Assembly: GCA_951802425.1 (NCBI GenBank)
Contig: OX637800.1
Span: 2,232,001 to 2,296,000 of the forward strand
Source of the DNA: Clavaria fumosa
Lineage: Eukaryota; Basidiomycota; Agaricomycetes; Agaricales; Clavariaceae
DNA: 64,000 nucleotides
Direction: 5' to 3'
Positions 1 to 64,000 of the stretch are shown here, in pieces (the first letter of the stretch is position 1; the number at the start of each line of letters is the position of its first letter). Under the pieces are notes generated by a model. That model was not told where the DNA came from and made no database searches. It saw nothing but the letters and a program-made list of their open reading frames with translations. The translations under genes were made by a program, and so were the position numbers.

Positions 1-1690
1 GATGTCAGCAAGCAGAAAGAAAGAATAAAAGAGAACGTACCAGTCGCGGATGATGTTGACCATGATGACAAGCAGGCAGCGGAGTGGGCCATCGATAAGC
101 GATAACCGATGAGGAAATACAGCTGTTTGCAAATGTTTGGAGGTGCGAGGAGCAGAGCGGGGAGCAGGCGGCGGGGAGCAGGGAGTGGGCAGCAACCAGG
201 GATGAGGTGGCGAGGAGGGAGTAGGGGGTGAGCAGGGAGCAGGCGGCAAGTGGCGAGCGGGGGGTGTACAGGGAGCAGGCAAGGACGAGGGAGCAGGCGG
301 CAAGGAGCGGGGAGCAGACAGCGAGGAGCGGGGAGCAGGCAGCGAGGAGCGGGGAGCCGGCGGCGAGGAGTGGGGAGCAGGCAGCGAGGGGCGGGCAGCA
401 GGCGGCGAGCAGGGGGCAGGCGGCGAAGAGCAGGGAGCAGGCAGCAGGCGGCGATAAGCGGGGAGCAGGCAGCGAGTGGTGAGCAGGTGGTGAGCAGGGA
501 GCAAGGGAGCAGGGGGCGAACAGGGAGCAGGCAGCAAGGAGCGGGGAGCAGGCAGCGAGAAGCGAGGAGCAGGCAGCGAGCAGCGAGGAGCAGGTGGCAA
601 GCAGTGAGGAGCAGGCGGTGAGCAGTGAGGAGCAGGTGGTGGGCAGCGAGGAGCAGGCGGCGAGCAGTGAGGAGCAGGCGGCGAGCGGGGGGTGAACAGC
701 GAGCGGCGAGTGGGGGGCGAACAGCGAGTGGTGAGCAGGCGGCGAACAGCGAGTGGTGAGCAGGCGGCGAACAGCGAGCGGTGAGTGGGGGGCGAACAGC
801 GAGTGGTGAGCAGGCAGTGAACAGCGAGCGGTGAGTGGGGGGCGAACAGCGAGTGGTGAGCAGGCGGCGAACAGCGAGTGGTGAGCAGGCGGCGAACAGC
901 GAGTGGTGAGCAGGCGGCGAACAGCGAGTGGTGAGCAGGCGGCGAACAGCGAGTGGTGAGCAGGCAGCAAACAGCGAGTGGTGAGCAGGCGGCGAACAGC
1001 GAGTGGTGAGCAGGCAGCAAACAGCGAGTGGTGAGCAGGCGGCGAACAGCGAGTGGTGAGCAGGCGGTGAACAGCGAGTGGTGAGCAGGCGGCGAGCAGT
1101 GAGGAGCAGGCGGCGAGCAGCGAGCGGCAAGCGGGGGGCGAACAGCGAGCAGGCAAGGACGAGGGAGCAGGCAGTGAGGAGCGGCGAGCAGGTGGTGAGC
1201 AGGGAGCAAGGGAGCAGGCAGCAAGCAGGGAGGAGCAAGCGGCGAGCAGCGAGCAGGGGCGAACAGAGCAGGCAGCGAGGAGTGGGGAGCAGGCAATGAG
1301 GAGCGGCGAGCAGCGAGCAGGGGCGAACAGAGCAGGCAGCGAGGAGTGGGGAGCAGGCAATGAGGAGCAGGGAGCAGGCAATAAGATGTCAGCAAGCAGA
1401 AAGAAAGAATAGAAGAGAACGTACCAGTCGTGGATGATGTGGACGACGATGACAAGCAGGCGGCGGAGTGGGCCATCGATAAGTGAGCAGGGGCGAACAG
1501 AGCAGGCAGTGAGGAGTGGGGAGCAGGCAATGAGGAGCAGGGAGCAAGCAATGAGATGTCAGCAAGCAGAAAGAAAGAAGAGAAGAGAATGTACCAGTTG
1601 CGGATGATGTTGACAACAACGACAAGCAGGCAGCGGAGTGGGCCATTGATAGTGAAAGCGATAACAAAATACAGCTGTTTGTAAATGTTT
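1..1690. repeat. Dispersed ~130-bp unit, three copies around a minisatellite
   Basis: The stretch beginning gatgtcagcaagcagaaag recurs three times, at about 1-140, 1385-1480 and 1556-1690. Copies one and three share an extra tail ending in acagctgtttg-aaatgtttgg; copy two breaks off after about 95 bp. Between copies one and two lies the minisatellite described separately. The arrangement suggests a larger tandem unit in which the minisatellite expanded. No gene is supported here: the long open frames on both strands come from the short-period repeat. Confidence 0.75.
170..1380. repeat. GC-rich minisatellite (~25-bp core)
   Basis: Imperfect repeats of a roughly 25-bp unit built from gagcaggcggcgaacagcg plus gagtggt. 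The array is most regular between about 720 and 1085. Elsewhere shorter variants (gagcaggcagcgaggagcg) dominate. The reverse complement of the same vocabulary reappears at 8700-8990, so this is a dispersed minisatellite family and not a coding region. Confidence 0.85.
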
Positions 1691-1761
1691 GGAGTCTGTG
1701 TCACAATGCACTTTTGTTCACCTAAAAGTTTCAATCATTACTCAATCAATTCTGAAGATAT

Positions 1762-3089
1762 TGTCAGAACCCATCCATTTTTCCTCAACCTGACAACTCT
1801 ATCACCACCCATGGACCTCCCGACATTCCCCTACCACCTCGCGAACCCCCCTACACTCTTCCGAAACCCGCTATCAACTTCTGAACACCTGTCAGGCCTC
1901 CATCATCTCCTCACGACACTCGCGACCATACTGCCATACTCGCGTCACCTCCCACCACCTCACCTTACACATACCCATCATTGAACCCACTATTCGATGC
2001 TCAACACGCTCTTACACGACTCCTGCAGCGGCATGTGACTTGCCGCGCAGCACACCGGCGCTACTCATGTTACCAGCGTTACTCACGTGACACACCGCCC
2101 AAGGACTGTCCAAGGTCACCTGCCCCACCAGCGCCGTCCACGTGACCGCTCGCATGACCTCGTGACCTTAACGATGAAACGCACCACCAGCAGTCAAGCT
2201 GTGTATTCTTTCAAATTATGTTCTCCCCTCTTCTTCTCAGTCATCTATAACTGCGTTAGCCTTGGACCAAATACCTCTGCTCAGTCGTAGTTACATATAT
2301 GCTTATTTAGTTAGGTCGCGACCCATGACCGGTCATGTTCGCGACCTTACCTATGCTTAGTTTACCCCTCGCGACCTTAGTAGAACATGCACACGGTCAC
2401 TCTACGACTAGTTATACCCCGTACTACTATAGTCTTGTTGCCCGGCGCTCTCTGTACTTTCCCTTTCTCGTTATACTCTCTGTACGTACGTATATATAAG
2501 TCTCGCATGTACTTACTGTACTCCAGACTTGATATTGACACATTATTGGTTTAAGCTTGAGGCCCGATGCCTTCTGAGCTTCGAACCAAGCGCAATTGAT
2601 AGTACTTGTCTCATTTGGTGACCAGATCGCACCAAAACACGTTCTACTTCCCTTCTATTTCGTCCTCTGTGCTCGCGCGACTCGTTCCCCCATCAGTTGG
2701 CAAAGTCATCGCCTTCAACCGACCTACTTATCAATATCATCGCAACCTCTTGCGACCTTCTCTATGTTGTCTATTTCCTTCATCTCATCTTTTTTCTCTT
2801 CTACGCTTCGTTGGTCGACTTCGCGACCATCTCAGCATTACGTGTTTCTCCCATCTCGCCAATTTCTTTCCTTACACTTTGTTGGTCGATCTCGCGACCC
2901 CCTCAGCGACCTACCCTTTCTCCCCAATTCGTCTTTTTCACTCTTACACTTTGTCTATCGACTTCGCAACCTTCTGGGACCGAGTATTGTCGATTATACT
3001 CAACAGTTGTCTGGTCTTAGCGAGTTCTCAAGCTCGGTCACCAATCAATCAACTTCAATACTAGTCGCGAGACGGGACAGGTCCTAACA
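1762..3089 (+). mobile_element. Solo LTR, same family as element IV
   Basis: A 1328-bp LTR beginning TGTCAGAACCC and ending GGTCCTAACA, flanked by a perfect 5-bp TSD, GATAT (1757-1761 and 3090-3094). It is in plus orientation and matches the LTRs of element IV, which lie on the minus strand. It contains the TATATATAA promoter near 2489 and, about 30 bp further on, the AGACTTGATATT segment that in element IV is complementary to the primer-binding site. No internal region remains, so it is a solo LTR left by LTR-LTR recombination. It is rich in the TCGCGA word typical of this family. Confidence 0.9.
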
Positions 3090-3094
3090 GATAT

Positions 3095-3589
3095 CAATGA
3101 GTGAAAATAACTATTCTTCATGAGAAAGAGAGCTCTAGGGCCCTGTAAAAAGAATGAAGCAATTTGGTTGAGTTTTGAAAAAGCTGAGTGGCATATTATA
3201 CCTTGTAAATTCACCAGAGCATATGCATGACTACAACTACAATGTGTATGTGCATGCTCCTCACCCTAACCCTTCTTCACCATCATCTGCATCTGCACAC
3301 ATGCTTGTGTCCAGCTTTGCACATTATTCACCTTACCTTCAATTTGCCCTCACCTTCATCACACCTTAATCACTGATTTCATTAGGTCACCTTTAACACT
3401 ATTATTGCTTTCACTTCCAGTTTACATTTGTGCAATAGCAATTGTTATTAGTCTGCCATTTAATCCAAACAAGAACCAGAGGTGAAAGAAATAAACTACA
3501 GACACAAAGGCAAAAGGAATGGGAAGGGAGGAGAGAGAGGAGAGAGAGGGAGGGGAAGAGGAAGAGGGGTGGGGGGAAGGGAGAGAGAG
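3095..3589. other. No gene seen
   Basis: AT-richer spacer between the solo LTR and the purine tract. Short open frames have no coding character or recognisable motif. Confidence 0.5.
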
Positions 3590-3866
3590 GAGAGGGAGAG
3601 AGGAGAGGGAGAGGGAGAGGGAGAGGGAGAGGGAGAGGGAGAGGGAGAGGGAGAGGGAGAGGGAGAGGGAGAGGGAGAGGGAGAGGGAGAGGGAGAGGGA
3701 GAGGGAGAGGGAGAGGGAGAGGGAGAGGGAGAGGGAGAGGGAGAGGGAGAGGGAGAGGGAGAGGGAGAGGGAGAGGGAGAGGGAGAGGGAGAGGGAGAGG
3801 GAGAGGGAGAGGGAGAGGGAGAGGGAGAGGGAGAGGGAGAGGGAGAGGGAGAGGGAGAGGGAGAGG
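3590..3866. repeat. (GGGAGA)n hexanucleotide microsatellite
   Basis: About 275 bp of near-perfect gggaga repeat, preceded from about 3515 by a degenerate purine-rich lead-in. All six frames are open, giving artefactual RG, GE and RE dipeptide ORFs on plus and PL, LS and SP ORFs on minus. A pure polypurine/polypyrimidine tract of this length can adopt triplex or G-rich structures (established property of such tracts). Confidence 0.95.
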
Positions 3867-4061
3867 CATGATGCATTCAATGTGCGACAGCATAAAATGG
3901 GCAATACATTCAACTCTGAACAAGTCGCAGCAACTTTGTGTGTATATGAGTTGAGTTCACAGATTTGCTCCTGCCTCCTCAATAAACTTGTAAAAAGAAT
4001 GAAAAATATTTATAAAATGGCAATTAATAATGCCTGTAACCATTTTGTTTTTATTACAAAA

Positions 4062-6227
4062 CTAATTAGATGCCAAAATAACAAGCCACTGAATGTTGAA
4101 AGACAATTGTTTAAGGTAATCCTTACCCACCCACGTATTGGCAGTATAGCCCACAAGACACAAGCTACCAGCAGGGTCACGTTTGAAAGGTTTCAAGTCT
4201 CAATGCAAATGTTGCAGTTGGGTCATCTTGAAAAGGCCCTTCCTCCCATCATACATAGGAACTGATAAGGGTGTGAGATATAAATGAAATGAAATGAAGT
4301 ATTATTTACCATCATCACCGAAGTTGAGAGCACCCCTGACAGGAACTGTGCCTCCAGACACCTTCACGGGTGATGATGGACTCAACCCATTATTACCAGA
4401 AAACAGTTGGCTAATGCCAGACACTGTTCTAGGTTGATCTGTATTATCTGTCAGATCTGTAGACGGAGGCACAGATAGCATAATAAACATGCCTTCCCTG
4501 GGCCTAGCCCTAGTGCTGAAGGTAACTGCATCTTCATATATTTGAGCCCTCAATTCTCGCTCTCCAAAGACCATGCAGAAGAATGCACAGAAACGCTCCC
4601 ATTCCTGTTGGCATAAGACACCATTGATCTGACGAAACATTGCTGAAGTGTTGCGGTCTGTTAGGTCAGCTCTGGTCACAACCACCACAGATGCGAATAC
4701 AGCATATTGGAATGTCGCAGAGGCATTAACAGACAGGGCGTAAGTTGCAGATCGCTGACTGTCCAAAGACAGCTGTTGGGGTTTAATGCTGTTCGGTGAA
4801 GCCCGAGATGGATTAACAAATATCCCTGCAGAGGAGAATGTAATCGCATCAATGATGGCGCTACACATTTGCATTAATTCAGTTTGTTGCCTGAATTGAG
4901 TTACAAAGCTGACCTCATATTCAGGATAGAAAATACATTTGGAACCATGCTGACAGCGAAGGGACCAACAGGGTTGGGGCCATTCGTAACTGTGCTGAGA
5001 ACACCCAATCTAAAAATCCAAGGTTAGTAATCTGTATGTGAGAAGTAAAAGACGTTGTACCGGAGGTTGGGTAAATTCTTGTATGTGTCTTTAAGCAGGG
5101 GATCGAAGAGCTTTGGGTTGGTCACCTCACACACAGAGGGAAGATTTCTGTTTGCAGCGTCTGCACGATTGTCACTAAAAAATGTGTCAGAAATAAGAGA
5201 ACATGTAATTGAATAAGACGTACTCTTCAATCAAGTCTTCCAAGTAGACTGTCTTTTTATCGAGGTATTCCACTTCCCCATCACCCTTAGAGCTGCCCCT
5301 GAGATGTCAGACTATTGACCATTTAACTCAAAATGCAAAGGCGAGGGTACATACGTTGGAATGCTGTGGCCTACAGGGTGTCGCATTGCCTTAGGTGACC
5401 TGAAACATGTGGGTAAGTATGCGAATCCAAAAGCTACTATGTAACTTAACTTACTTTGAAATTACAACTTGAACTTTCTTAGATGTGCGTTCAGGTGTAG
5501 GAGACACAGGGGGGGTGTGGCCATCATCAATGTCTGTGTCTCCATCACTACAAGATGTTTCAATCTGTAATGATGCCATGAGGATACAATGTGACACACT
5601 GGCTGCCCTCTTCAACATCAACAATCAGATGTGATTTCTTGAATAACCTTACAGCTAGAGTGAGAATGAAGGGGAGTCAGAGTAGAATTCTACCCACATC
5701 TTAGCTCGCTTCAGAGTTCTAAGGGAAGGAGTCAGGCATGAGAATAGCACAGGAAATGTCACCTACTTCAGTGCATTGTCAGATTCTGGGGAGGAAGCAA
5801 GGTGACGCTTGCCACTAAATGAATCATGCCAAGGGTGTAAATGTGAAATCAAATCTGAAAGGAAGTAACTTCATGACACTGACCATTTCAAAGGGCTTGA
5901 GGGTGAAGAAGCAGCCTTCCCAGTATCAGCGTCACTGTCAGAGATAGAAATCCTGAATTACAGGTGAGGCAAGAACTCTTAAGGGTGGGAAAAGACAGCA
6001 CGTAGTATCTATATCGCTGAAAGATGATTCAGCTTTGGGCAGCCATATCATGCAGACCGGCCTACCTCTCCACCGCAACACAACTGTTGGGCAATTGACT
6101 TTTCCCTTGTTTCAAGGGTGATCTGCAATGGAAAAGTTAGATCATGGGTTGGGCATAACAGCCAGAAGAATAATACATACGTCGAAGGGGTTGCAGCAGA
6201 CTTGGGAGGTCTACGACGAGATGGCAT
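4062..6227 (-). CDS. Multi-exon hypothetical protein (fungal repeat-associated type)
   Basis: A spliced minus-strand gene. The start ATG is at 6227 (MPSRRRPPKSAATPST) and the last in-frame stop is TAG at 4062-4064. Introns of about 50-60 bp with GT-AG ends are visible between 6175 and 4260. The longest exon encodes about 190 residues upstream of 4302; the final exon encodes a tail with PMYDGRKG and LVGYTANTW. One in-frame TGA lies in the last exon between His and Asp, explained by CGA-to-TGA. No catalytic motif was recognised. From memory, similar C-terminal tails occur in families of hypothetical proteins expanded in mushroom genomes (inference). The gene is divergent from the plus-strand gene at 7223. 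It may be a decaying member of a mobile or multigene family. Confidence 0.55.
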
Positions 6228-6612
6228 GGCCAAACCAGCAATGAACCCAAGAAAACGATATTTGGGAGAGAGGGCCTCTGAGGGATGACCAGAACGTACA
6301 AGAAGGGGGAGCTGAGGAATAATTTAAACGCAGTCTGAAGGTATAAAAGCGTTTTCAGATGGTAGTTGACTTTATTCCAAAGGAAAAGTCATACCATTTC
6401 AGAGGCCAGACAGGCCCTGTGCCTGCAGGGTCATAATGACAGTCTTTCGCAGAAGAAGCTTCTAGCTTCTTCAATCAACAAGTTTGAATGCCGCGCGCCT
6501 CAGAAGTTTGAATGTGTGGGTGAAATATGAAAGGGTCAGTGCGTGAAAAATCACATTTAGGATAAGGAAAAATACACCAACTAACCTAGAACTGACTAAA
6601 ATGCTTGTTTAG

Positions 6613-7033
6613 GGTTTTTCAGGGACAGGATGGACGTCCATCAGAAATTAGTCCTTATCCAATTGAGGTGAGAAGGTGCATTGCACATGCTTGCTATTGG
6701 AGCGGGGAAGATAGGGCTGCTAAGGACATTCTAAGAAGAATATTGCTTACCAAATGTAGCAGGCACAGCCAGACATAGTCAGGGTACAGGTGTGTTAGAC
6801 AGCAACAGACCTTACAGACCAAGACATTTAGAGTGATCCAGGGACAGAATGGATATCCATCAGAAAGTAGTCCCTATCCAATTGAGGTGAGAATGTGCAT
6901 TGCACATGCTTGCTATCAGAGCGGTCAGGGCAGGGTCATTAATCATATTCTAAAAAGAATCTTGCTTACAAAATGTAGCATATGGAGCCATAGTCTGGGT
7001 GCAGGTGCTTTAGATGGCAATAGAGCCCTGAGG
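6613..7033. repeat. Diverged tandem duplication (~219-bp period)
   Basis: Two adjacent copies, about 6613-6811 and 6832-7033, share cagggacag-atgga, tatccaattgaggtgag and tgcattgcacatgcttgcta in the same order. Divergence is mostly transitions. The duplication lies between the two divergent genes and could include part of an exon or promoter. No function can be read. Confidence 0.7.
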
Positions 7034-7222
7034 CTGAATGAAGAAAGAAAAAAAAAGGACAGTAAAGAGGGTGAAAAAAAAGGCTCCCCTCCGAAGAACT
7101 CACGCACTCTCTCTTTACACACCTCTCACACTTATTGTCACGTCCCATGAACAGATTTTATCAAAGCAGAGCAGCTGGTAAGCTCAATTTTTTCATAAGT
7201 GAAGAGACACTGAGTTGCGCCA

Positions 7223-8310
7223 ATGGCAGCTGAGAGGCTGGAGGCTGAGGCAACTGCTCAACATGAAGGACCCCTTCAGTCGAGATATCTGAGCACTTTG
7301 ACGAAGGTAAGGTCAAATATGTCAGCGAAGACCAGACACTCACAAGAAGGCAGAGCTATCTTGATACTCCTCTATTTCAAGTGTGGTATGAAGGTAGTAC
7401 TCATCAGTATGAATTGGTGAAAGCTGGGTCTGTGGACGAACCTGAGGACATCACACTGCGTTTGACTGGAGTCATCATCCATTGCCGTTTGCCTCCCATC
7501 TTGGAAACACCCAAGTAAGCTGTTTACAAGGATTCAAGCTTTGACTCACATTATTCTTTCGCAGAGAACTGAAGAACCTGCTCCAAGAAGTGACTGTCAC
7601 GGGTTTAGACACACAAAAGTTCAAAGCGGCCATGGAGGGAATAGTCGCCATTCACAGCACCTTTACCAAGCGTATCTATTCTGGCCATTTGCTAGATTGG
7701 ACTCCACAGGTCATCAATGGATGGAAGAGTATCAGAGCTGGTAGCCGATACTTTACCACTGGCCCAGCATCTGCAGATGCAGAGATCGTTCCTTTCCTTT
7801 CATCAGTTGATCCAGAAGGTATCTTGGGGTCAGTGGATAAACACAGGTTCCGCCATACTATCGACAACGATGTAGGCTACTTCAAGAGGGAGGCGAAGGG
7901 CAATCAGAAATTCAAGTATGTCATCATAATATCAGTTAATTATAAGTCAAACAGTTTACAGATCTGAAGGTACATACCCACCAGCCCTGACGTATTCTCC
8001 ATAGGAGATATTGTGGAGATAAGGGTTTCATTTCGTGCTGTACCCATCAGTTCACAACCAAGACGTCTGAAGATGGGTATTATCCTTCGATCGCTGGCTT
8101 TGATTGACAATTCCTTTACCAAAGTGAGTAATGCTTTAAGGAATGTCCATATAAATGAACTTCAGTTACCTTTCAGGAAGTGTCACTTGCCCTTGCACGG
8201 TCTCAATTGGAGGCACCGCAAGCCAACAAATCACTAAAAAGAAAATTGAATTTCTCAGACAATGAGAGTGAATCTGAGGGTGAGGAGTGCCTCACAAGGC
8301 TGAGAATTTA
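7223..8310 (+). CDS. Multi-exon hypothetical protein, divergent partner
   Basis: A spliced plus-strand gene starting near ATG 7223 (MAAERLEAEATAQ). Exons are separated by GT-AG introns, for example gtaagctg...ttcgcag (about 7515-7564) and gtgagtaa...tttcag (about 8125-8176). Exon text includes LRLTGVIIHCRLPP, a block around GLDTQKFKAAMEGIVAIHS, then GDIVEIRVSFRAVP and MGIILRSLALIDNSF near the C terminus. The tail is acidic (NESESEGEE), ending LRI-stop near 8310. No known domain was recognised. It is divergent from the 4062-6227 gene, with the tandem duplication between them. The exact 5' exon boundaries are uncertain. Confidence 0.55.
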
Positions 8311-8699
8311 GGAAGTATGCAGAGTTGGCGCATTGTGGATGGATCCTTTACTTCACATTACAATGAGGATATATGTTAATTAATGATATCTTGAGTAGCG
8401 CATAAATAATATATTTTATAGCCACTCACTCCAAGGATACAGAAGGTTTTGGCAGGTGAGGTGTTAGCAGAGAGGTGTTGATATTGAGGTGTTGGAGTGA
8501 GGTGCTGCAATGGCAGTGAGGCCTGCGAGGTGAGGATAGTAATGCAGCTTGGAAAAAAAAAAGCTTACCTAATCTGGTTGGCTCGTCACCGCACCCACTT
8601 ACTGTCGCCCACTCCCCACTCGTTACCCACTCGTTACCTCCCACTCCCCACTCATTACCTCTGTCACCCCCTAGTCGCTGCTCGCCATCGCCATCTCTG
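8311..8699. other. No gene seen; start of repeat tract
   Basis: 3' flank of the preceding gene followed by gaggtgttg-type short repeats and ccactccccactc repeats that lead into the minisatellite. No coding feature. Confidence 0.5.
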
Positions 8700-8990
8700 C
8701 CCAATCCCTACTCGCTGTGGCTGCCCACCCCCCCTCATCGCCGCCTGCTCCCCACTGCTTGCCACCTACTCCCTGCTGCTCGCCACCTACTCCCTGCTGC
8801 TCGCTGCCTGCTCCCCGCTGCTCGCTGCCTGCTCCCCGCTGCCTGCTCCCTGCTGCTCGCTGCCTGCTCCCCGCTGCTCCCCGCTGCTTGCCACCTACTC
8901 CCCGCTCCTCGCTGCCTGCTCCCCGCTGCTCCCCGCCTGCTCCCTGCCTGCTCCCTGCCTGCTCCCCGCCTGCTCGCTGCCTGCTCCCTT
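8700..8990. repeat. Minisatellite, inverse orientation of the 170-1380 array
   Basis: Repeats of ctccccgctgctcgctgcctg and variants, the reverse complement of the words in the first array. The ORFs in both strands here are repeat artefacts. Confidence 0.8.
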
Positions 8991-9344
8991 TCAGGCACGG
9001 TGCGCCGGCAGGACTCAAAGCCACACTGGCTTCCTCGCCTTTCGCAATACCACCTCTCTGAGGCACCCCCAGCCCTTTGGTCCCATCTGGGGATGTGCCT
9101 TTCAGGCACGGTGCGCCGGCAGGACTCAAAGCCATACTGGCTTCCTCGCCTTTTGCAATACCACCTCTCTGAGGCACCCCAGCCCTTCGGTCCCCTCTGG
9201 GGATGTGCCTTTCAGGCATGGCATGCCGGCAGGACTCAAAGCCATACTGGCTTCCTCGCCTTTCGCAATACCACCTCTCTGAGGCACCCCCAGCCCTTCG
9301 GTCCCCTCTGGGGATGTGCCTTTCAGGCACAGTGCGCTGGCAGG
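8991..9344. repeat. 111-bp tandem repeat, three units plus partial fourth
   Basis: Units begin with tcaggca at 8991, 9102, 9212 and 9323, a period of 110-111 bp, differing by a few transitions. A dispersed single copy of the same unit sits at about 44717-44815. The array ends exactly at the LTR that starts at 9345. Confidence 0.9.
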
Positions 9345-10003
9345 TGTCACGGTCCTAACAAGGTTAGCGGCGAAGGGGTTAGCGGAGCGGAGTGGAGATA
9401 TTCTATCGGAGTCCGGTCGGAGTCCGATATCGGAGAAACGGAGAAGTAAACAAGAGGAAGAGAGACTTATGGGACTGCAGCCTCAACGTATGTGTTGTGC
9501 CACCGCGTATATACGTGTCCCTATTTATCAAACAAGAACAATACCTAAGGGAGGATCAGAACACAAGTCAAAACTCCGAAGTTGATCGGAGTCCGTCGGA
9601 GTTGGTCAGAGTTGGTCGGATGACGTGGAGAACGTCGAGGACAATGAGGACGAAAGCTCAGAGATGTTTTTAGGATCAAGAGACATTAATATTTGAACTA
9701 AGGAGCAGGAAGATACAGGTGGAAACTTATACTGCAAGGACAGAGTATAGGAGTAATGTGAAACAATGTACATATCAAATTACTAGGAGAGTTTCACCAC
9801 ATGTGCCTGTGCAATTTTCATGGAACAAAGAAACAACAACAAAAGCGACTCCCATGGGTCAAGGGTATCCTCTCAATAGTAAACAGAATGAGGGGATGGA
9901 GGGAGAAGGTTCTAGAACGAAGTCCGAATGGTTCGAAGGTCGGCGGAGTAAAGTCCGATGAAGATGCGGAGCGGATCGGAGTTGGTACGGAGCTCGGAGT
10001 AAC
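9345..10003 (-). mobile_element. Truncated LTR related to solo LTR 22387-23108
   Basis: Starts tgtcacggtcctaacaagg and is highly similar to the complete solo LTR at 22387-23108 for about 650 bp, then breaks at ggagctcggagt and passes directly into retrotransposon RT sequence. The promoter-like TATA reads on the minus strand. No TSD was found because one end is missing. The family is related to the LTRs of element VI (cggagtccg words; the ttcaaatattaa / ttcgaatattaa block). Confidence 0.75.
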
Positions 10004-10004
10004 G

Positions 10005-10524
10005 ATTGTTTCAGGGGTGCAGATTGTCGTTTTCTTGCCATTAAAGGTTCCTCCGACTTTCTTGACTCGTTGGAGCACCTGGTTGACATTATTCAAATGC
10101 TCCCAAATGAACTGCCGTATTTGCAGATTCTCTGGGATCGTCTCATAAGTGCCATCTGGAAGCTCATATCGGGTTTCCAGGCCCTTAATCACTACATCGT
10201 CTACAAATGGGATGGTGATGTGCAGAATTTCGTCTTGCAAGATATGCGTGATGTCTCCATGCATAATTTGCGTTGCGTTCGTGTATCCCATCAGGACACA
10301 AGTGAGCCGTTTGGCTCCGAGAGGGGTTTGAAACATGGTAAGGTCACAGCTTCACTCGTCGAGAGACCGTTGATCAAAGGAGATGAATAAATTGAGTGTT
10401 CCATAGCATCCGTGTCCGGCAAATGATTCCGCAAAAACCTCCATTATTGGGGGAACCACCGAGTCACCAATAGTGACTTTATTCAATGGCTGTAGGTTGT
10501 GTATGAGTTGAAGAGACTTTCCGT
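10005..10524 (-). pseudogene. Gypsy reverse transcriptase fragment (element V, distal half)
   Basis: The minus-strand frame carries RT palm motifs: PLNKVTIGDS, FQTPLGAKRL, then FVDDVVIKG (the YxDD-type catalytic box), then GGTFNGKKTTICTPE. It continues directly from the fragment at 16428-16705: removing chromovirus I and one TSD copy restores the reading WFCVLKKDGKSLQLI across the junction. It contains at least one TGA stop and is cut off at 10005 by the truncated LTR. It belongs to a non-chromoviral Gypsy polyprotein type common in Agaricomycetes (from memory). Confidence 0.85.
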
Positions 10525-10529
10525 CTTTC

Positions 10530-10834
10530 TGTCAGGATCACTTACCTAAGCACATAAGAAAGGTCAGGATGAGATTGCGAAAGGGAAGCGGGAAGGTCGT
10601 GGGAAAGTCACGTGACCCGGACGGGTGGTGGATTACATAATACGGAAGTCACGTGACCCGGGCCTGGACACATCACGTGACTCACGGGGTCCGAGCGTGG
10701 GAACGCCGGCAACTCCCGGGGTTCCCGCTATATATACTACGTCTTTTTCCTACTTGTACCCTTTTCCCCTTATGTTAGTATCGTCATCATCGACCTTATG
10801 TTAAGTTGTGTGAACCGTGAGACTAAGTCTGACA
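10530..10834 (+). repeat. Element I 5' LTR
   Basis: TG...CA ends. TATATA at 10729-10734. The segment ATGTTAGTAT at 10772-10781, about 43 bp downstream, is the exact reverse complement of the PBS at 10837-10846. CACGTGAC palindromes occur three times in the U3 part. Confidence 0.93.
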
Positions 10835-10836
10835 CA

Positions 10837-10846
10837 ATACTAACAT
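10837..10846 (+). promoter_or_regulatory. Self-priming PBS of element I
   Basis: ATACTAACAT, two bases after the 5' LTR, is the reverse complement of LTR bases 10772-10781. It lacks the TGG start expected of a tRNA-complementary PBS. The arrangement matches the Tf1/sushi self-primer mechanism (established for Tf1; inferred here). Confidence 0.75.
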
Positions 10847-11484
10847 CAACCCCTGTCCGCCCTAGCCCCGTGTCCTAACCCGGCTAGCCTGGACCCCTAT
10901 CTCAAACTGTCACACTCTGTGACAGCTTATCCCCCTCATCCTCTTTCTCTTTACCCTGCCCACGGTGTGCAACAGAACTGTGTGAAATTTTTACTGTGTG
11001 TAGATACACGTGACCAGACCCAGAGGAAGTCTACTGTGACCCTCCCCTAGTGCTACCGAGTGCCAAAGGCCCGGAACCTTGTTTTACAGCTACGTACCAG
11101 TGAATCACTTAGTGTACAGGGCAAGGAAAGGCCCTACATAGTTTTCTGTAGTTTCCTGGTCCAGTGGACAGGGCCCTTGCTCTGTGACCATTGTCAGAAG
11201 GGCACACGGGCAACTCACTAGGAGTTGTGGAGTGACCACCTGGGACACCATTTGGACCCCACGCTAGCAACAAGTTTTATAGAATAAGAGTTCTATAAGT
11301 ACCTAGATACATAGAGAGCAGCCTGAGAGGACAGGACTGCTAAGAGATCGAAGAAATCCTGAGTGCCCAAGGCCTGGAATTTTATTTACAGCGTCTGCGT
11401 CCGAGACCGGGTCGAGCCCAGCTCCCCCCCGATTCCCCCGTTACTGACGTCCCCGAAACCCCATCACCACCACCAGGGTCTGTG
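10847..11484. other. Element I leader, no ORF recognised
   Basis: About 640 bp between PBS and the gag ATG. The gag frame is open for some distance upstream of the ATG (proline-rich), and a tttatttacag acceptor-like site lies near 11390, so a leader intron is possible but not demonstrated. Confidence 0.45.
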
Positions 11485-12486
11485 ATGGCTGACCATGTCG
11501 CCCCGCCTGCAGCCCAACCAATGAGGCTTGATTTGTCTGTTGCCCCCTTCGATGGGCAGAAAAAGAATTTCCGCACATTCCTCCGTTCGCTTCGCCTCCA
11601 GTTTATGGCGAACCCGACTATCTATGCCACGGACCTGGCAAAGGTCCTCTACACCCTCAGCAAGATTGCTGGGGATGGGTTTGCCGCTGAGTGGGCAAAT
11701 ATGAAGGGAGAGGAGATCCTGGGAAATGATGAGGCTGGATCCTGGGTAGACTTCGTGGAGGAGATGAAACGGGCATTTGATGACCCGAATGACCGTGCGA
11801 CTGCCCTCACAGACATTGCGAGGCTGAAACAGGCCTCTGCGACAGCCCCAGAGTTCTTTGCAAAGTTCGAGACACTGTTCCGCTGAGCAGGAATGGCTGA
11901 AGTAGCTGATTCGGATATCTTGGTTCACTGGCTAGAGTTGAACCTGAGTAGGAGACTGGTGGGGAAAATCTATAGTGTCTCACTGATGCCTGAGACCTAT
12001 GTGGAGTGGAAGGCACTAGCAGAAAAGCTTGATGCCCAGCAGCGCCACCTTGATGGAGTCATCGCGCAGCAGAATTCCGTCCGCCCTGCCCTGCCCATAG
12101 GCAGCCGACCCCTCCCCCAGCCCACTCGCTTTACCCCAGCCCCTCGCCCCTTCCTGGCCCAGCCACAGGCCCGCACCCCTGCCCCTCCCGTCATGCCACG
12201 TCCTGCCAGTGCTGGTGATGCCATGTTGGTTGATCGTGCACGTGCCCCTGGAGTAGGACGCGCCTGTTTCCGATGTGGCCAAGTGGGCCACATGGTGAGA
12301 GACTGCCTCCTCCCAGACACACGCCCACAGATCCCAAGGCCGCAGGTCCACGCCGTGGAAAGCCAGGCACGAAATGCCGAGGACTACAAGAATCAGATTG
12401 CATTGCTCTTAGACCATGTGGCATTGTTGGAAAGAGAGAAGAGGGCTCCTATTGAGGAGCCAGATTTTGGAGACGAGGCCCAGTGA
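11485..12486 (+). pseudogene. gag: Element I gag, one TGA nonsense codon
   Basis: ATG at 11485 (MADHVAPPAAQ). The capsid-like region contains FRTFLRSLRLQF, KVLYTLSKIAG and AEWANMKGEEIL, matching gag of elements II and III. A single TGA at 11884-11886 interrupts it where element II has CGA (Arg), so it is a CpG transition. Downstream is a proline-rich linker and one CCHC knuckle CFRCGQVGHMVRDC, then a C-terminal helical stretch ending at TGA 12484-12486. gag would package RNA as virus-like particles in the cytoplasm. pol lies in the -1 frame and overlaps the gag end. Confidence 0.9.
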
Positions 12487-15400
12487 GTCCGAACTGGTGT
12501 CTCAAGAGTAGTCACCCCAGCCCCCCTTCCGTCCCTGTGTCCACAGTGAGTATACCCAAATATACAATCTTGCAGCGGAGACATACCCGAATTGAGGCTG
12601 AGGAGAAGGACAAAGCGGAAACAGAAACTGCTGATAATGAAATACTGCAAAAGGAAAGGGTGGCTAGCAGGAAAGCAGAGCCGATTAAGCGCCTTGTGGA
12701 GGTGCTGAAAGACTCCCTGATATGCACCCCCCGAGAGCTCTCTATCCGAGTGCACCTGGAAGCTCTCAGCACTGGCAGGGGGGCAACCATGAAAGCCCTT
12801 GTTGACTCAGGCTGCACAAACTGCTTTATGGACTTGGAGTGGGCTAGGAAAATGGGATTAGAGCCATCCCCCCTATTGAACCAGATCACCATGTACAATG
12901 TGGATGGGACACAGAACAGAGATGGCAAAATCCGGTATGGGATAGAGCTGCTGGTGATGGTTGGCGATCACCGGGAACGGATCCACTTCCTGCTGGGGAA
13001 GACCCAGTCGCATGTGGCGATCCTTGGGCACGATTGGTTAAAGCGTCATAACCCAGAGATCAACTGGGTGAAAGCTGAAGTAAGGCTCACTCGCTGCCCC
13101 CATGCCTGTGCCTCTTCCCCACACAGCCGCCCAACTCCTAAACGAGCCCCTGCACCCCCAAAAACAAGTACCCTGGCTTCCGCCAGTATTCCAGACACCT
13201 GTTTTCCTAATGATGGCCCCACTCCTGATTGGCCCAGCCTCCACCCCACAGTCTTCAGTGAAGCAAAGTGGGATGAGCTCCCCCGCTCCCACCCAGACTT
13301 CGACATTAAAATCGAGTTCAAAACTGATCCTGGGCACCTCTCCACTAAGCTGTACTCACTAACACGGGCAGAGATGGTGGAGATGAACCGATGGGTAGAT
13401 GAGCAGTTAGCATCTGGACGTATCCGACCCTCTAAATCCCCGTACGCAAGCCCTTTCTTCTTCAAACACGAGAAGGACAAGCTGCGGCCGATTATTGACT
13501 ACTCGAGGCTAAACGAGCATCTGATCAAGGACAAGTACCCCCTCCCATGCATCAGAGACACAGTGGATGTGCTGAAGGGAGCGTCCATCTACTCCAAGAT
13601 AGATGCAAAAGGTGGCTTCCCCTCGATGCAGGTTTGGCCAGAACACCAGCACCGCTGCGCTTTCCTGACACCTCGTGGACTCTTCGAACCAGCTGTCATG
13701 TGGTTTGGGCTGCAGAATGCGCCTGCAACCTTTCAGCGCTTCATGAACCATGTGTTGAGAGAAGAGATTGCGGGAGGACATGTCCGGGCCTATGTTGATG
13801 ATGTCATAGTGTTCGCAGAAGACTTGGCTACCCACCGGTACTGGATGAATCGAGTTTTGGAGAAGTTCGGAAAGAATGGGTTGTGCCTCAGACTCAGTAA
13901 ATGCGAGTTTGAAAAAAGCGAGATTATCTTCCTTGGGATGAAGATCTCTCACAACTGCTTGGAACACGATCTGGCGAAGGGTGAAGCAGTGCGGAACTGG
14001 CCACGACCTAGGAATGTGAAGGAGGTGCAAAGGTTTAATGGGATGTTAAACTACCTCCATTGCCACATCCCGAACCTCTCAGCCCATGCCAAACCATTGT
14101 TCCGGTTGACAGGGAAAGTTCCATGGAAGTGGGAAGCAGAGGAAGAATCGGCCTTCCAGGATCTCCGGCTAGCACTTGTATCAGCACCTGTCTTGGCTCT
14201 ACCACAAGACAAAGGGAGATGGAAGGTAGAGACGGATGCGAGTAACCTAGCGACTGGAGGAGTGCTCTCGCAGCAGCAGATGGATGGGACCTGGAAAGTG
14301 GTGGACTACATCTCCCAAGCCCTCTCTGCAGCTGAGAAGAATTACGATGTGTATGACAAAGAGTTCCTGGCAGTAATCCGGGCACTTCGGGAGTGGTGGG
14401 CATACCTCATCGGAGTGGAAGAGACGATTGAGATCTGGACAGATCATGCAAACCTTCAGTACTTCCAAAAACCCCAGAAGCTGAAGCCGAGGCAGGTCCG
14501 TTGGGTTGGCGAGCTCCAGTGCTTTGACTTTGAGATCAAGTACCGCACGGGAAAATCAAACACAAAGGCAGACGCACTCTCGCGGAGGCCAGACTATGGA
14601 GAAATGGTGGAGGAAGATGCACCGGTGCAAGTCTTCCCAGAAGTGGAAACCCACATGTCATTCACGTCGGAAATGGAGATGCTACTCCAGAAAAATAGCG
14701 TGGTACATGTGCAGAAGCCAGAAGAGCTGGATGATGAGTGGACGAGAGATCGTATGGGACTCTGGCAGAAGGCCAAAATCACCTGGGTGCCCCCCGAGGC
14801 ACGTGAGGCAGTGCTCACCTTTGAGCATGACCTTCCCATTGCTGGTCACCCAGGCCCCCGGAAGCTGAGGGCAGCATTGCTGAGGTCCTACTGGTGGGTG
14901 GGGATGGTGAAGGACTCGGATTGATATGCGGGAGGGTGTCAGATGTGCCAGAAAGTGAAGCCTGACCGCACTAGGCGTGCCGCTCCGCTCCACCCTCACC
15001 CAGTACCTGAAGGGCCTTGGGCAGTGATCTCTTGGGACATTGTGGGCCCTTTCCCCCTCTCCCGTGGGCACAACGCCATCCTGGTCATTGTGGACAAGTT
15101 CACAAAGCGGACCCTCATTGAGGCTATTGGCCTTGACCTCACTGGACTTGGTGCTGCTCGCATCCTCCAAGACCGGGTCTTCCGTAACCATGGAGTTCCA
15201 CAGAAAGTTGTGAGTGACCGGGGCACCCAGTTTGTGTCTAAGTTTATGAAGGAGTTTTATGGGATGATTGGGGTTAAGGCAAACCCGAGTACGGCTTTTC
15301 ACCCCCAGACAGATGGATAGACGGAACGGGTCAACCAGGAGGTTGAGGTGTATCTCCGGGCCTATGTGGACCACCTACAGGACGATTGGGCAGAATGGCT

Positions 15401-16106
15401 GTCTACTGCTGAGTTTGCACTCAATAACTGTGAGCATTCAGCCACTGGATTCACACCCTTCTACCTAGAATATGGCCGGCACCCATGGAATGGTGGAATT
15501 CGGCCACCCTCAGAAGTGAACCCTGCGGCAGATGAGTGGATGGCTAAGCTCACAGAGTCTCAGAGAGCAGCCAGGGAAGCGATGGGGAAAGCGGCAGATG
15601 CAATGAAGGCCAGCTATGATAAAGGAAAGCGGCCGAGTCAGGAATACTCGAAGGGAGACCTAGTCTGGTTGGATACACGGAACCTAAAAATGGATCGACC
15701 CTCCAAGAAGCTTGACAACAAGCAGGCTGGACCCTTCATGGTTGAGGAAAAGGTTGGACCAGCAGCATACCGGCTCAAGCTCCCCAGAGCATGGCGCATT
15801 CATCGGGTCTTCAATGAGCTGCTACTCACCCCGTATATTGCACCCTCTTTTCCTTCTCAAAGTCTACCTCTGCCCCCCCCTGCCACGATTGATGATGACC
15901 ACTTGGAGTATGAGGTTGAGGCCATCCTTGATGTCAAGAAGGTGGGACGTGGGGTGAAATACTTAGTAAAATGGTTGGGGTACCCTGTGGAGGAGAACAC
16001 TTGGGAACCTCGTCGCAACCTCACTAACGTCATGCTGTTGCTCCGAGACTTCTTCCAGCAACACCCTGACAAGGCAAAGTTAGCAGGTCGGGACACCCAG
16101 CCTTAA
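12483..16106 (+). pseudogene. pol: Element I pol (PR-RT-RH-IN-chromodomain), two nonsense codons
   Basis: A single frame of about 1200 codons broken only by TGA 14922-14924 and TAG 15318-15320. Domain order: aspartic protease (LVDSGCTNCFMD near 12800), RT with YVDDVIVF (near 13800), RNase H (ETDASNLATGGVLSQ near 14235), integrase zinc region and core with SWDIVGPFP, SDRGTQF and NQEVEVYL, GPY-type region, and a C-terminal chromodomain (YEVEAILDV ... YLVKWLGYPVEENTWEP). The second stop is a CAG-to-TAG change inside TDGQTER of the integrase core. The order PR-RT-RH-IN defines Ty3/Gypsy; the chromodomain defines chromoviruses. Confidence 0.93.
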
Positions 16107-16117
16107 GAGGGGGGTGA

Positions 16118-16422
16118 TGTCAGGATCGCTTACCTAAGCACATAAGAAAGGTCAGGATGGGATTGCGAAAGGGAAGCGGGAAGGTCGTGGGAAAGTCACG
16201 TGACCCGGATGGGTGGTGGATTACATAATACGGAAGTCACGTGACCCGGGCCTGGACACATCACGTGACTCACGGGGTCCGAGCGTGGGAATGCCGGCAA
16301 CTCCTGGGGTTCCCACTATATATACTACGTCTTTTTCCTACTTGTACCCTTTTCCCCTTATGTTAGTATCGTCATCATCGACCTTACGTTAAGTTGTGTG
16401 AACCGTGAGACTAAGTCTGACA
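16118..16422 (+). repeat. Element I 3' LTR
   Basis: 305 bp, same length as the 5' LTR. Differences seen are transitions, mainly CG in one copy against TG or CA in the other. Preceded immediately by the polypurine tract. Confidence 0.93.
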
Positions 16423-16427
16423 CTTTC

Positions 16428-16705
16428 TTTAACACGCAAAACCACTGGGACCGATAAGAGGAGTTGGACTCTTCATAGACTCCGGCTGCAATCTTTTCTT
16501 GGATAACCTTCAGGACTTCATCGTAGATGCTGGGAGGAATCGGTATATTTTTGAAGATCCAGGGAACATGTTTGACTGTCAGGATGATAATCGGATCAAA
16601 GTATTTTGTGTCGAATCGTCCTTTTTCAGTCTCCATCCAAGCAAAGGCATCTCCCTGGGCTTTGATAAGATACCCAGAGCTCGCAGTTTTCGACTTCTTG
16701 TCCAC
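16428..16705 (-). pseudogene. Gypsy RT N-terminal fragment (element V)
   Basis: The minus-strand frame contains GDAFAWMETEKGRFD, PIPPSIYDEVLKVI and SNSSYRSQWFCVLKK, the region just before the RT fingers in Agaricomycete Gypsy pol (family knowledge). It is continuous with 10005-10524 once element I is removed. At about 16706-16722 it abuts, head to head, integrase sequence on the opposite strand, marking a rearrangement breakpoint. Confidence 0.82.
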
Positions 16706-16721
16706 GCCCGATGTTCATTAT

Positions 16722-17740
16722 CCACGTATCCGGAAGCAAGACCGCTATGGAACGAGACTGCCCGACTTATTGGAACCTTTATATTTGAAGATATACTGTG
16801 CCGATGGGGAGCAGTAGAAGAGATCATTATGGATAATGGCACCCCATTTATCAAGGCCCTCGATTTCCTCAAGAAACGGTATGGAATCTGTCACATCCGT
16901 ATCTCCGGATATAATTCCCGTGCTAATGGCGTCATCAAACATGCCCACCGGTCGGTCTGCAAGTCGTTAATCAAAGCAGCAGACGGAGATGAATCGAAAT
17001 GGCCAGACGTTTTACCCTCAGTCATTTGGGCGGAACGAGCCACAATCCAACGATCCACCAGTCACTCTCCATTTTACATTGCACACAGCGTTGAACTGCT
17101 TTTCCCTTTCGACATATCCAAAGCAACATATCTAATTCCGACTGCCAACGCCCCGATAACTACTATGGAACTGATAGCCCTTTGAGCCCACCAACTACAA
17201 AAATGAGAAGAAGACCTAGCATCCATCGCCAACAAAGTACTCGCTGCCCGAAAACAATCCATCAAGCAGTTCATCAATGCACATCGGAACTCTATCATTG
17301 ACTACGATTTCAAACCCGGATCACTGGTATTGATCCGAAACTTGGCCGTAGAAATGGAATTAAACTGGAAGACAAAACCGTGATTCTTCGGACCGATGAT
17401 CGTTGTTCGCCAAACTCAATATGGTGCATATATTCTCTCGGAACTCGACAGCGCCGTCTCAAAGATCCACTATGCAGCTTTCCGCATCATTCCCTACTAT
17501 CTGCGATCGCAAACATTGATTCTGGTCACATCTATCATTGACCAAATGATGGAGATAAACAAGGACATCTCACGCTATCAAATACATGAGGCCTCACATA
17601 ACTCCATTGATACTGGAGATGGGGAAAGCCAAGCTGCCGAACTATCTGATGAATCTGACAATGAAGCCGCCAATACTGACACTCCGGAAACTCGTCCGCA
17701 ACGCTCCGGAGCAACCCGAAAACTTCGGCCTCACCATTAA
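16722..17740 (+). pseudogene. Gypsy integrase C-terminal half (element V)
   Basis: The plus-strand frame shows FEDILCRWGAVEEI, MDNGTPFIKALDFL and YNSRANGVIKHAHRS (integrase core), then AARKQSIKQFINAHRN, the GPMIVVRQTQYGAYILSELD block and an acidic tail ending near 17740. Several stops (near 17184, 17207 and 17381) disable it. No chromodomain is present, unlike elements I-IV. It reads toward the LTR at 19835 and is convergent with the antisense gene at 17966-19672. Confidence 0.8.
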
Positions 17741-17965
17741 GCATTTTCCCCAACGTATCCCTTATTTTTCTCATTGTTTTCTTTGGCCAGAACGGCAAAA
17801 AAATAAAAATAAAAAATAAAAATAATTGAAATTTCGGACAAGTCCAAACTTTATACCCGACGTTCCATTTTACCTTTATCTCCCTTTCACATTCCTCACT
17901 CACTTTTCTTACACATAATAGTACCATATTGAAAAAGAAGAAAAACACAGATAAAAACAAAACAT

Positions 17966-19672
17966 TTATACTGTTAAGGGCTCACCAAGGAGAAGCATCC
18001 AGAGCAGCTTGGCTCCGGCCTTCACCTGATCAGCCCCCCTTTCCATCATCTCCAGCGCCTTCCGTCCAGACACCCCTGGCTCCGTCTCCCACTCCTTTCC
18101 CTTTCGGCTGGGACCCGCCTCTGCCTTCTTCCGCTTTGCCGGTGGCTCCACCACCTCCACGCTCTCCTCATCCTCAATCTCGTCCTCCTCCTCCTCCGGC
18201 ATCGTCTCCTCACGAACCAGTGCCTGCGTCGCACCTTGCCTCAGCCTCTTGCTGCCGCTCGCCTCCATCGCCTTCGGACCTGCTCCGCTACATTAGCCGA
18301 CACGGATCCGGTACTCTCTTGACTTACCTCCAGTTCTGGACACTGCTGCCTTCTCAGTCTTCACTCCTGAAATGTACCAATCAGTTGGCTCATCACTGAA
18401 ATAAAAAGAATACTACTCACCTCGTACAGCTGAGAGACTACATGACACCTTGTAGGTCCGGCACTACCGGCATGCCACTCCTTCCACTCTGTAACACGAG
18501 CGCTGTTTCCGGGCGCATGCTTCACAGGCCGGCTCGTGCTCCTACTCACCGGATCAGAAGCCTAAGAATCAAAAAGCCCATTTAATGACTTACCTTGTCC
18601 CCAGGCTGTCGCGCAGCCCGGAGCTCGATGTCGGCCCCCACTCCGACCCTCCGCCCTCGCCCTCGTCCCTCCATTGCCCGTTTTCCAATATCGCCCCATC
18701 CTGACATATGATGAGGCGTTGCAGTCATCCATGCACCGACCCGATGTTCCAGAACAGAGGGCACCTCGACCACTACACGGCACCCCCCGATCCTCGCACT
18801 GGTTGCCCCCGCCTTGATGACACCGATGGCCATTACCCCGTCAGTTTCCCATAGGGTCCGGTCACCCTCTTGATCATCCTCCACAGCCCCCGCCTTGTTC
18901 ACGGCACCTGTCGTCAGATCCGTTTCCTCGCCCGTGCCCAGCTCCAAGACAACCGCCAGATCTGACATGGTCATGGTCACCGCTGCATCGGCAACCGGCG
19001 TAGCTGCTGCTGTTGCTGTTGTTGCCTCTGCTGCTGCCACTCGCACCTCTCCTGTCTCCACCTCCGCAGTTGCCACCTCATCTGCATGCAGCTCCGTGAT
19101 GTCTGGCGATATTGTCGTTGTTGCCACCGCCGCTGCAGCAGGCTCCTCCGCTCCTGTCGTTGCTGTTGCTGCTACCATCACCCCACCATCGTCCTTGCTG
19201 TCACTAATCACAATGAGGCGCGCCCTCTTCTCGGCAGCCCTCGCCGCCTCCATCTGCCTCTCCTCCGCCTCTGCTGTGGCCCACTCGATGGCCGCCCTCT
19301 CCTCATCTGCACGTTCCTGTTTGGCTTCGGCCTCCTCCTGTTTCCTCGCCCACTCGGCAGTCCACTCATCCCTGCGGAGTTTTCGCCATTTCTTGAGCCT
19401 TCGCGCAACGAGGATGAGTCCCTCGTCCACTTCCACGTCATCATCAATTGCCGCAACATAGCCGGCAAGAAAATCATCCTAAAACCTGTCAGTGCGATGT
19501 GAAAAGGAAACAAAGAAACATCACGTACTGCATCACCCCCGTACATCTGCACCCATTCCGCATATTCACTGTCCTGCCCCCGCTCCGGCAATGCTTCACC
19601 CGGCGCCATGGCCCATGCCTCCGTCATCGCCTGGGCCGTGTTCTGGAAAACAAGAGTATTGAAGTTTTCCAT
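17966..19672 (-). CDS. Antisense spliced accessory gene of element V
   Basis: Starts at ATG 19672 (MENFNTLVFQNTAQAMTEAW), only 163 bp from the LTR edge, and runs antisense toward the integrase end. Intron 1 is 19479-19528 (gtacgt...ttttag), joining GDA to DDFLAGYVAA. Exon 2 carries a basic/acidic helical region (ARRLKKWRKLRRDEW, then Glu-rich KQEEAEAKQERADEER), Ala/Thr-rich linkers, and GRGRGRRVGVG. Further introns are near 18562-18593 and 18367-18420. The last exon is acidic then basic (EEEEDEIEDEE, PPAKRKK). Phase across the third and fourth exons is not clean, so it may be decayed. Function unknown. Position and orientation match the antisense gene of element IV. Confidence 0.6.
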
Positions 19673-19834
19673 CTTTTTTTTGGATGGCTGATGTGTTGCT
19701 GTTATTGGAGAAAGCACAAGTGCGTGTTTGGACCTATGTGCACCCACACAATGCATACTTTATGATCAACAAACAGTTATTTGGCCCTGTTTGGCCACAA
19801 CAGAGGGCGGTTGCATTTTCAGCCCCTGGGAGAA

Positions 19835-20740
19835 TGTAAGGATGAGATGCGGTTTAGACAAGGAAACATCACAGATACCGACTATCCGGATATTTTGGCA
19901 TCAAAGGCAACAGCAACCGATAATGATCTGATACTGTCCAATAATGTCTGGGACGTCTGATAAACATCCGATATCGGACTCTCTGGTCTCCAGTCCGCTG
20001 TGATGATCACAGCCCACAGGTCATACACACCGCCCACACCTCTCTATTTCATCACTCCAACATGATCAGTGCTTGACATACTCACTATTTCATTCCCCTT
20101 CCTTTATTTCACATACCATGCTGTAAATTTCATATTGTGATCCCTTTCAACCATCTGATCATTTAAACATTTCAAACCCTTTGCAGTGCTTTGCCCATTG
20201 TTCCTAGTACCCCTTTGCTGTACCAGCCACACTTTCCTTCATTTTACGAGTGGTCCGGACATATGCTAGTTATTGGACATTTCATCCCTCCAAACCGCAT
20301 GACTCACTTATAAATTATGGCCCTTATATGACCCTGTACACAATACTGCATTGCCTTCTGTAGCTTCCAGAGATTTCCGTAGGATCGGATTTGCTGTACT
20401 TAGAAAATTGTACATAAGTATGTACTGGACTCTATGGAAATCCAGCTTTCTGAACACCCATATTGTGCTGGGATCTTTAGCAGGCTCACCCTTCGTCGTA
20501 CCCATTGATCCGCTGGCCTTCGTCATCGCCGGCCCCTTGAACCTTCGATCCGAACATCAGACTCCACTGGATCCGATACTGGATACTTTGGATAATGTAT
20601 ATTTTCATTCTCTGAACATTTTATACTCAGTCTCTACTTCCTCCAAGGTTCTGTCTAGTGTCTACGTCGTGTAACAAGACCCCCTGAAGAACCAGGCCGT
20701 GAACACTTGTTTGCAGCCAACACCAGTACAGCCTACTACA
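19835..20740 (+). repeat. Element V LTR, plus orientation
   Basis: 906 bp from TGTAAGGATGAG to GCCTACTACA. It is the inverted counterpart of the LTR at 21521-23153, which is also 906 bp after removal of its 727-bp insertion. It lies downstream of integrase and the antisense gene, as a 3' LTR should. No matching TSD was found (gagaa left, gcact right), consistent with rearrangement. Confidence 0.88.
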
Positions 20741-21488
20741 GCACTGTGAGCTGATCAAATGCGAGGTGATCCGAAGAAAGTCCCAGTAATACTCTCCATG
20801 TTCTGCATGCATGTAAACTCCTTTTTGGGCCAAGTCTGATATGAAACGGTCCAAATCGGCTGCCATCAGAACCTGGATAAAGGTGTCAGACGGCTGCTTT
20901 GAAGGTATCCCAAGTCCATTCCAGGTGCGGGTCAGGTGTGAGAGTCTCCCAAAGAAGACATGTATCAGTGTCAAGGTAATGCTTTGCGTACCAAATTAAA
21001 TTGGTCTCCAGAATGTCTGGATTAATGCCGGTAAGTACAATGTCGATGTCCTCGAAGTACCGGTTGAGATGTGTTGGTACTCCGTCAAAGGCAGGGGCCC
21101 CATGAGCGCCACAGAGCAGATATCTTGGTTGATTAGCCATTTGTATTGGTGCGTAGGGTGATAGGTGAACTTCATCTGGTGAATTCTGAGGCGCTTCTGG
21201 TGGGAAGTGAAGGATGCTCGATTCGAGGGGGAGTGGTGTAAGCAGTTCTTTGAAGATCTGTGGTAATGTGGTAACGGGAGTTGCAAAGCTCGTATGGGAG
21301 TATACAATAGATGAGATACTGGGGATTTCTGATGGGAGTAGATGAGAAGTTTCAATTACTTCTCCAGCTCGTTCGGTATGCACTGGTTCTGAAGTCGGAT
21401 TTGGGTTTCACGCTCTTAGGTGTTCAGAACGTCGAGGCTGGGAAGCGGATGAGCCTCTGGGAATCCTTGAAGACTGTAGTGAAGACAT
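20741..21488 (-). pseudogene. gag: Element V gag, 5' part, frameshifted
   Basis: Minus-strand ATG at 21488 (MSSLQSSRIPRGSS), followed after a frame change by PAFDGVPTHLNRYFEDID, typical of the N-terminal capsid region in Agaricomycete Gypsy gag (FDG...L..YFEDI; family knowledge). A second frame change follows near 20900, where the sequence continues toward YYWDFLRITSHLI. It is cut at 20741 by the oppositely oriented LTR. Confidence 0.75.
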
Positions 21489-21498
21489 TGTTACGACC

Positions 21499-21516
21499 CC
21501 CTCGCGGTGGGCTCCA
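21499..21516 (-). promoter_or_regulatory. tRNA-type primer-binding site of element V
   Basis: On the minus strand, four bases after the LTR end, the sequence reads TGGAGCCCACCGCGAGGG. It starts with TGG and would pair with a tRNA 3' end ...CGCGGTGGGCTCCA. This contrasts with the self-priming sites of elements I, II, IV and VI. The tRNA identity was not determined. Confidence 0.6.
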
Positions 21517-21520
21517 AAAT

Positions 21521-23153
21521 TGTAGTAGGCTGTACTGGTGTTGGCTGCAAATAGGTGTTCATGGCCAGGTTCTTCAGGGGGTCTTGTTATACGTCGGAGA
21601 CACTAGACAGAACCTTGGAGGATGTAGAGGCTGAGTGTAAAATGTTCAGAGAATGAAAATATACGTTGTCCAGAGTATCTGGTATCAGATCCAATAGAGT
21701 CCGATGTTTGGATCGAAAGTTCGAGGGACTGGCAATGACGAAGGCCAGCGGATCAATGGGTATGATGAGGGGTGAGCCTGCTAAAGATCACAGCACAATG
21801 TGGGCATTCAAAAAGCTGGATTTCCATAGAGTCCGGTACATACTTATGTACATTTTTCTAAGTACAGCAAATTCGATCCTACGGAAATCTCCGGAAGCTA
21901 CAGAAGGCAATGCAATATCATGTACAAGGTCATATAGGAGCCATAATTCATAAATGAGTCATGCAGTTCGGAGGAATGAAATGTCCAATGACCAGCACAT
22001 GTCTGGACCACTTGTAAAATGAAGGAAAGCATAGCTGGTACAGCAAAGCAGTACTAGGAACAATGGGCAAGATACTGCAAAGGGTTTGAAACATTTAAAC
22101 TAGTGGACACTTGAAAGGGAGCACAATATGAAATTTACAGCATGGTATATGAAATAAAGGAAGGGGAATGGAACAGTGAGTATGTTGAGTGCTGACCATG
22201 CTGAAGTGATGAAATAGAAAGGTGTAGGCGGTGTGTGTAACCTGCAGGCTGTGATTATCATGGGGGACTGGAGACCGGAGAGTCCAATATCGGATGTTTA
22301 TCGGATGTCCTGGATGTTATCAGACAGTATCGGATCGTTATCGGTCGCTGTTGCCTTTGATGCCAAAATATCCAGATAGTTGGTATTGTCACAGTCCTAA
22401 CAAGGTTAGCGGCGAAGGGGTTAGCGGAGCGGAGCGGAGATATTCTATTGGATTCCGGTTGGAGTCCGATATCGGAGAAATGGAGAAGTAAACACAAGGA
22501 AGAGAGACTTATGGGACTGCGGCCTCAACGTATGTGTTGTGCCACCGCGTATATACATGTCCCTATTTATCAAACAAGAACAATACCTAAGGGAGGATCA
22601 GAACACAAGTCAAAACTCCGAAGTTGATCGGAGTCCGTCGGAGTTGGTCGGAGTTGATCGGATGACGTGGAGAACGTCGAGGACGATGAGGACGAAAGCT
22701 CAGAGATGTTAGGATCAAGAGACGTTAATATTTGAACTGAGGAGCAGGGAGATACAGGTGGAAACTTATACTGCAAGGACAGAGTATAGGAGTAATGTGA
22801 AACAATGTACTTATCAAATTACTAGGAGAGTTTCACCACTTGTGCCTGTGCAATTTTCTTGGAACAAAGAAACAACAACAAAAGCGACTCCCATGGGTCA
22901 AGGGTATCCTCTCAGTAGTGAACAGAATGAGGGGATGGAGGGAGAAGGTTCTAGAACGAAGTCCGAATGGTTCGAAGGTCGGCGGAGTAAAGTCCGATGA
23001 AGGTGCGGAGCGGGGCGTACGGAGTTACGGCGGAGCGGATCGGAGTTGGTACGGAGCTCGGAGTCCGGGGTGGGGATAGTGCTTATGCAAGCGGATGGGG
23101 TCGTAACAGGTATCTGTGATGTTTCCTTGTTTAAACTGTATATTATCCTTACA
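21521..23153 (-). repeat. Element V LTR, minus orientation, interrupted by a solo LTR
   Basis: On the minus strand it runs TGTAAGGATAATAT... to ...GCCTACTACA, followed by the PBS and gag. The 722-bp solo LTR 22387-23108 with its duplicated GGTAT splits it. Removing 727 bp leaves 906 bp, the exact length of the 19835-20740 copy. Confidence 0.88.
22387..23108 (-). mobile_element. Solo LTR nested in element V LTR
   Basis: 722 bp, on plus TGTCACAGTCC ... GGTCGTAACA, with perfect TSD GGTAT (22382-22386 and 23109-23113). The promoter-like TATA and the ttcaaatattaa block read on the minus strand, giving the orientation. It is close kin to the truncated LTR at 9345-10003 and more distantly to the element VI LTRs. 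Confidence 0.92.
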
Positions 23154-23870
23154 GCGAGGACCAGAAGTTGATGAAATATACCATTTTGTTCAACAGGTTT
23201 GTGTCTGCTGTTCATTGGGCAGTGGCAGTTCTACAAGGGACTTGCCAGCTGCATCAAGGACAAACTGGCCCATGTTGACCATGCAGACATTCTGTGGACT
23301 CCACAGACAAGCCAGTGCAATCAATGGCTGTTATTGGGCATGCCAGCAGGAGATCTCTTGGGACTCTGTTAAATTTTCCAAGCCTCCTGACAGCCCTCTA
23401 CAACCTTGCAAGCCCCTCTATGCACTTCCAGGCCCTGCCACACTCTTCCAAAAGCCTCCCCAATCTACCCCGCCTTCACACAACACTCATGATCAACCAT
23501 GCTATACTCGCAACACCTCCCTCCACTTCACCCTACACATATCCACCACCTGAGCCCACTATTTTGATGCACAACACACTGCTGAGCCATCTCTTTATCA
23601 AGCATGTGACTTATCACATGGCATCCCCAACATTACACCACTAGCACTGCCAGTGTCCCCAACACTGTCACCAGCACTAGTACCACTGGCACTGCTGCCA
23701 CCATTAACACTACCAACATCCCCAACACTGTCACCAGTGCTAGGGCCACCAACATTACTTTCATTGCCAGTGTTACTTGCCTTATTTGCATTACCAACAT
23801 AACTCATGTGACCTCCACCCAAGGTCACTTGCATCACTGGCATTACTCACAGGATGAAATGGGCCCAAAA
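23154..23870 (+). repeat. Gag-like remnant and CpG-depleted relic of a family-IV LTR
   Basis: About 23205-23380 reads QFYKGLASCIKDKLAHVDHA in one plus frame, resembling a retrotransposon capsid segment (weak). From about 23386 to 23870 the text follows the family-IV LTR in order (ccctctacaacctt, tgcacttccaggccc, gcatgtgactt, catgtgacctccacccaagg-cac), but nearly every CpG of the intact LTRs is TG or CA. It is an old, methylation-decayed copy. Confidence 0.55.
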
Positions 23871-23945
23871 TATAGAGAAAACAGTAATTTAAATAAGTGT
23901 TTTTGGGTCAGAGCTTTAGAGGCAGAATGCTTATATAAGTGTCAT

Positions 23946-24202
23946 TCATGTCATATCCATCAGTTTGTATGTAAAGGTGAGGCAAAGGGGGTGGAACAAG
24001 CAGGGAGGGAGGCAATTATCAGGCATACCAAAGCCAAGATTGATGAGCATGAGGCTGCAAGGGATGCAAAAAAGAAGAAGGCAGCCAAAGCAGCTGGACA
24101 TGTGGCTGCAGTAAAGCTGATATTTGACAAGGAGCAAGTCAAGAAGCTCAAAGGAGACAAGCTCAAAGACCATCTTCTGGCATTTCAAAGGGCTGGAGCT
24201 CC
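23946..24202 (+). pseudogene. C-terminal exon of an unknown gene, split by element II
   Basis: Open frame with charged helical text (EAIIRHTKAKIDEHEAARD, KKKKAAKAAGH, KEQVKKLKGDKLKDHLLAFQ) ending at RAGAP, where element II begins. Removing element II and one GCTCC copy continues in frame at 31254 into NLQNLSLRTAVVKIREGLVQ and ...GQWKPNTSVGS-stop near 31371. Downstream text (EEFDLDEGLEDWEDIDE) looks like a typical acidic C terminus in another frame or exon. Possibly a DNA-transposon-associated protein tail (from memory). No function assigned. Confidence 0.6.
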
Positions 24203-24542
24203 TGTTACACTAGCACGTCACCCTCCTCTTTTCCCTTTCACCATATCACTCCCCTCCTTTTTCCACCCGTCACACCTCCCCTTCTCACGTAGCACGTACC
24301 TCATGCCATGCCCCTCCTATGTTATCACGCTTGACTCATGTTTGGCCTCACCCCTTGTACATGGACTACATGCTTCTCCCGTGCTGCGTTATGACTCATT
24401 CCCCTGTAATATATAAGTAGTCGCACTCACCTGTAACAATCCCTTAGGTTGTTACTTCTATCACATACTCCCTTTGCTCCCATTCGGCCGATTCGACCTG
24501 AGTCCCTCGAATACCCGGGAGTCAACCCGACATTTGTTGACA
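24203..24542 (+). repeat. Element II 5' LTR
   Basis: TGTTACACTAGC ... TTTGTTGACA. TATATAA at 24410-24416, and 30 bp downstream AGGTTGTTACTT (24446-24457), the probable RNA 5' end, is complementary to the junction/PBS at 24542-24553. Confidence 0.95.
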
Positions 24543-25194
24543 AGTAACAACCTCTCCCCGCCTACCTCCTTACGGACCTAGGCACCCACCCTGCCCGAGC
24601 CGAAGCAAGGCTTGCGTATTCAGAGAAAACACACTGGCACGCTTCTGGACAGCGTTTGAAAGACACGAGAGGCGCAGAGCTCTCACAGGGCTTGACGAAG
24701 ACACCGACTTCGAGCAATTGACCCCGCCGACTACACCGCAGAGCAGAACCTACGAGCGGTTCTTGTACCCGAGACAATCCGAAGCCGCGCAATTGGCGCC
24801 AAGATATCATTTTGCCACCAGAAGAATCTGCATCCCCCGAGACCCGAGCACAGACAACGTGCTGTCGCTTGCGCACCTACCGGAGTGGCGCGCCTTTCGA
24901 ACCCGATTAGTGGCCTTGCTTACTGAAGTTGCAGCCGAACAAGCTTACGAACAGGAGAGCCTGGAATTTTTGGCTGGAGAAGACGATCTCCTTGAAGAAG
25001 ACAGCGACTACCACAGCGCCCTCGAACAACTCGAGGACGACACTCACATACCCGTTGCCGTACAAACCGACAGCTTACGCGAGTACCGCTCTTCCGAAGC
25101 ACAAACCGACCTCACCTTCGGATCGCTCCAAGATCGTCTGCGAATAGATATTTTCCAAGACCCCCTGCGCATTTACCTCGAAGAACTAGATTGA
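24541..25194 (+). CDS. ORF0 upstream of gag in element II (no ATG)
   Basis: A 217-codon frame, open from a TGA at 24538 to TGA 25192-25194, ending four bases before the gag ATG (25199). It contains no in-frame ATG. Readable segments include LARFWTAFERHERRRALTG, AAQLAPRYHFATRRICIP, FRTRLVALLTEVAAEQAY, an acidic stretch with AGEDDLLEEDSD, and DIFQDPLRIYLEELD. Element III has the homologous ORF in the same position (about 57165-57714), so it is conserved. A short upstream frame (MDLGT... in element III, ACG for ATG here) overlaps its start, so frameshifting, splicing or non-ATG initiation is possible. Function unknown; the stop-start spacing suggests coupling to gag translation. Confidence 0.55.
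   Translation, partial: QVTTSPRLPPYGPRHPPCPSRSKACVFRENTLARFWTAFERHERRRALTGLDEDTDFEQLTPPTTPQSRTYERFLYPRQSEAAQLAPRYHFATRRICIPRDPSTDNVLSLAHLPEWRAFRTRLVALLTEVAAEQAYEQESLEFLAGEDDLLEEDSDYHSALEQLEDDTHIPVAVQTDSLREYRSSEAQTDLTFGSLQDRLRIDIFQDPLRIYLEELD
24543..24553 (+). promoter_or_regulatory. Self-priming PBS of element II
   Basis: AGTAACAACCT directly abuts the 5' LTR and, with the last LTR base, is a 12-base exact reverse complement of LTR positions 24446-24457. This is Tf1-like self-priming by inference. Element III has the same layout with two mismatches. Confidence 0.82.
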
Positions 25195-25198
25195 GAGC

Positions 25199-26488
25199 AT
25201 GGCTGACGTAGCCCCCGACGCCGAACCCGCACCAGCAGCGCCCCTTGCACCTGCTACGTTTTCACTGAAGATCGTTCCATATACTGGAGAAAGGCACGAG
25301 TTCCAAACGTTCTTGAGGAGCTTACGCCTAGAGTTCCGACTAAACGAGGCGAAATACCCTACCGACTTCCATAAGGTGGTGTTTTGCTTGAGCCACATGA
25401 CGGAGAAGTACGCGGCAGAGTGGGCGAACCAAGCCGCGAACGTCTTACTAGAACCAGGAGGCGAAAACGTAATCTGGGCCACATTCGAAGCACGCATGAG
25501 GGAGACTTTTGCTCCCATCGAAGACCAGGCGTTAGCCGTTCAGGAACTGAACAACTTCAAGCAAGTAGGCATGGACGCCGCGCAGTTCTTCCAGAGGCTC
25601 GAAACCTTGATGAGCCGAGCTGGGTACAAGGAAGATACCCACTGGAACATGATCCACGCTCTACTAATGAGAGCACTACACCCGAAACTCATGGAGAAAA
25701 TTCTCGCGTGTGCGGACCAGCCCGCCGACTACCAAGCCTTTCGCGTATTAGCTATACGCCTCGACAGACAACATCAACTGCATACGGCAGTACAAAGAGA
25801 GATGCGGGCACAAGCAACGCCACGCCCTGTCTGGAACCAGCCCGCACAGCGTCAACCCCCGCAGAACCGCTACTGGCGCTCACCCCAGTGGCAACCACAG
25901 GCAGTATGGGAAAGACAAAACCAGTGGAACGCACCGCCCGCCCAGCAACCCCAGCAAGCGCAATGGCAGCCACCTGCGCCGCGGCAGCAACAACAACAAC
26001 AGGGACCGCCGCCTGCACAGTGGAACAGGCAGCCCCCGCCCGGAACAAGACAAGGCACCCCTATGGACACGAGCCGAGGAACTGGCCCCCGCCGCCCGCT
26101 CGTTTGTTACAATTGTGGACAAGTTGGACACCCCGCACGGTTGTGCCCAGAGCCACCCCAACGTCGCGCCATACCCAGACAGCAAGCGAGACTCGGCAGT
26201 GCATTTGAAATGCAGTCGCCCCCTGGGTACTATACACCGCCCCCGCTGTCTCCATACCCAGTGCCCGCCTATCCACAATCGCATCCGGCCTCCCTCACGT
26301 CGTTTAACCCTTCTTATGCCGCCTCTATTACTACCCGAAACGACTTCGAGGAGATGGAGAACACGATCGCACAATTGAGAGATCAATTGCATATCCAACA
26401 GAGGCCCAGAGCACCGACACCTGGACCAGAGACGACTGCAGCAACGTCGAACGTAGGAGAAGAGGATTTTCAGCAAGGATCCACCTGA
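25199..26488 (+). CDS. gag: Element II Gag
   Basis: 429 aa from ATG 25199 (MADVAPDAEPAP). The capsid region (about residues 20-200) has FQTFLRSLRLEFRLN, FCLSHMTEKYAAEWAN and DAAQFFQRLETLMSRAGY. A Gln/Pro-rich linker (about 210-300) follows, then one CCHC knuckle CYNCGQVGHPARLC near residue 305 and a C-terminal region with a short coiled-coil-like segment (MENTIAQLRDQLHIQ). It forms the virus-like particle and binds RNA. pol is in the -1 frame and its frame is open across the gag terminus, so a -1 shift near the gag end is the likely route. Confidence 0.95.
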   Translation: MADVAPDAEPAPAAPLAPATFSLKIVPYTGERHEFQTFLRSLRLEFRLNEAKYPTDFHKVVFCLSHMTEKYAAEWANQAANVLLEPGGENVIWATFEARMRETFAPIEDQALAVQELNNFKQVGMDAAQFFQRLETLMSRAGYKEDTHWNMIHALLMRALHPKLMEKILACADQPADYQAFRVLAIRLDRQHQLHTAVQREMRAQATPRPVWNQPAQRQPPQNRYWRSPQWQPQAVWERQNQWNAPPAQQPQQAQWQPPAPRQQQQQQGPPPAQWNRQPPPGTRQGTPMDTSRGTGPRRPLVCYNCGQVGHPARLCPEPPQRRAIPRQQARLGSAFEMQSPPGYYTPPPLSPYPVPAYPQSHPASLTSFNPSYAASITTRNDFEEMENTIAQLRDQLHIQQRPRAPTPGPETTAATSNVGEEDFQQGST

Positions 26489-26553
26489 GTGCTAAGGCAG
26501 GATCCTTTTATATTGTTCCGGCCTGTCGTCATGTAAAACAACTTGCGAATGAT

Positions 26554-29500
26554 ATGCCGTTGTTCCCATTGCCAAAAGAGGCTGAGAGGGCTAAGCACAC
26601 CCTCAAGGACCTCACCTCTAAGAAACTCCCAGGGTATAATGATGATGTAGACTGGGACACCGACCCCAGGACCACATATGGGAAAGGAGGAGAACGGCAA
26701 TTGGACATGCCAGGATTCGTAACCACCTTGGACACTAAAGAGACCTATGACATCAAACTGCTGATCGACTCTGGCTGTACGATGTCTGTTATGGATCTGG
26801 AATGGGCCACCGCCAGGAAAATAAATCTTGCAAAACTCGAGACTCCCATAATATTCAAAAATATCGATGGCACCATGAATGTATCAGGGGCTTTTAAACA
26901 TTCGGTGGCCCTACGACTCAACATTGGAGGCCACGTCGAGATCAAGCAGTTCCTACTGGGACGAGTTACCGGCCACCCAGCGGTTCTGGGACACGACTGG
27001 CTCCGATACCATAACCCCAGTATCCGGTGGTTTGAAAAATACATTTGCTTTGACAAATGCAAAAGAAAGGACTGCCACATCGTGGACTATGGCTATGGCC
27101 TCCGAAACCTACACGAAACGGCAAACACACCTAACTGGAAGACCCTATACCCCCAGGTGTTTGCTGGAAAGACTGGCCAGAAACTACCCAAATCTCTACT
27201 GGGGATCGATTACGAAATCAAGTTTAAAAATGACCCCGGCTTCCTGTGCTCGAAAGTCTATCCACTCACCAACAGGGAAGACGAGGCTTTGAAAGCTTGG
27301 CTCAAAGAAAATCTGGGGAATGGCCGACTAGTCTGGGGAGAATCGGACTATGTTAGTCCGATCTTCTTCAAAGACGAAGGGGACAAGCTGCGACCCATTA
27401 TCGATTATAAGCACTTGAATTCGTTTTGCGTCAAAGATATATACCCGCTACCTAGGATCGACGAGACAGTGGCAAGCCTAAAGAAGGCTAAGGTGTTCTC
27501 AAGCACAGACGTAGAATGGGGCTATTGGAACGTCGCAATAGCTGAATGGGCACAACACCTCGCCGCGATAATCACCAAATACGGCACAGTACGGCCCACC
27601 GTCATGCAGTTCGGACTAATGAACGCCCCTTCGGTCTTCCAAAGAAGAATGAACTACATCTTCCGAACGCTAATAGCCACTGGAAAGGTGTTCATATACA
27701 TCGACGACATTCTTGTAGCAACGGAGACGATCGAAGAACACCGACGCTTACTACACAAGGTATTCAGGATATTACAGGAAAACGACCTCTGCGTCCGTGA
27801 ATCGAAGTGCAAGATAGAGCAGTCAGAGGTCACATTCCTGGGACTACTGATCTCGGAGGGGAGCATCCGGCACTCACCCAAAAAATGCAAAGGGATAGCC
27901 GACTGGCCGGTGCCGAGGAACAAACACGCCCTCCAAAAGGGGATCGGCCTACTAAACTATTTCCGAAGATTCATACAGGGATTCACTACCATCGCCAAAC
28001 CGCTATACGAACTACTAAGCGACAACGCACCGTATATCTGGACGGACCGACAAGAACGAGCCTGGAGACGTCTAATCGATATACTGCAAAGCGATGTAGT
28101 GCTAGCAATCCCACAAGATGAAGGCAAGTGGAAAATGGAAGTAGACGCAAGTAATTACGCCACCGGAGGAGTACTTTCACAGCAACAACCCGACGGTGTC
28201 TGGCGACTGGTAGATTTCATCTCGAAAACCTTCTCCCCGGCGGAGATGAATTATGCAACATATGACAAGGAGTTTTTAGCGATCATTAGGGGACTGGAGG
28301 AGTGGCGCCACTACTTGCTGGGAGCCAAGGATCCTTTTGAAATCCACACCAACCATGCAAACCTTCAGTATTTTCAAAAAAGCCAAAAACTCAACCCTAG
28401 ACAAACACGATGGCAGTCAAAATTACAGTGCTTCAATTTTGAAGTGAAATACAAACTGGGAAAAACAAACATGAAAGCGGACGCTCTCTCCCGACGGCCA
28501 GACCACTGGGAGGGAACAGACAAGTACGAAAAACCCTTAGTACAGGTTTTCCCGGCCCAGCGCCTTGCTACACTCTTAATCCCTGAGCCAACAATTGACC
28601 AATTGCTCCTGGAGGCACACACAAACACTATGCCGCCTAAAACGATACCCTACGAAAAAGGAACGGATGGACTCTTCCGACACCAAGGAAAGATCTGGGT
28701 ACCCCAGGACCTGGTACATAAAGTCCTGATGGAGCTACACGACTCCCCGCTTGGAGGACACCCCGGACCCGAAAAGACCTTGGAGAGTGTTACCTGGCAA
28801 TTCACATGGCCGGGGATGAAGGAAGATGTAACGGAATATGTAGCTGGCTGTGACAAATGTCAGAGGACAAAACCTGACTGGACGAAGCAACGCGCTCCCC
28901 TGCACCCGCACGCAATACCACCTTGTCCATGGCACACCATCACTTGGGACTTAATCGGACCACTGTCAAAATCCGCCACGCACAATGCCATTCTCGTAAT
29001 ATGTGACAAGCTTACGAAAATGACCCTACTGGAAGCCACGGACACAAAGCTCACGGCACTAGGAGCAGCAAAGATCCTACGAGACCGCGTACTTCGTAGC
29101 CATGGAGTGCCCTGCAAGGTGATAAGCGACCGAGGATCCCAGTTCGTCTCGAACTTCATGGAGGAGTTCTACAAAATTATTGGGATAAAGGGGAACCCGA
29201 GTACCGCCTATCACCCACAAACCGACGGGCAAACGGAAAGGATGAACCAAGAGATAGAAATATACCTACGTTCATACGTCGATTTCATGCAAGACGATTG
29301 GTCGGATTGGTTGCCCACCGCGGAATTCGCTCTAAATAACCGACAACACTCTGCCACCAAGTACAGCCCCTTCTTCCTAAATTATGGCTTTCACCCTCGT
29401 ATGGGCGATATTAGCCTGCCCGACGTGCCACACACCCCAGAGGCCTCTGACTTCGCCGCGAAATTACAGAAAGCCAGGGAGAACGCCAAGAAGGCCATGG

Positions 29501-30021
29501 AGAAAGCCGCACGATATATGAAAACCGCCTACGATAAACATAAAAATAAAAAAACACTAGACTACAAGAAAGGGAACTTGGTATGGCTGGATGCCACTAA
29601 CCTAAACACGGAACGACCATCAGAGAAGCTCACGGACAGAAGAGTTGGCCCTTTCGTGGTAGTAGAGAAAGTAGGACCGGCCGCCTACCGACTCAACCTG
29701 CCAGCGACTTGGAAGATCCACCCGGTGTTCAACGAGGTGCTGCTCACGCCGTATAAGGAAGGAAAATTCCCTAACCAAACTCCGGACGAACGCCCACCTC
29801 CCAAGTTAATCGACGACCACTTACAATATGACGTAGAAGAAGTATTGAAGAGCCGGAAACACAGGCGTAAGTTACAATATCTGGTGAAATGGACCGGTTA
29901 CCCCCACGAGGACAACACGTGGGAGCCGAAGGCGAACCTGAAGAAAGCGGCCGAGGCGATCGCAGACTTCCACCGAAGACACCCTGAGGCGGCAAGTTCT
30001 CTCACGGTGTCCTTTGCCTGA
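26554..30021 (+). CDS. pol: Element II Pol (PR-RT-RH-IN-chromodomain)
   Basis: 1155 aa from the first ATG, but the frame is open upstream across the gag stop (AKAGSFYIVPACRHVKQLAN). Domains in order: aspartic protease LLIDSGCTMSVMD (about 70), RT with FIYIDDILVATE (about 390), RNase H EVDASNYATGGVLSQ (about 530), integrase zinc region HDSPLGGHPGPEKT...CDKCQ, and integrase core D (TWDLIGPLS), D (SDRGSQF), E (NQEIEIYL). A GPF/Y-type region (GPFVVVEKVGPAAYRL) and a chromodomain (YDVEEVLKS ... YLVKWTGYPHEDNTWEP) follow. All catalytic acids visible are intact. The chromodomain would steer integration by binding modified histones (established for chromoviruses). Confidence 0.96.
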   Translation: MPLFPLPKEAERAKHTLKDLTSKKLPGYNDDVDWDTDPRTTYGKGGERQLDMPGFVTTLDTKETYDIKLLIDSGCTMSVMDLEWATARKINLAKLETPIIFKNIDGTMNVSGAFKHSVALRLNIGGHVEIKQFLLGRVTGHPAVLGHDWLRYHNPSIRWFEKYICFDKCKRKDCHIVDYGYGLRNLHETANTPNWKTLYPQVFAGKTGQKLPKSLLGIDYEIKFKNDPGFLCSKVYPLTNREDEALKAWLKENLGNGRLVWGESDYVSPIFFKDEGDKLRPIIDYKHLNSFCVKDIYPLPRIDETVASLKKAKVFSSTDVEWGYWNVAIAEWAQHLAAIITKYGTVRPTVMQFGLMNAPSVFQRRMNYIFRTLIATGKVFIYIDDILVATETIEEHRRLLHKVFRILQENDLCVRESKCKIEQSEVTFLGLLISEGSIRHSPKKCKGIADWPVPRNKHALQKGIGLLNYFRRFIQGFTTIAKPLYELLSDNAPYIWTDRQERAWRRLIDILQSDVVLAIPQDEGKWKMEVDASNYATGGVLSQQQPDGVWRLVDFISKTFSPAEMNYATYDKEFLAIIRGLEEWRHYLLGAKDPFEIHTNHANLQYFQKSQKLNPRQTRWQSKLQCFNFEVKYKLGKTNMKADALSRRPDHWEGTDKYEKPLVQVFPAQRLATLLIPEPTIDQLLLEAHTNTMPPKTIPYEKGTDGLFRHQGKIWVPQDLVHKVLMELHDSPLGGHPGPEKTLESVTWQFTWPGMKEDVTEYVAGCDKCQRTKPDWTKQRAPLHPHAIPPCPWHTITWDLIGPLSKSATHNAILVICDKLTKMTLLEATDTKLTALGAAKILRDRVLRSHGVPCKVISDRGSQFVSNFMEEFYKIIGIKGNPSTAYHPQTDGQTERMNQEIEIYLRSYVDFMQDDWSDWLPTAEFALNNRQHSATKYSPFFLNYGFHPRMGDISLPDVPHTPEASDFAAKLQKARENAKKAMEKAARYMKTAYDKHKNKKTLDYKKGNLVWLDATNLNTERPSEKLTDRRVGPFVVVEKVGPAAYRLNLPATWKIHPVFNEVLLTPYKEGKFPNQTPDERPPPKLIDDHLQYDVEEVLKSRKHRRKLQYLVKWTGYPHEDNTWEPKANLKKAAEAIADFHRRHPEAASSLTVSFA

Positions 30022-30122
30022 ATGATCACACACTCAGGGTCGAGCACTTAAAAAGAAAACCACAAGCGACTTCGCCCACCGAACACCTTCCTCCTTTCCC
30101 CTTACAACCTACACCTGCTGCC

Positions 30123-30875
30123 ATGCCGCCCGACCGTACTCCTCAAACCCCACGCCGCGGAACTTACGCTCGCCGTGCTGCGGGATGGCCGAACCACCTA
30201 CCGCGTCCACCCCCCGCTGAGACCACCCGCCAACGACCCGTGCTCGACCTGCGACCTGGACCGGACCCGCGAGGTACGCCACCGGCACTCCAACGCCCCC
30301 CGTCGTCCCCTGGAACAACTGCCCGCATGCGCCATATCTTAGACGCGGTGCGGATCCCCCATGCACGCCGAGTATTGGGATTAGACCCCCCACCGCTAAT
30401 GACGGATGATCCCCCTTCGCGGATACCACAATTCCGACAAAACCGAGAGCTCCTGGAGCCCGAAGACGATGTCTGGCTCCGCAGGATGGCCGAACGGCTC
30501 AGTGTGAGCTTTAGCCGCGCGATGTGGACCGAGTTACGAGGACTGCAGTTTGAGCAGCAACGACACGTCCTCCGCGCCTCCCCCGTCCTTGTCGAGATAT
30601 GGGTGAACTCTCGGAGCTCAAGGCTGCGATTCGAGGTTCCGCTACCACCCGAGCCCATCCTACAAGAAGAATGGGCCGTACACCACAGTCGCACAGGCCC
30701 CCCCTGGGTCATACCCATTTCCACCGACGTCATGACCCCATGGATTGTTCCCGCCGACGCCTACAAACACCCCCTCGTGCCCAACACACGCGACTCGAGT
30801 GTCGACCCACCCACCGAACTCGAACCGCCGACCGAACCACCACCGCACGAGCACCAACAGAGCCCGGAGGCCTAG
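30123..30875 (+). CDS. ORF3 downstream of pol in element II
   Basis: 250 aa, sense strand, ATG 30123 (MPPDRTPQTPRRGTYARR), TAG 30873-30875, about 100 bp after pol and 38 bp before the 3' LTR. The N-terminal half is proline/arginine-rich. The central block has EPEDDVWLRRMAERLSVSFS, FEQQRHVLRASPVLVEIWVN and PLPPEPILQEEWAVHHSR, followed by PPWVIPISTDVMTPWIVPA and a Pro/Glu tail. Element III has a decayed homologue in the same place, so the ORF is a conserved part of this lineage. No known domain recognised. An extra sense ORF after pol is where envelope-like or accessory ORFs sit in other LTR elements, but no signal peptide or membrane span is visible, so envelope is not supported. Confidence 0.7.
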   Translation: MPPDRTPQTPRRGTYARRAAGWPNHLPRPPPAETTRQRPVLDLRPGPDPRGTPPALQRPPSSPGTTARMRHILDAVRIPHARRVLGLDPPPLMTDDPPSRIPQFRQNRELLEPEDDVWLRRMAERLSVSFSRAMWTELRGLQFEQQRHVLRASPVLVEIWVNSRSSRLRFEVPLPPEPILQEEWAVHHSRTGPPWVIPISTDVMTPWIVPADAYKHPLVPNTRDSSVDPPTELEPPTEPPPHEHQQSPEA

Positions 30876-30913
30876 CAGGTCCGTCGAGACGCCGGACCAC
30901 TGGAGGGGAGCTA

Positions 30914-31253
30914 TGTTACACTAGCACGTCACCCTCCTCTTTTCCCTTTCACCATATCACTCCCCTCCTTTTTCCACCCGTCACACCTCCCCTTCTCACG
31001 TAGCACATACCTCATGCCATGCCCCTCCTATGTTATCACGCTTGACTCATGTTTGGCCTCACCCCTTGTACATGGACTACATGCTTCTCCTGTGCTGTGT
31101 TATGACTCATTCCCCTGTAATATATAAGTAGTCGCACTCACCTGTAACAATCCCTTAGGTTGTTACTTCTATCACATACTCCCTTTGCTCCCATTCGGCC
31201 GATTCGACCTGAGTCCCTCGAATACCCGGGAGTCAACCCGACATTTGTTGACA
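30914..31253 (+). repeat. Element II 3' LTR
   Basis: 340 bp. Differs from the 5' LTR at three CpG sites (cacgta/cacata, cccgtg/cctgtg, ctgcgt/ctgtgt), followed by TSD GCTCC and the continuation of the interrupted exon. Confidence 0.95.
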
Positions 31254-31371
31254 GCTCCAAACCTGCAGAATCTGTCCCTTAGGACAGCTGTGGTAAAGAT
31301 TAGGGAAGGACTTGTTCAATCAATTGATCTCTATAATAATGGGCAATGGAAGCCAAACACAAGTGTGGGCT

Positions 31372-31766
31372 CTTAAACAATTCCAATGGAGTCAGAATCT
31401 GGGGAAGAATTTGACCTGGATGAAGGATTGGAAGACTGGGAGGACATAGATGAATAGTGCAGAGTTTTCCCATTATTGTGCCATTATCTTTACTTCAAAC
31501 AAGCAGTGTAGAGTCTCTTGAGTATCAGCAGTGTATATAGTTTCTATATAACCAAGAAAACAGTGTTGTTGCCAGGTCTGAGGCCTGTAATTGAGGTGGG
31601 TCAGCCTTTGTCACGCTTTCTGTCACAGGCTGTTACGTCACGCTGCCGCGTCATGCAGCGGAGTTGCCCAACCCCACTTATATAAGCGTCATGCGTGATT
31701 GCCCTCACGGAGCTGCGGCTTGCCACAATTGCAACTTCGCTGACCTACGAACGTTCTCACATACAC
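31372..31766 (+). promoter_or_regulatory. Promoter region of the P-loop NTPase gene
   Basis: Spacer after the split exon. TTATATAAGCG near 31678 lies about 90 bp before the ATG at 31767 and is a plausible TATA box. The rest (31372-31600) holds no recognisable feature. Confidence 0.4.
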
Positions 31767-34700
31767 ATGAACCAGCCTTCTGGCAGTCGCAAGAGATCCA
31801 GTTCTCAGACAGACCCTCCAATGGATGAGTCCATTGCCAAACATACGATTCTCGAAGAGGCGTCTAATGACCTCGATGATGCCGCCCACACCCGCCAAGA
31901 CAAGTTAGTGCTTGATTGGTTCGAACAGGAACAGGAACAGGATTTCTCTTCTCGCGACATTCTCGGGGCGATTGTAACATTCTCCGAAGGGAAGCTCAAC
32001 CCAAAGTTTGAGAATTTCACCGAACAAGGCTTGCTGCTCCGAGATCATCCAGAGTTGGTGGGAAAGCTGAAAGAGGCGAGGGCCGCTAGATCATTCAAGG
32101 AGATCCGGAATTTGAGTGCGATATCCTATTTTAAGGACCAACTTTGAGGTATACTCATCATTGCCCATGTCTGTGCAGAAAATTTGCGCCTACCAACGTC
32201 TGCAAGCGTGGAATCTCGGCTGCGCCGTTCACCCCCCCTGGAGAGGGAAACAGAAAGATGTGAATCATTCCTTACCTTGATAAAGTGTTATCACTGCAGC
32301 CTGACCTTCACCCCCCATGTAGTGAAAGGTCCTGTCCTTTTCATTGTCATCCACTACGATTTGTTCCAATGGTCACCATAGCTGCTCACAAAGCGTTCTC
32401 GGATAAGTGGTTGGGCAATAGCCATCTCCTTCTCGCAGATTTGATGAATAGATTGCGCAAGCCTCCCGATGACCCCCTGAAATCTCCATACAATCATTCT
32501 ATTAGCATCATTCAATCTTCAGGTATGGGCAAATCACGCCTCGTAGATGCCGTCGCCGAAGAAAAGTTCTGTTTTCCCTTCAACGTACGCGAGCCTGCCT
32601 CGCGAAGTCTGATCGGTAGCGTCCTGCAGTTGTTACACGCTTTTCTTAACCTAACCTTGATCACTTAGCGTACCCTCCTGCCGATGATTGCGTCCGGGAC
32701 TTCTTCCACGAACCTAAATATCGAGAGCCAAATGACGACGGCCTGATTGAGAGAAGATATAAGACCTTTTTTGCAGCGCTCTTCCTATGTGCTGCCAGCG
32801 AGCTTCGGGTCACGCTCAACCAAACGCAACACTCGGAAGGCTCCATTGCTAAGCGTTGGCACAACTACCTAGCTTCGGGCGCCACCGAATGGAGAGTAGG
32901 TGCAGCGCGAAGCAAATTCTATCAGAAGGTCGTAGATGTTGCGGAGAAGGTGTGGGCCAGTTGCTAGAATGTTGCATTTATCTAATACATCAATAGTTTT
33001 TTCAGGGGGGCACAGCTTCAGAGGACGTCGGTGCGCATGTTTTGTTTCACGCATTCTGCTGTATACTGAACGCTCGATGCAGACTCGATGCTGGCAGATA
33101 ATGCTGGATCGTTCATGACGTCCTTGCGCGAAGCTTTGGTGTCATCCAAGCATTCCTTCGATTCTGAACGTTTGAAGGAACCTGTTTTGTTTTTCATGTA
33201 CTTTGATGAAGCACACGTGTTGACAAAGTCAGAAGCAAAACCAGGTCAATCTCCACCGCGGAGTAGGTACCATTTGCTTGGACGTGTCTTGGCAAAGATG
33301 AACGATTTGCCATTCTTTACTGTCTTCCTTTCAACGAACTCCTGGCTTGGCGCATTCGCTCCTTCCAAATCCAACCATCAAACCCTCCGTGATTGGAATA
33401 GAGTTATATTGCATGCCCCATTTACGGAGCTACCGTTCGACACATTTGCATCCAACTCCTTCGCCACGTTGCTTGAAGCATATCCATCTGGGGTAACACT
33501 TCACAACGTCTGCACGCTTGAATATATTGTGAAATTTGGCCGTCCTCTGTGAGCTCCGTCTTTGTCCATCATGTCTCCATCCCTGATTAGCGTCAGTTGG
33601 GCGTCTCTCTATACTTGCGGCGCCGGTGAGGTTAAATCAGAAATGATTGATCTCGCGAAGGTGAAGCTTTCCTGCGGTGACGTTGCGGCGGAGAACGCGC
33701 GAATTGCTGCTCTCAGCGTCCGAATCATGCTTGACTTCGACATTGCCCGCGAAACGTCAAGAATTTTCGAAGAGAAACTTGTCGAAAGCCACTTGCGAAT
33801 CGCATTTGCCGTTCCGGATCATCGGGAGTTTTTGCGTGGTGGTACACCGTCTGAGCCCCTCGTAGCCGAAGCAGCTGCCCAAATTCTCAACACCGACCCC
33901 CACATCCAAATTGTTGCCCCTACCATATTGACTAAATTGTTTGAGGGTGGCCTTCTGGCACGAGGCGAGCGAGGAGAGATGATTGGCCGCCTTCTCTGGA
34001 TGATTGGTCATGATCTCGTCATTCAGAATGACACAGCGGATACGATCAATAATCCGAGCAATCCAAGGTACCATCGGCCGATACTCCTTCTTGATTGGTT
34101 GAGGGCACTGATCAATCCACGCTGGCACCACACTATCCTTAATGCTAAGCCTGTCGCCAACACGGATGGCCCGACCTTGGAGTGTGCATTCCGGGGTGTT
34201 TATCTCAATTTCTCTCAATTCGTGAGAGCTGGTGACTACGGAGTCATCCGTCCAAACCTTCAGTGGATTCCTTTGGTTCGAGGAGTGGCCTATCAATGTG
34301 CCGACAATCAGAAGTCAACAGACCTATTTGCAACAATGCATTTTGGGGGCCTTGATGCTCCGATATGTCCAGCCAATAGTGGTCCACTTTTTGGCCAGAT
34401 TAAGAATCGCGCAACGCTTTCGGATGTTCTCCTCAACCCTCATGTTGGGGGCACACCGGTCAACCAACATCCGATCCTGTCACTTGTGCATGACATCGGA
34501 CTCGAGACACCAAAAGTCTACCCTCATGCCCCGTACCCTGCGAAGAAGTTGAGGGGTGGTGACACTCGGACAGAGAATATCCATCTACGACATTACCAAA
34601 TCCACATTGAGGGCTGCACACACGAGACATATGCGGTTGTCCCTCGAGAGATGGACGGCGTCTACAGGTCAATCATCTGTGCGTCAACAATCATGGATGA

Positions 34701-34869
34701 CTTTCCGAGGAATGGATTGGAAGCTCACCGGAAAGCTATGTTGCGCCTGAAACCGGCCTTCTTCTCCACTGAGCCGGGTCCGTCACTGGACTGGATCAGT
34801 GAAGCCCCGCTGGATGAATTAGCAGATGCTCAGGCCGGTTCCGCTAAAGGGAAAGAAAGGGAAACTTAA
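31767..34869 (+). CDS. Crinkler/RHS-like P-loop NTPase gene, spliced
   Basis: ATG 31767 (MNQPSGSRKRSSSQTDPPMD), TAA 34867-34869. Exons are joined by short GT-AG introns near 32149-32178, 32616-32668, 32948-33005 and 33549-33597; the last joins FGRPL to WASLYTCGAG. The Walker A-type loop is SSGMGKSRLVD (about 32518), Walker B LFFMYFDEAH (about 33190), followed by LSTNSWLGAFAPSKSN (sensor-like) and PFTELPFD. The large C-terminal exon (to 34869) has no recognised catalytic motif. This layout fits the large basidiomycete family related to Crinkler/RHS P-loop proteins (from memory; some members are host-targeting effectors, not claimed here). A TGA at 32145 just before a donor and an unresolved join near 33075 suggest it may be damaged. 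Confidence 0.65.
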
Positions 34870-35429
34870 GTCTCCGGTGATTACTAGGGACACTGCCTCT
34901 TCCCAATACTTAGAAGCACCTGCATGTATGGAATGACCCCTTTCATTGTTAAGATTGTTTCATGATCTCAATCTGAAATGTAAGGAAGGTAGATGTATGA
35001 CGAAGAAGGGAAGCAGAAAATAGTAAAGGGAGGATGATGACAGTTATACTCTGATTCTGTGTCCTTACTTTAATTTTACCACTGTGTTGTCAATTTGCCA
35101 ATTTTCCAAATGACTAGAACAAAGTCAACCATTTTGTAGATACTAATATATCTGCTTCCCAGATTTTCCTGTAGCTTGAAAATGGTTTGGTTGACCCTGA
35201 ACAATTATGGACCCATGGTATTGCCACTGAATAAAGGAGGCAGCACCTGTGGCTCTGGTATTATGTCTGTAATAAGTAAGGAACAACAAAAACCCTTGCA
35301 GATGCTGCAAGGAGTAAGCACAGGGGTTGAGGCCAACTCAGTTGAGTGGTTGAAAGCTGTTAGAATATGTTAGAACACCTTCACCTACTCCACCTGTCAC
35401 CCACAGTCACATTCATCCTTGCCTACTCT
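34870..35429. other. No gene seen
   Basis: AT-rich intergenic sequence downstream of the NTPase gene. Short frames only. Confidence 0.5.
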
Positions 35430-36075
35430 CCTTAATCAGGGCAATTGTAACATCCCCTGAAGGGAAGCTTGACCCAAAGTTTGAGAAAGTCATCAAACAA
35501 GTCTCACTGCTCTGAGATCATCCAGAGTTGGTGGAAAAGCTGAAAGAGGTGTGGGTCACTAGATCATTCAAGAAGATCTGGAATTTGAGTGTGACATCCG
35601 CAGTTCAAAGAAGACTGTATAATATCTGATGCATACACAGAGATTCTATGCCTATCAACAGGCAACACCATTTCCAGAGAAGCCATTGGCATTCCAGTAG
35701 AATATAGTGGTCTATTCCCACATTCATATACCATTCCCCCTGCACTAGAGGATAGTAAGTTTGTTGATGGGCTGTTAGGTGCTCATTCACTGAAGCTGTG
35801 TTATTCAGCTGTTATCAGCACCTGGAGATCAAGTTACATTGGCCAATCTCACAAAACCCTACTCAGCCTACTCAGAGCAGTGGATGATGTCCATACTTTG
35901 GATGAAAAATCCAACTATGCCAAGATTCTCATGATCACCCAATCTTCGGGAATGGGGAAATCCAAAACAGTGGATGTAATTGTAAAGGAGTGGATACTTC
36001 TCCCATTGTGCATCTGTGAAGACCTTGGTGCTGACTCCTTTTTTTCCCCATTAAACTCCTATTGGGGCTATGCCC
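35430..36075 (+). pseudogene. CpG-depleted relic of the P-loop NTPase gene
   Basis: Two blocks match the intact gene. About 35438-35600 matches 31968-32130 (gaagggaagct-aacccaaagtttgag; gatcatccagagttggtgg), and about 35930-36020 matches the Walker A exon (atcttcgggaatggggaaatcc). Where the intact gene has CG this copy usually has TG or CA (ctccgag to ctctgag; gtgcgata to gtgtgaca). Frames are broken. The same order and strand suggest an old tandem duplicate. Confidence 0.75.
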
Positions 36076-36383
36076 TATGTCAGAGTATGCTACTTGGTTG
36101 TACATCCATTTGTACTATAATCTATGTCTGGGCAATGGCTTTGGGCCACTGGGCAAGCTCCAATGCACATGGGCACTTGAAATTACCTAAGAAGGGGAAG
36201 AGCCAGGTGCATTAAAAACCCCCTGTGGGGGAAAAGCTACCAGTTGCCATGTGAAGACTATCTAAAATTTTCCAATTGTTGACTTGCATTGTATCATCAT
36301 GTCTCAGGGTTGGGCATGGGTGGACAGGCTGATAGGTGGGTTCCTTTCATGCTTGTGGGTCTGGAACTACATTGTTGTTGTCC

Positions 36384-37161
36384 ACCACTTAAGGCATCTC
36401 ACGACTCCAGGTTACCCACAAGTCTTAACAAGTAAACCCGTGGGAATACTTGTGGGTCACACAACTCACAGATTCAGGTAACTCCTGGATTCCTCTGCCA
36501 CAGATCTGGGTACAGCTGAAAACATCCATGGGTACCCACACGGGTACCTGCCACCGTAGTGGAGAAAAAATACCAATTTCATAGGCAATACTTTCAACTA
36601 TTATCTAGCATCTAATCTTTCAAGCTTGGTAGCTCCTCATCATCCACATCAGAAGTATCAACAAAAGTTGGAGCACTAAATACAAATCAATCAGTCAGGC
36701 CTATGTTAAAGTAGGAATCAGAATACTTTTCAATATACTCAGATGAACAGGCTTGTTCACAAACAAGTACAAGAGCAATTGCAAAACAATCAACTATCTT
36801 AGCTGTGTTCAAAGAGAAGAATAAGTGACTGAAAGGAACTAAGGATGTGGTGGTGCAGGATGATGGCAAGGATGTTCTCATCATCAAGTAGTCTAATGGT
36901 GCCATGTATTCCAACTCCAAACTCACAGGTACCCTTGGGTACCCATAGGTACTTGTGGGTATTTACCTGACCCAGACTTGACTTGGATCCTAAGTTGAAA
37001 CTCATAGGTACTTGTTGATACCCATAGACTTGACTTACAGGTCCAGATCTCTCTTTATACTCATAATACACGGATCTGAGTATGCCTCTGATAGTGGGTA
37101 AGACCCATGGGTAAGGATCCGAATCACCTGTGAGTGCACTCGTGAGATGCTTTACCACCAC
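36384..37161. mobile_element. Possible non-autonomous DNA transposon with imperfect TIRs
   Basis: An inverted pair, taaggcatctcacgact near 36392 and its complement tcgtgagatgcttta near 37143, bounds about 760 bp with subterminal inverted GGGTACC/GTGGGTA words clustered at both ends (36400-36550, 36930-37110). No transposase and no clear TSD. It could be a hAT-type MITE relic or chance palindromic enrichment. Confidence 0.3.
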
Positions 37162-37184
37162 TGGTCATGGAGTGTGTTTGAAAC

Positions 37185-38560
37185 ATTTCATTGCCAAAGC
37201 ATATTGATGACCTTCTTCATTGCTGTGGGGTCTGTGAGCAGAAAGCCAAGATCACATGCCCTCCTGCCTGTGTCACTGAGTATCATGTTCCTTCAGGTGG
37301 TGGTACAAGTGCAGGTGAGGAGGAAGTGTCAGACAGTCTCCTCTTCTTGTCTACAGTATGGGCATAGTGGGCTGTCAGCTGCCCCTATTCTGTGCAGATG
37401 TTTGTTTAGGGGGGCACATCTGGTACAGAGCTGTAAAGGTATTGATGAGTGCAGCCTGGGCATGGAGTCATCAATATGCTTGATGTGGTTGTATCATGGC
37501 AATCCCTTCCATCTTCTCACTCTTTCCTGTATAGCTCTCCTCAGTGTTAGTGATAATGCTGCCTTACTGCCTGCAGTTTGTTTTCTTAAAAGTCTGGGGA
37601 GTTCTTTCTTGGGGCCACTGAGGCCCTGGGCTACTGCCTTGGCTGCTGCGTCCCCAAGCTCATTCCCTTCCACTCCTTGGTGGCCCGGGACCCACATAGC
37701 CTTGCATTCCAGATCTTCTCTGCTCTGGCTTACCCGTCTGATAATGGATTCAAAGGCCTGTAGCATATTGTGGGAGGGTGCTGGTTGAGAAAGCTGCATA
37801 GCAAGGATTACTGCCTGGCTGTCCACTACTAGTGTGGCTGTGCTGAAGTTTCCCCATTCTGTCTGGAGGAGGTGTGCCCCTAAGACTAGGGCTGTGGCCT
37901 CTGCTGAATATACCATGTGTCTGGTGTCCTTGCCCAGGTGTAGTTGGATCATCCTATTTGGGTGTCCTTCCCATGTTGAGACTGCTGCCATACCTACTCC
38001 ACCTTTTTAACCTGATCTGTCCATATAGATGGTGATGCCTGCTTTCTCCTGTAGTAGTTTTTGTATCATGTCTTCTTTGTTTGGCTGTATTTCTATGTGT
38101 ATGGGTGGGGCTTGCTTCAGGTGTTGGCTGACTGCAGGTGTCTTTTCTACCATGTCCAGGTTGATCTTCTTGAAGTCCGCCATCAGTTTGTGTAGGGGTG
38201 CTTGGTGGGTTTTGGGGGTGTGCTTGTGTGCGTGGCTTAGATGTCATTGAAGGAGGTGTGTTTTCAGGAGTGTGGCCATCCATAGTAGCACCACCAGGCA
38301 GAGCTTGTCGATTAGAAGGTGAAGGGGTAGGATGTTCGTGTGCACTTCTATGATGTTGGTGGCCATGGCCATGGTCTTCATCAGTCCCAGTGTCATCAGG
38401 GCTTGTCTTTGGATCCTTGCTAGTGGTCCTCCGACACCAGTTGTCCTACCTGTTTGTGTTGTGTGTCTGTTGTGTGGATTCCCCCATACATCAACTTGGG
38501 GGAGTGGGCCATTACAAGTGTGGCATGAATGAGTACTTCATTACATCAACAACCAGATCC
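37185..38560 (-). pseudogene. LINE 3' part: RT tail, RNase H, zinc knuckle
   Basis: The minus strand reads, from about 38450 down, RQALMTLGLMKTMAMATNI and LHLLIDKLCLVVLLWMATLL (RT thumb region of fungal LINEs). RNase H follows with acids in IYMDRSG, YSAEATALVLG, LVVDSQAVI and GHQGVEGNELGDAAAK (D-E-D-D pattern), then a C-terminal CCHC-like segment SPLCPYCRQEETV-HFLLTC near 37320. Stops and a frame change disable it. The domain set fits the Tad/I-like LINE groups that carry RNase H. The 5' end is truncated. Confidence 0.85.
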
Positions 38561-39448
38561 ATTAAGTTTAGAGATGTTTTGAGCATACAAATGGCATACT
38601 AAATTAATGTGTGGTGGAGGTGGTCTCTAGCCACACTTGTGACAGCCCACCCTCCCAGTATCTGAGTTTAAAGTGGCCATGATGCAGATTTGCTGCTGTG
38701 CCCTCAATAAAATTGTAGAAATCATGAGAATATTAAGATATGCCATGCTAATAATAGGCATCTATACCCTATCAAAATTTGAGGAATATTTATCAAGTGG
38801 TTTTTGAGAACCCACCCCACTGTTATGTTTGGGACCATGCTTGTTTAACATATAGATTTAATTAAGTAATTAAGTGAACAATGTCTTTGTACTGTGTGTA
38901 AGACTAATATATTCATTCAAAGGTGTATAATGAATAGCTAGGGAACCAATGAGAATCAAGAGAAGGTTTTTGAGCTACAATGGTCTCAACCCAAGGAAGC
39001 TTGTGTGGTCTCTTCAACTAAATTCTCTGTTCCTTGGATAACTAGTTATTCAATATATATTTTTAATCCTCAAACATCATACATTGAATTAGTGGAAGTG
39101 GTTCCTAATACCTATAGACTAGTCAGCTATTGAGGCATGGTGCTAATCTGTGGGTCACCAATAGGTTAAGGTAAATCCATGAGGGTCAATAGCCCAAGCT
39201 ATGGGATATTATTACTTCAGTTGCTATTACAGTAATAATACCACTCACATTCCTTCACTTGCCCCTCACTCTTCACACCCCCTCACACCCTCTCACATAC
39301 ACCCTCCACCCTTGCCACTAAAATTCCATGCCACTCTTCCACACTCAGACACCCTAACTGTCACATCTCATTTACCCTCACCCTCACAACCTCACAATCA
39401 TCCTCACTCTCACACTTGCTCACACTTCCCTTCACCCTCACATCCTTG
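38561..39448. other. No gene; dispersed-repeat text and CTCAC-rich tract
   Basis: About 38660-38830 shares the gagtttaaa...gcagatttg...aaaattgta-aaat block with 3950-4020 and 44235-44300. About 39240-39448 is a (CTCACC)-like low-complexity tract that forms the insertion site of element VI. Confidence 0.5.
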
Positions 39449-39453
39449 CCCAT

Positions 39454-40313
39454 TGTCACGGCCCTATCCAGTTACCCAGCCACCTCCGAAACACCTGCAA
39501 TTACCTCCAATACATCTCCGATGTATCTCCGCTCCAACTCCGGCACCCCCGCTCCAACTCCGCCTTCTCCGCTCCAATTCTGCTCTGTCTCCGCTCCAGG
39601 GTCCGAAACTCCGGTCCGGACTTTTGTCGGACTTCGATATTGGTCCTTCAGACCAAATGGACTTTGTTTCTAGCATGTTCCTTGGTGCTAGTCCATGGTT
39701 AGTAACCATTGGGACAATGCCCACTACCCATGGGAACTTATTCTTTGCCTTACATGTATCATCTATGCCTTTCTCACTCCTCAGGTGAAATTATTGTAGA
39801 TATTTGATATATTCATGTTTCACAGTCTGCCCTATGCCCTACCCTAGTAGCATATAAGCCCCCATGTATCTCCATGATCCTCAGTTCGAATATTAACGTT
39901 ATTTCTGGTCCTTGCCACTTGGTCTGTGTGTTAAGGGACTTCGTCCTCACTGTTCTCAACAGTCCCGACGAGTTCCGCAAAACTCCGGCGGACTCCGACG
40001 GACTCCAGGCGATTTCCCTTCGGACTTCATCCTTCCTTGTCCTGGAAAGCAAAGTACCAGCAAGGTTAAATTGGGACACGTATACACACGGTGGCACAAC
40101 CCATAAGTTGAGGCCATAGTCCCACCCCCTTTGACCCCCTCCTTCTAGTCCTTCTAGCTTTTGTGTAGAGGAGAAGTCCTTGCACAAAACTCCGATCCGG
40201 ACTCCGACCGGACTCCGCGCCGCTCCGGCTTCGCCTTTGCCACCCTCCTTTTTGGTCTCTTCTACACTACCCCTCCCTACTCCTGCTTTGAAGCAAAGAA
40301 TCAGATCTTAACA
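39454..40313 (+). repeat. Element VI left LTR
   Basis: TGTCACGGCCC ... ATCTTAACA. TATAA near 39853, and AGTTCGAATAT at 39883-39893, 30 bp downstream, which is the reverse complement of the PBS. Confidence 0.93.
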
Positions 40314-40315
40314 GT

Positions 40316-40326
40316 ATATTCGAACT
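40316..40326 (+). promoter_or_regulatory. Self-priming PBS of element VI
   Basis: ATATTCGAACT, two bases after the LTR, exactly complements LTR positions 39883-39893. Confidence 0.75.
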
Positions 40327-42881
40327 AACAACCTCGTGTATACAACTGGTCCTTTGCTTGCCCTTTGTGCTGCTGCTGCCTTGCTCCTTGCTGCAAAAGC
40401 CAAAGGTCCGATCCGAACCTCCGATCCGAAACTCCGCTCCGAAGCTCCGGTCTGTTCGAGCGCACTTCGTGTGCATTTGCTCTGGACCTGGATTTGCCAC
40501 AAGCCGTCTGTCCACGGCGATACAACTAGGACATTTTCCTAACCTCCGATCCGAAACTCTGATCCATAACTCCGATCCGCACCTCCGATCCACACCTCCG
40601 ATCCGCACCTCCGATCCACACCTCCGATCTGCACCTCCGATCTGAAACTCCGCTCCGAAACTCCGGTCCGTTCGAGCACACTTTGTGTGCATTTGCTCCA
40701 GACCTGGATTTGCCACAAGCCGTCTGTCCACGGCGATACAACTAGGACATTTTCCAAAGCCCAGCCAACAATTCCCAGTGCTCCTTAGCTCATCTCCTTC
40801 ATGTTGGGAGAATTGAGGCAGGAAAACACCGAATGCTGGACTTCCGAACTCTGGCCCCCTGTTCCTGGGTTCTCCCTGGCTTGCCTCCTTCATATCCCAT
40901 GTTGCGAGGCTCCGAGATGGGAAACTCCGAACTCCGGATATCCGGACTCCGTCTCTTGCCACTCCGAGATGGGGAATGCTGGATATCCAGTCTCTGGCTC
41001 TTGTCTGTGCTTTCCTTGTGCTCGTTTCCTTCGTGGATTACCATGTTGCGAAACTCCGAGACGGGAAATGCCAAACTCCAAGCCCCAGACTCCCAAAGCT
41101 CTGAACCTCCGAACTCCAGAACTCTGATATTGCTCTATTTTGAGCTTTCCTTGCGCTCGTTTCCTGCATGGATTACCATGTTGCGAAACTCCGAGACGGG
41201 AAATGCTGAACTCCGAGCTCCAGACCCCCAAAACTCCGAACCTCCGAACTCCGGAACTCCGATATTGCTCCTTTTTGAGCTGTCCTTGTGCTCGTTTCCT
41301 TTGTGGATTACCACATTGCGAAACTCCGAGATGGGAAATGCCAAATGCCGAGCACCAAAGTTCCAAACTGCAGACCTCCGAACTCTGGACTGTCAAACTC
41401 CGGACCTCCGAAATCCGGAACTCCGAACTCCGGACACTTTGTCTTGCTTCGTGGCCCACTGTCTTGTCTCGACATGGCCCTCTGAACTCTGATCTTGTCC
41501 CCTTGTGTGACTTGGTCCTTTGGACACCTGGCTGTACCATATACAATCCGCTGATTGTCCAGTGTACAAGCCTAACAATTCGAGGACTCCCGCTCTTGCG
41601 GATATCTGACTCCGAAACTCCGATCCGGGCACGGACTCCGATGGGCGCTTGGCCAGCGCATACTCCGGACCTACTCCGGAACTCCGACTCCGGGACTCCG
41701 ATTCTATCCTTGCTGCAGCGAGTCTGAATCTGGACCCGATTCTGGATGCTGCCCACTGTGGTTGCATCACCAGTTCTCAGGATTGCTATCTTGTGAACAC
41801 ATCTGTCCACTCCGGACCACTCCGCACTCGCATTCTCGGACTCCGCATCTCCAAAAACTCCGAAATTCCGCCCTCCTCCAATACTCCGAAAACTCCGAAA
41901 TTCCAAAATTATGTTCCTTTGCTACATTGTTATGCTTCCTATGTCCCTATGTTTCCTGTTTACTCCAATCCTCACAATCCCAAAACTCCAAAACTCTGCT
42001 TTTTTCTGATTCTTTAATACTCTGATACTCTGACTTCCCTTGACTTTACAAAAAACTCCGAAATCTTGTCCATACAATGTTGCCTTTTGTACAACTCCAA
42101 CACTCCTTGTTTCCATTTTTGTTCTACTCTTCTGTCTACTCTAGCCCACTTCTTCACAATCCCTCAGTAAAACTTGGGAAATTTTTTCTTAAGATAAAAA
42201 ATTTTTGTAGGAGGGGGGGGTGAGTGAACTTACAATAGGTCCTCACAGCCTCCCAGCATCTCCGACCTTTTCTGCCCCCTCCTCCACACTCTGCTACCTC
42301 CGCACCTCCGCTCCGCACCTCCGCACCTCCACTCTGCACCTCCGCACCTCCGCTCCGCTACTCCGCTGCTCTGACTCCAACTCTGCTACCTCTGCACCTC
42401 TCCTCCGAGACTCTGACTCCATTTCCACACCTCTGCACCTCTGCTCCAAACCTCCAAAACTCCAATTCCCTTACCTCTGCTCCAACTCCGATTCCGCACC
42501 TCCGCACCTCCGCTCCAACTCCGATTCCACACCTCTGCACTCCACTCCAAAACTCCAAAATTCAATTCTGCACCTCCACTCATCTCTGATTCCTCCCTCC
42601 ACACTTCTACTCCTCTGTACCTCCACTCTGAATCTCCAAAACTCCAACTCCCTCACCTCCACACCTCTGCTCAAAAACTCCGAAGCTCCCAAACTCCGAT
42701 TCTCTCAGCTCCACACCTCTGCTTCACATCTCCGACACCCTCTGACCCATCCGCACCATCTCCGACCTGCTCCAGACCTCCGACTCCAACTCCAGCCCCA
42801 GTTCCACCCACCTCCAACTCCAACTCTCTCCAACCCACACAGTGAAATACTGTCACTTAAGGGTCTTGAGGGCTCGACCCT
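40327..42881. repeat. Interior of element VI: CTCCGA-based repeat arrays
   Basis: Three layers are visible. First, a ~220-bp duplication (about 40430-40556 and 40650-40757) sharing gtgcatttgctc and tgtccacggcgatacaacta, separated by 13-bp cctccgatccgca repeats. Second, a ~125-bp unit repeated three times at about 41020-41340, with ggattacca-attgcgaaactccgag. Third, short ctccgcacctccg repeats at 42290-42560. ORFs here are repeat artefacts. Confidence 0.85.
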
Positions 42882-42894
42882 AAGAGGGGGATAC

Positions 42895-43749
42895 TGTCAC
42901 GGCCCTATCCAGTTACCCAGCCACCTCCGAAACACCTGCAATTACCTCCAATACATCTCCGATGTATCTCCGCTCCAACTCCGGCACCCCCACTCCAACT
43001 CCGCCTTCTCTGCTCCAATTCTGCTCTGTCTCCGCTCCGGGGTCCGAAACTCCGGTCCGGACTTTTGTCGGACTTCGATATTGGTCCTTCAGACCAAATG
43101 GACTTTGTTTCTAGCATGTTCCTTGGTGCTAGTCCATGGTTAGTAACCATTGGGACGATGCCCACTACCCATGGGAACTTATTCTTTGCCTTACATGTAT
43201 CATCTATGCCTTTCTCACTCCTCAGGTGAAATTATTGTAGATATTTGATATATTCATGTTTCACAGTCTGCCCTATGCCCTACCCTAGTAGCATATAAGC
43301 CCCCATGTATCTCCATGATCCTCAGTTCGAATATTAACGTTATTTCTGGTCCTTGCCACTTGGTCTGTGTGTTAAGGGACTTCGTCCTCACTGTTCTCAA
43401 CAGTCCCGACGAGTTCCGCAAAACTCCGGCGGACTCCGACGGACTCCAGGCGATTTCCCTTCGGACTTCATCCTTCCTTGTCCTGGAAAGCAAAGTACCA
43501 GCAAGGTTAAATTGGGACACGTATACACGTGGTGGCACAACCCATAAGTTGAGGCCATAGTCCCACCCCCTTTTACCTCCCTCTAGTCCTTCTAGCTTTT
43601 GTGTAGAGGAGAACTCCTTATGCAACTCCGATCCGGACTCCGACCGGACTCCGCTCCGCTCCAGCTTCGCCTTTGCCACCCTCCTTTTTGGTCTCCTCTA
43701 CACTACCCCTCCCTACTCCTGCTTTGAAGCAAAGAATCAGATCTTAACA
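42895..43749 (+). repeat. Element VI right LTR
   Basis: 855 bp. Differs from the left copy by scattered transitions, several at CpG, and a small deletion near 43570. Confidence 0.93.
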
Positions 43750-43980
43750 CCCATGCACCCTCATACCCCTTTCCTCCCCCACCACCCTCAAAATCCTTGC
43801 ATACTCAGCACCTTCACCATCACATACACATAGCACTACTCACTCACCCTCACTCATACTCACCCACACCTTCACCCACTCTTGCCTCATTCATTCTGGC
43901 TACCCTTCACATGCCCTCACATGCCCCTCACTCCTCACCCTTCACTCCCTCTCACCCCCCCTCTCACCCATATGCCTCTG

Positions 43981-44384
43981 CTTTGCCACCCAAATCCCAT
44001 CCACCACCCCTTTTTACTCTGACAATCAGCTTCACTCTTAATGTTGCCACAAAAGAAATCTTGAGAGTATCATGTTCACTTTTTTGCACCTCCAGTAAGT
44101 AAGCTAAATTCATGTAAATATTACTGTAGACACTAGTCAAAGCTACCCACATACTCCCAAAATCTGATAAGAATCCATGAGGTGGTTGCTGAGATATGGC
44201 CATAGAAGGGCTCAGTGCGACTTTTCAAAAAGTCGGAGTTTAAAATTGGCACGACGCGGATTTGTTCCCACGCCCGCAATTCATGTGATAAAATATTGAA
44301 AATATTATGGTAGGGCCTCCTAATAGGGTAGTATCTTCCTACAAAATTTGGCACAATTCCATCAACTGGTTGTGGAGCTCTGAT
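43981..44384. repeat. Dispersed repeat, copy a
   Basis: About 400 bp nearly identical to 44993-45385, including cttttcaaaa-gtcggagtttaa and cacgcccgcaattcatg. Non-coding; no TIR or LTR recognised. The preceding stretch 43755-43980 is a (CTCACC)-like low-complexity tract. Confidence 0.8.
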
Positions 44385-44610
44385 CTTCTGTGGTTTCTGA
44401 GTTTAAAAATGAAACTGTGGATTGGGTGCCAAGAAATTTCCACTGCACTCACACCCACAGTAAATTGGGTAAAATCACCAAAATATTAATATAAAATAAC
44501 CTGATGAGTGTCTACCTACTGTCAAAGTTTTGTGAGATTCCATGCAGTGGCTGTTGAGATATGAATGAAACATTAATTGTCTCAAAGAGGAAGGATTTTA
44601 CTGCCATAAT

Positions 44611-44718
44611 CAACACCCAACTTCCTATTGGATCAGACCATATAGCTCAGTGGTTAAGAACAAGTCTGGAAGGAAGGTCTTGGGTTCAATCCCTGATGTG
44701 GCCCTTTTTCTGACTTAG
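44611..44718 (+). repeat. tRNA-like SINE/TRIM-LTR fragment
   Basis: Shares caacacccaacttcctattg, the A box TAGCTCAGTGG, the B box GGGTTCAATCCC and a T5 run with the LTRs of the TRIM at 60767-61412, but has a different anticodon region and is diverged. It is either a truncated TRIM LTR or a SINE with a common ancestor. Confidence 0.7.
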
Positions 44719-44935
44719 CCCTTTGGTCCCCTCTGGGGATATGCCTTTCAGGCATGGTGTGCCAGCAGGACCAAAAGCCACACTGGCTTCCTTGCCTTTC
44801 GCACTACCACCTCTTGCCACTGCTGCCCTTATGTGCCAATAGAGAGAGGAGAGAAAGAGGGGGAAGGAGCATGTGGCAGTTGCTGCTACTGCTGCTTGCC
44901 ACTGCTGCTACTGTTGCTGTTGCTGCTGCCACCAC
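44717..44935. repeat. Single copy of the 111-bp repeat plus CTG-rich tract
   Basis: About 44717-44815 matches the tandem array at 8991-9344 (tctggggata-gcctttcaggca). It is followed at 44877-44935 by a degenerate (CTG)n tract. Confidence 0.75.
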
Positions 44936-44992
44936 TCCTCACTCCCCTCCACCCCCTCTAACCTCACTTGTCCTCTCACCTATACACCTCCC

Positions 44993-45385
44993 CTTTGCCA
45001 CATGAATCCCATTCACCACCCCCTTTTACTCTGACAATCAGCTTCACTGTCAATGTTGCCACAAAAGAAATCTTGAGCGTATCATTTTCACTTTCTTGCA
45101 CCTCCAGTAAATAAGCTAAATTCATGTAAATATTACTGTAGACACTAGTCGTGGCCACCCACCTACTCTCAAAATCTGATAAAAATCCATGGGGTGGTTG
45201 CTGAGATATGGCCATAGAAGGGCCTCAGTGCGACTTTTCAAAAGTCGGAGTTTAAAATTGGCATGACGCAGATTTGTTCCCACGCCCGCAATTCATGTGA
45301 TAAAACATTGAAAATATTATGGTAGGGCCTCCTAATAGGGTACTATCTACCTACAAAATTTGGCACAATTCCATCAGGTGGTTGC
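44993..45385. repeat. Dispersed repeat, copy b
   Basis: Second copy of the 43981-44384 unit, with minor indels. It ends at ggtggttg, 13 bp before element IV. The intervening bases are consistent with the end of the LINE fragment found on the other side of element IV. Confidence 0.8.
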
Positions 45386-45398
45386 CACTGTGCTCGCG

Positions 45399-46867
45399 TG
45401 TTAGGGCCTGTCCTGTCTCGAGAGTAGTGCCGGAGATCGACTTGTTGGTGACCTATGCTGGAAACTTGCTAAGACCAATCAACTGTAGAGCACAGTCGAG
45501 AATACTTGGTCCCGGAAGGTCGCGAAGACGTCTGAGAAGATGTAAGAGCGAAGGAAGACAAGTATAAAAGAGGAAGATGTTGTTAGGAAGGTCGCGAAGT
45601 CAGTAGACAAAGTGTAAAGGAGGAAATTGACGAGGAGGGAGGAAATGGGTGATGCTGAGAGGGTCGCGAAGTCGACCAATGAAGCGTGAAGAAAGAAATA
45701 GACGAGGTGGGAGAAAGTGACAACACTGAGAAGGTCGCGAGGTCGACCAATGAAGCGTAGAGAAGGAAGAAGACAAGGTGAAAGAGATAGACAATGTTGG
45801 AAAAGTCGCGGTGGTCACGACGGTGTCGAGGAATGTGTCGGTGAAGGCGATGACTTTGCCAACCGACGGGTGAACCTGTAGGGTTCTAAGATCAGTACCA
45901 AGACGAATAATAGAGAATACTTGGATCGCGCGAGTTGTACGAGCGCAGAGGGCGAGTTAGAACAGACTAGAGTGTGTCTTGGCGGTCTTGTGGTCACCAA
46001 GAGAGACAAGACCTATCAATCACGATGGTTCCAAGCTCAAAGGGCGTACTAGCCTCAAGCTTAAACCAATGTGCGTCAATATCAAGTCTGGAGTACCATA
46101 AGTACATGCGAGACCTTATATACGTACGTAGAGAGAGTATAACGAAAAAGGGAAAGTACAGAGGTCGCCAGGCGACAAGACTATGGTAGTACGGGGTATG
46201 TTTAGTCGTAAAGTGACTAGGTGCATGTTCCACTAAGGTCACGAGGGGTTAGGTATGCATAGGTAAGGTCGTGAAGATGACCTGTCACGGGTCGCGACCT
46301 AGTTAAATAAGTATATACGTCGCTATAACTACGGAGGGATTCTCGGATCATAAGTAACATAATTATAGACGACTGAGGAGAAGAAGGGATGCATATTTGA
46401 AGTGTTCATACAGCTGACCGTTGGTGGCGCGTTTGAGTGTTAAGGTCGTGAGGTCATAAGAGCGATCACGTGGGTGACGCTAGTGATGCAGGTGACCTAC
46501 GGGCGGGTAGTCACGTGGGTAACACTGGTAATGCTGGTAACGTATTGGCGCCGGTAGTGGTAGCGCCGGGGGTGCCGCGCGGCAAGTCACGTGCTGGTGG
46601 TAGTAGACGCGTATCGGTGTGTCACGCATAGGATTGGTGGGCCCGGGTGAAGTATGTGCATAGGATGAAGTACTAGGAAGCATTGCGAGTACAGCATGGT
46701 GGTTGCGAGTGTCGTGTGAGCGCGGGGGAGGTTGGAGAGGCTTCCGGAAGGAGACAGCAGGTCCCGGAAGTGTGTAGAGGGACTCGCAAGGTTGTAGAGG
46801 GTCGTCGAGAAGCTCGTGGATGTGGGTGAAGTCGGCTTGGGCAAGGAAAAATGAATGGGTCCTGACA
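45399..46867 (-). repeat. Element IV 3' LTR
   Basis: 1469 bp. On minus, TGTCAGGACCCATTC ... GGCCCTAACA. Compared with the other copy, many CG/TG exchanges are visible, plus two small indels (a ~21-bp segment near 45925 present only here). Confidence 0.94.
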
Positions 46868-46983
46868 TTACCCCCCCTTCAAGCCTCGAGCCCTGCGAGA
46901 GTGGAGATCACGTGATGATTAGTCAGCGTGATGTTTGTTGATCAGGTCACGACACCCGAAATTTTTCTCTAAGTCCAACCACC

Positions 46984-49063
46984 ATGGTCTCCGCTTTTAT
47001 CAAACAACACGAAACCGAAACCAACAAGGACAAGAACGAGGTCGCGCACGAAATGCGCATTTTCGATGCAACGGAACCCGGGATCAACTTGGGGATCCTA
47101 GAAGACGCGCTGACCCGTCAAAAGGTTGAACAGGCGCGATGTGCGCCGTTCCCGAGAGGAGGTTGCGAAGCGCGAAAATAAGAACAAGGTCGCGAGTCCC
47201 AACAAGGCGAGGGACAACGTCGCAGGCCCTAGCGGGTCAATGGAGAACGTCGCGGGCCCTAGCGGAGTAAGGGGCGAAGTCGTGGGCGGAGCTGACCCGT
47301 TGCCCGCAGACTTCCTGAGGGCATGGAAGAAAATTGGGTCAGCAAGGGAGAATAAGGAATGGAACGAGAGGGAGTGAGAGGTGCGTAGCAGTATTTCTCA
47401 TTTCCATTCGTTTTCTAATTGTTGTGTTGAAGGATTGCGACAATTGCGTCGCAAAGGGCCGACAGTGTGAGCGCAGCACTGCCGGCAAGTGTCGTCAGTG
47501 CGCAGAAGACCACGGAAAGTGCTTGTGGGTTCAAGAATTCCGTTGATGGCGTGTCAAAAATGAATACGGATGGGACGATGCGTGAGTCGACGAGGCGCTG
47601 AAACGCGCCGAGGGATCGGAAACGATGGGTATGGCGACGCCCAAGGTCGTGAGTCGAGTGGGGGGAAAGCTCCCCATCCTTCCGGTTCCGGAAACCCCTA
47701 CGTGAGTAGGGCGTGGAAAACGAACGAGGGCAAGGTCGCGGTCGCCAATGCCGGGTCCTTCGACATCGAGGAGGCGAGTCGCAGACGTACCAGAAACAGA
47801 GACAGAGGTGGAGGAAGACGCGCCGGTGCGACTGACGAACGTCGCGAAGGTTCGCGCGGAGAAGGCGCGGATTCTGGCAACCCCGGGAGAGAAGGGGCGG
47901 CTGCTTCGGAGGGTGATGGACTGTGAGGAAGAAGTGAAGATCCTTCAAGGGCGGTTGGATGTAAGGGCAACGAAGGAGCGCTGGCTGGAGGGGAGGTTGA
48001 AGAAAAGCGAGGAGGTGAAGCGATTGAAGGCGGTCGCGACGACGGTGCGAACGAAGGTGGCGACATTGTCACATGAGTCCGGAACGAGAGAGGAGGTGGA
48101 AAGGGAACTCGCGACGTTGAGACAGCAGGTCGTGGAGCCCTCGAAGAAGACATTGTGGGTGGAGAAGTCCGACAAGGAAGTGGAGTTGGAAAGAGAGTTG
48201 GCGGCGGTAAAACGCGAGTTGGAGGAGGCGCGGAAAAGCGCAAAAGGTGAGTTTTCTTTATGCTTGGAAACTTTTTTACTGAACTTGCGCATCTGTAGGA
48301 AAAAGCAGAGAGGTCCAGGAAGCGCGAGTGGATTCGCTGAAGGCATCCGCATCCAGGGGGTTGGATGTGAAGGTCGCGGAGTTGACGGCGCAGAAGGAGG
48401 AGGTGGAGAAAGATTTTGAGGCTCTCCATGGGGAGGGGAAGGTAAGTAATTGTTTAGTTTTACCACGTTATAAACTGATTTCCTTTGTTTACTCAGACCA
48501 GGAAACCAAGTTGAGGGAGGCGCGCCGCGAGGTGAAGGAATTGGAGAAGGAGAAAGAGGGTAAGTCAATGGTCGCAAGTATAAAATGACTTAATTCAGCG
48601 TTTTATAGTATTAGTCGCAACTGTGGAGAGGATGGAGGAGGAGTTGTCGGTGTCGAGGGAGCAGTCGCAAGGTAAGTGGTCGCGAGTTTCGTATTCTTAA
48701 CGATAAGCTAACGGTTTGTTTCTAGAATTACATGACCAATGTGGGAGTATGGTTGGTGAGCTCCGTGAGGCTCGCTTTCGAGGATGGCGAGGCCTCGAGA
48801 CGGTCTTCTTCACCTACGAAGACCTCTTGATGAAGTCGCCGAAAGAACTCCTGTCGTGGGTAGAGCAATGGGCAGAGCAGGAGCAACGTTGCGTGAGGAG
48901 GGAGCTGTTGGATATTCCAAGGGTGGACAATTGGGGTTTTGAGTTGAAGGCTCCTGAGGCTGGAGAGGAGGAGAAGGGGGAAAAGGAAAAAGTCGCGAGT
49001 GTGGAAGGCGGGGAAGGAGCAGAAGGGTCGCGAAAGGGGAAGGAAAAAGCTCGCGACCAGTAG
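46984..49063 (+). CDS. Antisense Zn2Cys6-like / coiled-coil gene inside element IV
   Basis: Starts at ATG 46984 (MVSAFIKQHETETNKDKNE), 117 bp from the 3' LTR, and ends at TAG 49061-49063, convergent with pol (pol stop at 49162). Introns: 47381-47432, 48247-48298, 48442-48501, 48560-48608 and 48672-48725, all GT-AG and 49-60 bp, and phases join cleanly. Exon 2 opens with a cysteine cluster C-x2-C-x6-C-x7-C-x2-C-x6-C (47436 onward), the exact spacing of a Zn(II)2Cys6 domain. It is followed by a linker and a long Glu/Lys-rich coiled coil (about 47880-48660) and an acidic/basic tail. About 600 codons. Four TGA codons (47375, 47544, 47583, 47703) each fit CGA-to-TGA, and there is one frame change near 47120-47180, so this copy is inactive. 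Role unknown; DNA or chromatin binding is an inference. Confidence 0.72.
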
Positions 49064-49161
49064 ATAAAAGTTTTCTTGTTGTATTTTTATTGCGTATATA
49101 TGAATTGCTGTGAAGTCCGAAGTGAGAAAGTGAAGAAAAAACGAGAAAGAGGCTAGGAAAT

Positions 49162-52100
49162 TTATTGAGTTGCGCGAGTTGCGCGAGGTTTTTCCGGGTA
49201 GGTCGCATGGAAGTCCTGGAGGAGTTCCTTCGATCCGGAAAGTGACTCTATTGGTTCCCAGGTGTCGTCCTCGGGTCCGTAACCTTCCCAATGTACGAGG
49301 TAGAGCACTTTCCTACCCCTCCTTCGAGAATCTAGTATGTCGGCGACTTCATAATGTTGTTCGCCGTCGACCTCGATAGGGGGCGGGGGTTGCTGTTGCC
49401 CCTGGGGGAAAGCGTCGTTGTAGACCTTCTTGAGTAACGAAACGTGGAAAACGTCGTGAATTTCTCGCATCGATTTCGGTAACTGGAGATGATATGCATG
49501 AGTTGAAACTTTCGCGAGTATGGGGAAAGGTCCGGCTCGTTTTGAGTCCAGTTTCTTCATTGGTCTCTTCGTCTTCACATTCCGCAAATCTAACCACACT
49601 CTTGTTCCTTCCTTCCAATCCGGCGTAGTCTCTCTCTTCGGGTCCGCAAAGCGCGAGTAGGCCTCGTTCGCGACCTTGAGTTGGTCTCGTAGATGCTGGT
49701 GAAGCGTCCTGAGATCGGTCGCGACCATATGAGCTTTGTGCACGGGTACGTCGTTGAGAGAAATCGTGAGTCTAGGGTGGTATCCCTTGTTCGCGAAGAA
49801 CGGGGAGACACCAGTCGCGCTATGAGGGGTGTTATTGTATACGAACTCGGCGAGCAGGAGTTGGTAATTCCAGTCGTCTTGCTGGTAGTTCGTATATATT
49901 CGGATATATTGCTCTAGAACCTGGTTGACTCGTTCTGTTTGTCCATCGGTCTCGGGGTGGTAAGCTGTGGAGAGATTTGAAGTAATATCCAAAGCTTGGC
50001 ATAACGAAGACCAAAACTTAGAAACAAATAATCTTCCTCTATCCGACACTATATCCGCGGGTAGCCCATGCTTTGAAAAGACATGGGTGACGAAATGCTG
50101 GGCTAATTCTTTTGCGGTGTCAGTAGTATTGGTAGAGATAAAAATCACTTGTTTCGTAAGTCGACAGACAACGACGAGGATCGAGTCAAAGGTCGCGGAG
50201 AGAGGGAGGGCTTCGATATGGTCCATCGAAATCGAAGACCAAGGTCGCTCGCCTATGGGCAAGGGCTTGAGGAGTCCATAGGGTTTGTGCCGGACGGGTT
50301 TTGCCCTTGCGCAGGTGTGACAACCACGGACATAGGTGGTTATGTCCTTTCGGAGTCCTGGCCAGAAAAACAACCTGTTTATTAGCTGGGTTGTCTTCCT
50401 TATACCTGGATGTCCTCGTAGTTTATGGTCATGATTGGAGCATAAGATGTCAAATCGGAGGGAGTCGTGATCGGGGACGTATATTTTACCGTTACGAAGT
50501 AGTAGTGAGCCATCGGGCGAGAGTGAGAACGCCTTGTCGCGACCTTGTGAAGTGCCCTGTGTTTTCTTGGAGAAATAGGAGTCACGAGGGGCGTGTCGAA
50601 TTCGCGAAATCAGGGCTTCTTCGTTGAGAATGACGGCTGCTCGAAGTAGTTCCGGCGGTATCGCGACCTTGTTGTTTTGCGCATTAGTCGCGGGTTGGTC
50701 GGACTTCTTCGGGTAGATGTCGGGTCGTCGCGTGAGGGCATCTGGCTTCGCGCCTAGCTTTCCTGCTCGATAATGAATTACATAGTCGAAACTGGAAAGG
50801 TACTCTGCCCAGCGGGCTTGTCGACGGCTGAGTTGCTTCGTGGTGGTGAAATAACGTAAGTTATTGTGATCTGAAAAGACCTGAATTTGGTATCGCGTGC
50901 CTTCGAGGTACGCTCTCCATTGCTTGAACGCATCATGTATCGCGAGGAGCTCTTTGTCATAAATGTCGTAGTTGAGCTCTGCGGCGATCATTGTACGTGC
51001 GTGGAAAGCGATGGGACGTAGCTCGTTAGTCGCGGGATCGGTTTGAGAGAGAATGGCCGCTATTGCGTAGTCGGAAGCGTCGCATTCGAGGGTAATGGGG
51101 TGATCAGGGTCATAATGCCAGAGGACGGGAGCTTCGGTAAAGGCTTGTTTGAGGATATCGAAGACTTCTTGACATCGTGTGCTCCACTTCCAAGGCGTAT
51201 CCTTGCGGAGGAGTCGCGTAAGTGGAATGACGATGCCAGAATAGTTATCTATGAATCTTCGGTAGAAATTAGCAAAGCCTAAAAAGCTGTGAAGGTCGCG
51301 GATCTTCGTGGGTACAGGCCAACTTAGAATGGCCTGTATTTTTGAAGGATCCATGGCAATTCCGTCGGGGGACACTATAACTCCAAGGTATTCGACCGTC
51401 GTGGTGTGGAAATCACACTTCTCGGGTCGCACGTGTAAGTCTGCCTTGCGTAGACGTCGTAGAACCTCTCGGACGTGGTCGCGATGCTGTTCGAGGTTAT
51501 CCGAGTAGATTAAGATGTTGTCGAGGTAGACTACTACGTTGACGTCGACCAGATCGTGAAAGATATCGTTCATAAGGTGCTGAAAGGTCACGGGTGCGTT
51601 CGTGAGTCCAAACGGCATGACAAGATATTCGAACGCGCCGTAGCGAGTGCGGAACGCAGTTTTCCACTCGTCTCCTTCAGCTATCCTCACGTTGTTATAC
51701 CCAACACGGAGGTCGATCTTCGAGTAGATTTTGGCCGAGCACAATTGGTCGATGAGGGTCTCAATTCGAGGAATGGGGTAGCGATTTTTGCGGGTGATCT
51801 TGTTGAGACCTCGATAGTCGACGCAGAGGCGAAGGCTTCCATCTTTCTTCTTCGCAAAGAGTACCAGTGCACCTGCGGGGGATTTCGACGGCCGAATGAA
51901 GCCTTTGTCCAACATGTCGTCCAAATAATCTTTTAATGTCTTTAACTCCACTTCTGACATGTTGTACAGCTTCCCATGAGGAGGTGTTTCGCCTTCCTCA
52001 AGTTCAATTTGGTGGGCGTAGTCGCAGTGCGGAGGTAATTCCCGGGCTAGATCTTCAGAAAAGACGTCCAGGAAGTCGTGATACTCGTGCGGGACTGTTT

Positions 52101-52820
52101 CTTTGGGTTTCGGAGGGGGTTGAGTGGTCGCGGAACTCGCGAGTATGGATTCGTCGTCGTGGGGGTTGTTCGCGGGTTGGAAGTATAGGAGACCTATAAA
52201 TTCTCCTTGTTGCTCCAAGCGGCGAAGCGTGGTGGCCTTGACCAATTGAACTCGCGGGGGTTTAGAGGGTTTCAGTGCCAAGTTCACGAGGTCAGGGGGA
52301 GGTTTACTCGGGGGTTTCACGTCCAGAAGAGTGAGGGGGATGGTCGCGGAGCAGGCTGTCTGTCCGAAACTAAAAGTGAGGTTGGTCCAATCGATCCTAG
52401 GGTTCCAGGTTCGCAACCAATCGAGCCCTAGAACCACAGGAGTGAGAGGATGAGTTTTAGTGACGAGGAACTTAATGGGTTGGATAGTATCGTTGGGGAA
52501 TTTCGTATTAGCGTGGACGTAGTGGGTTATATTGGAGCTGGAGGAACTTCCGTCGAAGTATTGAAGCGGTAGAGGTTGCGGAAGTGGCATTAGGAGGTTT
52601 GGACGGGAGTTCGCGAGGGTGAAATCGATGAAATTCATTGATGCGCCGCAATCAACGAGAGTATTTAAGGGAATCGAGCTGAAATCTGGTATTTGTGTCT
52701 TTATGAGGAAGGATTGGGAAGACTGGGAAGCAATGGGAGTATTAGAAAGGTTGTGAGGAAATTGAGGGGAAGAGGAACTAGTCGTGGCCCGCGCGAGTAT
52801 GGGGGTTGGATCGTCGCGAC
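49162..52820 (-). CDS. pol: Element IV Pol, RT active site changed to YLDN
   Basis: The frame is open from the gag stop (first internal ATG 52638; 1158 aa from there), in the -1 frame relative to gag. Just upstream of that ATG the protease motif reads LVDCGAS. RT follows with PRIETLIDQL, YLVMPFGLTNAPVTFQ and the catalytic box YLDNILIYSD at residues about 371-380. RNase H (ECDASDYAIAAILSQ), the integrase HHCC region (HDHKLRGHPG...GCHTCAR) and core acids in SMDHIEALP, SDRGRLF and NQVLEQYI come next. The C-terminal chromodomain is YEVADILDS ... YLVHWEGYGPEDDTWEP. The second catalytic Asp of YxDD is Asn (codon 51517-51519, GAC-to-AAC at a CpG), which should abolish polymerase activity. Confidence 0.92.
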
Positions 52821-54824
52821 TCAGAGTTCCCCCAGAAGCTCCTGAGTTGCTTCCTCGTTTAACTCTTCGTGCGGGTCATCCACATCCTCTTCTACCTCTT
52901 CCTCAACTTCGTACTCTTCCTGGATCTCTTCGTCTCCTTCCTCTAGCGTGAAGACGGCTCGTCTGGCTAATCGTCGATCGGGGCATGCAACGCTGTAATG
53001 TCCTGGCTTTCCACATCTCAAACAAAGGTTTCCCTGATGACGATGTTCTCGTTCCTCATCGCTGAGGGGGACGTAGGGCGGATTTGGATTTGGATTCGGC
53101 TGACGGGGCGGATTAGCGGGTCGCGGTGAAGTCGCGGGATTCCCTGCGGCTGGTCGGGGCGCCATAGGATTATTGCCAGCGGTTGGATAAGGTCGCGACG
53201 TCGTCTGGTAGTTGCGATTTCCGCCTTGTTGAGCCAAGGGGTGATTTCCACCTTGTTGAACAGGGGGACAGGGAGCAGGAGGGTTAGCGCGGAATTGAGT
53301 TTGGCGAGTCTCACTCTCATATTCCCAGTGTCTCTGGTCAATCTGCATGGCTAAATCGCGAAGTTCCTGATACATCGTAGGTCGCGGAATGACTTTCATG
53401 GCCTCTTTAATACGCATGGACATCGAGCGGTAGAGTTCTGATTGCAAGGCGGCCGAATTCCAGTTGGATTCGAAAGCGAAGGACTCGAAACGGATGATGT
53501 GGTTCGAAAACCGTTCGTTTTCGCCCATCTGCAACAAGCGAAGGTTCTGGTCAGCTTCAATCTGTGTGTTGACCACCCCAAACATCCCTCCAAACTCGCG
53601 GATGAATCCTTCCCAGGAATGTAGAGCTGGGTGTTCGGCATTGAATTGAAGGAGGGAGGTGTAGTGGCTCTGCGCGGTGTCCGTGAGGTAAGAGGCGGCG
53701 AAAGTAACCCTCTCGTGATCTCCTTGGAAGGTTACGGGCTTGGCAAAGAAAGTCATTAGGCATTCCGTGACGAAAGGTTTCCACTTGCGTCGGTCACGAC
53801 CATTGAACGGTTCGGGACGTCTGGTGTCGAGCTTGGATTCTCGAGCGAAGGCATCTCGGGCTGATGGTCCTTCGGAGGGAGGGGCCTGGTAATAGTAGTG
53901 GTGATGGTGGGTTCCAGGTGCCTCATCTCGAAGCGCAGCAGCGGGGTGTGGGGGCATAGGGGGGACTGGAGGGACCTGCGGAGCTTCAGTCTGTGACGGA
54001 GGGTGAGATGCTGGTCATGTCTCCATCTGGAGTACTGGTCGCGCTTCCGGTTGTGGAATGCGGAAGGGCTCGACTGGAATCTCGAGGCGAGGGGCAGGTT
54101 GAAGCGTTGCTTCGGTCCCTATAGGGTTGCGAGGGAACACCCTACTCGGAGTAGTGGCTGGCTGCGTCCATGTAGGCCAGCTACTGTGAGGGGCGGTGTA
54201 CCTTGGGATCCTGGAGACAATGGCTGGTCGCTCATCGGGCACGGCAGGATTCGCAAAATTCTGAAGAGATTGAGCCGCGACCTGGAAAAGCGGGGCCATA
54301 TCCCAGGGTCCTCTGGTGGGTTGAGCCTGTCTTGGAGGTCGCGAGGGGGTATCCAGGTCAGGAGGAGTCGGAACTCCGCGGTCGGTAGTCCCTGGATACT
54401 GACGCTGACTCTCGTATAACCGGTTCTGTGGGTTAGCTCAGAATCCATCCGTTAATCATACCAATGCCTCGTAGAGATTTGTCATCTCAATGAGATACGC
54501 TAATTCTTCATCGAGAGTTCCGGTTTCGTATTGGCGGCGAGTATTGTTGAGAATTTGGTAAGTGCGGTGGCGAGGGCGGTCGAAGCGCGGGTAGCCGAGT
54601 TGTTCCACAAGGGTCTCGGCTTCTTCGCGCAGGGACGAGGCGTGGCTAGGTGCGATTTGGGCGGGTTCTTCGGGCTGTGATTGAACGATGGATGCGGGTC
54701 GCTCTTGAACGGTGGTAGGCGGCTCGCGAGTAGTCTCCAAGATCATTGGAGTGATCGCGCAGCTACCTGTGCGTGTCTGGAAGTGATGAGTGGTTGGTTG
54801 GGGAGGAGTGTGACTGGAAGACAT
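52821..54824 (-). pseudogene. gag: Element IV gag with three TGA codons
   Basis: One continuous frame of 668 codons from ATG 54824 (MSSSHTPPQPTTHHF), 44 bp after the PBS, to TGA 52821-52823. In-frame TGA codons lie at 54456-54458, 54438-54440 and 54015-54017, with no TAA, TAG or frameshift. The N-terminal third is Pro-rich. The capsid region starts near 53830 (FNGRDRRKWKPFVTECL) and includes TFAASYLTDTAQSHYTSLL. One CCHC knuckle, CLRCGKPGHYSVAC, lies near 53010, and a Glu-rich C terminus follows (EEGDEEIQEEYEVEEEVEED). An alternative start at 53957 would give an intact 378-aa capsid-nucleocapsid, so a shorter Gag could still be made. Confidence 0.85.
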
Positions 54825-54867
54825 AATGGTTTGTGTTATCCGGGTGTTGAGTGGTGGGGTGAGGGGG

Positions 54868-54879
54868 AGACTTGATATT
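54868..54879 (-). promoter_or_regulatory. Self-priming PBS of element IV
   Basis: On minus AATATCAAGTCT, one base after the 5' LTR. The same 12 bases in opposite sense (AGACTTGATATT) occur in the LTR at 55538-55549, 27 bp downstream of the TATATAA box at 55576-55582. Also conserved in the solo LTR at 1762-3089. Confidence 0.82.
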
Positions 54880-54880
54880 A

Positions 54881-56345
54881 TGTTAGGGCCTGTCCCGTCT
54901 CGAGAGTAGTGCCGGAGATCGACTTGTTGGTGACCTATGCTGGAAACTCGCTAAGACCAATCAACTGTAGAGCACAGTCGAGAATGCTCGGTCCCGGAAG
55001 GTTGCGAAGACGTCTGAGAAGATGTAAGAGCAAAGGAAGACAAGTATAAAAGAGGAAGACGTCGTTAGGAAGGTCGCGAAGTCGGTAGACGAAGTGTAAA
55101 GGAGGAAATTGATGAGGAGGGAGGAAATGGGTGACACTGAGAGGGTCGCGAAGTCGACCAATGAAGTGTGAAGAAAGAAATAGATGAGGTGGGAGAAAGT
55201 GACAACACTGAGAAGGTCGCGAGGTTGACCAACAAAGCATAGAGAAGGAAGAAGACGAGGTGAAAGAGATAGACAATGTTAGAAAAGTCGCGGTGGTCGC
55301 GACGGTGTCGAGGAATGTGTCGGTGAAGGCGATGACTTTGCCAACCGATGGGTGAACCTGTAGGGTTCTAAGATCAGTACCAAGACGAATAATAGAGAAT
55401 ACTTGGATTGCGCGAGTTAGAACAGACTAGAGTGTGTCTTGGCGGTCTTGTGGTCACCAAGAGAGACAAGACCTATCAATCGCGATGGTTCCAAGCTCAA
55501 AGGGCGTACTAGCCTCAAGCTTAAACCAATGTGCGTCAATATCAAGTCTGGAGTACCATAAGTACATGCGAGACCTTATATACATACATAGAGAGAGTAT
55601 AACGAAAAAGGGAAAGTACAGAGGTCGCCAGGCGACAAGACTATGGTAGTACGGGGTATGTTTAGTCGTAAAGTGACTAGGTGCATGTTCTACTAAGGTC
55701 GCGAGGGGTTAGGTATGCATAGGTAAGGTCGCGAAGATGACCTGTCACGGGTCGCGACCTAGTTAAATAAGTATATATGTCGCTATAACTACGGAGGGAT
55801 TCTCGGATCATAAGTAACGTAATTATAGACGACTGAGGAGAAGAAGGGACGCATATTTGAAGTGTTCATACAGCTGACCGTTGGTGGCGCGTTTGAGTGT
55901 TAAGGTCGCGAGGTCATAAGAGCGATCACGTGGGTGACGCTAGTGACGCAGGTGACCTACGGGCAGGTAGTCACGTGGGTAACACTGGTAACGCAAGTAA
56001 CGGTCGTAATGCTGGTAACGTATTGGCACCGGTAGTGGTAGCACCGGGGGTGCCGTGCAGCAAGTCACGTGCTGGTGGTAGTAGACGCGTATCGGTGTGT
56101 CACGCATAGGATTGGTGGGCCTGGGTGAAGTATGTGCATAGGATGAAGTACTAGGAAGCGTCGCGAGTACAGCATGGTGGTCGCGAGTGTCGTGTGAGCG
56201 CGGGGGAGGTTGGAGAGGCTTCCAGAAGGAGACAGCGGGTCCCGGAAGTGTGTAGAGGGACTCGCGAGGTTGTAGAGGGTCGTCGAGAAGCTCGTGGATG
56301 TGGGTGAAGTTGGCTTGGGCAAGGAAAAATGAATGGGTCCTGACA
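54881..56345 (-). repeat. Element IV 5' LTR
   Basis: 1465 bp, TGTCAGGACCC ... GGCCCTAACA on minus, with TATATAA and putative RNA start about 27 bp downstream. Rich in GGTCGCGA words. Confidence 0.94.
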
Positions 56346-56684
56346 TCGCGGTTTGTTCTGCCCAGGAGAATGTTTGGCTGAGGATTACCCCAAGGAACTT
56401 GGTGCTACTCGATGGTTGAATCATGTGGTCTCCAATGGTTATCGCTCTGTGGGGTTCTGGTTGTTGTCTGTGTGGCTGCATTGGTTTGGGCACCTGTCAA
56501 TGAGAGAAGCCTATTGGCGTGCATTTCGAGATCTCTACCTTGCAGTTGTGTGACTTGGCCCAGTCTAAGAACCCTCCCAGTTTCTCCATGATGGCTTTGA
56601 GTGCACAGTTGGCTTCGTCAAAGGTCTCACCTCTTGCTAGGAACACCTGGTCGTCAATGAACCCGCTGGCAGTCTGTGTGTTGG
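56346..56684 (-). pseudogene. LINE reverse transcriptase fragment
   Basis: Minus-strand text GFIDDQVFLARGETFDEANC (FxDD RT box), LGGFLDWAKSHNCKVEISKC and SSTKFLGVILSQTFSW, typical of RT in Tad/I-like LINEs. One stop follows IGFSH. It is bounded by element III on the right and element IV on the left; about 14 bp continue at 45385-45398. It is a different copy from 37185-38560. Confidence 0.82.
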
Positions 56685-57055
56685 TGTAACAATTTCACAT
56701 GTACGCTCCCCCTAACCGCACGACCCTCTGCTCCATGCCGTCACCGCCACCCTTGTACCTAACCATGCGGACTCCTCCCCACCCCATTCACATCCCATGC
56801 GGACTCCTCCCCACCCCTTTCACATCCCATGCGGTGCCACCTCGCCCTTCCCTCGTACACCCCTCATGCCCACATGCTGCACCCTCTTTATCCTCGCCTA
56901 TGCCCTGTACCCTATGTAGTATAAGTACAGGCCTTTTCTCTGTAGGTAACTCCTTAGGTCATTACCTCTCCTCCAATATCAGTCTCCTGCTCCCATTCGG
57001 CTGAGCTCCTCTAAGCTTCCTCGAATATACCGGAGTCAGCAACTACTTTGTGACA
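56685..57055 (+). repeat. Element III 5' LTR
   Basis: TG...CA ends. A GTATAAGTA promoter-like site near 56920 and AGGTCATTACCT about 40 bp later, the decayed self-priming segment. Similar in layout to the element II LTR. Confidence 0.9.
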
Positions 57056-57164
57056 AGTAACGACCTCCACCCCTGCCTACCTCCTCATGGACCTAGGTAC
57101 CCCACCCCCACCCGAGCTGAGGCAAGGCTTGCGTATTCGGAGAAGACAGACTGGCGCGCTACTG

Positions 57165-57714
57165 GACAGCATTTGAAAGACACGAGAGGCGAAGAGCCCT
57201 CTTTGCACTTGACCAAGAAACCGATTTCGAGCAGCTAACCCCACCGAACACACCGCAGTCTAGGACCTACGAAGGATTCCTGTACTTGAGACTATCCGAG
57301 GCCGCCCAGTTAGCGCCGCGATATCATTTTGCCACCCGAAGACTCTGCTTACCGATAGACCCGACTACGAACAACCTGCTATCGAACGCGCACTCACCCA
57401 GGTGGCACACCTTCCGAAGACAGTTACTGGCCGCTCTAACCGAAGTAGCGGCTGAAGAAGCGTACATATGAGAAGCCCAGGATTTCCTAGCAGGAGAAGA
57501 AGATCTCTTCGAAGAAGAAAGCCACTACGAGAGTGCTCTCGAAGATCTCGAAGAACCCACACATTTGTCTGTCGGAATGCAAACCGAGGACACACCCCCC
57601 ACACACCGTTCCACTGAGGTACAAACAGACCTCACTCTTTTTCGATTCCAAGACTGCCTACAAGTAGACTTGTTCCAAAGTCCCCCACGCATTTACCTCA
57701 AAGATCTTGATTGA
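57165..57714 (+). pseudogene. ORF0 of element III, broken
   Basis: Homologue of element II ORF0: YWTAFERHERRRALFALD, AAQLAPRYHFATRRLCLP and ...PRIYLKDLD ending at TGA 57712-57714, five bases before the gag ATG (57720). One TGA interrupts it near 57469 (AYI-stop-EAQDF) and another upstream corresponds to CGA in element II. A frame starting MDLGTP at about 57088 overlaps it. Confidence 0.65.
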
Positions 57715-57719
57715 GAACC

Positions 57720-58966
57720 ATGGCCGACGCCGCCCCCGAACCCAAAGCCGCGGCCCCAGCTGCAATGGGCCTTCCATTGAAGATTGTCAGTTTTACTGGC
57801 AAAAAAGATCAATTCCAGACATTTCTACGGAGCCTACAACTGGAATTCCTTGCCAATGCAGCAAAATACCCTACAGATCTACACAAAGTGCTCTTCACGC
57901 TGAGCCACATGACAGAAGACTACACCGCAGAATGGGCGAACCAAGTGGCCAATATGATACTGGCTGAGGAAGTCGAAGAAGTAGTGTGGGGAGCCTTTGA
58001 GCTAAGAATGAAGGAGGCCTTTTCCCCTATCGAGGATCGCACCCTGGCAGTTCATAAATTGAATGCCTTCAAACAAGTGGACATGGACGCGGCGCAGTTC
58101 TTCCAGCGCTTCGAAACCCTCATGAACCAGGCTGACTACGACGAGGACACACACTGGAATGTTATAAACGCCCTACTGCTGAGTGCACTCCACCCCGAGT
58201 TGGTGGAAAAGGTGCTCTCTTGTGCTATCCAACCGCAGAACGACGCAGATTTCCGGACACTCACCGTACGCCTAGACAGGCAACACATCTTGCACATGGC
58301 AGTACAGAGGAGCTTACGAGAGCAGGCACGGCCACGCCCTACCTGGAACCAAGCAGTACAACGAGTGCCTATGCAGAACCGTTTCTGGCGTTCGCCACAA
58401 TGGCAACCCCAGCCTGTGCACCAGATGCCAGCCCAGGGAGGCCAGCAACAGCAACAGCAACAGCCACAGCAGAGACAATGGCAACCCCAAGCGCAGTGCC
58501 CAGTGGAACAGGCCAGTCAGTGCCACCCGGAACCAGGCAGGGCACGCCTATGGACACAAGCCGAGGGGCCGGCCCACGCTGCCCTCTAATCTGCTATAAC
58601 TGTGGACAGGTGGGCCACCCCATGCGACTGTGCCCCGAACCTCCGCAGCGACGCCCTACCCCCCGCCAACAGGCCAGAGCCAGTAATGTATTCAGACAGC
58701 CTCCCCCTGGATACGCCTTGCCACCCATGTTCTCTCCCTACCCGGTACCAGCATACCCTGCTTCCCACACCACCCTTACGTCCTTCAACCCCTCGTATGC
58801 AAGTACGAGTGCAATGCAGAACAACTATGAGGAGATGGAGAACCGGATCGCACAGCTCCAGGATGAGCTGCAAATAGCGAGACGACCGCAAACCCCGGGT
58901 CCTGGACCTTCGACACCCGCAACGACGAATGAAGGGCAGCAGGATTTTCACAAGGGATCCACTTGA
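57720..58966 (+). pseudogene. gag: Element III gag, frameshifted
   Basis: ATG 57720 (MADAAPEPKAAAPA). The capsid region parallels element II (FQTFLRSLQLEFLAN, DAAQFFQRFETLMNQADY). A frameshift near 58500 in the Gln/Pro linker moves the CCHC knuckle CYNCGQVGHPMRLC and the C-terminal NYEEMENRIAQLQDELQIA into another frame, which ends at 58966. Confidence 0.88.
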
Positions 58967-60894
58967 GTGCTAAAGCCGGATCCGTGTACATCATCCCCGC
59001 CCTGCGCCATGTAAACCAGTTACGCAATGAAATGCCTTTGTTCCCCTTGTCCAAGGAGGCTGAGAGGGCCAAGCACACCCTCAAGGACCTCACCCCTAAG
59101 AAATTACCCGGATATAATGATGAAGTACATTGGGATTCTGATCCAAGAACCAAGTATGGGAAAGGGGGAGAACAGCAGTTAGACGTATGGGGGTATGTAA
59201 CCACCCTGGACACAAGGGAAATCCACGACGTCAAACTGCTTATCGATTCCGGATGCACCATGTCAGTCATGGACCTAGAATGGGCACTTAACAAAAAAAT
59301 GAACCTCACGAAACTCGAGACCCCTGTAATCTTCAAGAATATTGACGGAACCACGAATGCTTGCGGAACTTTCAGACATTTGGTAGCGCTCCGCCTCAAT
59401 ATTGGAGGACATGTAGAAATCAAACAATTCCTACTGGGCCGAATCAGTGGACACCATGCAGTCTTGGGACACGAATGGCTCCGACATCACAACCCACAGA
59501 TCCGGTGGGCTGAGAAGTACATCTGTTTTGACTGATGTAAAAAGAAAGACTGCCACATTGTGGACTATGGGTATAGTTTCCAGAAGTCTCGCACTACCGT
59601 CATGGCCCCTGATTGGAAGGCCCTGTACCCACAGGTATTTGCCAGAAAGTCCTCCCAGAAACTGCCAAAGTCCCTACCAGGAGTGGACTACAAGATTAAA
59701 TTCAAGAATGACCCTGGATTCTTATGCTCTAAGGTCTACCCACTCACTTGGAAGGAGGAAGAAGCTCTGAAAGCTTGGCTAAAGGAAAACTTGGAGAATG
59801 GACGGCTGGAATGAGGAGAATCTGACTATGTCAGCCCCATCTTCTTCAAGGACGAAGGCAACAAACTAAGGCCAATCATCGACTATAAACGCCTCAATTC
59901 CTACTGCGTTAAGGACATATACCCTCTACCCAGAATTGACGAGACAGTGGGAAGCCTGAGGAAATCCAAATTCTTCTCAAGCCTTGACATAGAATGGGGC
60001 TATTGGAATGTTGCTATGGCCAGATGGGCACGAAAGTACGCCGCCATCATCACCAAACTCGGAACGGTACTCCCCAACATGATGCAATTTGGCTTGATGA
60101 ACGCCCCTTCCGTCTTCCAGCGTCGAATGAACTTCATCCTACGCAAGCTCGTATCCACAGGAAAAGTGTTTGTTTACATCGATGACATCCTTGTAGCGAC
60201 AGAAACAGTGGAGGAACACCAGCAACTACTACACGAAGTGTTCAGGATACTCCGGGAAAACGATCTCTGTGTCAGAGAATCGAAGTGCAAGTTAGAACAA
60301 ACAGAAGTCACCTTCCTGGGACTGCTAATCTCAGAAGGGAGCATCCGACATTCTCCAAAAAAATGCAGAGGAATAGCCGATTGGCCTACCCCAAGAGACA
60401 AGCAGGCCCTCCAATGAGGGATAGGCCTACTAAACTACTTTCGAAGGTTCATACAAGGGTTTGCCACCATCGCCAAGCCCCTCTATGAATTGCTATGCGA
60501 CGGAGCTCCTTATACCTGGACAGAACAGCAGCAAAACACTTGGGAGCAACTGATTGGTATACTACAGAGTGATGTAGTACTAGCCATACCCCAGGACAAA
60601 GGAAAATGGAGGGTGGAAGTGGATGCCAGCAATTACGCTACTGGAGGAGTGTTATCGCAGCAGCAACCAGATGGCGTATGGCGCCCCATCGACTTCATTT
60701 CGAAATCTTTCTCCCCGGCAGAGATGAACTATGCCACTTACAACAAGGAGTTCCTGGCGATAATCCTGTTAGGTTGTAATGTGTCAACCAACAGTTCAGG
60801 GTGCCCCTCAATTGGGTGGGTTGGGCTTAGGAGGAGGAGGCACCAGTTCACTGAACTTGGGTACTTAACCAACACCCAACTTCCTATTGGATCA

Positions 60895-60973
60895 GACCAT
60901 ATAGCTCAGTGGTTAAGAGCACCCGTCATGAATCTGGGAGGTCCTGGGTTCAATTCCCTGTGTGGTCACTTTT
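60895..60973 (+). promoter_or_regulatory. tRNA-like Pol III unit in the TRIM 5' LTR
   Basis: GACCATA pairs with TGTGGTC over 7 bp as an acceptor stem. D-arm TAGCTCAGTGGTTAAGAGC (A box) with a GCTC/GAGC stem, B box GGGTTCAATTCC, and a TTTT terminator at 60970-60973. Because it repeats exactly in the other LTR it is part of the element and not an independent tRNA gene. Confidence 0.8.
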
Positions 60974-61322
60974 CTTACTTAACAGATTATGAGACCCGGT
61001 GCTTAAGGCCCATGTCTGCTGATGTAAGAAAGGTGCCTGAAGTCATGTGACCTTGTGAAGGTTGTGTTGTCATGTGACTTTGATTCACATGACCTTCCTT
61101 CACATGGCCTGTAGCTGAGTTCTGTCATGTGAGACATATATTCCACATGACCTCCGCAGGCATTTGTCATGTGACTTGCCACATTAGGGGGAAGTGTTAG
61201 GTTGTAATGTGTCAACCAACAGTTCAGGGTGCCCCTCAATTGGGTGGGTTGGGCTTAGGAGGAGGAGGCACCAGTTCACTGAACTTGGGTACTTAACCAA
61301 CACCCAACTTCCTATTGGATCA

Positions 61323-61401
61323 GACCATATAGCTCAGTGGTTAAGAGCACCCGTCATGAATCTGGGAGGTCCTGGGTTCAATTCCCTGTGTGGTCACTTT
61401 T
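61323..61401 (+). promoter_or_regulatory. tRNA-like Pol III unit in the TRIM 3' LTR
   Basis: Identical copy, 428 bp downstream, of the unit at 60895-60973. Confidence 0.8.
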
Positions 61402-63254
61402 CTTACTTAACAAATCCGAGGCCTAGAAGAATGGCGCCACTACCTCTTGGGCGTCAAAGAACCTTTCGAAATACATCCCGACCATGCCAACCTCCAATAT
61501 TTTCAAAAAAGCCAAAAGCTTAACCCCTGCCAGACTTGCTGGCATTCGAAACTTCAATGCTTCAACTTCGAAGTAAAGTATAAACCCGGAAAGACTAATA
61601 TGAAAGCAGATACCCTGTCCCGACGGCTGGACCACTGGAACAATGCCAATAAATATGAAAACCCTACGGTTCAAGTTTTTCCGATCCAACAGCTCGCAGC
61701 TTTGCTCATCCCAGGACCGACTATTGACCAGTTACTGGTGGAAGCCCACAGTATTGGAGTTCCCCCAACTTCAATACCCTACAAGAGGGGAGACAACGGA
61801 CTATACAGGAACGAAGAAAAAATATGGGTACCACCAAACTTGGTGCATGAAGTACTCCTTGAGCTGCATGACTCGCCACTAGGAGGACACCCTGGTCCTG
61901 AGAAAACTCTAGAGAGTGTCTCCTGACAATTCACATGGCCAGGCATGAAACAAGATGTGGAAGACTATGTACGAGGATGCGAAAAATGCCAACGATCCAA
62001 GCCGGACCAAACAAAACGACGCACCCCCTTACACCCACACTCGATTCCGTTACAACCGTGGCATACCATTACCTGGGACATGATTGGGCCACTGCCAAAA
62101 TCTGCAACCCACGACTGTATCTTGGTGATATGTGACAAGATGACCAAAATGACCCTGCTGGAAGCCACGGACACTAAATTTACAGCTCTGGGAGCCGCCA
62201 AGATCTTGCGCGACCGAGTTCTCCAGAGCCACAGAGTCCCTTGCAAAGTCATCAGTGACCGGGGTTCCCAATTCGTCTCAAACTTCATGGAAGAATTCTA
62301 TAAGATCGTTGGTATAAAAGGTAATCCTAGCACTGCCTACCACCCACAAACTGACAGCCAAACCGAAAGAATGAACCAAGAAATTGAGGTGTATCTATGC
62401 GCCTATGTGGACTTCATGCAGCATGATTGGTCTGAATGGTTAGCCACGGCAGAGTTCGCCCTAAATAACCGACAACATTCCTCTACAAAATTCTCACCTT
62501 TCTTCCTCAACTATGGACTCCACCCTAGAATGGGAAATATCAGCATACCGGTTACTATGCATGCCCCGGAAGCTTCGGATTTCGCTAAGAAACTACAGAA
62601 GTCACGCGAAAAAGCAAGGGAAGCTATGGAGAAGGCAGCCCAATATATGAAAACTGCCTACAATAAACACAAAAATACTAAAACACTGGAGTACAAGAAG
62701 GGAAACCTGGTCTGGCTGGACTCCGAGAACCTAAACACAGAACGGCCTTCGGAGAAGCTCGCAGACAAAAGGGTGGGACCCTTCGCAATAATCGAGAAGG
62801 TCGGGGCCTCCGCCTATCGCCTGGATCTACCCCCAACTTGGAAGATTCACCCAGTATTTAATGAGGTGTTACTCACACCATACATAGAAGGATGGTTTCC
62901 AAATCAAGAACCAGACAAACGCCCGCCGCCGGAACTCATCGACGAACACCTACAGTACAACGTGGAAGAAGTCCTAAAGAGCCGCAAACGCAGATGCAAA
63001 ATACAATACCTTGTCAAATGGACCAGCTATCCCCACAAGGACAACACGTGGGAACCGAAGACGAACCTGAAAGATGCCGCGGACGCAATCGCAGACTTCC
63101 ACCGCAAGAACCCGCAAGCAGCACAGGCCTTATCTGTCAGGTTCGCGTAATACTCCCATGACCCCACAACCCTGCAAGAAGAAAAAGACATATAAAAACA
63201 CCCCATACCACACGACCCATCCGATCAAACCCCCTTATCTCCCCACCATTCCAG

Positions 63255-63957
63255 CCGACCGCACCCCCTTAACCCCACGTCATGGTACTCCAGGATACGC
63301 CCGCCGCGCCGCCGGATGGCCGTGCAACCTACCGCGACCACCACCCCCTGAGACTACTCGGCGGTACATACCAGAGGTGCCACCGCCCACGCTTGAAGGC
63401 CCGCCTTCGTCCCCTGGAACCACTGCCTGTATGCGGTCCGCATCCCCTTAGCGCACCGAACCATGGGATTTGACCCTCCCCCCTTGATGTCAGACGACCC
63501 CCCTGCGCGCATACCGCAATTTCGATGTAACTGAGAGATACTCGAACCAGAAGACGAGGTGTGGCTGCGCCGTTTCACCGAACGCCTCAGCACGAGCCTC
63601 AGCCGAGCCATGTGGCAGGAGATGCGAGGCCTCGAGTTCGACCAACAACGATGGATCTTGCATGCCTCACCAGTCCTCGGTGAGATCTGGGTTAACTGCC
63701 GAAGCGCTAGGATCCGACTCGAGATTCCCCTGCCCCCCGAACCTATCCTGCGCGAAGAATGGGCCATATACTACCGACGAGAAGGCCCGCCCTACATCAT
63801 ACCCGTCACAACCGACGTAAGGAACCCATGGATCGTACCTTCTGACAACTACGACCATCCACTCGTCCCCGACACTTGTGATACAAGCATCGACCCGCCA
63901 ACAGACGTCGCACCGCCGCCACCTGAAGCCGAACGCGAGGGCAGCCAAGAAGTCTGA
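63255..63957 (+). pseudogene. ORF3 of element III, broken
   Basis: Aligns with element II ORF3. The start region reads accATTcc where element II has gccATGcc, so the ATG is lost. There is a frame change in the Arg/Pro-rich part near 63420-63460 and a TGA near 63532 where element II has CGA. The C-terminal half is intact (RFTERLSTSLSRAMWQEMRG, PLPPEPILREEWAIYYRR, PYIIPVTTDVRNPWIVPS), ending 63955-63957. Confidence 0.75.
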
Positions 63958-63994
63958 ATGGTCCGCCGAGATGTCGGATCACTGGAGGGGGACA

Positions 63995-64000
63995 TGTAAC
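63995..64000 (+). repeat. First bases of the element III 3' LTR
   Basis: TGTAAC directly after the polypurine tract matches the start of the 5' LTR at 56685. The rest is outside the window. Confidence 0.8.

Follow-up and report, generated by a model that had tools for sequence, protein, structure and literature searches.

Helenus elements are TRIMs that carry a tRNA-like unit in their LTRs (Kojima 2024, PMC10886601). The parts of that paper drawn on here report them from Pucciniales, Agaricus bisporus, Coprinopsis cinerea, Amylostereum areolatum, animals and Selaginella. Fungal Helenus elements have 5-bp target site duplications (TSDs) and a primer binding site (PBS) that mostly corresponds to an anticodon loop, and a Copia partner is inferred for them. 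In many Helenus families the anticodon and the isotype model of the unit disagree. A SINE insertion is proposed as their origin, and their transcription by Pol III is stated as not validated. One Helenus-Copia pair is described with internal similarity and no LTR similarity, and a long LTR stretch shared by both is thought unlikely (PMC10886601). Two further systems come close. Cassandra of plants is a TRIM whose LTR holds a Pol III promoter derived from a small RNA, and Ajax of nemerteans combines a Pol III-type LTR promoter with 5-bp TSDs; in both, however, the LTR sequence derives from 5S rRNA, and Ajax is an animal element primed by the 3' end of tRNA-Leu (PMC10886601).

We analysed 64,000 nucleotides of Clavaria fumosa contig OX637800.1 (the window), which contain a complete TRIM of 646 bp at 60767-61412. 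By its sequence this element is a Helenus-type TRIM ('TRIMp3'), a kind already described in 2024, an assignment made from testable sequence features. The first-pass annotation, which named Cassandra as the only comparable concept, is superseded here by Helenus (PMC10886601), and 5S rRNA had no match above its gathering score in the window. The features are as follows.

44607-44717, plus strand: degenerate relative of the window LTR, 85% identical to LTR positions 100-215 (LTR search)
60762-60766, no strand: TSD AATCC, 5' copy; present in one copy only at both empty sites
60767-60984, plus strand: 5' LTR, 218 bp, TG...CA (by identity to 61195-61412)
60895-60968, plus strand: tRNA-like unit of the 5' LTR (RF00005, 52.2 bits; ARAGORN); the R region is predicted to start near here
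60902-60912, plus strand: A box of the 5' LTR unit, TAGCTCAGTGG
60947-60957, plus strand: B box of the 5' LTR unit, GGTTCAATTCC
60970-60973, plus strand: T4 run of the 5' LTR, a possible weak Pol III terminator (T-run scan)
60985-60998, plus strand: PBS, pairing with 14 nt in the anticodon arm of host tRNA-iMet by complementarity (gene at C5:812654-812725, L092)
60985-61194, plus strand: internal region, 210 bp, without coding capacity for transposition proteins (LTR and ORF analysis)
61183-61194, plus strand: polypurine tract (PPT), ATTAGGGGGAAG (direct reading of the sequence)
61195-61412, plus strand: 3' LTR, 218 bp (by identity to the 5' LTR)
61323-61396, plus strand: tRNA-like unit of the 3' LTR (RF00005; ARAGORN)
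61398-61401, plus strand: T4 run of the 3' LTR, at which the genomic RNA is predicted to end (T-run scan)
61413-61417, no strand: TSD AATCC, 3' copy (empty-site comparison)

A complete TRIM with identical 218-bp LTRs, TG...CA ends, PPT and TSD had been proposed for this site, with an A box, a B box and a T4 run in each LTR, and all of these were confirmed. The two LTRs show no difference, begin with TGTTAGG and end in TTAACA; the A boxes lie at 60902 and 61330, the B boxes at 60947 and 61375 and the T4 runs at 60970 and 61398. The internal region opens with the PBS (GATTATGAGACCCG) and closes with the PPT. Five ORFs of at least 40 aa overlap the element; the single one wholly within it has 78 aa and lies on the minus strand, and the remaining four extend into the flanks. 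With two LTRs, a PBS and a PPT in less than 1 kb and no transposition proteins, the element has the make-up of a TRIM. It is inserted in a Gypsy pol gene, and joining the flanks without it yields an open frame. A protein search with a Gypsy ORF of the window had a best match of 91%, and the named matches included Lentinula, Termitomyces, Trametes, Microbotryum, Berkeleyomyces and the alga Closterium. Parts of the surrounding segment are present three times on contig C7, spaced about 69-70 kb apart, and two empty sites lie on the same contig: the joined flanks, compared over 100 bases, are 100% identical to L110 and 99% to L111, and over 0.9-1.1 kb per side identity to the two empty copies is 99.0-99.4%. 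Because the site is empty in both other copies of the segment, the boundaries of the element are proven and the insertion is most simply read as younger than the segment duplication, consistent with the identical LTRs. The element at 60767-61412 is real, well-bounded and recent.

Its features match those given for fungal Helenus in the parts of PMC10886601 drawn on here: a length below 1 kb, one unit with boxes A and B per LTR, a PBS for the iMet anticodon arm, a PPT, a 5-bp TSD, several families per genome, and LTR units that are caught by tRNA prediction. The tRNA-derived sequence is present in both LTRs (RF00005, 52.2 bits), box A contains TRGCY and YGG, box B contains GGTTC, and the 5-bp TSD is borne out by the empty sites. 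A SINE, which has no LTRs and is mobilised by LINEs, is excluded as the identity of the element by its LTRs, PBS, PPT and 5-bp TSD.

We searched the genome (48.76 Mb, 17 contigs) with the LTR and found at least 41 matches; 40 of 45 candidates were scored, so all copy counts are lower bounds. At least 15 full-length LTRs, including both LTRs of the window, share at least 98% identity and form family A: two complete elements (four LTRs), one element with a broken internal region, and ten solo LTRs. Counting one truncated LTR, they occupy 14 loci. Perfect 5-bp TSDs flank both complete elements and eight of the ten solo LTRs, the exceptions being C1:1969019 and C10:1381616; the copies have thus spread in the manner of LTR elements. 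Relatives of family A are family B (six LTR places), one LTR on C13, and decayed copies on C7, C8 and C9. A 'Thr-like' family, labelled Thr-TGT by ARAGORN, occurs at 12 places and is 83-86% identical to family A across the tRNA-like unit only. It includes a complete TRIM on C1 with TSD TGTGG and LTRs of 263 and 240 bp; three of the other copies are solo LTRs with 5-bp TSDs, and others lack a clear TSD or boundary. These 12 'tRNA-Thr(TGT)' places were considered as host parent genes of the unit and ruled out, since they have flanks in common and several also have a PBS, a PPT or TSDs, which identifies them as LTRs of a second Helenus family.

Both 74-nt units of the window element match the Rfam tRNA model RF00005 with 52.2 bits, against a gathering score of 29 and with an E-value of 2.5e-8 for the whole window. 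RF00005 was the sole Rfam model above its gathering score in the window, and ARAGORN labelled both units 'tRNA-Ser(TGA)'. The first-pass annotation had called for tRNA scoring of a near-cloverleaf unit. Likeness to the tRNA model is indeed far above chance; the near-cloverleaf description has to be qualified, as residue 33 in the anticodon loop is A and not U and two stem pairs are mismatched. The minimum-energy fold, although it beats 197 of 200 dinucleotide shuffles (z -2.22), is not a cloverleaf. In tRNAs the base immediately 5' of the anticodon is U. A33 is present in families A, B, C13 and Thr-like, and the anticodon loop is enlarged by two nucleotides in four of the 15 full-length family A LTRs. 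Given A33, the mismatched pairs, these loop insertions and the non-cloverleaf fold, the LTR unit probably does not work as a tRNA. Thirteen of the 15 family A LTRs have an intact box A and box B; one of the other two has a 2-nt gap in box A and the other a substitution in box B.

We compared one LTR from each of the families A, B, C13 and Thr-like; for B and C13 the LTR start was placed by eye. Between the four, identity is 85-96% in the tRNA-like unit and 53-81% in the upstream sequence (U3 side), with the best of 100 shuffles per pair reaching up to 56% for the latter. No other part of the LTR is as well conserved between families as the unit, and this fits a Pol III promoter. No two-sided compensatory base changes were seen in its stems among the LTR copies compared, so selection for the boxes, not for the fold, is the simpler reading. 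The sole T4 runs of the complete family A element, the complete Thr-like TRIM and the B and C13 LTRs lie just 3' of the unit. In the window element runs of four or more T occur only at 60970 and 61398, and this scarcity is not significant as evidence for Pol III (two runs against a shuffle mean of 3.11; P(<=2)=0.36). The earlier suggestion of a tRNA-type Pol III promoter in the LTR draws its support from the conserved boxes.

We have good confidence in reading the element as a young Helenus-type TRIM with an RNA made by Pol III, priming by a half of iMet, and movement in trans by proteins of the Copia superfamily. This reading builds on the observed anatomy, TSDs, empty sites, PBS-iMet complementarity and conservation of the tRNA-like unit. 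Its predicted parts, namely Pol III transcription, read-through, the RNA ends and the Copia partner of family A, would fit together as follows. Pol III, recruited by boxes A and B of the 5' LTR unit, would start near 60895 and in a fraction of rounds read past the weak T4 at 60970; read-through must be assumed because this T4 directly follows the unit. Termination at the T4 of the 3' LTR would yield a transcript of about 507 nt that begins and ends with the tRNA-like unit, which would act as R. Minus-strand synthesis would be primed at the PBS by a host tRNA-iMet cleaved so that its 3' end lies in the anticodon arm, the PPT would prime the plus strand, and a Copia integrase would insert the cDNA, leaving the 5-bp TSD. 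Pol III transcription is the likely reason for the presence of the unit.

The main competing explanation, which we consider unlikely though by no means negligible, is an ordinary Pol II TRIM: U3 would drive transcription, and the tRNA-like unit would be a passenger or have a role in chromatin through TFIIIC binding. The T4 run in the 5' LTR could halt Pol III early, as this explanation would have it, and ATTGG (inverted CCAAT) stands 9-16 nt upstream of the unit in all four LTR families. In addition, ARAGORN detects no tRNA at the locus of a relative on C10 (L076), whose internal region is of the same kind. In a passenger, however, one would not expect stronger conservation than in the rest of the LTR.

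It is very improbable that a SINE inserted once, by chance, into the LTR of an unrelated TRIM, a possibility that the first-pass annotation had left to a genome-wide LTR search. Helenus as a whole is proposed to go back to the insertion of a SINE (PMC10886601), but the unit lies near the LTR 3' end in all 15 full-length family A LTRs, at all six family B places, in the C13 LTR and at all 12 Thr-like places. Its presence in all of these copies refutes a recent one-off insertion; an ancient SINE origin of the unit is possible.

For the primer, we compared 30 host tRNAs on the PBS. Host tRNA-iMet ranks first, pairing through its anticodon arm: 14 contiguous nucleotides in family A (-34.6 kcal/mol), 14 also in family B, and 16 for the Thr-like PBS; across the three the energies range from -33.0 to -35.3 kcal/mol, with the runner-up at -23.7 to -24.7 kcal/mol. 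A pattern search of the genome for a host elongator tRNA-Met gave no match. These predicted pairings are best read as priming by an iMet half. The first-pass annotation had raised tRNA mimicry for priming, and we find it next to inconceivable that the tRNA-like unit supplies the element's own primer. Six contiguous complementary nucleotides do occur at PBS position 14, adjoining the iMet match, and in family B the PBS outdoes 177 of 200 shuffled versions in pairing with the own unit; yet shuffled sequences pair equally well with the own unit in 62 of 200 cases for family A, 23 of 200 for B and 160 of 200 for the Thr-like family, and host iMet pairs along 14-16 contiguous nucleotides. With the family A unit pairing no better than shuffles, self-priming was rejected. 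Just as improbable is that the element spreads a functional tRNA gene family: 52.2 bits lies within the 45.7-68.2 bits of 31 scored matches outside these LTRs, but against it stand, besides the irregular anticodon loop and stem pairs, the closest of the 30 host tRNAs compared, at only 68% identity.

The PBS is common to Helenus and Copia families. Its 15-nt pattern occurs 206 times in the genome at up to one mismatch, and the reversed pattern does not occur. Among 30 of the 206 loci inspected, two are Helenus (L050 and L060); at most of the others, LTR-like sequence up to the PBS is common to another locus of the set, and four are Copia X.

Two loci join parts of the Thr-like family to parts of Copia X. 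At C7:595507 a 225-bp Thr-like LTR directly abuts a PBS, followed 133 bp on by a 1194-aa open frame with a Copia reverse transcriptase. The internal part is 99.3% identical across 1515 bp to the Copia X copy L058, the LTR of which has no significant match in the C7 locus (best E 0.28); a Copia 3' part and 3' LTR were not found within the 8 kb examined. On C6 the arrangement is reversed: a Copia X 3' end with its PPT and a 358-bp Copia X LTR (97.5% identical to L045) is joined directly to a Thr-like PBS and internal region, which is 97.7% identical to the Thr-like TRIM and terminates in a Thr-like LTR. The Copia 5' part there is interrupted by other repeat sequence. A third Thr-like TRIM, on C4, appears to carry a different LTR-like end on its 5' side. 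The two clear junctions, one per direction, sit exactly at the LTR/PBS border, and both belong to the Thr-like sister family, not to the window's own family A.

Plus-strand transfer occurs at the LTR/PBS border (PMC10886601), and since the junctions lie exactly there, template switching between co-packaged RNAs is their simplest reading; the C6 junction would additionally need a plus strand begun upstream of the PPT. DNA recombination within the 14 shared bases is possible, as is an assembly error. An established family of coding Copia elements with a Pol III-type LTR is rejected for now, given that LTRs in the four further Copia X copies inspected (L045, L047, L058 and L065) measure 358-368 bp and the L058 LTR has no significant match at C7. 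An exchange of LTRs with a coding Copia at the PBS border is an addition to what the parts of PMC10886601 drawn on here describe.

The same holds for the genomic distribution of family A; the string 'centromer' has zero occurrences in the main text of PMC10886601. The 14 loci lie on eight contigs, in one short zone per contig. On the four contigs with more than one locus their summed span is 57,819 bp, whereas the smallest sum among 20,000 random placements was 628,526. Within 150 kb of an A zone on the same eight contigs lie all four family B loci, three of five decayed copies and none of six Thr-like loci; the contigs without family A hold one B, one decayed/C13 and five Thr-like loci. We also placed Copia RVT_2 matches (150 scored of 376 candidates), and 21 of the 114 on these contigs lay within 150 kb of the zones, where 7.8% is expected by length. 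The fraction was 12 of 22 for the 29 best-scoring matches and nine of 92 for the other 121, a cut chosen after inspection of the list. For Gypsy RNase H matches (150 scored of 1604 candidates) it was 13 of the 91 on these contigs compared with 7.1 expected by length, which indicates some general enrichment near the zones. The view that family A clustering is a mere reflection of TE density is weakened but, with this enrichment, may still hold.

One zone per contig, common to some Copia copies, suggests that the zones are centromeres. In the agaricomycete Ganoderma leucocontextum, Copia-type elements and solo LTRs of GlCEN427 are said to occur only in centromeric regions (PMC10817607); unlike the element here, GlCEN427 is a coding element, and the parts of its description drawn on here mention no tRNA-like unit. 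An LTR element of Schizosaccharomyces japonicus arrives at centromeres because it targets Pol III genes (PMC4600332), and by analogy such targeting is another possible route to the family A zones.

These observations lead us to a tentative proposal, which we hold at somewhat less than even confidence: tRNA-bearing LTRs may be exchangeable through a strong-stop jump between Helenus and Copia at their common iMet-half PBS, and family A may owe its zones to a Copia partner that targets centromeres. In such an exchange, plus-strand strong-stop DNA of Helenus would transfer to a co-packaged Copia minus strand, or the transfer would run from Copia to Helenus. If this is true, a Pol III-type LTR fronts a coding Copia at the C7 locus and a Copia LTR fronts a Helenus body at C6, the exchange physically names the mobilising partner, and Helenus families can arise repeatedly without fresh SINE insertions.

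For annotation there is a warning here, as 30 of the 61 scored genome tRNA matches, among the matches listed, lie in LTRs of this kind. Helenus is a little-studied kind of element, extended here by a very young copy with two clean empty sites and by two junctions that link a sister family to a coding Copia. Two questions thereby become testable in one genome: whether tRNA-LTR elements are transcribed by Pol III, and which proteins move them.

In all four LTR families, namely A (the window's own), B, C13 and the sister Thr-like family, the tRNA-like unit is preceded by ATTGG at a distance of 9-16 nt. On contig C9 of the Clavaria fumosa genome, we also noticed two decayed LTR copies arranged inverted, head to head (3088218-3088475).

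Helenus sequence was found beside coding Copia or other LTR-like sequence at the following loci:

C7:595507, minus strand (L070): Thr-like tRNA LTR and a coding Copia, with the junction at the primer binding site (PBS)
C6:650000-652500 (L108/L109): 3' end and LTR of Copia X, a coding Copia family, continuing into the internal region and tRNA-bearing LTR of a Helenus
C4:278300-280300 (L107): Thr-like TRIM bounded on its 5' side by a different LTR-like sequence
C10:3147600-3149900 (L076): family A/B-type internal region behind an LTR-like sequence

Among the copies examined, the LTR of the coding Copia at L070 differs from that of its other copies. The LTR-like sequence on the 5' side of L107 has the terminal letters ..CTAGTCAACA, and this locus contains a 32-bp stretch with 91% identity to window positions 35287-35318. 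ARAGORN found no tRNA anywhere in the L076 locus. Roughly 1 kb away from the tRNA-bearing LTR on C13 there is a similar sequence (87%), and it too has a PBS after it.

C7 seems to carry a roughly 69-70 kb segment three times in tandem, the third occurrence lying partly inside the window. Over the pieces compared, its copies are 98.0-99.8% identical. The positions noted for it are:

C7:2137717, 2206690 and 2276607 (the last being window 44607): one position in each occurrence
C7:2144024, 2212992 and 2282887: Gypsy matches

Of the 61 Rfam tRNA matches that were scored in the genome (63 scored of 1999 candidates), 30 fall within Helenus LTRs, and automatic tRNA counts for this genome would therefore be inflated.
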